A DNA stretch of 45,872 nt, from positions 1 to 45,872 of the forward strand of contig JAAYPW010000081.1 of the NCBI GenBank assembly GCA_012519615.1. Direction: 5' to 3'. The stretch comes from Fusobacteriota bacterium (GTDB lineage Bacteria; Fusobacteriota; Fusobacteriia; Fusobacteriales; JAAYPW01). The notes beneath the pieces are model-generated. The model worked only from the letters and a program-made list of their open reading frames with translations, was not told the DNA's origin and ran no database searches. Positions 1 through 45,872 of this stretch are shown here, piece after piece (position 1 is the first letter of the stretch; every line of letters begins with the position of its first letter). The position numbers and the translations under genes are program-made.

Positions 1-729
1 AGTATTGTAAATAAAGAAACAATATTTACATTTGAAATACCAGTTCAATTACACAGAGAAAATATCAATCAATGTACAAACTACATAAAAGAAGATTCTA
101 ATGATGAGATAATTAAATTTAAAAATAGAGAAAAACTAAATTTATTAATTGTAGATGACGATGAAAACACAAGGACGTTATTAAAAGAAATTTTTTTAGA
201 TGAAAACTTTACGATATTTGAAGCTGAAAATGGTGAAAAGGCGGTTAAAATTACAAAAAATAATAAAATTGATTTTATTTTTATGGATATAAATATGCCG
301 ATTATGAATGGAAAAATTGCTGCTAAATTAATAAAAAAATACGATGAAAATATAAAAATAATAGGTATTACTGCAAATATATTAAATATAAAAGATCTAA
401 AAAATATTTATTTTGATGAATATATATTAAAACCATTTGATGAATTAATATTAAGAAAAAAATTATCTAAGTTTATAGAAGTAGAGAAGCTTAAAATAAA
501 CATAGAATACGTAGCATCTGATATAAATTTAGAAATTATTGGTAAAGAAATAAGTAGTGAACTATATAGTGCTGTTTCCAATGGAGATATTTTTACCATA
601 GATAAAGTACTTAATGATATAAAAAAAATAGATATAAATATCTATAATTATATTTTAAATTATACAAAAAATTATAAGTATGATGAATTATTAAAAAAAA
701 TAGAAAAAATAATAAATAAAATTAATTAA
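1..729 (+). CDS. Hybrid sensor histidine kinase, C-terminal part (end of HATPase plus receiver domain plus helical tail); 5' truncated by the window
   Basis: Frame 1 is open from base 1 (SIVNKETIFTFEIPVQL...LNLLIVDDDENTRTLLKEIF...DFIFMDINMPIMNG...YILKPFDELIL). The receiver DDD, D (MDINMP) and K (LKPF) motifs are visible. The listed ORF at 283 is only an internal Met. Confidence 0.85.
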   Translation, partial: SIVNKETIFTFEIPVQLHRENINQCTNYIKEDSNDEIIKFKNREKLNLLIVDDDENTRTLLKEIFLDENFTIFEAENGEKAVKITKNNKIDFIFMDINMPIMNGKIAAKLIKKYDENIKIIGITANILNIKDLKNIYFDEYILKPFDELILRKKLSKFIEVEKLKINIEYVASDINLEIIGKEISSELYSAVSNGDIFTIDKVLNDIKKIDINIYNYILNYTKNYKYDELLKKIEKIINKIN

Positions 730-807
730 AATAACCTTGATAAATAAGGGAAAAACTCTGATACAATATAAAAAATTAAAACGATAGGAATTTTTTATAA
801 AAATACC

Positions 808-836
808 TTGCAATTTTTTTTAAAAAGGTGTATAAT
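808..836 (+). promoter_or_regulatory. Sigma70-type promoter of cspA
   Basis: TTGCAA (808-813), 17-nt spacer, TATAAT (831-836). This implies a 5' UTR of about 115 nt. Confidence 0.6.
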
Positions 837-956
837 TAATTTAACTTTGATTCTGAGGTAATTTATTTTAATTGTTTTTTTCTATTGTAAATGAAGTAAA
901 TCAGTAAAATAGCAACAAAGAGTTAAAGGAAATATTTTTTAGGAGGATGTTTATTA

Positions 957-1160
957 ATGTTAAAAGGAACAGTAAAATGGTTTAATAGTGAAAAAGGATT
1001 TGGGTTTATTACTTCGGAAGACGGAAAAGATGTATTTGTACATTTCTCACAAATCAACAAAGATGGTTTCAAATCTTTAGAAGAAGGAGAAAAAGTAAGT
1101 TTTGAAGTTGTTGACGGTGAAAAAGGACCTCAAGCTTCTAATGTAACAATCGTAGACTAA
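957..1160 (+). CDS. cspA: Cold-shock protein, CspA family
   Basis: [41 protein letters not shown] upstream. Confidence 0.95.
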
Positions 1161-1175
1161 TTACATTAAATTTAC

Positions 1176-1207
1176 TCCCCTAAGATTAATTCTTAGGGGC
1201 TTTTTTT
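1176..1207 (+). terminator. Rho-independent terminator after cspA
   Basis: CCCCTAAGATTAATTCTTAGGGGC followed by TTTTTTT. Confidence 0.9.
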
Positions 1208-1326
1208 GTTTTTTTATAAAGATTATAAATTAACATTGATGTTTTTCATAAAAAAGAGGTATCTTTTTTTATAATAATATGGTATAATATTATTTGAATT
1301 TAAAATAGTAAAAGGGATGAGATATT

Positions 1327-2556
1327 GTGATAATATATAACTTTTTAAGAATAATAGTATATTTAATTTTAGCACCGATATCACGATTTAATCAAAATCT
1401 ATATCTGTTTTTAAAAAGAAGAATATTCAGAATAATGACTTATAATTTCAAGGAGGCTTTTTGGTTTCATATGGCTTCCATGGGTGAAGTAAATCTATCC
1501 CACGACCTGATAAAAAAAATTGCTAATAATCCTAATGAAAATATACTTATAAGTGTAGTTACAGATACAGGATATGAAACTGCAATTAATAAATATAAAA
1601 ATTATAAAAATGTCCAAGTTATATATTTTCCATTAGATGATTATTTTATTATAAAAAACATTGTGAAAAAAATTAATATTAAAAAACTTATTTTAATTGA
1701 AACGGAAATATGGCCAAATTTAATAAATATTGTATCTAAAAAAACAAAAATTATACTTGTAAATGGGCGTATAACTGAAAAAAGTTATAAAAAATATATA
1801 AAAATTAAATTTTTTATAGATAGAATTTTTAATAAAATAGATATATTTCTTATGCAAACAGAAGATGATGCAAATAGAATAAGAAAATTTAATATTAAAA
1901 GAGACAAAATTACTGTGGTTGGGAATTTAAAATTTAATATAGATTATGAAAAAAATAGTGAAGATTATAATAAAAATCTAATAAAAAAATTAAATTTTTA
2001 TTATAAACCAATTTTTATTGCAGGTAGTACTAGAGAGGGCGAAGAAGAGATTATACTTGAAGTTTATAATAACTTAGAGGATGATTTCAATCTAATTATC
2101 GCACCACGTCATATTGAGAGAGTAACTAAAATAACTAAATTAATTAGCGAAAAAGGGTATAATTATAAAAAATGGAGTCAATTAGATGAAGAGACTGATA
2201 TTAAAAATACCATTATTATAGTAGATGAAATTGGTATTCTTAGGAGCTTATACCAAATATCAGATATTGTATTTGTAGGGGGAACTCTTGTAAATGTTGG
2301 TGGTCATAGTTTATTAGAGCCATTATATTACGGTAAAACTCCTATTTTTGGTAAATATACACAAAACGTATCGGATATTGCAAGTGCAATTTTAAAAAGA
2401 GAGATTGGTTACATTGTTAATAATAAAGAGGAATTTATAAGTGCAATTAAAAAAATTAAAAATGAGAATAATTTAAAAAAATATAATATAGATAAATTTT
2501 TTGATGAACATAAAAATGTATTAAATACAGTTTATAATAATATTATAAACTTGTAG
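1327..2556 (+). CDS. waaA: 3-deoxy-D-manno-octulosonic acid transferase (Kdo transferase)
   Basis: FWFHMASMGEVNL, LIETEIWPNLI, GSTREGEEE, APRHIERV, VFVGGTLVNVGGHSLLEP motifs; GTG start. Confidence 0.9.
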   Translation: MIIYNFLRIIVYLILAPISRFNQNLYLFLKRRIFRIMTYNFKEAFWFHMASMGEVNLSHDLIKKIANNPNENILISVVTDTGYETAINKYKNYKNVQVIYFPLDDYFIIKNIVKKINIKKLILIETEIWPNLINIVSKKTKIILVNGRITEKSYKKYIKIKFFIDRIFNKIDIFLMQTEDDANRIRKFNIKRDKITVVGNLKFNIDYEKNSEDYNKNLIKKLNFYYKPIFIAGSTREGEEEIILEVYNNLEDDFNLIIAPRHIERVTKITKLISEKGYNYKKWSQLDEETDIKNTIIIVDEIGILRSLYQISDIVFVGGTLVNVGGHSLLEPLYYGKTPIFGKYTQNVSDIASAILKREIGYIVNNKEEFISAIKKIKNENNLKKYNIDKFFDEHKNVLNTVYNNIINL

Positions 2557-2571
2557 TTTTTAGGAGGAGTT

Positions 2572-3243
2572 ATGTGGCAACATTTTTTTGAAAGAGAGAA
2601 GAAGATCTTAAATCCTTATATTATGAAATTAAACGATCATAAAGAATATATTATGTATGATAAAGAGATAATCAATAGCTATAAAAATAGATGGAATGAA
2701 TATTTTAAAAATGATAATCCAATCTATTTAGAAATTGGTTGTGGTGCAGGAAATTTTACAATAAAAAATAGTGTTAAATATCCAAATAGAAATTATTTAG
2801 CAGTTGAACTTAGATTTAAAAGACTAGTATTGGCATCAGAAAAAGCAACTAAAAGAGATTTAAAAAACCTTGTCTTTTTAAGACAAAATGGAAATGATAT
2901 ACTTAATTTTATTGGTAGTAACGAAATTGATGGTATCTATATTAATTTTCCAGATCCATGGGAAAAAAAGGTAAAAAATAGAATTATACAACCTAAATTA
3001 TTTGAATTAACAGATAAAATAATGAAAAAAAATGGAAAAATATTTTTCAAAACTGATCATTATGGATACTATCTTGATGTGCTAGAAAAGCTAGAATCAA
3101 TTAATAATTATAAAATTTTATTTCATACAGATGATTTACATAATAGTATAAAAAAAGAAGATAATTTAACTACAGAATTTGAAGACTTATTTTTAAAGCA
3201 GAATCTAAAAATTAATTATATAGAAATTGAGAAAGAGGTGTAA
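2572..3243 (+). CDS. trmB: tRNA (guanine-N7)-methyltransferase
   Basis: YLEIGCGAGNFT, YLAVELRFKRL, INFPDPWEKK, FFKTDHYGY. Confidence 0.9.
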   Translation: MWQHFFEREKKILNPYIMKLNDHKEYIMYDKEIINSYKNRWNEYFKNDNPIYLEIGCGAGNFTIKNSVKYPNRNYLAVELRFKRLVLASEKATKRDLKNLVFLRQNGNDILNFIGSNEIDGIYINFPDPWEKKVKNRIIQPKLFELTDKIMKKNGKIFFKTDHYGYYLDVLEKLESINNYKILFHTDDLHNSIKKEDNLTTEFEDLFLKQNLKINYIEIEKEV

Positions 3244-4527
<1,284 letters not shown>

Positions 4528-4531
4528 ATTT

Positions 4532-4567
4532 AAACTCCTCTTTTACACTCTAAAGAGGAGTTTTTTT
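4532..4567 (+). terminator. Rho-independent terminator after purA
   Basis: AAACTCCTCTTTacactctAAAGAGGAGTTTTTTT. Confidence 0.88.
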
Positions 4568-4627
4568 AATAATATATAAATTAAAGTAGAAATTTAGATA
4601 AAAAAATTGTATAATTAAATATAGATA

Positions 4628-4925
4628 AATTCTTAAATAAGAAGGTATATTTTTAAAAATATAATATATACAAAATCAAATCTAAATATAGAAAATTTAA
4701 ATGTAGATAAATCACCTTGTAGATACCAAAATTTATACTTAATTAAAACTAAATTCAAATTTAAAATTTAATTTTAGCAATGGATAAAAAAAGAAAGACA
4801 TTGAATCTACTTCTAAAAAAATTAGTAATAAAACAATAATTACATTATAGATTAAAATGAAATTTTAAAAACAGCGAGAACATCTCTAACAAAACGCACA
4901 TATAAGATTTTTTCAAAGCAAAATA
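4628..4925 (+). repeat. Copy 1 of a diverged dispersed intergenic repeat (forward orientation; limits approximate)
   Basis: GGTATATTTTTaaaAATATAATATATACAAAATCAAATCTAAATATAGAAAATTT...AATGTAG...TGTAgaTAcCAaAATTTATActtAATTAAAACTAAATTCAAA aligns by eye with the reverse complement of 22140-22375. Confidence 0.65.
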
Positions 4926-5133
4926 TCAAGTGAAAAAATATTATGAAATAATATTAAAAATATAGGAATGAAAATTAAAAAAATAATCGTAAATAACAAA
5001 AAAATATGGATAAAATAAATACATGGTAATACAATTTAAAAAAGACTATATAATAAAATGATAATTACATTATAAATGAATAAAGATAAAATTACACAAT
5101 ATATTATATTTTAAAATTTATAAAGGAGGAAAA

Positions 5134-5376
5134 ATGGAAAATACAAAAAAAGATAATAAAAAATCAAAAGGGACTTTTGAGGAAAAACTAGAATCGCTTG
5201 ATAATATAATTATTCAAATGGAAAATGATGAATTAGATCTAGAAGATTCAATAAAGAAATACGAGGAAGCAGTTAAATTAATAAATGAATGTGAAAAAAT
5301 TATAGATAAAGCAGAGGGTAAAGTTAAAAAAATCATAGAAGATAATGAAAATATTATGTATCAATTATTTGAATAA
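5134..5376 (+). CDS. xseB: Exodeoxyribonuclease VII small subunit
   Basis: FEEKLESLDNIIIQMENDELDLEDSIKKYEEAVKLINECEKII; directly upstream of ispA. Confidence 0.9.
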   Translation: MENTKKDNKKSKGTFEEKLESLDNIIIQMENDELDLEDSIKKYEEAVKLINECEKIIDKAEGKVKKIIEDNENIMYQLFE

Positions 5377-5388
5377 GTTGGAGGAAAA

Positions 5389-6267
5389 ATGGAAAAATAT
5401 CTAAAAGAGAGTTCATTAATTATAGAAAACAGCATAAAAAATGAACTTAGTGAGATTAATTATCCTACAGTTTTAAAAGAAGGGATTAGTTATGCACTAT
5501 TAAATGGTGGAAAAAGATTACGACCAATACTTCTTTTAATGACTTTAGAATTATTTGAGATTAATATTGAATTAGGATTACAATACGCAGTAGCAATTGA
5601 ATGTATACATAATTATTCTCTGGTACATGATGATTTACCTGCACTAGATAATGATACATATAGAAGAGGACAATTAACGGTTCATAAAAAATTTGGCGAA
5701 GCAGAAGCTATTTTAATTGGAGATGCACTATTAACACATGCATTTCATATATTAGCAAAAGAACATAGAGATATTTCTCACAATCAAATGATAAAAATCT
5801 TACAGAAAGTCACAGAAGCTGCTGGGATTAATGGTATGATTGGTGGTCAATTTATAGATGTAACAAGTGGAGATAAGAAAGTTGATTTAAGTACATTACA
5901 GTATATACATATTAATAAAACAGGTAAAATGATGAAATTACCAATTGAAATTGGACTTATATTAGCAAATGCTAAACAAGATGATATTGACACTATGATT
6001 AAATTTGCAGAATTATTAGGTATATCATTTCAAATAAAAGATGATATACTTGACGTTGAGGGAAATTTTAAAAAATTAGGAAAAACAATCGGAAAAGATA
6101 AAAATCAAAATAAAATAACTTATCCAGCACTTTTTGGAGTAAACGAATCAAAAAAAATATTAGAAGATAAAATATCGTTAGCAAAAGAATTAATTATAAA
6201 AAAATATGGGGTTAAAGCAGAAAAGTTTGTTTCTTTATGTGATTATATGATGAATAGGGAGAGTTAA
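5389..6267 (+). CDS. ispA: Polyprenyl (farnesyl/geranyl) diphosphate synthase
   Basis: GGKRLRPILLLM, HDDLPALDND, GDALLTHAF, IKDDILDVEG. Confidence 0.92.
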   Translation: MEKYLKESSLIIENSIKNELSEINYPTVLKEGISYALLNGGKRLRPILLLMTLELFEINIELGLQYAVAIECIHNYSLVHDDLPALDNDTYRRGQLTVHKKFGEAEAILIGDALLTHAFHILAKEHRDISHNQMIKILQKVTEAAGINGMIGGQFIDVTSGDKKVDLSTLQYIHINKTGKMMKLPIEIGLILANAKQDDIDTMIKFAELLGISFQIKDDILDVEGNFKKLGKTIGKDKNQNKITYPALFGVNESKKILEDKISLAKELIIKKYGVKAEKFVSLCDYMMNRES

Positions 6268-6268
6268 A

Positions 6269-7366
6269 ATGGCTAAAAAAAATATAATTATAAAAATCGG
6301 AAGTAGTAACTTAGTAAAAGATGGTAAAGTAGATATAGATAAAATGAATTATTTGTCAAATATTATAAAAAAATATAAAGGGAAAGATTATGAATTTATA
6401 ATTGTGAGCTCTGGTGCTGTTGCAATTGGGAAAGAACGGATGAAAACTACAGATTTAGTCTTAAAAACAAAACAAAAACAGGCAATGTCTGCAATAGGGC
6501 AACCTCTTCTTATGAAAAAATATGATGAAGCATTTAGTAAAAATGATATAATTACAGCACAAGTTTTACTAACTAGAGATGATCTAGAAAATCGTAAACG
6601 TTATATAAAAGCAAGAGATACATTACTAGAACTTTTGGAATTTAATGTTGTACCTATAATTAATGAAAATGACACGGTATCTACAAAAGAGATTAAAATT
6701 GGAGATAATGATAATCTTTCTGCAAGAGTGGCATCTGCTGTAGAAGCAGATATATTGATTATTTTATCGGATATAGATGGACTTTATGATAAAAATCCTA
6801 GTACAAATCCTAATGCAAATCTAATTAGTGAAGTTAAAGAATTAACCGATGAAATATGGAAAAATGCTGGTGGAAGTGGAAGTAGTGTAGGTACAGGTGG
6901 AATGGTTACTAAATTAGAAGCAGCGGAGATATGCATGAAAGTTGGAACAGCAATGTATATTATTAACGGTAAGGACATTGGAAATTTAGAAAAAGTATTA
7001 AATGATGAGCAAGTTGGGACAAAATTTATCCCTAACGAAAAAATTGTAAATAGAAAAAAAATGTGGATAGGTTATAGTTTAAGAGCACAAGGTAGAATAT
7101 ATATTGATGATGGAGCAGAAGAAGCACTTAAAAACGGAAAAAGTCTTTTACCGAGCGGAATTACAAGAATAAAAGGTAGTTTTGAAGTTGGTGATATGGT
7201 CTCTATTTATAACAAAAAACGGAAAGAGATTGCAAGGGGAATAGTAAATTATAATTCAGATGAGATCTTTAAAATAGAGAGAAGACGTAGTGAAGAGATT
7301 GAGGAATTACTAGGATATAAAAGTAGAGAAGAGGTAATTCATAGAGATAATTTGATAACAATATAG
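6269..7366 (+). CDS. proB: Glutamate 5-kinase with C-terminal PUA domain
   Basis: IIKIGSSNLV, IVSSGAVAIG, INENDTVST, DNDNLSARVA, GTGGMVTKLEAA. Confidence 0.93.
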   Translation: MAKKNIIIKIGSSNLVKDGKVDIDKMNYLSNIIKKYKGKDYEFIIVSSGAVAIGKERMKTTDLVLKTKQKQAMSAIGQPLLMKKYDEAFSKNDIITAQVLLTRDDLENRKRYIKARDTLLELLEFNVVPIINENDTVSTKEIKIGDNDNLSARVASAVEADILIILSDIDGLYDKNPSTNPNANLISEVKELTDEIWKNAGGSGSSVGTGGMVTKLEAAEICMKVGTAMYIINGKDIGNLEKVLNDEQVGTKFIPNEKIVNRKKMWIGYSLRAQGRIYIDDGAEEALKNGKSLLPSGITRIKGSFEVGDMVSIYNKKRKEIARGIVNYNSDEIFKIERRRSEEIEELLGYKSREEVIHRDNLITI

Positions 7367-7372
7367 AGGGAG

Positions 7373-8182
7373 ATGTTTATGGAAAAGATTAAAGCAATTT
7401 TCATAGATTTAGACGGGACTTTATTAAATACAGAAAAAAAGATATCTGAACTTAATAAAAAAGTTATAAAAAAACTTATAGAAAAAGGGATAAGCGTCCA
7501 TATTGCAACTGGAAGAAGTTACTATTCTATGAAAAGTTACAAAGATGAATTAGGTTTAGATACAGAAATAATATGTTATAACGGTGCTAAAATTATAGAT
7601 GGATTAACAGAAGAGACAATAAATGAGATTCTTTTAAAAGAAGATGTAAGTAAGAAAATAATAGAAATTGGCAGAAAAAACAATATACATATGAATGTAT
7701 TTCAAAATGAGAAACTTTATGTAGAAAATGAAAATGAGATTATTCAAAATTATAAAATAACTTCATCTATTAATTATAATATAAAAAACTTTAATACATT
7801 TAATAATTATGAATTTTTAAAAATAATGTTTATTGATGAAAATAGCATTTTAAAAAAGGTAGAAAAAGAGATTAGAGCAGTATTATCTAATGAAGTTTAT
7901 CTTGCATATTCAAGATCGACATATTTAGAAATTTTAGATAAAAATGTATCTAAAGGTGGAGCAGTAGGAGTTGTTATAGATAGAAGAAAGTTAAAAAAAG
8001 AGGAAACAATGGCAATTGGAGATGCAGAAAATGATATAGAGATGCTTGATATTGTGGGAACACCTGTTTGTATGGGAAATGCAGATGAAAATATAAAAAA
8101 TAGATATAAAAATATAGCACCATCTAATGACGAAAGCGGTTTAGGTGTATTTTTAAATGAATATTTTAAATTAAACTTATAA
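7373..8182 (+). CDS. Cof-type HAD-superfamily hydrolase
   Basis: AIFIDLDGTLLNTEKKIS, HIATGRSY, MAIGDAENDIEMLDIVGTPVCMGNA. The start may be the second Met (7379). Confidence 0.88.
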   Translation: MFMEKIKAIFIDLDGTLLNTEKKISELNKKVIKKLIEKGISVHIATGRSYYSMKSYKDELGLDTEIICYNGAKIIDGLTEETINEILLKEDVSKKIIEIGRKNNIHMNVFQNEKLYVENENEIIQNYKITSSINYNIKNFNTFNNYEFLKIMFIDENSILKKVEKEIRAVLSNEVYLAYSRSTYLEILDKNVSKGGAVGVVIDRRKLKKEETMAIGDAENDIEMLDIVGTPVCMGNADENIKNRYKNIAPSNDESGLGVFLNEYFKLNL

Positions 8183-8201
8183 AATGAAAAGGATTGATAA
8201 A

Positions 8202-11200
8202 ATGAATAGAGATTATGGTGGATTTGTGCACTTACATTTGCATACAGAATATAGTCTTTTTGATGGCGTAGGAAAAATAGATGAATATTTGGATAGAGCG
8301 AAAGAATTGGGTATGGGTGCTATGGCTGTTACAGATCACGGAAATATGTTTTGTGCTGTATCATTTTATCAGAAAGCTATAAAAAAAGGGATTAAGCCCA
8401 TAATCGGGATAGAATCATATATTTCGAGTAATGATGTAGAAAAAAAAGATAAAACTATGTATCACCTTATTTTACTTGCAAAAAACAATATTGGATATAG
8501 AAATCTACTAAAATTATCGTCTTATGGATATACAGATGGATTTTACTATAAACCGAGAATTGATAAAACTATTTTAAAAAAATATAGTGATGGAATTATA
8601 GGGTTATCTGCTTGTATGCATGGGGAGATCCCATCTTATTTACTACAAAATAATTTAGAAATGGTAGAAAAATCATTATACGAGTATATTGATATTTTTG
8701 GAAAAGATGATTTTTATATTGAATTACAGGCAAATGGATTAAAAGAACAAGAGATATTAAATGATGATCTATTTAAATTAGCACAAAAACATGGAATTAA
8801 AGTTGTTGCAACAAATGATGTACATTATGTACATTATGGAGACGATAATTTACAAGACATACTACTTTGTCTACAAACAGGATCAAAACTTGATGATAAA
8901 AACAGAATGAAAATAGATACTGATGAACTTTATTTTAAAAGTAAAAGTCAAATGTTGCAAAAAATGAACATTTATGATAATGCAATTGAAAATACAGTGG
9001 AAATTGCAAAAAAATGTAATGTTAGTATAGAATTTGGAGTTTTTAAATTTCCAGAATATGAAACACCAGTTGGATTTAATAAAATTTCTGAATATTTAAA
9101 ATATTTAGTTTATAAAGGTCATGAAAAAAAATATAAAGATACAAAAGATGAGAAAATATTAGAGAGAATAGAGTATGAATTAGATGTTATAACGAAAATG
9201 GGTTATTCAGAATATTTTGTTGTAGTTTGGGATTTTATACAATTTGCTAAACAAAATAAGATAATGGTAGGCCCTGGAAGAGGTTCTGCAGCAGGAAGTA
9301 TTATCTCATATTTACTAGATATAACAGATATTGATCCGATTAAATATAATCTTATTTTTGAAAGATTTCTGAATCCACAAAGAATAAGTATGCCGGACAT
9401 AGATGTAGATTTATGTAACGAACGTAGACAGGAAGTTATAAACTATATTGTAAATAAATATGGGAAAGATAAAGTTTCGCAGATTATCACTTTTGGTACA
9501 TTAAAATCAAGGGCAGCTATTAGAGATGTAGGACGAGTATTAGGGGTGCCTATAGCAAAAATTGATAGACTAGCAAAAATGTTGATAGATGGGGATGATT
9601 TAAGTAATTCTCTAAAAAATATACCTAGTTTACAAGATTTATATAAAAAAGATAGTGAAATTCAAAAAGTTATTGACTATTCATTAAGATTAGAAGGGAA
9701 AGTAAGACATGCTTCGATCCATGCAGCTGGAATTGTAATATCAAGAAAAAGTCTTCATGAAGATGTACCTCTATATTCTGATAATAAATCAAATATTGTA
9801 TCTACACAATACCAGATGAAGGAGTTGGAAGATTTAGGTTTACTTAAAATGGATCTACTTGGATTGAAAAACTTAAGTCTCTTAGAAAAAGCATTAATAT
9901 ATATAGAAAAGGATAAAAATATTAAAATAAATTTAGATGAAATAAAGCTAGATGATGAAAAAACATATAAATTACTTAGTAAAGGTGATACAAGTGGTGT
10001 ATTTCAGTTGGAATCATCTGGTATTAGAAACTTATTAAAAAGGATATCACCTACGGAATTCGAAGATATTATCGCAATTTTAGCATTATATCGCCCTGGG
10101 CCTCTAGGTAGCGGAATGGTAGATAGCTATATAGATGCAAAACATAAAAAAATCGAAGTAAAATATATGCATCCTAAGCTAGAAGAGGTTTTGAAAGAGA
10201 CACATGGTGTAATATTATATCAAGAACAAGTTATGAAAATTGCAAATATATTAGCAAATTATACTCTTGCAGAAGCTGATTTACTTAGAAGGGCAATATC
10301 TAAAAAAGATTTTGATATTATGGAGGAAAATAAAAATAAATTTATAAATCGCGCAAGTGAAAATGGGGTAGATGAAAAAATTGCTGAAAATATATTCATC
10401 TTAATTGATAAATTTGCAGGATACGGTTTTAATAAATCACACTCTGCTGCATATGCACTTATTGCATACCAAACAGCGTATTTAAAAGCTAATTATACTG
10501 TCCCATATTTTGCTGCATTAATGAGTAGCGAATCTAATAACCTTGATAAACTAAGTTTTTATCTTGAGGAAGCGAAAAAAAACATGATTGAGATATTACC
10601 ACCAGATGTAAATAAATCAGAGTTTTTATTTAAAATTGATAATAATCGTATAAGATTTGGACTATCGGCAATTAAACATTTTGGAGATAATATCGCTAAT
10701 TTAATTGTGGAAGACAGAGAGAAAAATGGTAATTATATGGATTATGAAGATTTTGTATTTAGACTTAAAAAAAATGGTAATATTAATAGGAAACATTTAG
10801 AAGCAGTGGTATTATCAGGAGCACTAGATTCATTAGAGGGAAATAGAAAACAGAAATATGAAATTATAGACAAAATTCTAGATAATATAACTAAAAAAAT
10901 AGATAGGGAGAATGATATAAGACAATCTCTTTTTGCACATACAAAAATACCTAATATTAAATTAGAGTATGAAAATCTAATTGAATATACTACAGAAGAG
11001 AAATTAAACAAAGAGAAAGAGTATTTAGGTGTATATATATCGGGACATCCTATAGATAAATATAGATTAAAGCTAGAAAAATTTAAATTAGATAAAGTTT
11101 CAGAAATTTATGAACAAAATAAAACAAAAGTTAAAATTGCTGGAATAATTACTAATTTAAATAAGAAGTTAACAAAAGCTGGACAAGTTATGGCTGAATT

Positions 11201-11624
11201 TACTCTAGAAGACTATACGGCTAGTATAAAAGTTATTGTTTTTCCAAATAAGTATAAAGAAATAGGACATTTGATTATGGAAAATAATCTTGTTTATATT
11301 GATGGTGAAGTTAGTAAAAATTATTTTAATAATATAACAGAGATAAAAATAAATATATTTAATATAAAAAATCTTGATGAAATAGAGGAAATTAAAAAAT
11401 TTAAGGTATATATTCTTTTAGAAGGGGATAATTTTTCAAAATCAATAACATTAAAAAAAATCTTGAAAAAATATAAAGGTGAAAATGAAACGTTACTTGC
11501 AATTAAGCAAAATAATAAAAAAAGTATTGTAAAACTAGATAAGGAATACTACGTAAATCCAACAGAATTATTTATTTTAGAAGTAGAAGAGTTGTTAGGT
11601 AAAAATACAATTGCAATTAGATAA
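8202..11624 (+). CDS. dnaE: DNA polymerase III subunit alpha
   Basis: PHP domain FVHLHLHTEYSLFDG; GPGRGSAAGS; PDIDVDL; OB-fold region. ATG 8202 has SD AAAAGGA; the ORF-track start at 8184 would place that SD inside the gene. Confidence 0.95.
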   Translation: MNRDYGGFVHLHLHTEYSLFDGVGKIDEYLDRAKELGMGAMAVTDHGNMFCAVSFYQKAIKKGIKPIIGIESYISSNDVEKKDKTMYHLILLAKNNIGYRNLLKLSSYGYTDGFYYKPRIDKTILKKYSDGIIGLSACMHGEIPSYLLQNNLEMVEKSLYEYIDIFGKDDFYIELQANGLKEQEILNDDLFKLAQKHGIKVVATNDVHYVHYGDDNLQDILLCLQTGSKLDDKNRMKIDTDELYFKSKSQMLQKMNIYDNAIENTVEIAKKCNVSIEFGVFKFPEYETPVGFNKISEYLKYLVYKGHEKKYKDTKDEKILERIEYELDVITKMGYSEYFVVVWDFIQFAKQNKIMVGPGRGSAAGSIISYLLDITDIDPIKYNLIFERFLNPQRISMPDIDVDLCNERRQEVINYIVNKYGKDKVSQIITFGTLKSRAAIRDVGRVLGVPIAKIDRLAKMLIDGDDLSNSLKNIPSLQDLYKKDSEIQKVIDYSLRLEGKVRHASIHAAGIVISRKSLHEDVPLYSDNKSNIVSTQYQMKELEDLGLLKMDLLGLKNLSLLEKALIYIEKDKNIKINLDEIKLDDEKTYKLLSKGDTSGVFQLESSGIRNLLKRISPTEFEDIIAILALYRPGPLGSGMVDSYIDAKHKKIEVKYMHPKLEEVLKETHGVILYQEQVMKIANILANYTLAEADLLRRAISKKDFDIMEENKNKFINRASENGVDEKIAENIFILIDKFAGYGFNKSHSAAYALIAYQTAYLKANYTVPYFAALMSSESNNLDKLSFYLEEAKKNMIEILPPDVNKSEFLFKIDNNRIRFGLSAIKHFGDNIANLIVEDREKNGNYMDYEDFVFRLKKNGNINRKHLEAVVLSGALDSLEGNRKQKYEIIDKILDNITKKIDRENDIRQSLFAHTKIPNIKLEYENLIEYTTEEKLNKEKEYLGVYISGHPIDKYRLKLEKFKLDKVSEIYEQNKTKVKIAGIITNLNKKLTKAGQVMAEFTLEDYTASIKVIVFPNKYKEIGHLIMENNLVYIDGEVSKNYFNNITEIKINIFNIKNLDEIEEIKKFKVYILLEGDNFSKSITLKKILKKYKGENETLLAIKQNNKKSIVKLDKEYYVNPTELFILEVEELLGKNTIAIR

Positions 11625-11687
11625 AAAATATGCTAAAATATTTTAATAAAATAAAAATTAATTAAATATCAGGAGGTTTTAAATAAA

Positions 11688-12110
11688 ATGGATGTAACAG
11701 AAATAAAAAAATTGATGCAAATACTTAATGATACAGACGTTACTGAGATTACTCTAGAATCAGAAGGGACGAAAGTTTTATTAAAAAAAGATATGCTAAA
11801 AGCATCATTACCTAAAATCGTTGAAGAAACTTCTATTTCTGAAGATGTAGAGGAAACGGTGATTAGTCAAACAGGTACATTAATTTCAATGAGTGTTGGT
11901 AAATTTTATTATAAAAAAAATACAAATACACCAATAATTAAATTGGGTGATAAAATAGAAAAAGGACAAATTATAGGTTATATTGAATCTATTGGTATTA
12001 AAACGGATGTTATAAGTGATAAAGCCGGTATTGTAAAAGAAATTTATCTTGAAAATGGTGGTAATGCTGAATTTGGGCAAAACTTAGTATTATTAGAGGT
12101 AAATAATTAA
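11688..12110 (+). CDS. AccB/BCCP-like protein without the biotinylation lysine
   Basis: AccB-like N-terminus MDVTEIKKLMQILNDTDVTEITLES; C-terminal domain LISMSVGKFY...IIGYIESIGIKTDVISDKAGIVKEI aligned to the canonical EAMKMMNxI region; directly upstream of accC. Confidence 0.85.
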   Translation: MDVTEIKKLMQILNDTDVTEITLESEGTKVLLKKDMLKASLPKIVEETSISEDVEETVISQTGTLISMSVGKFYYKKNTNTPIIKLGDKIEKGQIIGYIESIGIKTDVISDKAGIVKEIYLENGGNAEFGQNLVLLEVNN

Positions 12111-12135
12111 TTTTATATTATTAAAAATAGAAAAA

Positions 12136-12185
12136 GGGAGGGAGTTATTATAAGAATATAATTATTCTTAGGTAACGTTTAATAG
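12136..12185 (+). promoter_or_regulatory. Hairpin-bridged translation initiation region of accC
   Basis: GGGAGGGAG (12136-12144), then TAAGAATA (12151-12158) / loop TAAT / TATTCTTA (12163-12170), outer GTTA (12144-12147)/TAAC (12173-12176), then 9 nt to ATG 12186. An in-frame TAG immediately precedes the ATG. Confidence 0.65.
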
Positions 12186-13529
12186 ATGTTTGAAAAAATA
12201 TTAATAGCAAATAGAGGTGAAATTGCTGTTAGGATTATAAGAGCGGCTAGAGAATTAGGAGTTAAAACAGTAGCAGTATATTCAGAAGTAGATAAAGATT
12301 CACTACATGTAAGATTAGCAGATGAATCTGTATGTATAGGTTCGTCAATGAGTTCAGAAAGCTATTTAAAAATACCGAATATAATTGCAGCAGCTGAAAT
12401 GACAAATGCTGATGCTATACATCCAGGATATGGATTTTTAGCAGAAAATGCTGAGTTTGCAAAAATATGTGAAACATATAATATTGTATTCATCGGACCA
12501 TCTGCTGAGTGTATCACAAAAATGGGTGATAAAGCAACTGCAAGAGAAACAGCAATGGCAAATAACGTACCTGTAACTCCTGGCTCGAAAGCTATAATTC
12601 ATACAATTGAGGAAGCAAAAAAAATTGTAAACGAAGAGATTAAATTCCCTGTTATGATAAAAGCAACTGCAGGTGGCGGTGGAAAAGGGATGAGAATTGC
12701 TAAAAATGAGAAAGAGTTAGAAACAAATTTCGTAGCAGCAAGAAATGAGGCTAAAGCTGCATTTGGAAATCCAGATGTATATATAGAAAAATATATTGAA
12801 CAACCGAAACACATTGAGATACAGATTATAGGAGATAAACATGGAAATGTTGTACATTTAGGTGAAAGAGATTGTTCTATCCAAAGAAGACACCAAAAAC
12901 TTGTAGAGGAATCACCTTCATTAATATTAACAGATGATATTAGAACAAAAATGGGTGAAGCTGCTGTAAGACTTGCAAAAGCAATTAATTATGATAGTGC
13001 TGGTACATTGGAATTCTTAGTTGATAAAAATAAAAATTTCTATTTTATGGAGATGAATACAAGAATACAAGTAGAACATACTGTTACAGAGATGATAACG
13101 GGTGTAGACTTAATAAAAGAGCAAATTATAGCTGCAAGTGGAGAAAAACTTACAGTAACACAAGATGATGTGAATTTAAATGGATTTGTAATTGAATGTA
13201 GAATAAATGCAGAGGATCCAGATAATAATTTCATGCCTAGTGCTGGTAAAATAGAAAATTATATTGCACCTGGTGGAATAGGTGTAAGAATAGATAGTCA
13301 CTCTTATTCAGGATATGAGATTCCACCTTATTATGACTCTATGATCGCTAAATTAATAGTACATGGTAAAACTAGAGAAGAAGTTGTATCGAGAATGAAA
13401 AGAGCATTAAGAGAGTATATAATTGAAGGTGTTAAAACAACAATACCTTTCCATCTTAGAGTTTTAGATAATGAAAAATATGTTAAAGGTGAATATTCAA
13501 CAGACTTTATAGAAAAAGAATTTAGTTAA
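12186..13529 (+). CDS. accC: Acetyl-CoA carboxylase, biotin carboxylase subunit
   Basis: [58 protein letters not shown]. Confidence 0.96.
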
Positions 13530-13586
13530 TAATTTATTATAATAAAATTTCATGGCAAGAAAAACAAATAAGGGGAGGGGTTTTAA

Positions 13587-13946
13587 ATGGCAGATTTAGG
13601 TAATATTAAAATTTCGAATGAAGTAGTAGCAATAATTTCTGGGATTTCTTCTACAGAAATTGAAGGTGTCTACGCAATGAGTGGAGGAATTACAGAAGGC
13701 ATTTCAACAATTCTTGGGAAGAAAAATTTTTCTAAAGGGGTAAAAGTTGAAACAAATGAAAATGAAACAAAAATTGATGTGAATTTAATTGTAGATTATG
13801 GTGTAAAAATTCCTGAAATTGCTGCGAAAGTGCAACAAAATATAATGTCTGCAGTTACTAATATGACAGGATTAGAAGTAGCGGAAATTAATGTATATGT
13901 ACAAGGGATTAATATTCCTAAAGAGGAAACAAAGGAAGAAGAATAA
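13587..13946 (+). CDS. Asp23/Gls24 family envelope stress protein
   Basis: GNIKISNEVVAIISGISSTEIEGVYAMSGG...VDYGVKIPEIAAKVQQNIMSAVTNMTGLEVAEINVYVQGI. Confidence 0.92.
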   Translation: MADLGNIKISNEVVAIISGISSTEIEGVYAMSGGITEGISTILGKKNFSKGVKVETNENETKIDVNLIVDYGVKIPEIAAKVQQNIMSAVTNMTGLEVAEINVYVQGINIPKEETKEEE

Positions 13947-13956
13947 ATTTTAATAT

Positions 13957-13980
13957 AGGGGTGTATATATATTCACCCCT
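13957..13980 (+). promoter_or_regulatory. Intercistronic hairpin between asp23 and the amaP-like gene
   Basis: AGGGGTG (13957-13963) / CACCCCT (13974-13980); no T-run follows, so not a clear terminator. Confidence 0.5.
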
Positions 13981-14004
13981 AAATTTTATGGAAGGTGAAA
14001 TAAT

Positions 14005-14601
14005 ATGATAATATGGGGTTTACTATTTTTTATTTATTGGCTAGGAATACTAATGATGTCATCAACGGTATTGTATATAGCGATATTTCCAGAAAAAATT
14101 GATATATATTCTAACTACTTAGAATATACTAATTTTAATATTATTAAAATTATAATTATATCAATTGCATTATTTTATATCATAATGAGTATTTCTAAAG
14201 TTTTTTTTGTTTTTAGTAGAGATGACAAAAATGTAAAAATAAGCAACAAGTATGGTGATATAAATATCTCTTTTTCAGCAATAGATAATTTAATAAAAGC
14301 ATTAATTATTAATATTGATTTTATAAAAAGTGCAACTGTTAGAACATATATTAAAAAAAATAATATAAATGTTAAAATTGATTTAAATGTAGATGCTGTC
14401 AGAAGTTTAAGTGAGCAACTAAAAGATTTACAAGATTTAATTAAAAAAGAGATTAAACATAAAACAAGCATTGAAATACAAAATCTAGATATAAAAGTTA
14501 AAAAACTAAACCATGATTCGAAATATGTTTATGAAGAAAAATACGTTGAAGAAGAAAATAACGAAAAAAACATTGAAAATGATTTTTCTGAGGTGAAATA
14601 A
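14005..14601 (+). CDS. AmaP-like (alkaline shock response membrane anchor) protein
   Basis: Two N-terminal TM helices, then GDINISFSAIDNLIKALIINIDFIKSATVRTYIKKNNINVKIDLNVDA; between asp23 and a DUF2273 gene. Confidence 0.75.
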   Translation: MIIWGLLFFIYWLGILMMSSTVLYIAIFPEKIDIYSNYLEYTNFNIIKIIIISIALFYIIMSISKVFFVFSRDDKNVKISNKYGDINISFSAIDNLIKALIINIDFIKSATVRTYIKKNNINVKIDLNVDAVRSLSEQLKDLQDLIKKEIKHKTSIEIQNLDIKVKKLNHDSKYVYEEKYVEEENNEKNIENDFSEVK

Positions 14602-14602
14602 A

Positions 14603-14833
14603 ATGAATGATTTTGAAAAGATAATTGAGTTTATGCAGATTAACTTTAGAAGGATAATAGGTGCTATATTTGGATTTATATTTGGAATCTTGTGGATTAA
14701 ATTTGGATTTTTAAATACAATTGGTATTTTATTATGTACAATAATATTTTCAATAATATTTAATTTAATACCAAAAAATGTTAGTATTAAAAAATTAATA
14801 ATAAAATTTTTGAATAATGGAGAGGATTTTTAA
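14603..14833 (+). CDS. DUF2273-like small membrane protein
   Basis: 76 aa with paired TM helices (IIGAIFGFIFGILWIKFGFLNTIGILLCTIIF); position in the asp23-amaP operon. Confidence 0.7.
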   Translation: MNDFEKIIEFMQINFRRIIGAIFGFIFGILWIKFGFLNTIGILLCTIIFSIIFNLIPKNVSIKKLIIKFLNNGEDF

Positions 14834-14834
14834 C

Positions 14835-15245
14835 GTGAGTATGAGACAAGCAAGGGAACATCTTTTCAAAATATTATTTGAATCAGATTCAAATAGTGTT
14901 TTACCTATAAATATAATTTATGATTATATAAACAGGGATGAGAATATTATAAAAAAAGAATATATGGATTTTATAGTAAAATACAGCGAAGAGATATCAG
15001 CGAATATAGATGAAATTGATAAGACTATTGATATAAATATGAGAGGCTGGGATATAAATAGAATTGGAGTTGTAGATAGAGTTTTACTTAGAATATCAAC
15101 TTATGAGATTTTATATGATATTATACCACAAAATATATCGATTAATGAAGTTGTTGAACTAGCTAAAATATACGGTGAAGAAAAAAGTTATGAGTTTATA
15201 AATGGTGTATTGGCAAATATAATCAAATTTAAAAAGAGTAACTAA
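14835..15245 (+). CDS. nusB: Transcription antitermination factor NusB
   Basis: MRQAREHLFKILFESD...WDINRIGVVDRVLLRISTYEILY...ISINEVVELAKIYGEEKSYEFINGVLANI. GTG 14835 follows GGAGAGG at good spacing; the ORF-track ATG at 14817 contains that SD. Confidence 0.9.
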   Translation: MSMRQAREHLFKILFESDSNSVLPINIIYDYINRDENIIKKEYMDFIVKYSEEISANIDEIDKTIDINMRGWDINRIGVVDRVLLRISTYEILYDIIPQNISINEVVELAKIYGEEKSYEFINGVLANIIKFKKSN

Positions 15246-15275
15246 TTTTTCTAATATAAGGGAGTGCTATTTAGT

Positions 15276-17201
15276 ATGAAAGCTAAAAAAATCGGAATAA
15301 TTATGGAAAAGAATAAAATTAGGGATAAAATATTAATTAACTTTCAGAGAAATGGTTATAAAATTTATGTAATTCCAGAAGATGAAGAGATTATAAGTAC
15401 AATAAAAAAAATGAATCTAAGTCTTATTATTATTAGCAAATCAGAACAAAAAGAAATTTTAGAATATTTATCATTAATAAAAGGTGATGAGGAATTAGAA
15501 GAGATCCCTGTATTAATTACACTGGATAAAAATATGGAGAATTCTGATATTGTAAAAATTCTAAAAAACGGTGCAACTGATATTGTATACGTTAAAGATG
15601 AAAACATAATACCGATACTAAATATGGTTAACAAATTTTGGGATAATAAACCTTCTAAATTTGAGATGGAAACTAGGGAAATTGAAGAGATATATATTAT
15701 AAAAATTACTGGAAATATAGATTTAAGCTCAAATTTTAAATTACAAAATAAGGTATCGGAGCTACTTAAAGAGGGAGTTAAAAACTTTATAATCAATATG
15801 GAAGAGATTGATTATATAGAATCTGTCGGGATTAGTACAATGGTCCAAATAAAAAAAAATATCGAACAAAAACTGGGAGAAATTAAATTTGTAATTAAAT
15901 CAAGTCAGATAAAAAAATTAATTTCAATGGTAAAATTAGATAAATATTTTGAAATACATAATGATGTTCACGATATTATTGAAATACCAGGAAGTTTAAG
16001 AAAAATAAAAGTGGTTATTATTGATGATGGAAAGTTCATGAGAAAATTAATTTCAGATACACTAAAAATAGAAGGGTTTGAAACAATTGAATTTGAAAGC
16101 GCTTTAGTTGCACTAGATGAAATTCAAAATATTTCTCCAGATCTTATTTTAGTTGATTATGAGATGCCTGATATGAATGGACTAGATTTTATTAAAAAAT
16201 TTAATCCGCAATTAAAAGGAATTCCTACAGTAATGCTTACAACTGAAAGAAATATTGATATTGCTTTAAAAGCAATAAGATTAGGTGCAGCAGACTTTTT
16301 AAATAAACCATTTGATAGATATGAATTAATCGAGATTTTAAAAAAAATAGACCGTGGAAATAAATTAAAGCAGGAAAATGAAAGACTATTTTTTAAATTA
16401 AAAAGAAGAGAAAAAGAATTAGAAAGAAAAAATAGAGAGTTATCTAAATTGTATGAAGCTTTAGAAGACGAATTAGAGATGGCATCAGAAATTCAGAAAA
16501 ATTTACTTCCTATTAAATTTCCAGAGATACCAGGATACAATTTTGCAGTAAAATATCAACCATCACAAGATATTGGTGGAGATTTTTATGATATTGTATC
16601 TATGAGTAACGGTTATTATGGAATAGCTTTTGCAGATGTATCTGGTCACGGAATACCAGCTGCACTTCTTTCCACAATGTTTAAGGTATATCTTATGACC
16701 TATTCTGAAGATATAATTTCACCTGCAGAAACTATGGAATTACTTAATGATGTTGTTGTAAAAACTTTTCCAGAGGGAAAATTTATAAGTTTATTTTATT
16801 TAGTTATAAAATTAGATGACAATAAAGTAATGTATTGTAAAGCAGCACAAGAGCCAGGTATTCTAATAAAAAAAGATGGAACTATTGAGGAACTTATTAC
16901 TAAAGGACAAGTGCTAGGATTATTCTCGGAAGAAGACTTTCCTGGAATGATTGAGTTTGAAGAGAAAGAACTTGTTTTAGATCCTGGAGATAAAATTTTC
17001 TTATATACAGATGGAATTATTGAGGCGCAAAATAAAGACGAAATATTTTATGGAATTGAAAGATTAAAGGAATTATTAGCAATAAATCATTCTAAAAAAG
17101 GACAGGAATTATTAGATATAGTATATGGTGACTTAATGGATTATTTGGAAGGATTACCGGTAATTGATGATTTAACAATGTTTGTTATTGAAAAAGAGTA
17201 A
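15276..17201 (+). CDS. Pseudo-receiver / STAS / receiver / PP2C-type (RsbU/SpoIIE-like) phosphatase
   Basis: STAS NFIINMEEIDYIESVGISTMVQIKK; receiver VVIIDDGKFMRK...LILVDYEMPDMNG...FLNKPFDRYE; PP2C YQPSQDIGGDFYDIV, FADVSGHGIPAALLSTM, LYTDGIIEAQN, DDLTMFVIE. ATG 15276 has SD GGGAG; the track start at 15264 is the GTG within the SD. Confidence 0.88.
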   Translation: MKAKKIGIIMEKNKIRDKILINFQRNGYKIYVIPEDEEIISTIKKMNLSLIIISKSEQKEILEYLSLIKGDEELEEIPVLITLDKNMENSDIVKILKNGATDIVYVKDENIIPILNMVNKFWDNKPSKFEMETREIEEIYIIKITGNIDLSSNFKLQNKVSELLKEGVKNFIINMEEIDYIESVGISTMVQIKKNIEQKLGEIKFVIKSSQIKKLISMVKLDKYFEIHNDVHDIIEIPGSLRKIKVVIIDDGKFMRKLISDTLKIEGFETIEFESALVALDEIQNISPDLILVDYEMPDMNGLDFIKKFNPQLKGIPTVMLTTERNIDIALKAIRLGAADFLNKPFDRYELIEILKKIDRGNKLKQENERLFFKLKRREKELERKNRELSKLYEALEDELEMASEIQKNLLPIKFPEIPGYNFAVKYQPSQDIGGDFYDIVSMSNGYYGIAFADVSGHGIPAALLSTMFKVYLMTYSEDIISPAETMELLNDVVVKTFPEGKFISLFYLVIKLDDNKVMYCKAAQEPGILIKKDGTIEELITKGQVLGLFSEEDFPGMIEFEEKELVLDPGDKIFLYTDGIIEAQNKDEIFYGIERLKELLAINHSKKGQELLDIVYGDLMDYLEGLPVIDDLTMFVIEKE

Positions 17202-17213
17202 TTAGGAGTAAAA

Positions 17214-18170
17214 ATGGATAAATATATATTACAGGATATAACAAAAGATGACGCCATAGATTTATTCTCTTTAAAAGGATCAAAATTAATGGATTTATAT
17301 AGTGTTGCAAATAAAGTTCGTGAAAAATATTGTGGAAATGAGCTATATACATGTACTATTAGCAATGCTAAATGCGGTATTTGTGAAGAAAATTGTAAAT
17401 TTTGTGCACAATCATCTCATTATAATACGAAAATAGAGGCTTATGGATTAAAAACAGTTGAAGAGTTAACAAAAGAGCTTGATATAGCAGTAGAAATTGG
17501 TTCTGAAAATTTTGGTATTGTAACAAGTGGTAGTACAATTAATATAAATAGTATTGAATTTGAAAAACTAAAAGAATTTTATAAAGAGAACAATAAAAAA
17601 AATATAAAATCATGTGCTTCAATAGGGTATTTAACTTATGAAGCAGCAATCTCTTTAAAAGAAAGTGGATTAACTAGATATCATAATAATCTTCAAACAT
17701 CAGTTGAAAGCTATAGAGATATTGTAGCGACAACACATAGCATTAACGATAGGATAAATTCTATAAAAAATGCTAAAAAAGCTGGTTTAAAAGTATGTAG
17801 TGGCGGTATAATTGGGATGGGAGAGACAGATAGAGATCTTGTGAGTATGGCATTTACACTAAAAGAATTAGATGTTGACTGTATACCGATTAATATATTA
17901 AATCCTATAAAGGGAACTCCTTTTGAAAATTATAATATAGAATCTATTGAACGAATTTTAAAAATGATTGCAATATATAGATTAATCTTAAAAGATAAAA
18001 ATATAAAAATAACAGCAGGTCGTGAAAGTATACTTAAGGATTTTATGGGGATGGCATTTATGTGTGGAGCAAATTCACTAATGATAGGTGGGTATTTAAC
18101 TATTAAAGGTAGAAGTATTGAGGAAGATAAAAAATTAGTAAACGATATAAAAAAAATGTGGGGAATTTAA
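17214..18170 (+). CDS. bioB: Biotin synthase
   Basis: Radical-SAM CGICEENCKFCAQSSHY; YHNNLQTS; CSGGIIGMGET; ITAGRES. Confidence 0.95.
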   Translation: MDKYILQDITKDDAIDLFSLKGSKLMDLYSVANKVREKYCGNELYTCTISNAKCGICEENCKFCAQSSHYNTKIEAYGLKTVEELTKELDIAVEIGSENFGIVTSGSTININSIEFEKLKEFYKENNKKNIKSCASIGYLTYEAAISLKESGLTRYHNNLQTSVESYRDIVATTHSINDRINSIKNAKKAGLKVCSGGIIGMGETDRDLVSMAFTLKELDVDCIPINILNPIKGTPFENYNIESIERILKMIAIYRLILKDKNIKITAGRESILKDFMGMAFMCGANSLMIGGYLTIKGRSIEEDKKLVNDIKKMWGI

Positions 18171-18171
18171 A

Positions 18172-19308
18172 TTGAATTTTTTTAATGATAAGATAAAAAA
18201 AGTTGAAAAAGAAAACAGGTTAAGAGAATTAAAAAAAATTGATAAAATTATTGGGAAAAAAATATATATAGACGGTAAACAGTATGTAGACTTCTCTTCA
18301 AATAATTATCTAGGGCTACGAGATGACAAAAGAGTTATAGAAGTAGCTCATTTTGCTATAGATAAATATGGATTAGGAAGCGGGGCCTCTAGAATTGTAT
18401 CAGGTGATGCTGATATATTTTATGAATTCGAAAAAAATATTGCAAAATTTCATAATAAAGAGTCTGCATTAATATTTAATAGTGGCTATGATGCAAATGT
18501 TGGGATTATATCAGCTATAATGACTAAAGAAGATATAATTTTTACCGATAAATATAATCATGCAAGTATATATGATGGAATGTTTTTAAGTAATGCGAAA
18601 ATAATAAGATATAGCCATAATAATATAACCGATTTAGAAGAAAAACTTATAAAATATAGAGATTCTTATAAAAAGGCTATGGTTGTAACAGATAGTGTAT
18701 TTAGTATGGATGGAGATAAAGGAAATCTAAAAGAGATAGAAAAACTTAAAATAAAATATGATTTTATATTTATGGTAGATGAAGCGCACGGAATTGGAAT
18801 ATTTGGTGAGAATGGTAATGGCATTGTAAATGAACAGCAAATAAAATCGGCGGATATAATTATGGGTACTTTAGGTAAAGCTTTTGGTCTAACTGGTGCT
18901 TATGTTGCATCATCACAAAGTATTATACGTTATCTAATTAATTATAGTAGGAGTTTTATTTTCTCAACAATGCTACCTCCAGCTATAATAGCTTCTGCTA
19001 ATAAAACATTAGAATTAATACAAAATGAAAAATTTAGAAGAGAAAAAATAATCGAATTATCAAATTATTTAAGACAAGAATTGAAATATAAGGGTTATAA
19101 TACTTTAGAATCAAATACCCAAATTGTACCAGTAATTTTTAATAGTGATATAGATGCAATTAAAATAAGTAAAAAACTATATGAGAATAATTTATATGTA
19201 CCAGCAATAAGATATCCTGCTGTACCTGCAAACAAACCTAGACTTAGAATCTCAATTAATTTTAATATAACTAAAGAAGATATTGATAAAATTATAATAA
19301 ATTTATAA
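18172..19308 (+). CDS. bioF: 8-amino-7-oxononanoate synthase / KAPA synthase family
   Basis: DFSSNNYLGLRDDKRV, GSGASRIVSGD, VVTDSVFSMDGDKGNL, VDEAHGIGIFG, GTLGKAFGLTGAYV; TTG start; downstream of bioB. Confidence 0.9.
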   Translation: MNFFNDKIKKVEKENRLRELKKIDKIIGKKIYIDGKQYVDFSSNNYLGLRDDKRVIEVAHFAIDKYGLGSGASRIVSGDADIFYEFEKNIAKFHNKESALIFNSGYDANVGIISAIMTKEDIIFTDKYNHASIYDGMFLSNAKIIRYSHNNITDLEEKLIKYRDSYKKAMVVTDSVFSMDGDKGNLKEIEKLKIKYDFIFMVDEAHGIGIFGENGNGIVNEQQIKSADIIMGTLGKAFGLTGAYVASSQSIIRYLINYSRSFIFSTMLPPAIIASANKTLELIQNEKFRREKIIELSNYLRQELKYKGYNTLESNTQIVPVIFNSDIDAIKISKKLYENNLYVPAIRYPAVPANKPRLRISINFNITKEDIDKIIINL

Positions 19309-19363
19309 AAAGGAAAAATTAATTTATAGAGTATATAATTTATATAAGGTGGTTATATAAAAA

Positions 19364-19375
19364 ATGATTTAATAG
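19364..19375 (+). other. Minimal ORF ATG-ATT-TAA-TAG with its own SD
   Basis: AAGGTGG (19346-19352) lies 11 nt before ATG 19364; tandem TAA TAG, then AGGTG is the SD of the next gene. Confidence 0.35.
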
Positions 19376-19384
19376 GTGATGTAT

Positions 19385-19597
19385 ATGAATTTGAGAGTGT
19401 GGAATAATTTACAGTGTGAAATTTTCAAAGATGAAGGTGTGCTTGATATATTAGAAATTTATCAAGTGGGCTCTTTGATTGCTCATCTTAGATGTTTAGG
19501 TGACAAAGAGAGAATAATTGTAGAAGCAAAAGAAATTATACAACAATACCGAAATCAGTGTAAGGAGTGCTCCAATATGGAAGAGGAGGCATTTTAA
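19385..19597 (+). CDS. Small conserved-looking protein with C-terminal CKECSNMEEE; function unknown
   Basis: MNLRVWNNLQCEIFKDEGVLDILEIYQVGSLIAHLRCLG...; SD AGGTG. The start could also be 19376 or 19379. Confidence 0.7.
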   Translation: MNLRVWNNLQCEIFKDEGVLDILEIYQVGSLIAHLRCLGDKERIIVEAKEIIQQYRNQCKECSNMEEEAF

Positions 19598-19683
19598 ATT
19601 TGAATTTTAGAAATCTATTATCATTATATTAATATAGTGGCAATAGATTTTTTAATATAAAATATAACAATAGGAGGGGAAAA

Positions 19684-20058
19684 TTGATAAAAAAAATTAA
19701 TACAATAAAAGCACCAAAAGCAATTGGACCTTATTCACAAGCAGTGATACATAATAATATTATTTATTGTTCTGGACAAATTGCAATATCACCTTTAACA
19801 AATGAGATCGTTAAAGAAGATATTATAATTCAGACCGAACAAATTTTAAATAATCTAAAAGAGATCTTAATAGAGGCAGGTTCAGATTTAGATAATGTTT
19901 TAAAAATAACAATATACTTAAAAAGTATAGATAATTTTTCAATAGTTAATGAGGTATACGGAAAATATATTACAAAAAAACCTGCAAGATCTGTTGTGGA
20001 AGTTTCGAATTTACCAAAAAATACATTAATTCTAATCGATTGTATTGCTTTTAAATAA
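19684..20058 (+). CDS. ridA: RidA family reactive intermediate/imine deaminase
   Basis: APKAIGPYSQAVIHNNIIYCSGQIAISP...QTEQILNNLKEILIEAGSDLDNVLKITIYL...PARSVVEVSNLPK; TTG start with SD AGGAGGGG. Confidence 0.93.
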   Translation: MIKKINTIKAPKAIGPYSQAVIHNNIIYCSGQIAISPLTNEIVKEDIIIQTEQILNNLKEILIEAGSDLDNVLKITIYLKSIDNFSIVNEVYGKYITKKPARSVVEVSNLPKNTLILIDCIAFK

Positions 20059-20080
20059 ATTTATATAAAAATATAATAGA

Positions 20081-20123
20081 GGAGGGAGTTATTAATATAA
20101 GAATTTATTAATAGCTAAAAAAA
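20081..20123 (+). promoter_or_regulatory. Hairpin-bridged translation initiation region of the GGDEF gene
   Basis: GGAGGG (20081-20086), 11-bp stem AGTTATTAATA (20087-20097) / TTATTAATAGCT-side arm (20106-20116) with one G-U pair and an 8-nt loop, then AAAAAAA and ATG 20124. An in-frame TAG lies upstream. Confidence 0.65.
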
Positions 20124-20642
20124 ATGAGAGATGATGATAGTATATTAAATAATTTTAATAAGAATATTAATATTATTGGTGCTTTAATATTACTATTTTT
20201 ATTCATATATATGATTAATGGATTTTTTTATCATGTAAGAGAATATAAAAAAAATAAAGTTGAAAATTATTATAATTTAAAAAATATTAAAATGGAAAAA
20301 TCAATGTTTTATAATAATTTAAAATTTTATATTGCATTATCAGAGAAAACAATTAAAGATGAAAAACTAAAAAAATTAATTAGTAATCTTAATAATGAAA
20401 ATATAAAAGATATTGAAAATATTTTATATGGTGTACAAAAAATCTTATCATGTGAGAATATTTATATAATGGATAAAAATGGTGAAGTAATAATAAGTGT
20501 AGATAAGAATTTTTATAATAATAATTACTCGTTTCGTCCGTATTTTCAAAATGGATTAAAAGGAGAGGTAACTGTATACCCTGCTCTAGGAATTACAACA
20601 AATGAACGAGGTATATATAGGTATGCCTTTTTATATCGATAA
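20124..20642 (+). CDS. N-terminal fragment (TM + Cache domain) of a frameshifted Cache-PAS-GGDEF protein
   Basis: Cache motif NNYSFRPYFQNGLKGEVTVYPALGITTNERGIY; the domain continues in the +1 frame as IGMPFYIDNEI. Confidence 0.8.
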   Translation: MRDDDSILNNFNKNINIIGALILLFLFIYMINGFFYHVREYKKNKVENYYNLKNIKMEKSMFYNNLKFYIALSEKTIKDEKLKKLISNLNNENIKDIENILYGVQKILSCENIYIMDKNGEVIISVDKNFYNNNYSFRPYFQNGLKGEVTVYPALGITTNERGIYRYAFLYR

Positions 20643-21951
20643 TGAGATTTCGTATGTTTTTTCTCTAAAATTAAATACAAAACTTATGGAAGAAGTACTA
20701 TACAGTTTAAATGAAAAAATATTCGTCGTATCTGAAGAAAACATAATATTTTTTTCTAATGAGAATAGTGCAATTTATAAATATATAGATGAAAAAACAG
20801 AAAATGAGATAAATAATTTATATGAAACTAAACAATTTTCTAATCAAAAATTAACTAAATATGAATATAATTTTAGTGAAGATAATATAAATATTAACGG
20901 AAAAAAATATAAGCAGATAAAAAAAGATATAGAATACGGTTGGAAAACATATATTTATTATGATATAGAAGAATTAAGTTCTTTGAAAAACACTGAATAT
21001 CTATCAATTTTATCAAAAAATATGGTAAATATATTTTTATTTTTTATATTTTTAACAATGTTTATTTTCTATAAAATTTTATTGAAAAAAGATGGCGAAA
21101 AAAATGAACTATTACAAATTATAGATAAATCACCAATAAGTATGATAATTGTAAATGATATTGGGATAATTACATATGCAAATGAGAAAATATATGATTT
21201 AACAGGATATGAAAAATATGAGATAATTGGTAAAAATGTCAATATCTTTAATAGTGAATATCAAACAGATAAAATTGATAATAAATTATGGAATAAAATA
21301 AAAAATGGAGAAATTTGGTCAGGTAAATTGTTTAATAAGCGTAAAAATGGGACAATATATTTGGAAAAAATGACAATAGTTCCTATAAATACAGGTAACG
21401 GATTTGATAAGTTTCTTGCTATAAAGGAAGACTCAACTGAAAATCAAAGCTATATAACTACAATATCTAATTGTGCAAAAACAGATAAATTTACTGGAAT
21501 ATATCATCGTAGTTCAGGTTTTATTTTTTTAGAAAAATTAATAAATCAAAGCAAAATTAGTCAAAATAAATTTACATTATGTTTTATCGGAATTGATGAT
21601 ATTAAATATGCTAATAAAGCATATGGATATAAATTTGGAGATAATATAATTAAAGAATTTGTTAAGGTGGTAAAAGAGAACTTAAATGATGATAATATAT
21701 TTTTTAGAGCTAGTGGAGATGAATTTATAATACTATTTCCTAGAAGAGAAAAAAGCGATGTAATAGGAAACTTAAATTCTATATTGACTAAATATTCTGA
21801 AATAATTACGGACAAAGGTCATCCATATATATATTCAGCAACTTATGGATGTTCCGAATATGATTCTGCGAGAGATATAAATTCAGATATTTTAGTGCAG
21901 GAAGCTAGTAAAGAGATGTATGATAAAAAAGAATATAATAAAAATAATTAA
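20602..21951 (+). CDS. C-terminal fragment (end of Cache, TM, PAS, GGDEF) of the same gene
   Basis: PAS IIDKSPISMIIVNDIGIITYANEKIYDLTGYEKYEIIGKNV; degenerate GGDEF FFRASGDEFIILFPR. No plausible start/SD of its own. Confidence 0.85.
   Translation: MNEVYIGMPFYIDNEISYVFSLKLNTKLMEEVLYSLNEKIFVVSEENIIFFSNENSAIYKYIDEKTENEINNLYETKQFSNQKLTKYEYNFSEDNININGKKYKQIKKDIEYGWKTYIYYDIEELSSLKNTEYLSILSKNMVNIFLFFIFLTMFIFYKILLKKDGEKNELLQIIDKSPISMIIVNDIGIITYANEKIYDLTGYEKYEIIGKNVNIFNSEYQTDKIDNKLWNKIKNGEIWSGKLFNKRKNGTIYLEKMTIVPINTGNGFDKFLAIKEDSTENQSYITTISNCAKTDKFTGIYHRSSGFIFLEKLINQSKISQNKFTLCFIGIDDIKYANKAYGYKFGDNIIKEFVKVVKENLNDDNIFFRASGDEFIILFPRREKSDVIGNLNSILTKYSEIITDKGHPYIYSATYGCSEYDSARDINSDILVQEASKEMYDKKEYNKNN
20612..20619 (+). 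repeat. (TA)4 dinucleotide tract at the frameshift point
   Basis: GG TATATATA GGT; one additional TA unit would join ...NERGIY to IGMPFY... in one frame. Confidence 0.75.
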
Positions 21952-21953
21952 AT

Positions 21954-21991
21954 AAAAAAAACGATAGATATTAATTCTATCGTTTTTTTTT
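21954..21991 (+). terminator. Rho-independent terminator after the GGDEF gene
   Basis: AAAAAAACGATAGA tattaat TCTATCGTTTTTTTTT. Confidence 0.9.
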
Positions 21992-22139
21992 AGTATAAAT
22001 GAAAATATAGACTAGTACTAGAGTATCGTGTCATAGCACACTAGCAGTTAAATTATGAATTTTCATAATTTATACTTAAAAGATATAACTTTTTTAGTAT
22101 AAATCATAAAAAAATTTATAAATTTACTATATGAAGAGT

Positions 22140-22375
22140 TTCTTTGCGTCACAAAAATATTTATATGAGTTTTATTATAGGTATTATTGCCATTTATTTT
22201 AATATATTGTAAAAAAAGTGTTTTAATTTTGAATTTAGTTTTAATTCTATATAAATTATGATACTTACAAAGAGTTTAGCTACATTATTATTGCTTCACA
22301 AATTTTATATATTTACATTTGATTTTGTAAATATTATATTAGAAAAATATACCTCCCTATTTTAGCATCTATATA
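22140..22375 (-). repeat. Copy 2 of the dispersed intergenic repeat (reverse orientation; limits approximate)
   Basis: Reverse complement reads CTAAAATAGGGAGGTATATTTTTCTAATATAATATTTACAAAATCAAATGTAAATATATAAAATTT..., similar to copies 1 and 3. Confidence 0.65.
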
Positions 22376-22388
22376 GTATATTAATAGT

Positions 22389-22421
22389 AAGATTAAATTA
22401 AGATTAAATTAAGATTAAATT
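22389..22421 (+). repeat. Three tandem 11-bp direct repeats AAGATTAAATT
   Basis: AAGATTAAATT x3, ending 11 nt before the -35 of the fprA promoter. Confidence 0.85.
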
Positions 22422-22432
22422 TATATCAATTA

Positions 22433-22461
22433 TTGAAAAAAAAAATAACATATGCTATACT
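22433..22461 (+). promoter_or_regulatory. Promoter of fprA
   Basis: TTGAAA (22433-22438), 17 nt, TATACT (22456-22461). Confidence 0.6.
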
Positions 22462-22495
22462 ATATACAATTAAATAAATTTTAAGGAGGAAAAAA

Positions 22496-23698
22496 ATGAA
22501 TTGTGCAGTAAAAATTATTGACGAAATATATTGGTTAGGGACAAATGATAGAGAAACTCATCTATTTGAAAATGTATGGCCTTTAGAGAATGGTGTTTCA
22601 TATAATTCTTATATAATCATTGATGAAAAAATAGTACTTGTAGATACAGTTAAAGATACAAAAATGGAGGAATATCTATTTAAAATTAAAAACTTAATTG
22701 GAGATAGAGAGATAGACTATTTAGTAATTAATCATATGGAACCAGATCATTCAGGATGCATAACTGCAATTAGTAAAGAATATCCTAATATTAAAATTGT
22801 AGGAAATTCAAAAACATTTGATTTTTTAAAAGAATTTTACGGTGAATTTCCAAATTTAGTAGAAGTTAAAGACTTAGACGAGTTAAATATTGGTAGTAGA
22901 ACTTTACAGTTTTATTTTACACCAATGGTACACTGGCCAGAAACAATGATGACTTATGATAAAAAAACAAAACTGCTATTTACTGGTGATGCATTTGGAA
23001 CATTTGGTACTTTAGATGGTGGTATATTCGATGATGAGGTTAATCTAGATTTTTATGAATCAGAAATGAGAAGATACTATTCAAATATAGTTGGAAAATT
23101 TGGGATGATGGTACAACGTGCAATTAAAAAAGTATCTAGTTTAGATATAAAAATATTAGCTTCAACACATGGACCAATATGGAGAACTAATCTAAACTAT
23201 GTATTAAGTAGATATGATATGTGGAGTAAATACGAACCAGAAGATAAAGATGGTATTGTGATTATATACGGTTCAATGTATGGAAATACTAAAAAAATGG
23301 CAGATGCAATTGCAAGAAGTATTGCAGAAGAGGGATTAAAAAATGTAAAAGTATATGATTCCTCTAAGACACACCTTTCTTATTTAATTAATGAAATTTT
23401 TAGATGTAAAGGAGTTATACTAGGAAGTTGTGCTTATAATGCTGCTATGTATCATCCCATGGAAATATTAACTACAAAATTAATACATACTGGTGTAAAA
23501 GATAGATTATTCGCAGCATTTGGTACATATGCGTGGAGTGGTGGTGGTGTAAGCAACTTAAATAAATTTGCTGAAGCGATTAAATGGGAAGTTGTATCAG
23601 AATCAGTAGAAGCAAAATGTAGTCCAAAAGCTGATGATATTGCAAAATGTGTACAAATAGGTAAAGATATGGCTAATAAAATAAAAGCAGGTTTATAA
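22496..23698 (+). CDS. fprA: Flavodiiron protein (FprA family; beta-lactamase-like plus flavodoxin)
   Basis: INHMEPDHSG, HWPETMMTYD, TGDAFGTFG, STHGPIWR, flavodoxin IIYGSMYGNTKKMADAIA. Confidence 0.95.
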   Translation: MNCAVKIIDEIYWLGTNDRETHLFENVWPLENGVSYNSYIIIDEKIVLVDTVKDTKMEEYLFKIKNLIGDREIDYLVINHMEPDHSGCITAISKEYPNIKIVGNSKTFDFLKEFYGEFPNLVEVKDLDELNIGSRTLQFYFTPMVHWPETMMTYDKKTKLLFTGDAFGTFGTLDGGIFDDEVNLDFYESEMRRYYSNIVGKFGMMVQRAIKKVSSLDIKILASTHGPIWRTNLNYVLSRYDMWSKYEPEDKDGIVIIYGSMYGNTKKMADAIARSIAEEGLKNVKVYDSSKTHLSYLINEIFRCKGVILGSCAYNAAMYHPMEILTTKLIHTGVKDRLFAAFGTYAWSGGGVSNLNKFAEAIKWEVVSESVEAKCSPKADDIAKCVQIGKDMANKIKAGL

Positions 23699-23699
23699 A

Positions 23700-24458
23700 A
23701 TGAAATTAATATCTTGGAATGTAAATGGGATAAGAGCAGTTTATCAAAAAGGATTTATAGAATGGGTACTAAAGGAAAATCCCGATATTTTATGTATTCA
23801 AGAAACAAAGGCACAAGAAGAACAATTGGATGATAATTTAAAAAATATTTTAGGATATAAAAGTTATTTTTCAAGTGCAAAAAAGAAGGGATATAGTGGT
23901 GTAGCAATTTATACGAAAGATCTACCATTAAATGTAAAAACTAGTAATATAGAAAACATTGATAATGAAGGTAGAATTTTAATAGCAGAATATAAAGATT
24001 TTATTTTAATAAATTGTTATTTCCCAAATAGTCAAGAAGCAGGAAAAAGATTAGAATATAAATTAGAATTTTGTAATAATATTATTAAAATCTCTAATAA
24101 ATATGTTAGTGATGGGAAAAAAGTGATTATTACTGGTGATTATAATATTGCACATAACGAGATAGACTTAACTAACCCTAAATCTAATGAAAAAAATCCT
24201 GGATTCTTAAAAGAAGAGCGAGATTGGATGAGTTATTTTTTAAATGAGGGATATATTGATACATATAGATATTTTTATCCAGATACAGTTAAATATAGCT
24301 GGTGGAGCTATAGACTTAAAGCAAGAGAAAGAAATGTTGGATGGAGAATAGATTATTTTTGTGTTTCTAAAAATATGATAAAAGATCTCGTAAGTGCTAA
24401 TATAGATAATGATACTTTTGGATCGGATCATTGCCCTGTTGCCATAAATATAAAATAA
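23700..24458 (+). CDS. xth: Exodeoxyribonuclease III / AP endonuclease
   Basis: MKLISWNVNGIRAV, DILCIQETKAQ, NCYFPNSQ, TGDYNIAHNEIDL, RIDYFCVS, GSDHCPV. Confidence 0.94.
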   Translation: MKLISWNVNGIRAVYQKGFIEWVLKENPDILCIQETKAQEEQLDDNLKNILGYKSYFSSAKKKGYSGVAIYTKDLPLNVKTSNIENIDNEGRILIAEYKDFILINCYFPNSQEAGKRLEYKLEFCNNIIKISNKYVSDGKKVIITGDYNIAHNEIDLTNPKSNEKNPGFLKEERDWMSYFLNEGYIDTYRYFYPDTVKYSWWSYRLKARERNVGWRIDYFCVSKNMIKDLVSANIDNDTFGSDHCPVAINIK

Positions 24459-24473
24459 AAAGGAGTGGTTTTT

Positions 24474-25259
24474 ATGAAAAAATTAGTAATTTTATTTTTA
24501 TTGATTAGTATAGTAACAATAGGTTATGGAAAAAATATTTTTGAATATACTGATATAATTGGTGATGATAATGGTGCAGGAAATATTACATATCCTACAG
24601 ATGAAGTTTTTGTTAAAGGTGCATTTGATATACAAAAATTTAAAATATATGAAGATGGGGATGAATATTCCTTTGAATTTGAAGTTGGCACAAATTTTAA
24701 AAACGAATGGAAAAATAAAAATGGTTGGGATGTACAGATGTTTGATGTTTATATTAATTTAGGAAAAGGTAAAAATAAAATGGCCCTTGCTGGTAGAAAC
24801 ACTAAATTACATGAGGGATGGGATATTGCTCTAATTGTAGCACCTGAAGAGAATAAAAAGTTTTTAGAACGAGAAATAATTCCTAAAAATGATTTCGTTG
24901 CTGATGATGTAACAGAAGGTGAAGATTTAATTAATGATATAAAACTTCCAACATCGATTTTTATTGATAGCAATAAATTAACCGCGAAAATAAAAAAAAC
25001 AGAGTTTGCTAATCTAAATAATATAAAATTTATACAAGTATTTGTAACAGGAGCGGAAGGATTTCCAAGTAGTGAAGAAAGCTATATTAGAAATGTAAAT
25101 GAATTTCCAACAAAATGGAGATTTGGTGGTGGCAGCGATTATTTTGGTGATTCAAATGTTATTGATATATTAGGAGATAATAAAAATCTTGATAAGTTTG
25201 TTTCTACAGAAGATGAGACTATTTATCCTGTGGTAAACATGATAAAAGTAGGCAAATAA
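24474..25259 (+). CDS. Secreted glucodextranase-C-terminal-domain-like protein
   Basis: Signal peptide MKKLVILFLLISIVTIGYG; DIIGDDNGAGNITYPTDEVFVKGAFDIQKFKIYEDGDEYSFEFEV...WDVQMFDVYINLG. SD GGAG precedes ATG 24474. Confidence 0.65.
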   Translation: MKKLVILFLLISIVTIGYGKNIFEYTDIIGDDNGAGNITYPTDEVFVKGAFDIQKFKIYEDGDEYSFEFEVGTNFKNEWKNKNGWDVQMFDVYINLGKGKNKMALAGRNTKLHEGWDIALIVAPEENKKFLEREIIPKNDFVADDVTEGEDLINDIKLPTSIFIDSNKLTAKIKKTEFANLNNIKFIQVFVTGAEGFPSSEESYIRNVNEFPTKWRFGGGSDYFGDSNVIDILGDNKNLDKFVSTEDETIYPVVNMIKVGK

Positions 25260-25261
25260 AA

Positions 25262-25507
25262 TTGAAATTATCACTTGAAAATAGAGTTGCAATGATGAAA
25301 AACGAGCAAGAGAAGTTAAAAATTTCCTATGAATTAATCATGAAAAAGGAAGATAGTATAGCAACTAGAGCAGAATTAGAGATATATAAATATAAGATAA
25401 AAGAATTAGAAGATGGGATAAATTTAATAGAAAATTATCTTAAGAAAATAGATTTTAGGAAAATGGTGAATATAGATGAAGATAACATCAGGGATAGTAA
25501 AGAATAG
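25262..25507 (+). CDS. Small coiled-coil protein, function unknown
   Basis: 81 aa, Lys/Glu-rich helical; TTG start; overlaps the start of rsmD. Confidence 0.55.
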   Translation: MKLSLENRVAMMKNEQEKLKISYELIMKKEDSIATRAELEIYKYKIKELEDGINLIENYLKKIDFRKMVNIDEDNIRDSKE

Positions 25508-26030
25508 AAAAATTAAAAGTCAAAATAGTGTAAAAGTAAGACCTACATTGTCAAGAGTTAAAGAATCTTTATTTGATATAATGAATCCTTATATTGAAAA
25601 TAGTGTTTTTTTGGACTTATATAGTGGTACAGGAAGTATTGCACTAGAAGCTCTTAGTAGAGGTGCAAAACGAGCTATAATGATAGAGCAAAATGTAGAT
25701 GCAATTAAAATAATTATAGAAAATGTTAATAATATGGGTTTTGAGGATGTTTGTCGTGCTTATAAAAATGATGTACTTAGAGCAATTGAAATTTTGTCAA
25801 ATAAAAAAGAGATGTTTGATATAATATTTCTAGATCCGCCATATAATGAAGATTTATGTTTAAAAACAGTAGATAAAGTATGTAAATTTGGACTACTTAA
25901 GGATACGGGCCTTATTATAGTGGAGCATCATAAACATGAAAAATTACCTGAAGAGATAGGAAATGTAAAGAGAGTTGACGAAAGAAAATATAGTAATAAA
26001 ACGTTATCTTTCTATTCAAAATCAGAATAA
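25476..26030 (+). CDS. rsmD: 16S rRNA (guanine966-N2)-methyltransferase
   Basis: KITSGIVKNRKIKS, VRPTLSRVKESLFDIM, FLDLYSGTGSIALEALSRGA, IIFLDPPYNED. Confidence 0.92.
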   Translation: MKITSGIVKNRKIKSQNSVKVRPTLSRVKESLFDIMNPYIENSVFLDLYSGTGSIALEALSRGAKRAIMIEQNVDAIKIIIENVNNMGFEDVCRAYKNDVLRAIEILSNKKEMFDIIFLDPPYNEDLCLKTVDKVCKFGLLKDTGLIIVEHHKHEKLPEEIGNVKRVDERKYSNKTLSFYSKSE

Positions 26031-26155
26031 TTATAAATTTTAAGTATAATAGAAATATATTTTGTATATCCAATAATGTAAAACTAGATATAAATATCTA
26101 TATAGTTTGTGTAAAAATGCAAATTAAAAGTTTATATATTTAAAAACTATATTAT

Positions 26156-26190
26156 AAATCCTTCTCCTATATTAAGAGAAGGATTTATTT
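26156..26190 (+). terminator. Terminator after rsmD
   Basis: AAATCCTTCTC (26156-26166) / GAGAAGGATTT (26176-26186) then ATTTATTT. Confidence 0.75.
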
Positions 26191-26224
26191 ATTTACATTA
26201 GAGAAGTTACCATTATTTTTAAAA

Positions 26225-26465
26225 TTAAATCATAATTAATTTTTATTTTCTAGAGAAAACATAACTCTTAAGTTTTATTTTATAAAATTTTCTGTAGATT
26301 TATATTTTACAACATAAAAATTATATGTGTTTACCTTTTTAATTTACTTTAATCAGTGTAAATCTTTGGATAAAATAATATTTTAAATTTGATTTATTTT
26401 TACACGTAATCTTGTATATATAATATTAGAAAAAGTGTACATCCCTATTTTAGTATTTATATTTA
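26225..26465 (-). repeat. Copy 3 of the dispersed intergenic repeat (reverse orientation; limits approximate)
   Basis: Reverse complement CTAAAATAGGGATGTACACTTTTTCTAATATTATATATACAAGAT...TAAACACATATAATTTTTATGTTGTAAAATAT, similar to copies 1 and 2. Confidence 0.55.
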
Positions 26466-26580
26466 CCATTTATAAATTAGATATAAATACATAGGTTAAT
26501 TATATAAAACCTTAAAGAATAGTAAAATCATTAAAATAATAAATATTATAAAACTTTATGTTTTTTTTATAATAAAATTG

Positions 26581-26609
26581 TTGACAAATAATAGAAATAG
26601 GTATATAGT
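26581..26609 (+). promoter_or_regulatory. Promoter of the DUF134/ORP-like operon
   Basis: Perfect TTGACA (26581-26586), 17 nt, TATAGT (26604-26609). Confidence 0.7.
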
Positions 26610-26612
26610 ATA

Positions 26613-26630
26613 CATGTGCATATGCACATG
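26613..26630 (+). promoter_or_regulatory. 18-bp perfect palindrome, probable operator
   Basis: CATGTGCATATGCACATG, starting 3 bp after the -10 box. Confidence 0.7.
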
Positions 26631-26653
26631 ATTAAACTATGAAAGGGGAAAAT

Positions 26654-26953
26654 ATGAGGTTTTGTAGAAAAAAAAGAAATTGTAGGGAATTAGATAGAAA
26701 TATTATCTATAAACCGGTTGGATACAGAACATGTGAACTAGAAGTAGTTGAAATAGAGCTTGATGAATTTGAAGCGATTAGATTATGTGATATTGAAAAC
26801 AAAAGTCAGATAGAGGCAGGAGAATCAATGCATGTTTCAAGAACAACAATTCAGAGATTATTAGAAAGTGGACGGCGTAAAATTGCACAAGGATTATTAA
26901 ATGCAAATGCAATTAAAATAAAAAAATGTAACGGAGGATTAGAAAATGAGTAA
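26654..26953 (+). CDS. DUF134 family HTH DNA-binding protein
   Basis: MRFCRKKRNCRELDRNIIYKPVGYRTCELEVVEIELDEFEAIRLCDIENKSQIEAGESMHVSRTTIQRLLESGRRKIAQGL. ATG 26654 has SD AAAGGGG; track start 26639 precedes the SD. Confidence 0.88.
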   Translation: MRFCRKKRNCRELDRNIIYKPVGYRTCELEVVEIELDEFEAIRLCDIENKSQIEAGESMHVSRTTIQRLLESGRRKIAQGLLNANAIKIKKCNGGLENE

Positions 26954-28148
26954 TGGTATGAAACAATTAGAACAAAGAGTAAAGGATAATATATCAAAAA
27001 TAAAGCACAAAATTGTAATAATGAGTGGTAAGGGTGGAGTTGGAAAATCAACAATTTCTACAAATATTGCTTATGGACTTGCATTAGAAGGAAAAAAAGT
27101 TGGACTTCTAGATGTAGATTTACATGGACCGAACATACCTATTATGATGGGGCTTGAAGGTCAAAAAATGAGTAGTTTTGATGAACCATTTTTAGCACAT
27201 GAAAATTTAAAAGTTATATCATTAAGCTTTTTTTTGCAAAACTCTGAGGATCCAATTGTTTGGAGAGGACCTGCTAAAATAGGTGCCATAAGACAATTAA
27301 TCGGTGATGTAAAATGGGGAGAATTAGACTATTTAGTTGTGGATTTACCACCAGGAACAGGCGATGAACCTCTTACAATTGCACAAGATTTAGGTAAAAT
27401 CGACGGAAGCGTAATCGTAACAACGCCCCAAGAAGTAGCGTTACTTGATTTAAGAAAATCAATTAAATTTTCAAATTTAGTAAATATGCCAATTATGGGA
27501 ATAGTAGAAAATATGAGTGGTTTTGTTTGTCCTAATTGTAATGAAGTTACTGAAATATTTAAAACAGGTGGTGCAAATAAAATTGCTAAAGAGTATAGAT
27601 TAGATGTTCTTGGAAAAATACCGTTAAATCCAGAAATAATGATAGCTGGTGATACTGGTAAACCATTTATATATTTTAATTCAAGTAGTATCGAGGCAAA
27701 AGAATTACAAAAAATAGTAAATCAAATTATTGAGAAATCTGAAAATAAAGAGAATGAAAAAAATAAAGAAACTAATGAAAAATCAGATATTATAAAAATT
27801 GCATTTCCCACAAATGACAGAGTAACTGTAGAGGACCATTTCGGACATTGTAAAGAATTTGCAATATTCGATGTGAAAAATGGAAATATTTTAGAAAAAA
27901 ACTTTATTACTGCTCCACCACATGAACCAGGACTTTTACCAGTATTTTTAGGTGAAAAAAATGTAAATGTTATAATTACAGGTGGAATGGGTCAAAAAGC
28001 AATTGATTTATTTAAAGAGAGAGATGTTGATGTTATTTTAGGTGCTAGTGGAGATATAGAATCTAATCTTAATGAATATCTAAAAGGGGAACTATATTCT
28101 GGAAATTCTACATGTAATCATGGCGAGGGTGAAGGGTGTAATCACTAA
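26946..28148 (+). CDS. Mrp/NBP35-family P-loop ATPase fused to a NifX/ORP-like cofactor domain with a Cys/His C-terminal tail
   Basis: IVIMSGKGGVGKSTIS, LDVDLHGPNIPIMMG, VDLPPGTGDEPLT, VCPNCNE; C-terminal IAFPTNDRVTVEDHFGHCKEFAIFDVKNG...GGMGQKAIDLF; tail STCNHGEGEGCNH. Confidence 0.9.
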   Translation: MSNGMKQLEQRVKDNISKIKHKIVIMSGKGGVGKSTISTNIAYGLALEGKKVGLLDVDLHGPNIPIMMGLEGQKMSSFDEPFLAHENLKVISLSFFLQNSEDPIVWRGPAKIGAIRQLIGDVKWGELDYLVVDLPPGTGDEPLTIAQDLGKIDGSVIVTTPQEVALLDLRKSIKFSNLVNMPIMGIVENMSGFVCPNCNEVTEIFKTGGANKIAKEYRLDVLGKIPLNPEIMIAGDTGKPFIYFNSSSIEAKELQKIVNQIIEKSENKENEKNKETNEKSDIIKIAFPTNDRVTVEDHFGHCKEFAIFDVKNGNILEKNFITAPPHEPGLLPVFLGEKNVNVIITGGMGQKAIDLFKERDVDVILGASGDIESNLNEYLKGELYSGNSTCNHGEGEGCNH

Positions 28149-28963
28149 TGGAACTTACTGTTTTAATAGAAAATCTTGTTTATAATGAGGGATTAACTAG
28201 TGAACACGGATTATCTTTTTATATTGAAGCAGATAATAAGAAAATCTTATTTGATACAGGTCAAACAGATAAATTTTATGATAATGCATTAAATTTAGGA
28301 ATTGATTTAACAGAAGTTGACTATCTTGTTATAAGCCATGGTCATTATGATCATACAGGTGGAATTGAGATATTTCTTAGAAGAAATCATAAAGCTAAGA
28401 TAATAATAAAAAAAGATGCACTTAATGATAAATATTCTAATAGCACTGGTAAAATAAGATATATAGGTATAAAAAACAAAAATATTTTATTAGAAAACAG
28501 TCACAGAGTAACCTATGTAAATGATATATTTAAGATTGATAATATAAGTTTTATAGGTAAAATAAGGAGAATAAATGAGTTTGAACAAAGTGAAAAAAAG
28601 TTATTCATTCTTAATGAGGACAACTCTTATACTGAGGATATGTTCACAGACGAGCAAGTGATGATTATAGAAAATAATGATAAAATTGCAATTATCACAG
28701 GGTGTGCACATAGTGGGATTATAAATATAATAGATGAAGTAAAGAGCTATTTCCCAAATAAAAAGATAAATTCTATAGTTGGTGGATTTCATTTAAAAGG
28801 GGTAAACAAAGATAGAGTATTAAAAACTATAGGTAGAATTGTAGAAGAAAATATTAATCAAATTGGGATAAATCACTGTAGTGGAATAGAATTTTACTGT
28901 GAACTAAATAATAAATGTAGTGGAGTAGAATATCTATATACAGGGAAAAAAATAATATTTTAA
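28148..28963 (+). CDS. Metallo-beta-lactamase fold hydrolase
   Basis: ISHGHYDHTGGIEIF, TGCAHSGIINI, SIVGGFHL, GINHCSGIEFY. Confidence 0.88.
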   Translation: MELTVLIENLVYNEGLTSEHGLSFYIEADNKKILFDTGQTDKFYDNALNLGIDLTEVDYLVISHGHYDHTGGIEIFLRRNHKAKIIIKKDALNDKYSNSTGKIRYIGIKNKNILLENSHRVTYVNDIFKIDNISFIGKIRRINEFEQSEKKLFILNEDNSYTEDMFTDEQVMIIENNDKIAIITGCAHSGIINIIDEVKSYFPNKKINSIVGGFHLKGVNKDRVLKTIGRIVEENINQIGINHCSGIEFYCELNNKCSGVEYLYTGKKIIF

Positions 28964-28978
28964 AAAGGGGTTGATAAT

Positions 28979-29350
28979 ATGAGAATAGCATTTACAGTTT
29001 TGAATAGTAATGGCAGTGAATTAGATGAAAGATTTGGACGTGCAGAATACTTTGCAATTTATGATACTGATACAAAAGATACAGAGATAATTGACAATGA
29101 TGCAAAAAATGAAAGTGGCGGTGCTGGTGGTAAGGCAGTTAAAATTTTATTTCAAAATAAAGTTCAAGCTGTAGTATCAGGGGAATTTGGTCCAAAAGCT
29201 GTTATAGCATTGAAAGATTTTGAGATAAAAGCTTACAGAAAAGGAAATTCTAAAACAATTTCTGAAGCACTATATAAATTTGGTGAAAATTCATTAGAGG
29301 AGATTGACGAATCAACGGTAAAATCGCATAATGGACTATATAAAGTATAA
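28979..29350 (+). CDS. NifX/NafY (dinitrogenase iron-molybdenum cofactor) family, orange-protein-like
   Basis: MRIAFTVLNSNGSELDERFGRAEYFAIYDTDTKDTEIIDNDAKNESGGAGGKAVKILFQNKVQAVVSGEFGPKAVIAL. Confidence 0.88.
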   Translation: MRIAFTVLNSNGSELDERFGRAEYFAIYDTDTKDTEIIDNDAKNESGGAGGKAVKILFQNKVQAVVSGEFGPKAVIALKDFEIKAYRKGNSKTISEALYKFGENSLEEIDESTVKSHNGLYKV

Positions 29351-29365
29351 TTATTTAAAATGTGT

Positions 29366-29469
29366 ATAGCGATATATTTAATAAAAATACAGTAAAATAC
29401 TTTTAAAAAGATAAAATAAATTTAAAAAAAATGATTAAAAATGGAAATATTTTTTAATTATATCGCTAT
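29366..29469. repeat. 20-bp imperfect inverted repeat with 64-nt spacer
   Basis: ATAGCGATATATTTAATAAA (29366-29385) versus the reverse complement of TTTTTTAATTATATCGCTAT (29450-29469); 18 of 20 match. Confidence 0.6.
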
Positions 29470-29957
29470 TCTACAGAAAAAAGGGTATATTTTTATACTA
29501 ATATTTTTTATTTTGGAAGTTTTATTAAATAGTTTTTATTTTAGTTTTTTTATATTTATAACTTCTCTTATATTTTTAATAGTGTATTTAATGATGGCAG
29601 AAGTTAAAATTAAATAAATATTAAAAAAAATGGCGAATAATTAATTTAGTTACTTTAATAATAAATTATGGAATAATATAGTGAATATATTTTGGAATAG
29701 ATTTGCAAAAGGTAATATTAATTATGCAAAAAAAATAAAATTATTGGGATTAATTTTAGGTGCATTAGTAAGTCATTTTTATATTATGTATTTAATGATG
29801 AAATAATTATTATTTTATAGATTTTATTTTAGTAATATTATAATTATTGTGTTTATTCTAATGGTATTAGGTATAATTGCAAAATCAAATCTAATAAAAA
29901 GATATGGAAAAGATAAATATAATATAGAAATTAAGTTAAAATTTCAAAATATCTAAA
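29441..29957 (+). pseudogene. Decayed or fragmented small membrane-protein locus
   Basis: One frame carries MEIFFNYIAILQKKGYIFILIFFILEVLLNSFYFSFFIFITSLIFLIVYLMMAEVKIK* (29441-29617), then VNIFWNRFAKGNINYAKKIKLLGLILGALVSHFYIMYLMMK* (29681-29806), then LLFYRFYFSNIIIIVFILMVLGIIAKSNLIKRYGKDKYNIEIKLKFQNI*. Confidence 0.45.
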
Positions 29958-30117
29958 CTTTAGGTATATTGAAAATTATATTTAAAGAAAACGGTCACCA
30001 TATTTTACTAATAATAGAATTATTATAAATTATTCAAGTACATTCATTAGCATTATTAATGAAATAGATAGATAAATTTTAAAAAATTAAAATAGAAAAT
30101 TAGGAGTGAAAATTAAA

Positions 30118-30492
30118 ATGGAAAAAGAAGTTTTAGAAAATTATCATAATGGATATAATTGTGCACAATCAATTTTAAAAGCATATGCGAAAGAAAATAA
30201 TATTGATGAAAAACTGATACTTAAAATGGCAACTGGACTTGGTTCAGGAATGTTTTCAAAAGAAACTTGTGGTGCTGTAAGTGCTGCTATTATGATAATG
30301 GGATTAAAACATACAAATGACGACCCTCTAGATAGAAATAATACAAGAGAAGTTTTTAAAAGAATAAAACAGTTTGAAAAAGAGTTTAAAGAGGAAAATA
30401 GTTCATTTAATTGTTTTGAATTGAAAACAAGATATAAAGTAGATTGCAATAATATTATTAGAAAAACTGCTTGTTTATTACAAAATGACTAA
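30118..30492 (+). CDS. C_GCAxxG_C_C family redox-type protein
   Basis: NYHNGYNCAQSILKAYAKE...ATGLGSGMFSKETCGAVSAAIMIMG...CFELKTRYKVDCNNIIRKTA. The start may be 30106, 30112 or 30118. Confidence 0.85.
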   Translation: MEKEVLENYHNGYNCAQSILKAYAKENNIDEKLILKMATGLGSGMFSKETCGAVSAAIMIMGLKHTNDDPLDRNNTREVFKRIKQFEKEFKEENSSFNCFELKTRYKVDCNNIIRKTACLLQND

Positions 30493-30514
30493 GAGTTGTA
30501 AAAAAGGGGAAAAA

Positions 30515-30793
30515 ATGATAAAAAAATATCATGAAGCAATAAAAACTTTGGATTTAAATAATAAATTTACAATTAAAACTCTAAAAGAACATTATAAAGA
30601 AAAAATTAAAGAAAATCATCCAGATTTAAGTAAAAATACAGCTGATGGTAAAACAATTCAAAATATAAAAGAAGCATATGAATTACTACTTGATTATATT
30701 GAGCATTACGAATTTTCTTTTAATGAAAGTGATATTAAATTAAAACCCGAAGATTATATAAAACAAAAATTTGAAAATGAGTGGAAAATATAG
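30515..30793 (+). CDS. Small J-domain (DnaJ-like) protein
   Basis: LKEHYKEKIKENHPDLSKNTADGKTIQNIKEAYELLLDYI carries the HPD motif; SD AAGGGG before ATG 30515. Confidence 0.8.
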   Translation: MIKKYHEAIKTLDLNNKFTIKTLKEHYKEKIKENHPDLSKNTADGKTIQNIKEAYELLLDYIEHYEFSFNESDIKLKPEDYIKQKFENEWKI

Positions 30794-30814
30794 TAAGAAA
30801 GGTGATGTTTTATA

Positions 30815-31654
30815 ATGAAAATTGCGATATTAAGTGGAAAAGGTGGAACAGGAAAGACCACAATATCAACAAATTTATTTCATATTGCAGAAAACTTTAC
30901 TTTATTTGATACAGATATCGAAGAACCAAATACTCATATTTTTTTAAAAGGTGATATACTCGATGAAAGTGATATCCACACTTATTACCCTGTTGTTAAT
31001 GAAAAATGTAATCTTTGTGGTAAATGTGGTGATTTATGTAAATTTAATGCAATAATCCCTGCAAAAAGTAAAGTTATAGTTTTTAAAGAGAGTTGCCATT
31101 TTTGTGGTGGGTGTAAAATTGTATGTGCTCAAAATGCAATTGAATATGAAAAAAGAGAGATTGGAAAAATTTATAAAAAATCTTATTCTGATAAAGAATA
31201 CTATTATGGTAAGTTAAATATTGGTGAATTATCTGGTGTAGGGATAATATCTAATTTAAATAGTATACGTGATAATTATGAAAATACCATTACAGATTGT
31301 CCGCCGGGGACATCATGTTCTACTGTTGAAGCTCTAATGGGTGTTAATTATGCTATTTTAGTTACAGAACCAACCCCTTTTGGCGTTAGTGATATGAAAA
31401 TGGTAGTTGAATTATTAAAAAAATTAAAAATAAAGTTTGATGTGATTATTAATAAAGCTTGTTTAGGTGATGATGAGATATATAAATATTGCAAATCAGA
31501 AAATATTGAAATAATTGGAGAGCTACCATTTAACAAAGAGATAGCAAAATTAAATTCTAATGGTAAATTAATTACAAATGATAAAAAATATTATAATATT
31601 TTTAAAAAAATTCTTATGAAAATAGAAAATAAAGGTAGTGTTGTAAATGTCTAG
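30815..31654 (+). CDS. MinD-superfamily P-loop ATPase with inserted 2x[4Fe-4S] ferredoxin domain (first copy)
   Basis: IAILSGKGGTGKTTIST; CNLCGKCGDLCKFNAI; CHFCGGCKIVCAQNAI; DCPPGTSC. Confidence 0.93.
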   Translation: MKIAILSGKGGTGKTTISTNLFHIAENFTLFDTDIEEPNTHIFLKGDILDESDIHTYYPVVNEKCNLCGKCGDLCKFNAIIPAKSKVIVFKESCHFCGGCKIVCAQNAIEYEKREIGKIYKKSYSDKEYYYGKLNIGELSGVGIISNLNSIRDNYENTITDCPPGTSCSTVEALMGVNYAILVTEPTPFGVSDMKMVVELLKKLKIKFDVIINKACLGDDEIYKYCKSENIEIIGELPFNKEIAKLNSNGKLITNDKKYYNIFKKILMKIENKGSVVNV

Positions 31655-32513
31655 ATTAAATGAGATAGTAGTAATATCAGGAAAAGGTGGAACAGGGAAA
31701 ACAACATTAACAGCATCGATTATCCCATATCTTGGTAACTGTGTAATTGCTGATTGTGATGTGGATGCACCTGATTTAGATATATTGTTTGAAAAAAAAT
31801 TAATTTCACATAAAGAGTTCAGTGGTTCAAATAAAGCATATATTAATAATGAAACATGTATAAAATGTAATAAATGTATTGAAAATTGTAAATTTAATGC
31901 AATTTCAGATAACTATATTATAAACGAAATGAGATGTGAAGGTTGTACAGTTTGTGAATATATATGTCCTGTTGACGCAATATCGATGTATAAAGCAAAA
32001 ACAGGTGAACTATATATATCAGAAACAGTGTATGGGGAGATTGTCCATGCAAAATTAAATCCTGGCGAGGAGACTTCTGGAAGATTAATATCAGAAGTTA
32101 GGAAAAAATCGAAAGAGATTGCAAAGAATAATAGTATAAATAATATTATTATAGATGGTGCACCAGGTGTAGCTTGTAACGTAATATCATCTATTACCGG
32201 TGTTACTAAGGTAATAATTGTGACAGAACCAACAATGTCAGGGATACATGATTTAAAAAGAGTATATGAATTAACAAGTAAATTTAGATTGGAAGTGGAA
32301 GTTGTTATTAACAAATATGATCTTTCAATAGAAAAATCAACTGAAATAGAAAAATATTGTATGGAAAATAAGATTAAATTGGAATTAAAAATCGCATTTA
32401 ATGAAAATATCGTAAAAGCAATAACAAAAAAACAGATACCATCAATATATTTAAAAAATTGGTTTATGGAATTAGGATTTGACAAATGGTGTGATAGTCT
32501 CGTAAATAAATAG
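31647..32513 (+). CDS. MinD-superfamily P-loop ATPase with inserted 2x[4Fe-4S] ferredoxin domain (second copy)
   Basis: IVVISGKGGTGKTTLTA; CIKCNKCIENCKFNAI; CEGCTVCEYICPVDAI; DGAPGVAC. Confidence 0.93.
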   Translation: MSRLNEIVVISGKGGTGKTTLTASIIPYLGNCVIADCDVDAPDLDILFEKKLISHKEFSGSNKAYINNETCIKCNKCIENCKFNAISDNYIINEMRCEGCTVCEYICPVDAISMYKAKTGELYISETVYGEIVHAKLNPGEETSGRLISEVRKKSKEIAKNNSINNIIIDGAPGVACNVISSITGVTKVIIVTEPTMSGIHDLKRVYELTSKFRLEVEVVINKYDLSIEKSTEIEKYCMENKIKLELKIAFNENIVKAITKKQIPSIYLKNWFMELGFDKWCDSLVNK

Positions 32514-32520
32514 ATTATAA

Positions 32521-32566
32521 TATAAAATATTAGGGGGTAGAGAATTCTATCCCCTAATATTTTATA
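32521..32566 (+). terminator. Long-stem terminator after the MinD-ferredoxin pair
   Basis: TATAAAATATTAGGGG (32521-32536) / CCCCTAATATTTTATA (32551-32566), 16-bp perfect outer stem. Confidence 0.8.
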
Positions 32567-32659
32567 TTAAATATATAAATTTAAATAAATATATTGAGTT
32601 TTATAGAAATATAGAGTAAAATATAGTATGACATATATTATTAGAAAGGAGTGGTATTT

Positions 32660-34198
32660 TTGAAAACAGTGATAAGAGTTATTTTGTTAATTATTTTATT
32701 TTTAACTAATTATGACTTTTTAAAATCTGATTTTGTAAAAGACAATATTAAAGAAATAAACTATGAAATAAGCAAAGTATTTGATGATAGCTTTAATTCT
32801 TTAATGCAAAATCAGTATTCTCCAATTGTAGAAGAGGTAGAGGAGAGTTGTTCCTTTACAAAAAGATATTTAGGAGTTATGTTAGTATTAAGTTCAGTGT
32901 TCTTATTTATATTTATATTTATGTATTATGAAGTGAAAAGACGAAAAAGAGAGATAGAATATAAGCTTATGCGTGAAAATGAATTAAATAAAAAAATTGA
33001 GGAGATTAAAACATTAAATGAGGAATTAAGTGAGTTAAATAAAACATTAAAAGAGGAAAAAGAGCGTTCCGAATCAGTAAGTGAACTAAAATCAATTTTT
33101 GTATCAAATATGAGTCATGAAATTAGAACACCATTAAATGGGATTGTTGGAGTTATTGATTTTTTAAAAGATTCTAAGCTAGATGAAGAGCAAAAGGAGT
33201 TAATTGATTTATTAGAGATTTCATCTAAAAACTTAATGCAGATTATAAATGATATTTTAGATTTAGCAAAAATCGAAACAGGAAAAATATGTTTAATTGA
33301 ATCAAATTTTCGTCTTACAGATGTAGTTAATTCAAGTCTGAAAATAATTGAAAGTTTAATTATTAGTGATAAAAAAAATATAATAATAAAAAAAGATATT
33401 GAGGGATTATTTTCAGATTATGTAAAAGGTGATAAAATAAAGATTGAGCAAATTCTTGTAAACTTATTAAGCAATGCATATAAATTTACAGAATTTGGGG
33501 AAATACTTCTAAAATTGGAGCTTCTATCAAAAACAAATGATCAAATTTTAGTAAAATTTACTATAAAAGATACTGGTATTGGTATAGATGAAAGTATTAT
33601 ACCTAAAATAAAAAACCGTTTTGTACAAGAAGATAATAATCTTGAAAAAAAATATAAAGGAACAGGACTAGGACTGGCTATTGTTACAGAACTTATCGAA
33701 TTATTGGGAGGATCAATAAATATAAATAGTAAAACGAATATGGGAACAGAAGTAAGTTTTGAATTAAAATTTAAAAATGTTGATGAACACATATATATCG
33801 ATAACATTGATAATGAATTTAAAATAAGAGAGAGTACTAAAATTTTAATTGTTGAAGATAATGCTATAAATAGAAATATAATAAAAAAAGGTTTGAGTAA
33901 ATATAGTATTAGAATAGATATTGCAGAGGACGGTGTCGTAGCAAAACAATTATTTGATAATAATAAATACGATATTATTTTACTAGATATACAATTACCA
34001 GATATAAGTGGTTATGATGTGTGTAAATACATAAGACTTTATGATAAAGATGTAAAAATAATTGCTGTAACTGCATATGCAAATAAGGATTCCAAAGAAA
34101 AAGCGTTAAATGTAGGTATGAATGAATATATTACAAAACCATTTAAAATGAAGGAATTATTAGAAAAGATAGAAAAAGTATTAAATAGAGAAAAATAA
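32660..34198 (+). CDS. Hybrid sensor histidine kinase (TM, HisKA, HATPase, REC)
   Basis: FVSNMSHEIRTPLNGIVGVIDFL, LVNLLSNAYKFTE, KGTGLGLAIVTELIELLGG, ILIVEDNAINRNI, ILLDIQLPDISG, YITKPFK. Start probably TTG 32660; the track start is 32651. Confidence 0.92.
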   Translation: MKTVIRVILLIILFLTNYDFLKSDFVKDNIKEINYEISKVFDDSFNSLMQNQYSPIVEEVEESCSFTKRYLGVMLVLSSVFLFIFIFMYYEVKRRKREIEYKLMRENELNKKIEEIKTLNEELSELNKTLKEEKERSESVSELKSIFVSNMSHEIRTPLNGIVGVIDFLKDSKLDEEQKELIDLLEISSKNLMQIINDILDLAKIETGKICLIESNFRLTDVVNSSLKIIESLIISDKKNIIIKKDIEGLFSDYVKGDKIKIEQILVNLLSNAYKFTEFGEILLKLELLSKTNDQILVKFTIKDTGIGIDESIIPKIKNRFVQEDNNLEKKYKGTGLGLAIVTELIELLGGSININSKTNMGTEVSFELKFKNVDEHIYIDNIDNEFKIRESTKILIVEDNAINRNIIKKGLSKYSIRIDIAEDGVVAKQLFDNNKYDIILLDIQLPDISGYDVCKYIRLYDKDVKIIAVTAYANKDSKEKALNVGMNEYITKPFKMKELLEKIEKVLNREK

Positions 34199-34304
34199 AT
34201 TTAAAAAAATTAAAAAAGGTATTAAAAAAAAATGAAAAGTATGTTATAATTAAAAGAATATATTTTTAAATAATATGAATAAAAATATCGAAAGGAGCAA
34301 TTTT

Positions 34305-35141
34305 ATGTTTGATGTAAAGAGCTTGGAAAAAAAGGCAATTGAAATTAGAAAAATGATTGTTGATATGATATGTGCTGCAAATTCAGGACATCCTGGCGGA
34401 TCATTATCTGCAGTAGATATACTTGTATCGCTTTATTATGGAGGCGTTTTAAATGTTGATCCCAAAAACTCTAAAGATGAAAATAGAGATAGATTCGTAT
34501 TAAGTAAAGGGCATTCTGCTCCAGCTTTATATGCAGTTTTAGGAGATAAAGGTTTTTTTGATAAAAATATATTAAATACACTTAGAAAATACGGCTCACC
34601 TTTACAAGGTCACCCTGATATGAATAAAGTGGCAGGAATAGATGCTTCAACAGGTTCTTTAGGTCAAGGATTGTCAATTGCATGTGGAATGGCTATATCA
34701 GCTAAAATATATAAAAATGATTATCGAGTACATACTATTCTGGGCGATGGTGAGTTGCAAGAGGGTCAAATATGGGAAGCTATGATGACAGCAGCACACT
34801 ATAAATTAGATAATTTAGTAGCTGTAGTTGATAATAATAATCTACAAATAGATGGAAATGTAGATAAAGTTATGGGAATTGAGCCACTAGATGAAAAGTT
34901 TAAATCTTTTGGATGGGAAGTAATTAAAATAGATGGTCATAATATTAAAGAGATTCTAGAAGCTTTTGAAACAGCTAAAACAATAAAAAATAAACCTACA
35001 GTTATAATAGCAAATACAATAAAAGGTAAAGGAGTATCTTTTATGGAGAATGTTTGTGGTTTTCATGGTGTTGCTCCAACTTGTGAAGAAAAAGAGAAAG
35101 CATTTTCAGAATTAAATGTTTGTTTAGGAAAATATTGTTAA
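34305..35141 (+). CDS. Transketolase, N-terminal subunit (TPP-binding)
   Basis: AANSGHPGGSLSAVDILVSLYYGG, SKGHSAPALYAVL, LGDGELQEGQIWEAMM. SD AAAGGAG precedes ATG 34305. Confidence 0.93.
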   Translation: MFDVKSLEKKAIEIRKMIVDMICAANSGHPGGSLSAVDILVSLYYGGVLNVDPKNSKDENRDRFVLSKGHSAPALYAVLGDKGFFDKNILNTLRKYGSPLQGHPDMNKVAGIDASTGSLGQGLSIACGMAISAKIYKNDYRVHTILGDGELQEGQIWEAMMTAAHYKLDNLVAVVDNNNLQIDGNVDKVMGIEPLDEKFKSFGWEVIKIDGHNIKEILEAFETAKTIKNKPTVIIANTIKGKGVSFMENVCGFHGVAPTCEEKEKAFSELNVCLGKYC

Positions 35142-35150
35142 TAAAAAATA

Positions 35151-35195
35151 AGGAGGTGAAAAATCGTTGTTTGTTTAACAACGATTATAATATAT
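35151..35195 (+). promoter_or_regulatory. Hairpin-bridged translation initiation region of the transketolase C-subunit
   Basis: AGGAGGTGA (35151-35159); perfect 10-bp stem AATCGTTGTT (35162-35171) / AACAACGATT (35177-35186), loop TGTTT; 9 nt to ATG 35196. Confidence 0.7.
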
Positions 35196-36122
35196 ATGGA
35201 AGAAAAAGCAACAAGAATAGCTTATGGAGAAACATTGGCTTCATTAGGTGAGACAAATCCTAATATAGTTGTATTAGATGCTGATTTATCGGGATCGACA
35301 AAAACATCAGTTTTTGCAAAAAAATTCCCAGAAAGATTTATAAATGTAGGTATTGCTGAACAAGATTTAATGGGTACAGCAGCTGGAATTGCTTCTACAG
35401 GTAAAATTGTGTTTGTATCAACATTTGCAATGTTTGCAGCAGGTAGAGCATATGAACAAATAAGAAATACAATAGCGTATTCTAAATTTAATGTAAAAAT
35501 TTGCCCTAGTCATGCTGGAATTTCAGTAGGTGAAGATGGAGCGTCGCATCAAGCTATTGAGGATATTGCTTTAATGAGAGTTATACCAGAAATGAAAGTA
35601 TTATGTCCTGCTGATGCTATAGAAACAAAAAAAATGTTAGAAAAAGCGATAGAATATAATGGACCTGTATATATTAGACTTGCAAGACTTGCAACACCAA
35701 TTATATTTGATGAAAATTATAATTTTGAAATAGGCAAAATCAGTACACTTAGAGAAGGAAATGATGTAACAATTGCAGCAATGGGAATGCTTGTAGGGGA
35801 AGCAATAGAAGCGTCTAAAATTTTAGAAAAAGAAGGTATAAAAGCAAGAGTTTTAAATGTGTCTACAATAAAACCTCTGGATAAAGAAACAATACTAAAA
35901 GCAGCAAAAGAAACTAAATTTATAGTAACTGCAGAAGAACACTCAGTTATTGGTGGATTAGGAAGTGCAATTTCTGAGTTTTTATCTGAAGAATATCCTA
36001 CAAACGTTTATAAAATTGGTATTTATGATAGATTTGGTGAAAGTGGAACTGGTAAAGAATTATTAGAAAAATTTGGACTTAAAGCAAAGGATATAGTTGC
36101 AAAAGTTAAAGAAAAACTCTAA
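35196..36122 (+). CDS. Transketolase, C-terminal subunit
   Basis: MEEKATRIAYGETLASLGE...VVLDADLSGSTKTSVFAKKFPERFINVGIAEQDLMGTAAGIA. Confidence 0.93.
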   Translation: MEEKATRIAYGETLASLGETNPNIVVLDADLSGSTKTSVFAKKFPERFINVGIAEQDLMGTAAGIASTGKIVFVSTFAMFAAGRAYEQIRNTIAYSKFNVKICPSHAGISVGEDGASHQAIEDIALMRVIPEMKVLCPADAIETKKMLEKAIEYNGPVYIRLARLATPIIFDENYNFEIGKISTLREGNDVTIAAMGMLVGEAIEASKILEKEGIKARVLNVSTIKPLDKETILKAAKETKFIVTAEEHSVIGGLGSAISEFLSEEYPTNVYKIGIYDRFGESGTGKELLEKFGLKAKDIVAKVKEKL

Positions 36123-36149
36123 TAAAAGGCGGCTTATGTCGCCTTTTAT
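36123..36149 (+). terminator. Hairpin/terminator after the transketolase C-subunit
   Basis: TAAAAGGCG gcttatgt CGCCTTTTA. Confidence 0.65.
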
Positions 36150-36192
36150 AACTAGTTATAAAAATATTGTAGTGGTTGAGGGGCTGGAAAAT

Positions 36193-36855
36193 ATGATTGA
36201 ATTTTCTAATGTAATAAGGATTGGAAAAAGAGATAAAAAAATAATTTTAAATAATATAAACTTTAAAATAGATAAAGGTGAATTTGTTTATTTAGTAGGT
36301 GCATCGGGTTCTGGAAAAAGTACAATATTTAAATTGATATATAGAGATATAAGGGCTACAAAAGGAAAAGTACTTATTAAGGGAACAGATATTACTAAAC
36401 TAAGAAATAGAGCAGTTGCTTTTTTAAGAAGAAAAATAGGGGTTGCTTTTCAGGATTTTCAATTAATAGAAACAAGAACTGTATATAAAAATATTTCATA
36501 TTCTTTAGAAATCATTGGCAAATCTAGAAAAGAAATTGATGAAAGAATCGAAGAAATATTAAAATTTATTGATATGGAAAATAAAAAATTTGAAATTGTA
36601 TCAGAATTGTCAATAGGGGAAAAACAAAGGATTTCAATTGCACGTGCTATAATTAATAATCCTGATATTTTACTATGTGATGAAATAACAGCTAATTTAA
36701 ATGAGGAGATTAAAAAAAACATATTAATGTTATTATTTAAATTAAAAGATATAGGAACAACAATTATTTTTGCTACACATGATAAAGAGTTAATAAAAGA
36801 TTTTCCGCAACGCATAATTGAATTAGATGAGGGAGTTGTGGTATATGATGATTAA
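36193..36855 (+). CDS. ftsE: Cell-division ABC transporter ATPase FtsE
   Basis: MIEFSNVIRIGKRDKKIILNNINFKIDKGEFVYLVGASGSGKSTIFKLIYRD...LLCDEITANLNEE; followed by ftsX. ORF-track start 36097 lies before the terminator hairpin. Confidence 0.88.
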   Translation: MIEFSNVIRIGKRDKKIILNNINFKIDKGEFVYLVGASGSGKSTIFKLIYRDIRATKGKVLIKGTDITKLRNRAVAFLRRKIGVAFQDFQLIETRTVYKNISYSLEIIGKSRKEIDERIEEILKFIDMENKKFEIVSELSIGEKQRISIARAIINNPDILLCDEITANLNEEIKKNILMLLFKLKDIGTTIIFATHDKELIKDFPQRIIELDEGVVVYDD

Positions 36856-37714
36856 AATATTAGAAGAGGTGCGAGAAAATATAAAAAATGATAAGAATCT
36901 TTTTTATTATTCTCTTGTTACAATGATTATTATTTTTTTTATATTTAATTTTTTTTGTATGATGGCTTTAAATTTACTTAAATTTAATGAATATTTAAAA
37001 TCAAATATGCAATTAAAAATCTATATAGAAAAAAACACAACAAAAGAAGAAAATTTATATTTAGAGAAAAAACTATTAAAATATGATGAAATTATAAAAA
37101 CAAAATATGTTTCAAAAGACATTGCATTAGAAGATTTATCAAAAAATTTAGATTTAAATTTTGATTATACAGATAATCCATTACCAGATGCTATTTTTGT
37201 AAGGATAAAAGAAAATACTGATATAGATAAACTAATTAAAATTATAAAAACTGAAAAAAAAGTAGAAAGTGTTGAAGTAAAAAATGAATTCTTAAATAAA
37301 ATTAAAAGATTAAATAAGGCATTAAATAAAGTAACTATATATATTTCGTTTATCGTATTAGGTTCAATATTTATTTTAATATTCAATCTTATTCAATCAA
37401 CAATATTAATTCGTAAAAAAGATATAAAAATTATGGCATTAGTAGGAGCAACTAGACTTTATATTGAAATGCCATTTATAATAGAATCTATTATAGTTGT
37501 TATTTTAGCTTCATTAATCTCTACAGCTGTATTTATCCCAATATATAACATTTTAAGAGAAAGTGCAAAAGTTGTTGCACCATTTGTATCAATGGCTTCA
37601 TGGCAAGAAGTTATAATTCCTACTATAATACTTGTATCTGTTACGGGTATACTGATTAGTGTATTATCAACAGTTATAACTATGAAAATAAATTTAAAAT
37701 TATATGGTGAATAG
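36845..37714 (+). CDS. ftsX: Cell-division protein FtsX
   Basis: N-terminal TM, LKIYIEKNTTKEENLYLEKKL...NPLPDAIFVRIKE, three C-terminal TMs; overlaps ftsE. Confidence 0.9.
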   Translation: MMIKILEEVRENIKNDKNLFYYSLVTMIIIFFIFNFFCMMALNLLKFNEYLKSNMQLKIYIEKNTTKEENLYLEKKLLKYDEIIKTKYVSKDIALEDLSKNLDLNFDYTDNPLPDAIFVRIKENTDIDKLIKIIKTEKKVESVEVKNEFLNKIKRLNKALNKVTIYISFIVLGSIFILIFNLIQSTILIRKKDIKIMALVGATRLYIEMPFIIESIIVVILASLISTAVFIPIYNILRESAKVVAPFVSMASWQEVIIPTIILVSVTGILISVLSTVITMKINLKLYGE

Positions 37715-37716
37715 TT

Positions 37717-38847
37717 ATGAAAAAAAAATTATATATTGTATTTTTTATTTTGGGAACATTTTTTACATATTCAAATAATATTGAAAATATGCAAGAAGAA
37801 GTAAAAAAAATCGAAAAAGGTATTGAGGAAAAGAAGCAGCAAATTGCCGAAGTTAGTCGTGAACAAAAAAAATATTACGATGATTTAAGAAAACTTGATA
37901 AAGAAGTGAAAACTCTTGAAAATGATAGAAATAAAATTGAAAATAAGCTAAAAACTTTAAATAGAAATATAGATTATGGGGAGAGTACATTAATAATGGC
38001 AACAGAAGAGATGAATTGTAAAAATACCGAGATAAAATCAAAAATACTACTTTGGTATAAATATGGTTCCAAAGGTAGAGTGGAATATATTTCTGTGGGT
38101 GATACATATTTAGATGTTATCGAGCGTGAAGAAAATCTAAAAAAAATGTTGGAACATGATAAAAAAAATATATACGGACTTGTAAATACAAAAAATAGAA
38201 TAGAAGAGGAAAAAGAAAAAATTTTAAATAATAAACAGGAAGTTGAACTCTTAAAAGCAGATTTAATTTTAAAGAAAAAAGAACTTGATAGTAAGCAAAA
38301 GGAAAGAAATATTATACTAAAGAAACTAGGAAATCAAAAATCTTTTTATGAAAAGGAAGTCAAAAAATTAAATTCTCAAAAACAGGAAATTGAGAAAAAA
38401 ATACAACAGATTATCCTTGCAGAAACCAAAGCTGTAAGAGATATGAGTTTAGAAGAGATTATAAGTGAAATAGACTATATGGTTTATCCTATAGATGGTA
38501 TCATTGCAGTAAGATTTGGAGATTGGAAGCAAGGCAAAATCAAAAGTAGTGCAATTGAGATTAAATCTGAATTAGGGTCAAGGGTAGTAGCAGCATCAAA
38601 AGGTAGAGTTATTTATTCTGGAAAATTTCAGAATCTTGGTAAAGTTATAATAATAGACCATGGATATAACCTTGTAACAGTATATGGAAATATGATACAT
38701 AGTATTGTAAAAGTAGGAGAAATTGTAGAGCGAGGTCAAAATATAGGTGTACTAGGTATGTCAACGAATGAAAGAGATGCAAGACTTTATTTTGAATTAA
38801 GATCCAAGGCAATGCCTATTAATCCGCTATTATATTTAAAAAAATAG
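37717..38847 (+). CDS. EnvC-like murein hydrolase activator (coiled coil plus degenerate LytM/M23)
   Basis: Signal peptide, long coiled coil, IEIKSELGSRVVAASKGRVIYSGKFQNLGKVIIIDHGYNLVTVYGNM...ARLYFELR; Zn-ligand residues not conserved. Confidence 0.88.
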   Translation: MKKKLYIVFFILGTFFTYSNNIENMQEEVKKIEKGIEEKKQQIAEVSREQKKYYDDLRKLDKEVKTLENDRNKIENKLKTLNRNIDYGESTLIMATEEMNCKNTEIKSKILLWYKYGSKGRVEYISVGDTYLDVIEREENLKKMLEHDKKNIYGLVNTKNRIEEEKEKILNNKQEVELLKADLILKKKELDSKQKERNIILKKLGNQKSFYEKEVKKLNSQKQEIEKKIQQIILAETKAVRDMSLEEIISEIDYMVYPIDGIIAVRFGDWKQGKIKSSAIEIKSELGSRVVAASKGRVIYSGKFQNLGKVIIIDHGYNLVTVYGNMIHSIVKVGEIVERGQNIGVLGMSTNERDARLYFELRSKAMPINPLLYLKK

Positions 38848-38867
38848 AAAATAAGTAAGGGAGATTT

Positions 38868-39383
38868 ATGAAAATTGAATTATTTATAATATTAATCTTA
38901 GTAATATATATTTTAATAATTTTTATTAAATCAGAAATATCAAAATTTAAAGTAAAACGTAACTTAAAAAAGGGATTATTAGGTGAGATAAAAGCAGCCA
39001 ATTTTCTACAAAAAAAAGGGTATAAAATTATATCTTATCAGAAAGAGGTTAGATATAATTATAATGCTAATGGTGAAGAAATAGAGGTTAGAGTAAGACC
39101 TGATTATATTGTAAAAAAAAATGGAAAAAAATATATTGCAGAAGTAAAAACAGGTGAATTTGTATCTGATTTTAAAAAAAATAGTCAAACTAGAAGACAG
39201 CTTTTAGAATATGATTTTGCAATGGATAATTACGGAACTTTATTAATCGATATGGAGAAAGATAAAATTATAAAAATAGAATTTAAGAAAAAAAAAAATC
39301 GTTTTAATATTTATTTACTAAGATTATTACTGATATTTTCAGTTTTAATTAACTTAATATTATATTATTATATCAATGTTTAG
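38868..39383 (+). CDS. Membrane-anchored PD-(D/E)XK-like (YraN/UPF0102-like) protein
   Basis: N-terminal TM; GLLGEIKAANFLQKKGYKIIS; RPDYIVKKNGKKYIAEVKTG (D-x9-10-ExK); QTRRQLLEYDFA; C-terminal TM. Confidence 0.7.
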   Translation: MKIELFIILILVIYILIIFIKSEISKFKVKRNLKKGLLGEIKAANFLQKKGYKIISYQKEVRYNYNANGEEIEVRVRPDYIVKKNGKKYIAEVKTGEFVSDFKKNSQTRRQLLEYDFAMDNYGTLLIDMEKDKIIKIEFKKKKNRFNIYLLRLLLIFSVLINLILYYYINV

Positions 39384-39415
39384 ACAATTTTATATGGTAT
39401 AAAAGGAGAATTCTT

Positions 39416-40213
39416 ATGAAAAGTGTGTTTATAGTTTATAATTCATACAAAGATACTAGTGTTAAATTATATAACGATATAAAAAACAAGTTAAAAAAAT
39501 TAAATATTAGAGAAGAAAATAAAGAAAACTATAAGAATGCTGACTTTATGATAGTTATAGGAGGAGACGGGACTTTACTTAGAGCATCAAAATATCTAGT
39601 AGATGAAAATATTCCTGTTATAGCTATTAATCAAGGGAGTTTGGGATTTTTAACAGATATTAAAACGGAAGAAACATTTGAAATGATAAATCTTTTTTTA
39701 GAAAATAGATATAACTATGAAGAACGAAACTTTTTGGAATTAAATGTAAATAATAAAATATTTTATGCGTTAAATGATATAGTAATTTCAAAAAATGGGA
39801 TATTATCAAGAATAAAAAAAATCGACCTATTCTCTAACGGAATCTATGTAAATACCTATAGAGCAGATGGGATTATTTTTGCAACACCTACAGGTAGTAC
39901 TGCATATTCATTATCATCAGGCGGTCCTATTGTACATCCAAAATTAAAAGTAACCATTATTACTCCAATAGCACCACATACATTAAGTGCTAGGCCAATT
40001 ATAATAGATGGAGATGATATTATTACATTTAAAGTTTTGGAGAACACAGATGATTTAAGCATAACAATTGATGGACAAGAATCTATTAATTTTACAGAGA
40101 AAAATATGAGTATTAAACTATCGAAAAAGAAAATAATCTTAGTTAAACCAGAAAATAGAGATTATTACTCGATTTTAAGAACAAAATTAAAATGGGGTGA
40201 CAAACTTTGTTAA
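39416..40213 (+). CDS. nadK: NAD kinase
   Basis: VIGGDGTLLRASKYL, INQGSLGFLTDI, ALNDIVISK, YRADGIIFATPTGSTAYSLSSGGPIVHP. Confidence 0.96.
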   Translation: MKSVFIVYNSYKDTSVKLYNDIKNKLKKLNIREENKENYKNADFMIVIGGDGTLLRASKYLVDENIPVIAINQGSLGFLTDIKTEETFEMINLFLENRYNYEERNFLELNVNNKIFYALNDIVISKNGILSRIKKIDLFSNGIYVNTYRADGIIFATPTGSTAYSLSSGGPIVHPKLKVTIITPIAPHTLSARPIIIDGDDIITFKVLENTDDLSITIDGQESINFTEKNMSIKLSKKKIILVKPENRDYYSILRTKLKWGDKLC

Positions 40214-41865
40214 AAGAACTTAGAATTAAAAATCTTGCAATAATTAAAGAGATAAATTTAAATATTAAAGAAAAATTTATTGTCTTAACAGGTGAAACAG
40301 GTGCTGGAAAATCAATTATTTTAGATGGGATAAATTTATTGATTGGGGAAAAAGTGCATACAGATATGATAAGAAAAGATGCAGATGTGCTACTTGCAGA
40401 GGGTGTGTTTAATATAAATAGCGATTCAATTGAAAAATTAGAAGAGATAAATATTGAACCAGACGATGAGCTTATTATTAAACGAACAATTGAAACAGCA
40501 GGAAAAAATAAAATTTTATGTAATGACAGTAGAATTACTTTAAGTGGATTAAAAAATGTGATGAAAACAGTTGTGGATTTAGTTGGACAACATACACATC
40601 AAATGCTTTTAGATAAAAATCAACATCTTAATTTAATTGATAAGTATTTAGATGATGAAGGAGAAGTGCTAAAAAAAGATATAAGAAGTATTCATAGTAG
40701 ATATATTGAAATAAACTCTAAAATTTATAATATAGAGGAGGAAATTAAGGAATTAAGGGAGAAAAAGGATTATTACCAGTTTCAATTAAATGAGATAAAT
40801 AAAGCTAACCTAATAGAAAATGAAGATGTAATATTGGAATCAGAGTATAAAATACTGTTTAATGCTGGAAAAATTAAAGATAATCTCACAGATAGCGTAT
40901 TAAAATTACGTAATGGAGATACAAATATTATGTCAATGTTGTCATCTGTAAAACACAATATTGAAAAAATATCGAATTATTCTGAAGAATTTAGTAAAGT
41001 TTATGATAAAATTGATGAAATTTATTACGATATTGAAGAAGTATTTTATTCAATAGATAATAAATTGGAAGATATAGAGTGTAATGATAATAGATTAAGC
41101 GAAGTTGTTGAAAAACTAGATATAATAAAAAAATTAAAATTAAAATATGGATTTGAAATAAAAGAGATTTTAGAGTATAAAGAAATATTAAAAAATAAAA
41201 TCGCATTAACAGAAAATAATTCTGAAATTGATATATTAAATAAGGAAAAAAAGATACTTGAAGAGGAACATAAAAATAATTCCATAAAATTAACAGAAAA
41301 AAGAAGGAAAATAGCAAATGATATAGAATATAAGATAGTAAAGGAATTATCCGATCTTAATATGGAAAATATAAAATTTAAAGTTCATTTTGTTAAATTA
41401 GCTGAAATGAACCCAACTGGAAATGAAAATATAGAATTTTTAATATCTACAAACATAGGAGAGGATATGAAACCTCTTTCTAAAATTGTATCTGGAGGAG
41501 AGATTTCAAGAATTATGCTTGCTTTAAAAAGCGTTTTTTCAAAAGTAGATAACATCTCCTTACTTATATTTGATGAGATTGATACAGGAATTGGCGGGGA
41601 AACAGTAAAAAAAATTGCAAATAAGTTGGATGAATTAAGTAAATATACACAAATAATATGTATAACACATTCGCCACATATTGCATCACGTGCAAAGCAA
41701 CATTTTTATATTGAGAAAAAAATAGTAGATAATGAAACTATTACATATGTTAATGAATTAGATAATGAAGGTAGAATAAATGAGATATCAAGGATGCTAT
41801 CTGGAAATACTAAAAGTGAAATTGTCAGGGAACATGCAATTTCTTTATTAAGAGGGGAGGAATAA
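40207..41865 (+). CDS. recN: DNA repair protein RecN
   Basis: MLKELRIKNLAIIKEINLNI, LTGETGAGKSIILDGI, IVSGGEISRIMLALKSVFS, LIFDEIDTGIGGETV, QIICITHSPHIASRA. Confidence 0.96.
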   Translation: MLKELRIKNLAIIKEINLNIKEKFIVLTGETGAGKSIILDGINLLIGEKVHTDMIRKDADVLLAEGVFNINSDSIEKLEEINIEPDDELIIKRTIETAGKNKILCNDSRITLSGLKNVMKTVVDLVGQHTHQMLLDKNQHLNLIDKYLDDEGEVLKKDIRSIHSRYIEINSKIYNIEEEIKELREKKDYYQFQLNEINKANLIENEDVILESEYKILFNAGKIKDNLTDSVLKLRNGDTNIMSMLSSVKHNIEKISNYSEEFSKVYDKIDEIYYDIEEVFYSIDNKLEDIECNDNRLSEVVEKLDIIKKLKLKYGFEIKEILEYKEILKNKIALTENNSEIDILNKEKKILEEEHKNNSIKLTEKRRKIANDIEYKIVKELSDLNMENIKFKVHFVKLAEMNPTGNENIEFLISTNIGEDMKPLSKIVSGGEISRIMLALKSVFSKVDNISLLIFDEIDTGIGGETVKKIANKLDELSKYTQIICITHSPHIASRAKQHFYIEKKIVDNETITYVNELDNEGRINEISRMLSGNTKSEIVREHAISLLRGEE

Positions 41866-41867
41866 TA

Positions 41868-42338
41868 TTGAGTTATAAAGACATAGTACTAAAGGCGATT
41901 ATTAATTCTAGTGAAAAAATGTTAAAAGTGAGACCAACATACAATGAAATTGGTGATGAAAAATCTCCTATTAGAGTAGAAGATTTTACAATAATTATGG
42001 GAATTGCAGGTAAAGTTAGTGGTCAATTAATATTTGGTTTTAAAGAAGAGGTTGTTAAAAAGATTGCAGAAATAATGATAGAACAAAATGTAGAATCTCT
42101 TGATGAATTAGCGGTTAGTGCTGTTGCTGAATTTACAAATGTTTTATCTGGAAATAGTACAATAGATATTGTAGAATCAGGTATAAATAAAAAAATAGGG
42201 ATGTCACCACCATCAATTGTACAAGGTAAAAACATGAGAATTTCTACAAAAGTTTTACCTATTGAAAAAATAGTTTTGGATTTTGGATCAACAATAGGAG
42301 AAGTAGTATTACATATAGCGTTAAAAGAAAAAGAATAA
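41868..42338 (+). CDS. CheX-like phosphatase (first copy)
   Basis: ELAVSAVAEFTNVLSGNSTIDI (CheC/CheX ExxN motif); TTG start with SD GGGGAGG. Confidence 0.85.
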   Translation: MSYKDIVLKAIINSSEKMLKVRPTYNEIGDEKSPIRVEDFTIIMGIAGKVSGQLIFGFKEEVVKKIAEIMIEQNVESLDELAVSAVAEFTNVLSGNSTIDIVESGINKKIGMSPPSIVQGKNMRISTKVLPIEKIVLDFGSTIGEVVLHIALKEKE

Positions 42339-42356
42339 ACTAGGGGAGGAATATTT

Positions 42357-42815
42357 ATGAAAGTAGAGTATATCAATCCTTTTATTTCTGCGACTTTTGA
42401 GATTTTAAAAATGACAGCAAATTTTAATCCTATAAAAGGGAAACTAACATTGAAAAACGAGCCTGTACCAAGTTATGGAGTATCAGTTTTAATCGGTGTA
42501 GTCGGCGAAGTTAAAGGTCAAATAATTTATAGTTTATCAGAAAAAACTGCAATGGGTATATCATCTAAAATGATGATGGGGATGCCAATAGAAGAATTTG
42601 ACGAAATGGCAAAAAGTGCAATATCAGAACTAGCAAATATGATAACAGGAAATGCCAGTACTCAATTATCAATGCAAGGTTTAGAAGTTGATATATCACC
42701 TCCTACTTTAGTTACAGGGACAAATGTACATATCACAACAAATACTATGCAAACAATTGTTGTACCAGTGGAAACAGAAGAAGGTATTTTTGAGATAAAT
42801 ATTGCTTTAGAGTAG
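42357..42815 (+). CDS. CheX-like phosphatase (second copy)
   Basis: EMAKSAISELANMITGNASTQLSMQGLEVDISPPTLVTG. Confidence 0.87.
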   Translation: MKVEYINPFISATFEILKMTANFNPIKGKLTLKNEPVPSYGVSVLIGVVGEVKGQIIYSLSEKTAMGISSKMMMGMPIEEFDEMAKSAISELANMITGNASTQLSMQGLEVDISPPTLVTGTNVHITTNTMQTIVVPVETEEGIFEINIALE

Positions 42816-42821
42816 AGTAGT

Positions 42822-43691
42822 ATGAATAAGACAAATAATTATGATATAATATCAGAATTTGAAAATTACATATTAATTGAAAAAGGGCTCTCTAAAAATA
42901 GTATAGAAAGTTATAAAAAAGATTTATATTTATTTTTTAATTTTCTAAATAATAAAAAATATAATGAAATAAAAGAAGAAGATATTTTAAACTATATGGA
43001 TTATATGGAAAAAAAATATAAGAGAAATAGTATCCTTAGAAAAATAAGTACAATAAAAATTTTTTACAATTTTTTAATATTTGAAGGTTATGAATTGGTA
43101 GAGGTGCCAACATCAAATATTGCAGATATAAATAAAGGTAGCTACATGCCACAGGTATTAGAACTTTCTGATATAGAAAAAATAATATCTGCAATAGATA
43201 ATTCTGATAATGGTAAAAGGGATCTTACTATCTTAAAAATTTTAATTGCTACAGGTGCGAGAGTTTCAGAAATAATTAATCTAAAAATAGAAGATATTGA
43301 CATGTCAAATTTTGAATATATTAGAATATTAGGTAAGGGGAGTAAAGGGAGAATTGTACCTCTGTACAAAGAAATAGGAATAGAATTAAAATCATATATA
43401 GAAAATAATAGAGAATCAAAATCAAATGACTATAAAATATTTAATATAAGCAGACAAACATTTTGGAATAACTTAAAAAAATATGCTAAAAATGCTAAAA
43501 TAAATAAAAATGTACATCCTCATATTTTTAGGCATACTGTGGCAACTGAGATGATAAAAAATGGTGCAGATATAAGAGTAGTACAAGAAATTTTAGGGCA
43601 TAGTAGTATTGCAACCACAGAAAAATATACTCATTTAAATAAAAATGAGATAAAAAAAATATACGATAAAATTGGTATTGGTGATGATTAA
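42822..43691 (+). CDS. xerD: XerC/XerD-type tyrosine recombinase
   Basis: SAM-like N-domain LSKNSIESYKKDLYLFFNFL; ATGARVSEIINLKIEDID; HPHIFRHTVATEMIKNGADIRVVQEILGHSSIATTEKYTHL. Confidence 0.9.
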   Translation: MNKTNNYDIISEFENYILIEKGLSKNSIESYKKDLYLFFNFLNNKKYNEIKEEDILNYMDYMEKKYKRNSILRKISTIKIFYNFLIFEGYELVEVPTSNIADINKGSYMPQVLELSDIEKIISAIDNSDNGKRDLTILKILIATGARVSEIINLKIEDIDMSNFEYIRILGKGSKGRIVPLYKEIGIELKSYIENNRESKSNDYKIFNISRQTFWNNLKKYAKNAKINKNVHPHIFRHTVATEMIKNGADIRVVQEILGHSSIATTEKYTHLNKNEIKKIYDKIGIGDD

Positions 43692-44168
43692 ATGATTAAT
43701 AAGATATTTGAAATATTAGGCGATAAATATGAAGATGAATATCATTTAATGAAAAATGGAAAATTAAGAGAAATTTATTATGAATATTCTAAAAAGAAAA
43801 GCATTTTTAAAAAAGAAGATGCTTTTTTATATGGAATATTCTCTTTTTTATTGGAAAAATATGATGATGCAATAGAATATTTATTAAAAGATATTGAAAA
43901 TATTCATATTTTAGACTTAGATATATTATATGAAATAATTGGTGTAGCTTATCTTAACAAAAAAAATTATCTAGAAGCAACAAAATATTTTATATTATCA
44001 ATTAGTATTAATCCAAATAACTACGCTAGTAAATATAATCTTGGTATTACTTACTTAAAAAATAATAATTTCACGTATGCATATAAAATATTTTTAGAAA
44101 TTCAAAGCTCAAGCTTTTCTAATGAAAATATTGATAAAATAGTAAATTATATTAAAACAAAGTTGTAA
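43692..44168 (+). CDS. TPR-repeat protein
   Basis: LDILYEIIGVAYLNKKNYLEATKYFILSISINPNNYASKYNLGITYLKNNNFTYAYKIFLEI. Confidence 0.8.
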   Translation: MINKIFEILGDKYEDEYHLMKNGKLREIYYEYSKKKSIFKKEDAFLYGIFSFLLEKYDDAIEYLLKDIENIHILDLDILYEIIGVAYLNKKNYLEATKYFILSISINPNNYASKYNLGITYLKNNNFTYAYKIFLEIQSSSFSNENIDKIVNYIKTKL

Positions 44169-44188
44169 TAATTATAACTATTTTTATA

Positions 44189-44218
44189 TTGTAATTTTTT
44201 TTTTAATTATGATATAAT
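44189..44218 (+). promoter_or_regulatory. Promoter of mscS
   Basis: TTGTAA (44189-44194), 18 nt, TATAAT (44213-44218). Confidence 0.6.
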
Positions 44219-44253
44219 AGGTCAATAAAAAGAATAGAAAGGAGAAGAATTAT

Positions 44254-45069
44254 ATGGAAACAGAACAAATTGAATTAGTTGCAGAGGAAACATTAACTTA
44301 CACGGAAAAAATATTTGAAAAACTTGTAAATTACGCACCAAAATTAGCTGTGGCAATATTAGTTTTAATTGTAGGAATGTTTATCGTAAAAATTTTAACA
44401 ATTATATTAGGAAAAACAATGGAGAGATCAAAATTTGATACAACTTTAAAAGCTTTCCTAAAATCAATAATCGGCGGATTACTTAAAATTTTATTGTTTA
44501 TTACGGTTGCATCTATGTTAGGAATTCAAATGGCGTCATTTGTTGCAATAATTGGTGCTGCGAGTTTAGCAATAGGACTTGCACTTCAAGGGAGTTTATC
44601 AAACTTTGCAGGTGGAGTATTAATACTTATATTTAGACCATTTAGAGTAGGAGATCATATAGATATCCAAGGTTTCTCAGGAATAGTTGCAGACATAGAA
44701 ATACTTTATACTGTGATAGATACAATGGATAATAAAAGAATAACTATTCCAAATGGTGGACTTGCTAATAGTAGTGTAGTAAACTATTCTAAAAATGAAA
44801 CAAGAAGATTAGATCTTTCATTTAAAATTGAAGGGGAAAAAGATGTAAAAAAAGTAAGAGAAGTACTTACAAAAACTATAAAAACATGTAAAAATATAAT
44901 TAATGATAAAGAAGTTACTATTGAAGTAATTGCACATAGCGAAGCTTTTTTTAATGTAATTACCAAATCATGGGTAAAAAGTAGTGAATATGATGATGCA
45001 AAATTTAGTGTACTAGAATCTGTAAAAAATGAATTTGAAAAAAATGAAATTAAAATAACAAGTATATAA
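44254..45069 (+). CDS. mscS: Small-conductance mechanosensitive channel, MscS family
   Basis: GAASLAIGLALQGSLSNFAGGVLILIFRPFRVGDHIDIQGFSGIVADIEILYTVIDTMDNKRITIPNGGLANSSVVNYS. Confidence 0.95.
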   Translation: METEQIELVAEETLTYTEKIFEKLVNYAPKLAVAILVLIVGMFIVKILTIILGKTMERSKFDTTLKAFLKSIIGGLLKILLFITVASMLGIQMASFVAIIGAASLAIGLALQGSLSNFAGGVLILIFRPFRVGDHIDIQGFSGIVADIEILYTVIDTMDNKRITIPNGGLANSSVVNYSKNETRRLDLSFKIEGEKDVKKVREVLTKTIKTCKNIINDKEVTIEVIAHSEAFFNVITKSWVKSSEYDDAKFSVLESVKNEFEKNEIKITSI

Positions 45070-45120
45070 TTTTAGATTAATTATATTATTAAACTTAAGT
45101 AAAATGGAGGTTATATTAAA

Positions 45121-45872
45121 ATGAGTAAAAAATTATTTAATTTGTTTTTGCTACTAAGTTTTGTATTTTTAGTAACAAATACACAGATAGTAAACGCAAA
45201 AGAGGCTGTAAAGAAAGAGAGTATTTTTATTGTTGACCAAATAGCAAACAATTCTGCGGATTTTACACCAGAATTACAAGAACAGATGCTAGAGGTAATT
45301 AAAATCCTTAATGAAAAAAACTGGGTTAATTTAAAATTAGTTGGACATACAAGTAATACAGGTACAGCTGCACATAATATGGAATTATCTAAACGTAGAG
45401 CTGAAAAAGCAAAAGAATTTTTTGTTAGCAATAATGTAGATACTGATAGAGTTACAACAGATTGGAAAGGTATGAATGAGCCTATAGCAGATAATAATAC
45501 TGCTGAAGGTAGAGCAAAAAATAGAAGGGTAGAGATTCTATTAATCACTTTAAATGAATATCCAATGGAACCGCATATTGTAGGTGTTTATGAAGGTGAA
45601 AATAGATCAAAAGAAGTGGTAATAAATGTTATTAAAGAAGAAAACGTTGAATATACTGCAACAATAAATGGAGAGAACTATATTTTAGGAACACCATTCT
45701 GGAAAGACGGGGAAAATAAAGTTGTAGTTACTGGTAAAAAAAATGGGTTAGAAAGTTCATCAGAAATGAATTTTTCTATGAAAAAAATACCTGTTGATTT
45801 AAATGCGCCAAATATTCCAAAAATTAATGGTATAGAAAATGGTGAAGTTTATACAGAAGGTGTAGTAATTAC
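45121..45872 (+). CDS. OmpA-domain outer-envelope protein with C-terminal Ig-like/repeat region; runs off the window
   Basis: Open frame from ATG 45121 to the end: signal peptide MSKKLFNLFLLLSFVFLVTNTQIVNA; LKLVGHTSNTGTAAHNMELSKRRAEKAKEFFVSNNVD...GRAKNRRVEI; then EYTATINGENYILGTPFWKDGENKVVVTGKKNG. Missing from the supplied ORF list because it has no stop here. Confidence 0.88.
   Translation, partial: MSKKLFNLFLLLSFVFLVTNTQIVNAKEAVKKESIFIVDQIANNSADFTPELQEQMLEVIKILNEKNWVNLKLVGHTSNTGTAAHNMELSKRRAEKAKEFFVSNNVDTDRVTTDWKGMNEPIADNNTAEGRAKNRRVEILLITLNEYPMEPHIVGVYEGENRSKEVVINVIKEENVEYTATINGENYILGTPFWKDGENKVVVTGKKNGLESSSEMNFSMKKIPVDLNAPNIPKINGIENGEVYTEGVVI

Follow-up and report, generated by a model that had tools for sequence, protein, structure and literature searches.

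The protein encoded directly upstream of the biotin carboxylase gene accC in the Fusobacteriota is a homologue of the biotin carboxyl carrier protein (BCCP, AccB) in which the biotinylated Lys is replaced by Gly. Based on the sequence comparisons presented here, this Lys-less protein is probably an anciently diverged, phylum-wide paralogue of AccB, which is non-biotinylatable and was retained in the AccC complex as a non-catalytic subunit. It was recognized in a contig of 45,872 nucleotides from a Fusobacteriota bacterium (JAAYPW010000081.1), the whole of which is referred to below as the window.

The gene for the Lys-less protein (positions 11688..12110, on the forward strand, as are its parts and the neighbouring genes from dnaE to nusB) codes for 140 aa and an orthologue of it is found at the same place in all 80 fusobacterial accC loci that were read. 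A Shine-Dalgarno sequence AGGAGG (11671..11676) can be read directly 11 nt before its ATG, and residues 3-33 of the protein (11694..11786) are predicted to form an N-terminal helix (residues 3-15) followed by a beta-hairpin (strands 20-25 and 28-33). The original observation that a Gly takes the place of the biotinylated Lys is borne out by these results. Gly103, specified by the codon GGT (11994..11996), is placed opposite the Lys of EAMKMM when the family profile, in which the context of this Gly is ...STIGVKTP..., is aligned with the BCCP from E. coli (PDB 4HR7), and the same placement is seen in a small MAFFT alignment. The alignment of Fusobacteriota AccB sequences that had been proposed as a check was also carried out and, as the Gly is found in the same column in 80/80 accC-linked homologues, a sequencing error or a species-specific mutation is ruled out as the source of Gly103. 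The nearest Lys was correctly placed two residues downstream (Lys105, 12000..12002). However, this residue should not be interpreted as a relocated biotinylation site, as a Lys is present in this column in only 37 of the 80 proteins, and a shifted biotinylated Lys is thus rejected. The segment SMSVGKFY, which had been regarded as thumb-like, corresponds instead to the strand preceding the thumb (SPMVGTFY in E. coli); the thumb proper (TPSPDAKA in E. coli) is exchanged in the Lys-less protein for the unrelated and slightly shorter KKNTNTP, and it is shortened or gone in several of its relatives.

The Lys-less protein can be aligned over its whole length with the BCCP model TIGR00531, with a score (62.0 bits) which is below the curated cut-off of 115.2, and it matches the Pfam domain Biotin_lipoyl (PF00364) with 36.9 bits, above the cut-off of 22.1. 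The family profile also matches the full-length BCCP of E. coli as found in the crystal structure of BC-BCCP, 4HR7 (E 4.8e-18). The AlphaFold2 model based on a 19-sequence alignment, which is moderately confident (mean pLDDT 73), predicts a BCCP fold, with pLDDT values of ~82-90 from residue 91 onwards and only moderate values (about 67-70) at the N-terminus. The best PDB matches to this model by Foldseek are 1BDO and 1A6X, with 4HR7 within the top six, and Gly103 is located in it in the turn that joins strands 95-101 and 104-109, which is the site of the biotinyl Lys in BCCP. A relationship to RnfC, by way of its N-terminal domain (PF13375), was rejected, as the score of 22.6 bits is under the cut-off of 25.6 and the resemblance is at the level of the fold only. 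In terms of class membership, the Lys-less protein shares with AccB its full-length homology, the biotin/lipoyl fold of BCCP, the N-terminal helix and hairpin, and the accB-accC-yqhY synteny, but it differs from it in the altered thumb, in its score relative to TIGR00531 and in the absence of the biotinylated Lys from the motif E-x-M-K-[ML]. Because it lacks the Lys by which AccB is functionally defined and scores below the cut-off, the protein, although homologous to AccB on these comparisons, should not be called a BCCP.

The distribution of this protein was determined in 41 genomes of the order and 98 genomes of the phylum, where the window's own family is represented by the window's genome alone (1.80 Mb, 158 contigs, 97.9% complete). 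An accC above the cut-off was found in 81 of the 98 genomes of the phylum, and the gene upstream of it could be read in 80 of these, as accC in the remaining one (G091) lies at the end of its contig. In all 80 intact loci, which are from 23 genera and two orders, a Lys-less AccB homologue is present directly upstream of accC, and the Gly at the biotinyl-Lys column is invariant, inclusive of G097, which belongs to another order of the same class. Glu20, Lys29, Ser67, Gly71, Gly87, Gly93 and Gly114 are near-invariant among these homologues. The protein diverges fast, showing 24-53% identity to P0001 versus 68-80% for AccC, and the Nei-Gojobori dN/dS of its gene is 0.09-0.27 in 15 close pairs, except for one outlier of 0.44 that is based on 18 changes. 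This purifying selection, together with the intact open reading frames, led us to reject the possibility that it is a pseudogene. As the Lys-less proteins form a separate clade (support 98-100) in a tree of 40 rows, the family is of single origin.

Some other observations on this distribution are as follows. Extra copies of accC are present without the Lys-less gene in four genomes of the f3 family (L128-L131). A second accB-accC pair in G033 (L039, G033:C2) has the motif EAMKVF and an AccC that is ~52% identical, and the G+C content around it seems high for the phylum; it may represent a horizontal transfer or contamination. Among the 14 genomes lacking accC that are at least 90% complete, 10 (viz. 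G012, G028, G038, G040, G041, G088, G089, G094, G095 and G096) were not matched by the profile of the Lys-less family (E <= 1e-6), and the other four (G023, G054, G055 and G073) showed weak matches, which are taken to be other biotin-domain proteins, part of them having been read. Linkage in one operon could be as much the cause of this co-occurrence of the Lys-less gene with accC as function. In a scan beyond the phylum with a profile of five family sequences, the matches were confined to four loci from Staphylococcus and Bacteroidota, three of which, with an intact EAMKV motif, are BCCPs or PycBs and one of which is an unrelated peptidase-like protein. No account of a Lys-less bacterial AccB paralogue was found in the open-access literature.

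The synteny with accC that was described for the window is a general characteristic of the intact fusobacterial loci that were read. In the window, the Lys-less gene is preceded by dnaE (8184..11624; PRK06826, 1372 bits) and followed by accC (12186..13529; TIGR00514, 742.9 bits versus a cut-off of 626.5), which is the only AccC gene of this genome above the family cut-off, and then by the genes for a YqhY-like protein of the Asp23 family (13587..13946; PF03780, 120 bits), a small DUF2273 membrane protein of the same cluster (14603..14833; PF10031) and nusB (14817..15245; PF01029, 97.5 bits). In the loci whose flanks were read, the gene order is dnaE, the Lys-less accB, accC, asp23, in some cases a membrane protein, and nusB, with dnaE adjoining the Lys-less gene in most, but not all, of the genomes. 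This order corresponds to the accBC-yqhY neighbourhood described earlier for Firmicutes and Fusobacteria (PMC5437119), and on this basis the Lys-less protein holds the usual position of accB. Upstream of accC (12136-12186), a Shine-Dalgarno-like sequence GGGAGGGAG is found ~41 nt from the ATG, and an 8-bp perfect inverted repeat (12151-12158 and 12163-12170) lies between the two; when folded, this repeat might bring GGGAGGGAG and the ATG of accC together. The folding energy gives no significant support to this hairpin (z -1.41), and the longer gap between the Lys-less gene and accC in the window is not general among the relatives. As regards the biotin genes reported from the window, the assignment of bioB is supported, and the gene at 18172 encodes an aminotransferase class I/II protein, which is compatible with bioF.

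A second protein of ~155 aa containing the motif EAMK[LM] is encoded at an unlinked locus, which in the relatives that were read is near folD. Matches to TIGR00531 at E <= 1e-20 are present in 81 of the 98 genomes, 74 of them over the cut-off, and the 81 are nearly the same genomes as those containing accC. For the window's genome, where a search for a second, ordinary BCCP had been suggested, an intact carrier was indeed found; however, it is not a free protein. In this genome and in G001, which belongs to a different family and is rated 100% complete in 2 contigs, no free BCCP was detected with TIGR00531 (E <= 1e-20), and the sole match is to the last 155 residues of a pyruvate carboxylase subunit B of ~608 aa (PycB; L072:590-2425 and L074:2436-4268 in these two genomes). 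The fused protein contains HMGL-like, PYC_OADA and Biotin_lipoyl domains (PRK09282, 792 bits), and its BCCP part, which has the motif EAMKLM, also contains the whole of the AccB-type N-terminal region; in the window's genome it scores 129.5 bits with TIGR00531, over the cut-off. An assembly gap is unlikely to account for the missing free BCCP, as the folD locus of the window's genome is intact without an accB (L080) and the same fusion is present in the complete, two-contig G001.

The free and the fused carriers form one clade (support 100/97) in the 40-row tree, apart from the Lys-less proteins. Further, in both genomes the fused gene comes after an ACT-domain gene, and in several f4 genomes the free BCCP comes after a similar one. 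Due to this common clade and local synteny, the free and PycB-fused carriers are judged to be orthologous. The window's genome contains one AccC, together with accA and accD, and no OAD beta subunit was found in it or in G001. Because the PycB-fused BCCP is orthologous to the free carriers, one AccC and one PycB-borne biotin arm probably serve two carboxyltransferases in the window's family and in that of G001, so that pyruvate and acetyl-CoA would be carboxylated by means of a common arm. The assembly contains an incomplete gene for the biotin ligase, as the birA match spans only the first 62 positions and stops at the end of contig C50 (L081, G000:C50, 4419 nt). In other members of the phylum, G023 contains intact accD and accA (L082:2754-4637) without accC, a free BCCP or a Lys-less AccB; G054 and G055, from the same genus, also lack accC and a BCCP match, the accDA genes having been read in G023 alone. 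Some f3 genomes (L023, L024, L025 and L027) possess an extra EAMKLM-containing BCCP of ~147 aa, next to an ORF whose N-terminus by eye resembles biotin-dependent carboxyltransferase/5-oxoprolinase-type proteins.

Because the Lys is the point of biotin attachment, the Lys-less protein should not be biotinylated, and the catalytic carrying would be performed by a separate BCCP, viz. the free protein in most Fusobacteriota and, in the window's genome and G001, the domain at the C-terminus of PycB. Binding to AccC, and possibly also to the true BCCP, would involve the N-terminal helix and hairpin together with the BCCP-like core, and the Lys-less protein may determine how the biotin carboxylase half of acetyl-CoA carboxylase is assembled, or its stoichiometry or activity; the effect on AccC would be either inhibitor-like or assembly-like. 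The N-terminal hairpin of the Chloroflexus BCCP builds a barrel, tetramerises biotin carboxylase and supports its activity, the core being dispensable for this purpose, and the BC-BCCP tetramer of E. coli is held by the BCCP cores (PMC11077971). Both types of elements are retained in outline in the Lys-less protein, Glu20 and Lys29 being preserved in its predicted N-terminal part, and a non-catalytic, AccC-binding subunit is the simplest reading of these comparisons. A bolder proposal, to which we give somewhat less than even credence, is that the protein is a bacterial equivalent of the plant BADC proteins, which evolved before the fusobacterial orders split and governs the assembly of AccC, with a single AccC and a PycB-borne arm serving both oxaloacetate and malonyl-CoA synthesis in two of the families.

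Several other explanations of the Lys-less protein can be considered. In E. coli, transcription of accBC is autoregulated by the N-terminal domain of AccB (reviewed in PMC3896788), and the Lys-less protein could have kept this role and control the expression of accC, asp23 and nusB, as its gene is the first acc gene of the cluster, its N-terminal segment is kept and a hairpin could form between the Shine-Dalgarno sequence and the start of accC. However, the whole biotinyl-type core, inclusive of the invariant Gly71, Gly103 and Gly114, is conserved, none of which a purely N-terminal regulator would need, and with the hairpin lacking significance and the longer gap being confined in its occurrence, a role of this kind is unlikely. 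It is likewise improbable that the protein joins AccC to the Asp23/DUF2273 envelope proteins, thereby keeping the enzyme close to the membrane or linking it to YqhY-like regulation. The conserved cluster extending to asp23 and nusB, the DUF2273 gene in the window and the selection of mutations in ACC subunits, AccB and AccC included, by deletion of yqhY in B. subtilis (PMC5437119) are consistent with such a link, but the accBC-yqhY order is also found where AccB is a biotinylated carrier (PMC5437119), so that the cluster by itself provides no explanation for the loss of the Lys.

The remaining explanations have much less to recommend them. BCCP folds are recognized by the biotin ligase BirA and bioB is present in the window, which would suit a decoy or cofactor for BirA or for the control of the biotin operon; however, the conserved linkage is to accC and not to bio genes or birA, making such a function very improbable. 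That the protein still carries a group, being modified elsewhere (e.g. on Lys105) or by lipoyl transfer, is more doubtful still, for although a Lys follows Gly103 by two residues in the window, this column is poorly conserved and an intact EAMKLM carrier is present elsewhere in the genome. Lastly, the fast divergence and the existence of a replacement carrier could be interpreted as showing a decaying remnant of accB, left after that carrier arose, but the full-length reading frames in 80/80 loci, dN/dS values of 0.09-0.44, the near-invariant residues and the single ancient origin make this scarcely credible. The non-catalytic subunit of the AccC complex is the reading that we prefer.

Based on these results, the name BCCP would be mis-assigned in such fusobacterial accBC operons, as the positional accB should be unable to carry biotin and the working carrier is located elsewhere. 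They also suggest that fatty-acid synthesis has a clade-wide peculiarity in this phylum, to which oral and gut fusobacteria belong, and the PycB-fused carrier would, in two families, couple anaplerosis and fatty-acid synthesis via a common biotin arm. If the Lys-less protein controls AccC, it would provide a one-gene, operon-encoded bacterial system for testing the disputed role of BADC.

In comparison with known systems, PycB/OadA proteins with a C-terminal BCCP (PRK09282) provide the sole intact BCCP of the window's genome and G001, with its complete AccB-type N-terminal region. Unlike the Lys-less protein, this is likely a true carrier, which here lacks a BC partner of its own (only AccC being available) as well as the OAD beta subunit. 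The AccE/epsilon subunits of acyl-CoA carboxylases resemble the proposed role in being small, non-catalytic and an aid to assembly (PMC11926652, PMC3199775), but they are not paralogues of BCCP. The closest parallel is with the plant BADCs, which are BCCP paralogues without the biotinylation motif that show 25-30% identity and bind BC-BCCP, and which were first reported as inhibitors and later as a 'glue' for BC-BCCP assembly (PMC11926652). The Lys-less protein is similarly a BCCP paralogue without the motif, about 25-30% identical to BCCP, and it occurs alongside a BCCP of the same enzyme that can be biotinylated and that, in the window's genome, is fused to PycB. However, it is bacterial, phylum-wide and encoded beside accC at the usual accB position, and its binding and regulatory effect are putative. 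Its origin independently of plant BADC is likelier, as it forms a single fusobacterial clade within a bacterial operon. The earlier suggestion of a BADC-like, non-biotinylated paralogue encoded with accC is strengthened by the phylum-wide conservation, single origin, purifying selection, accC synteny and coexisting intact BCCP, and a BADC-like mode of action is what its architecture would predict. These similarities suggest that, with the Lys-less protein, the Fusobacteriota possess a bacterial counterpart of the non-biotinylated helpers by which plants control fatty-acid synthesis.
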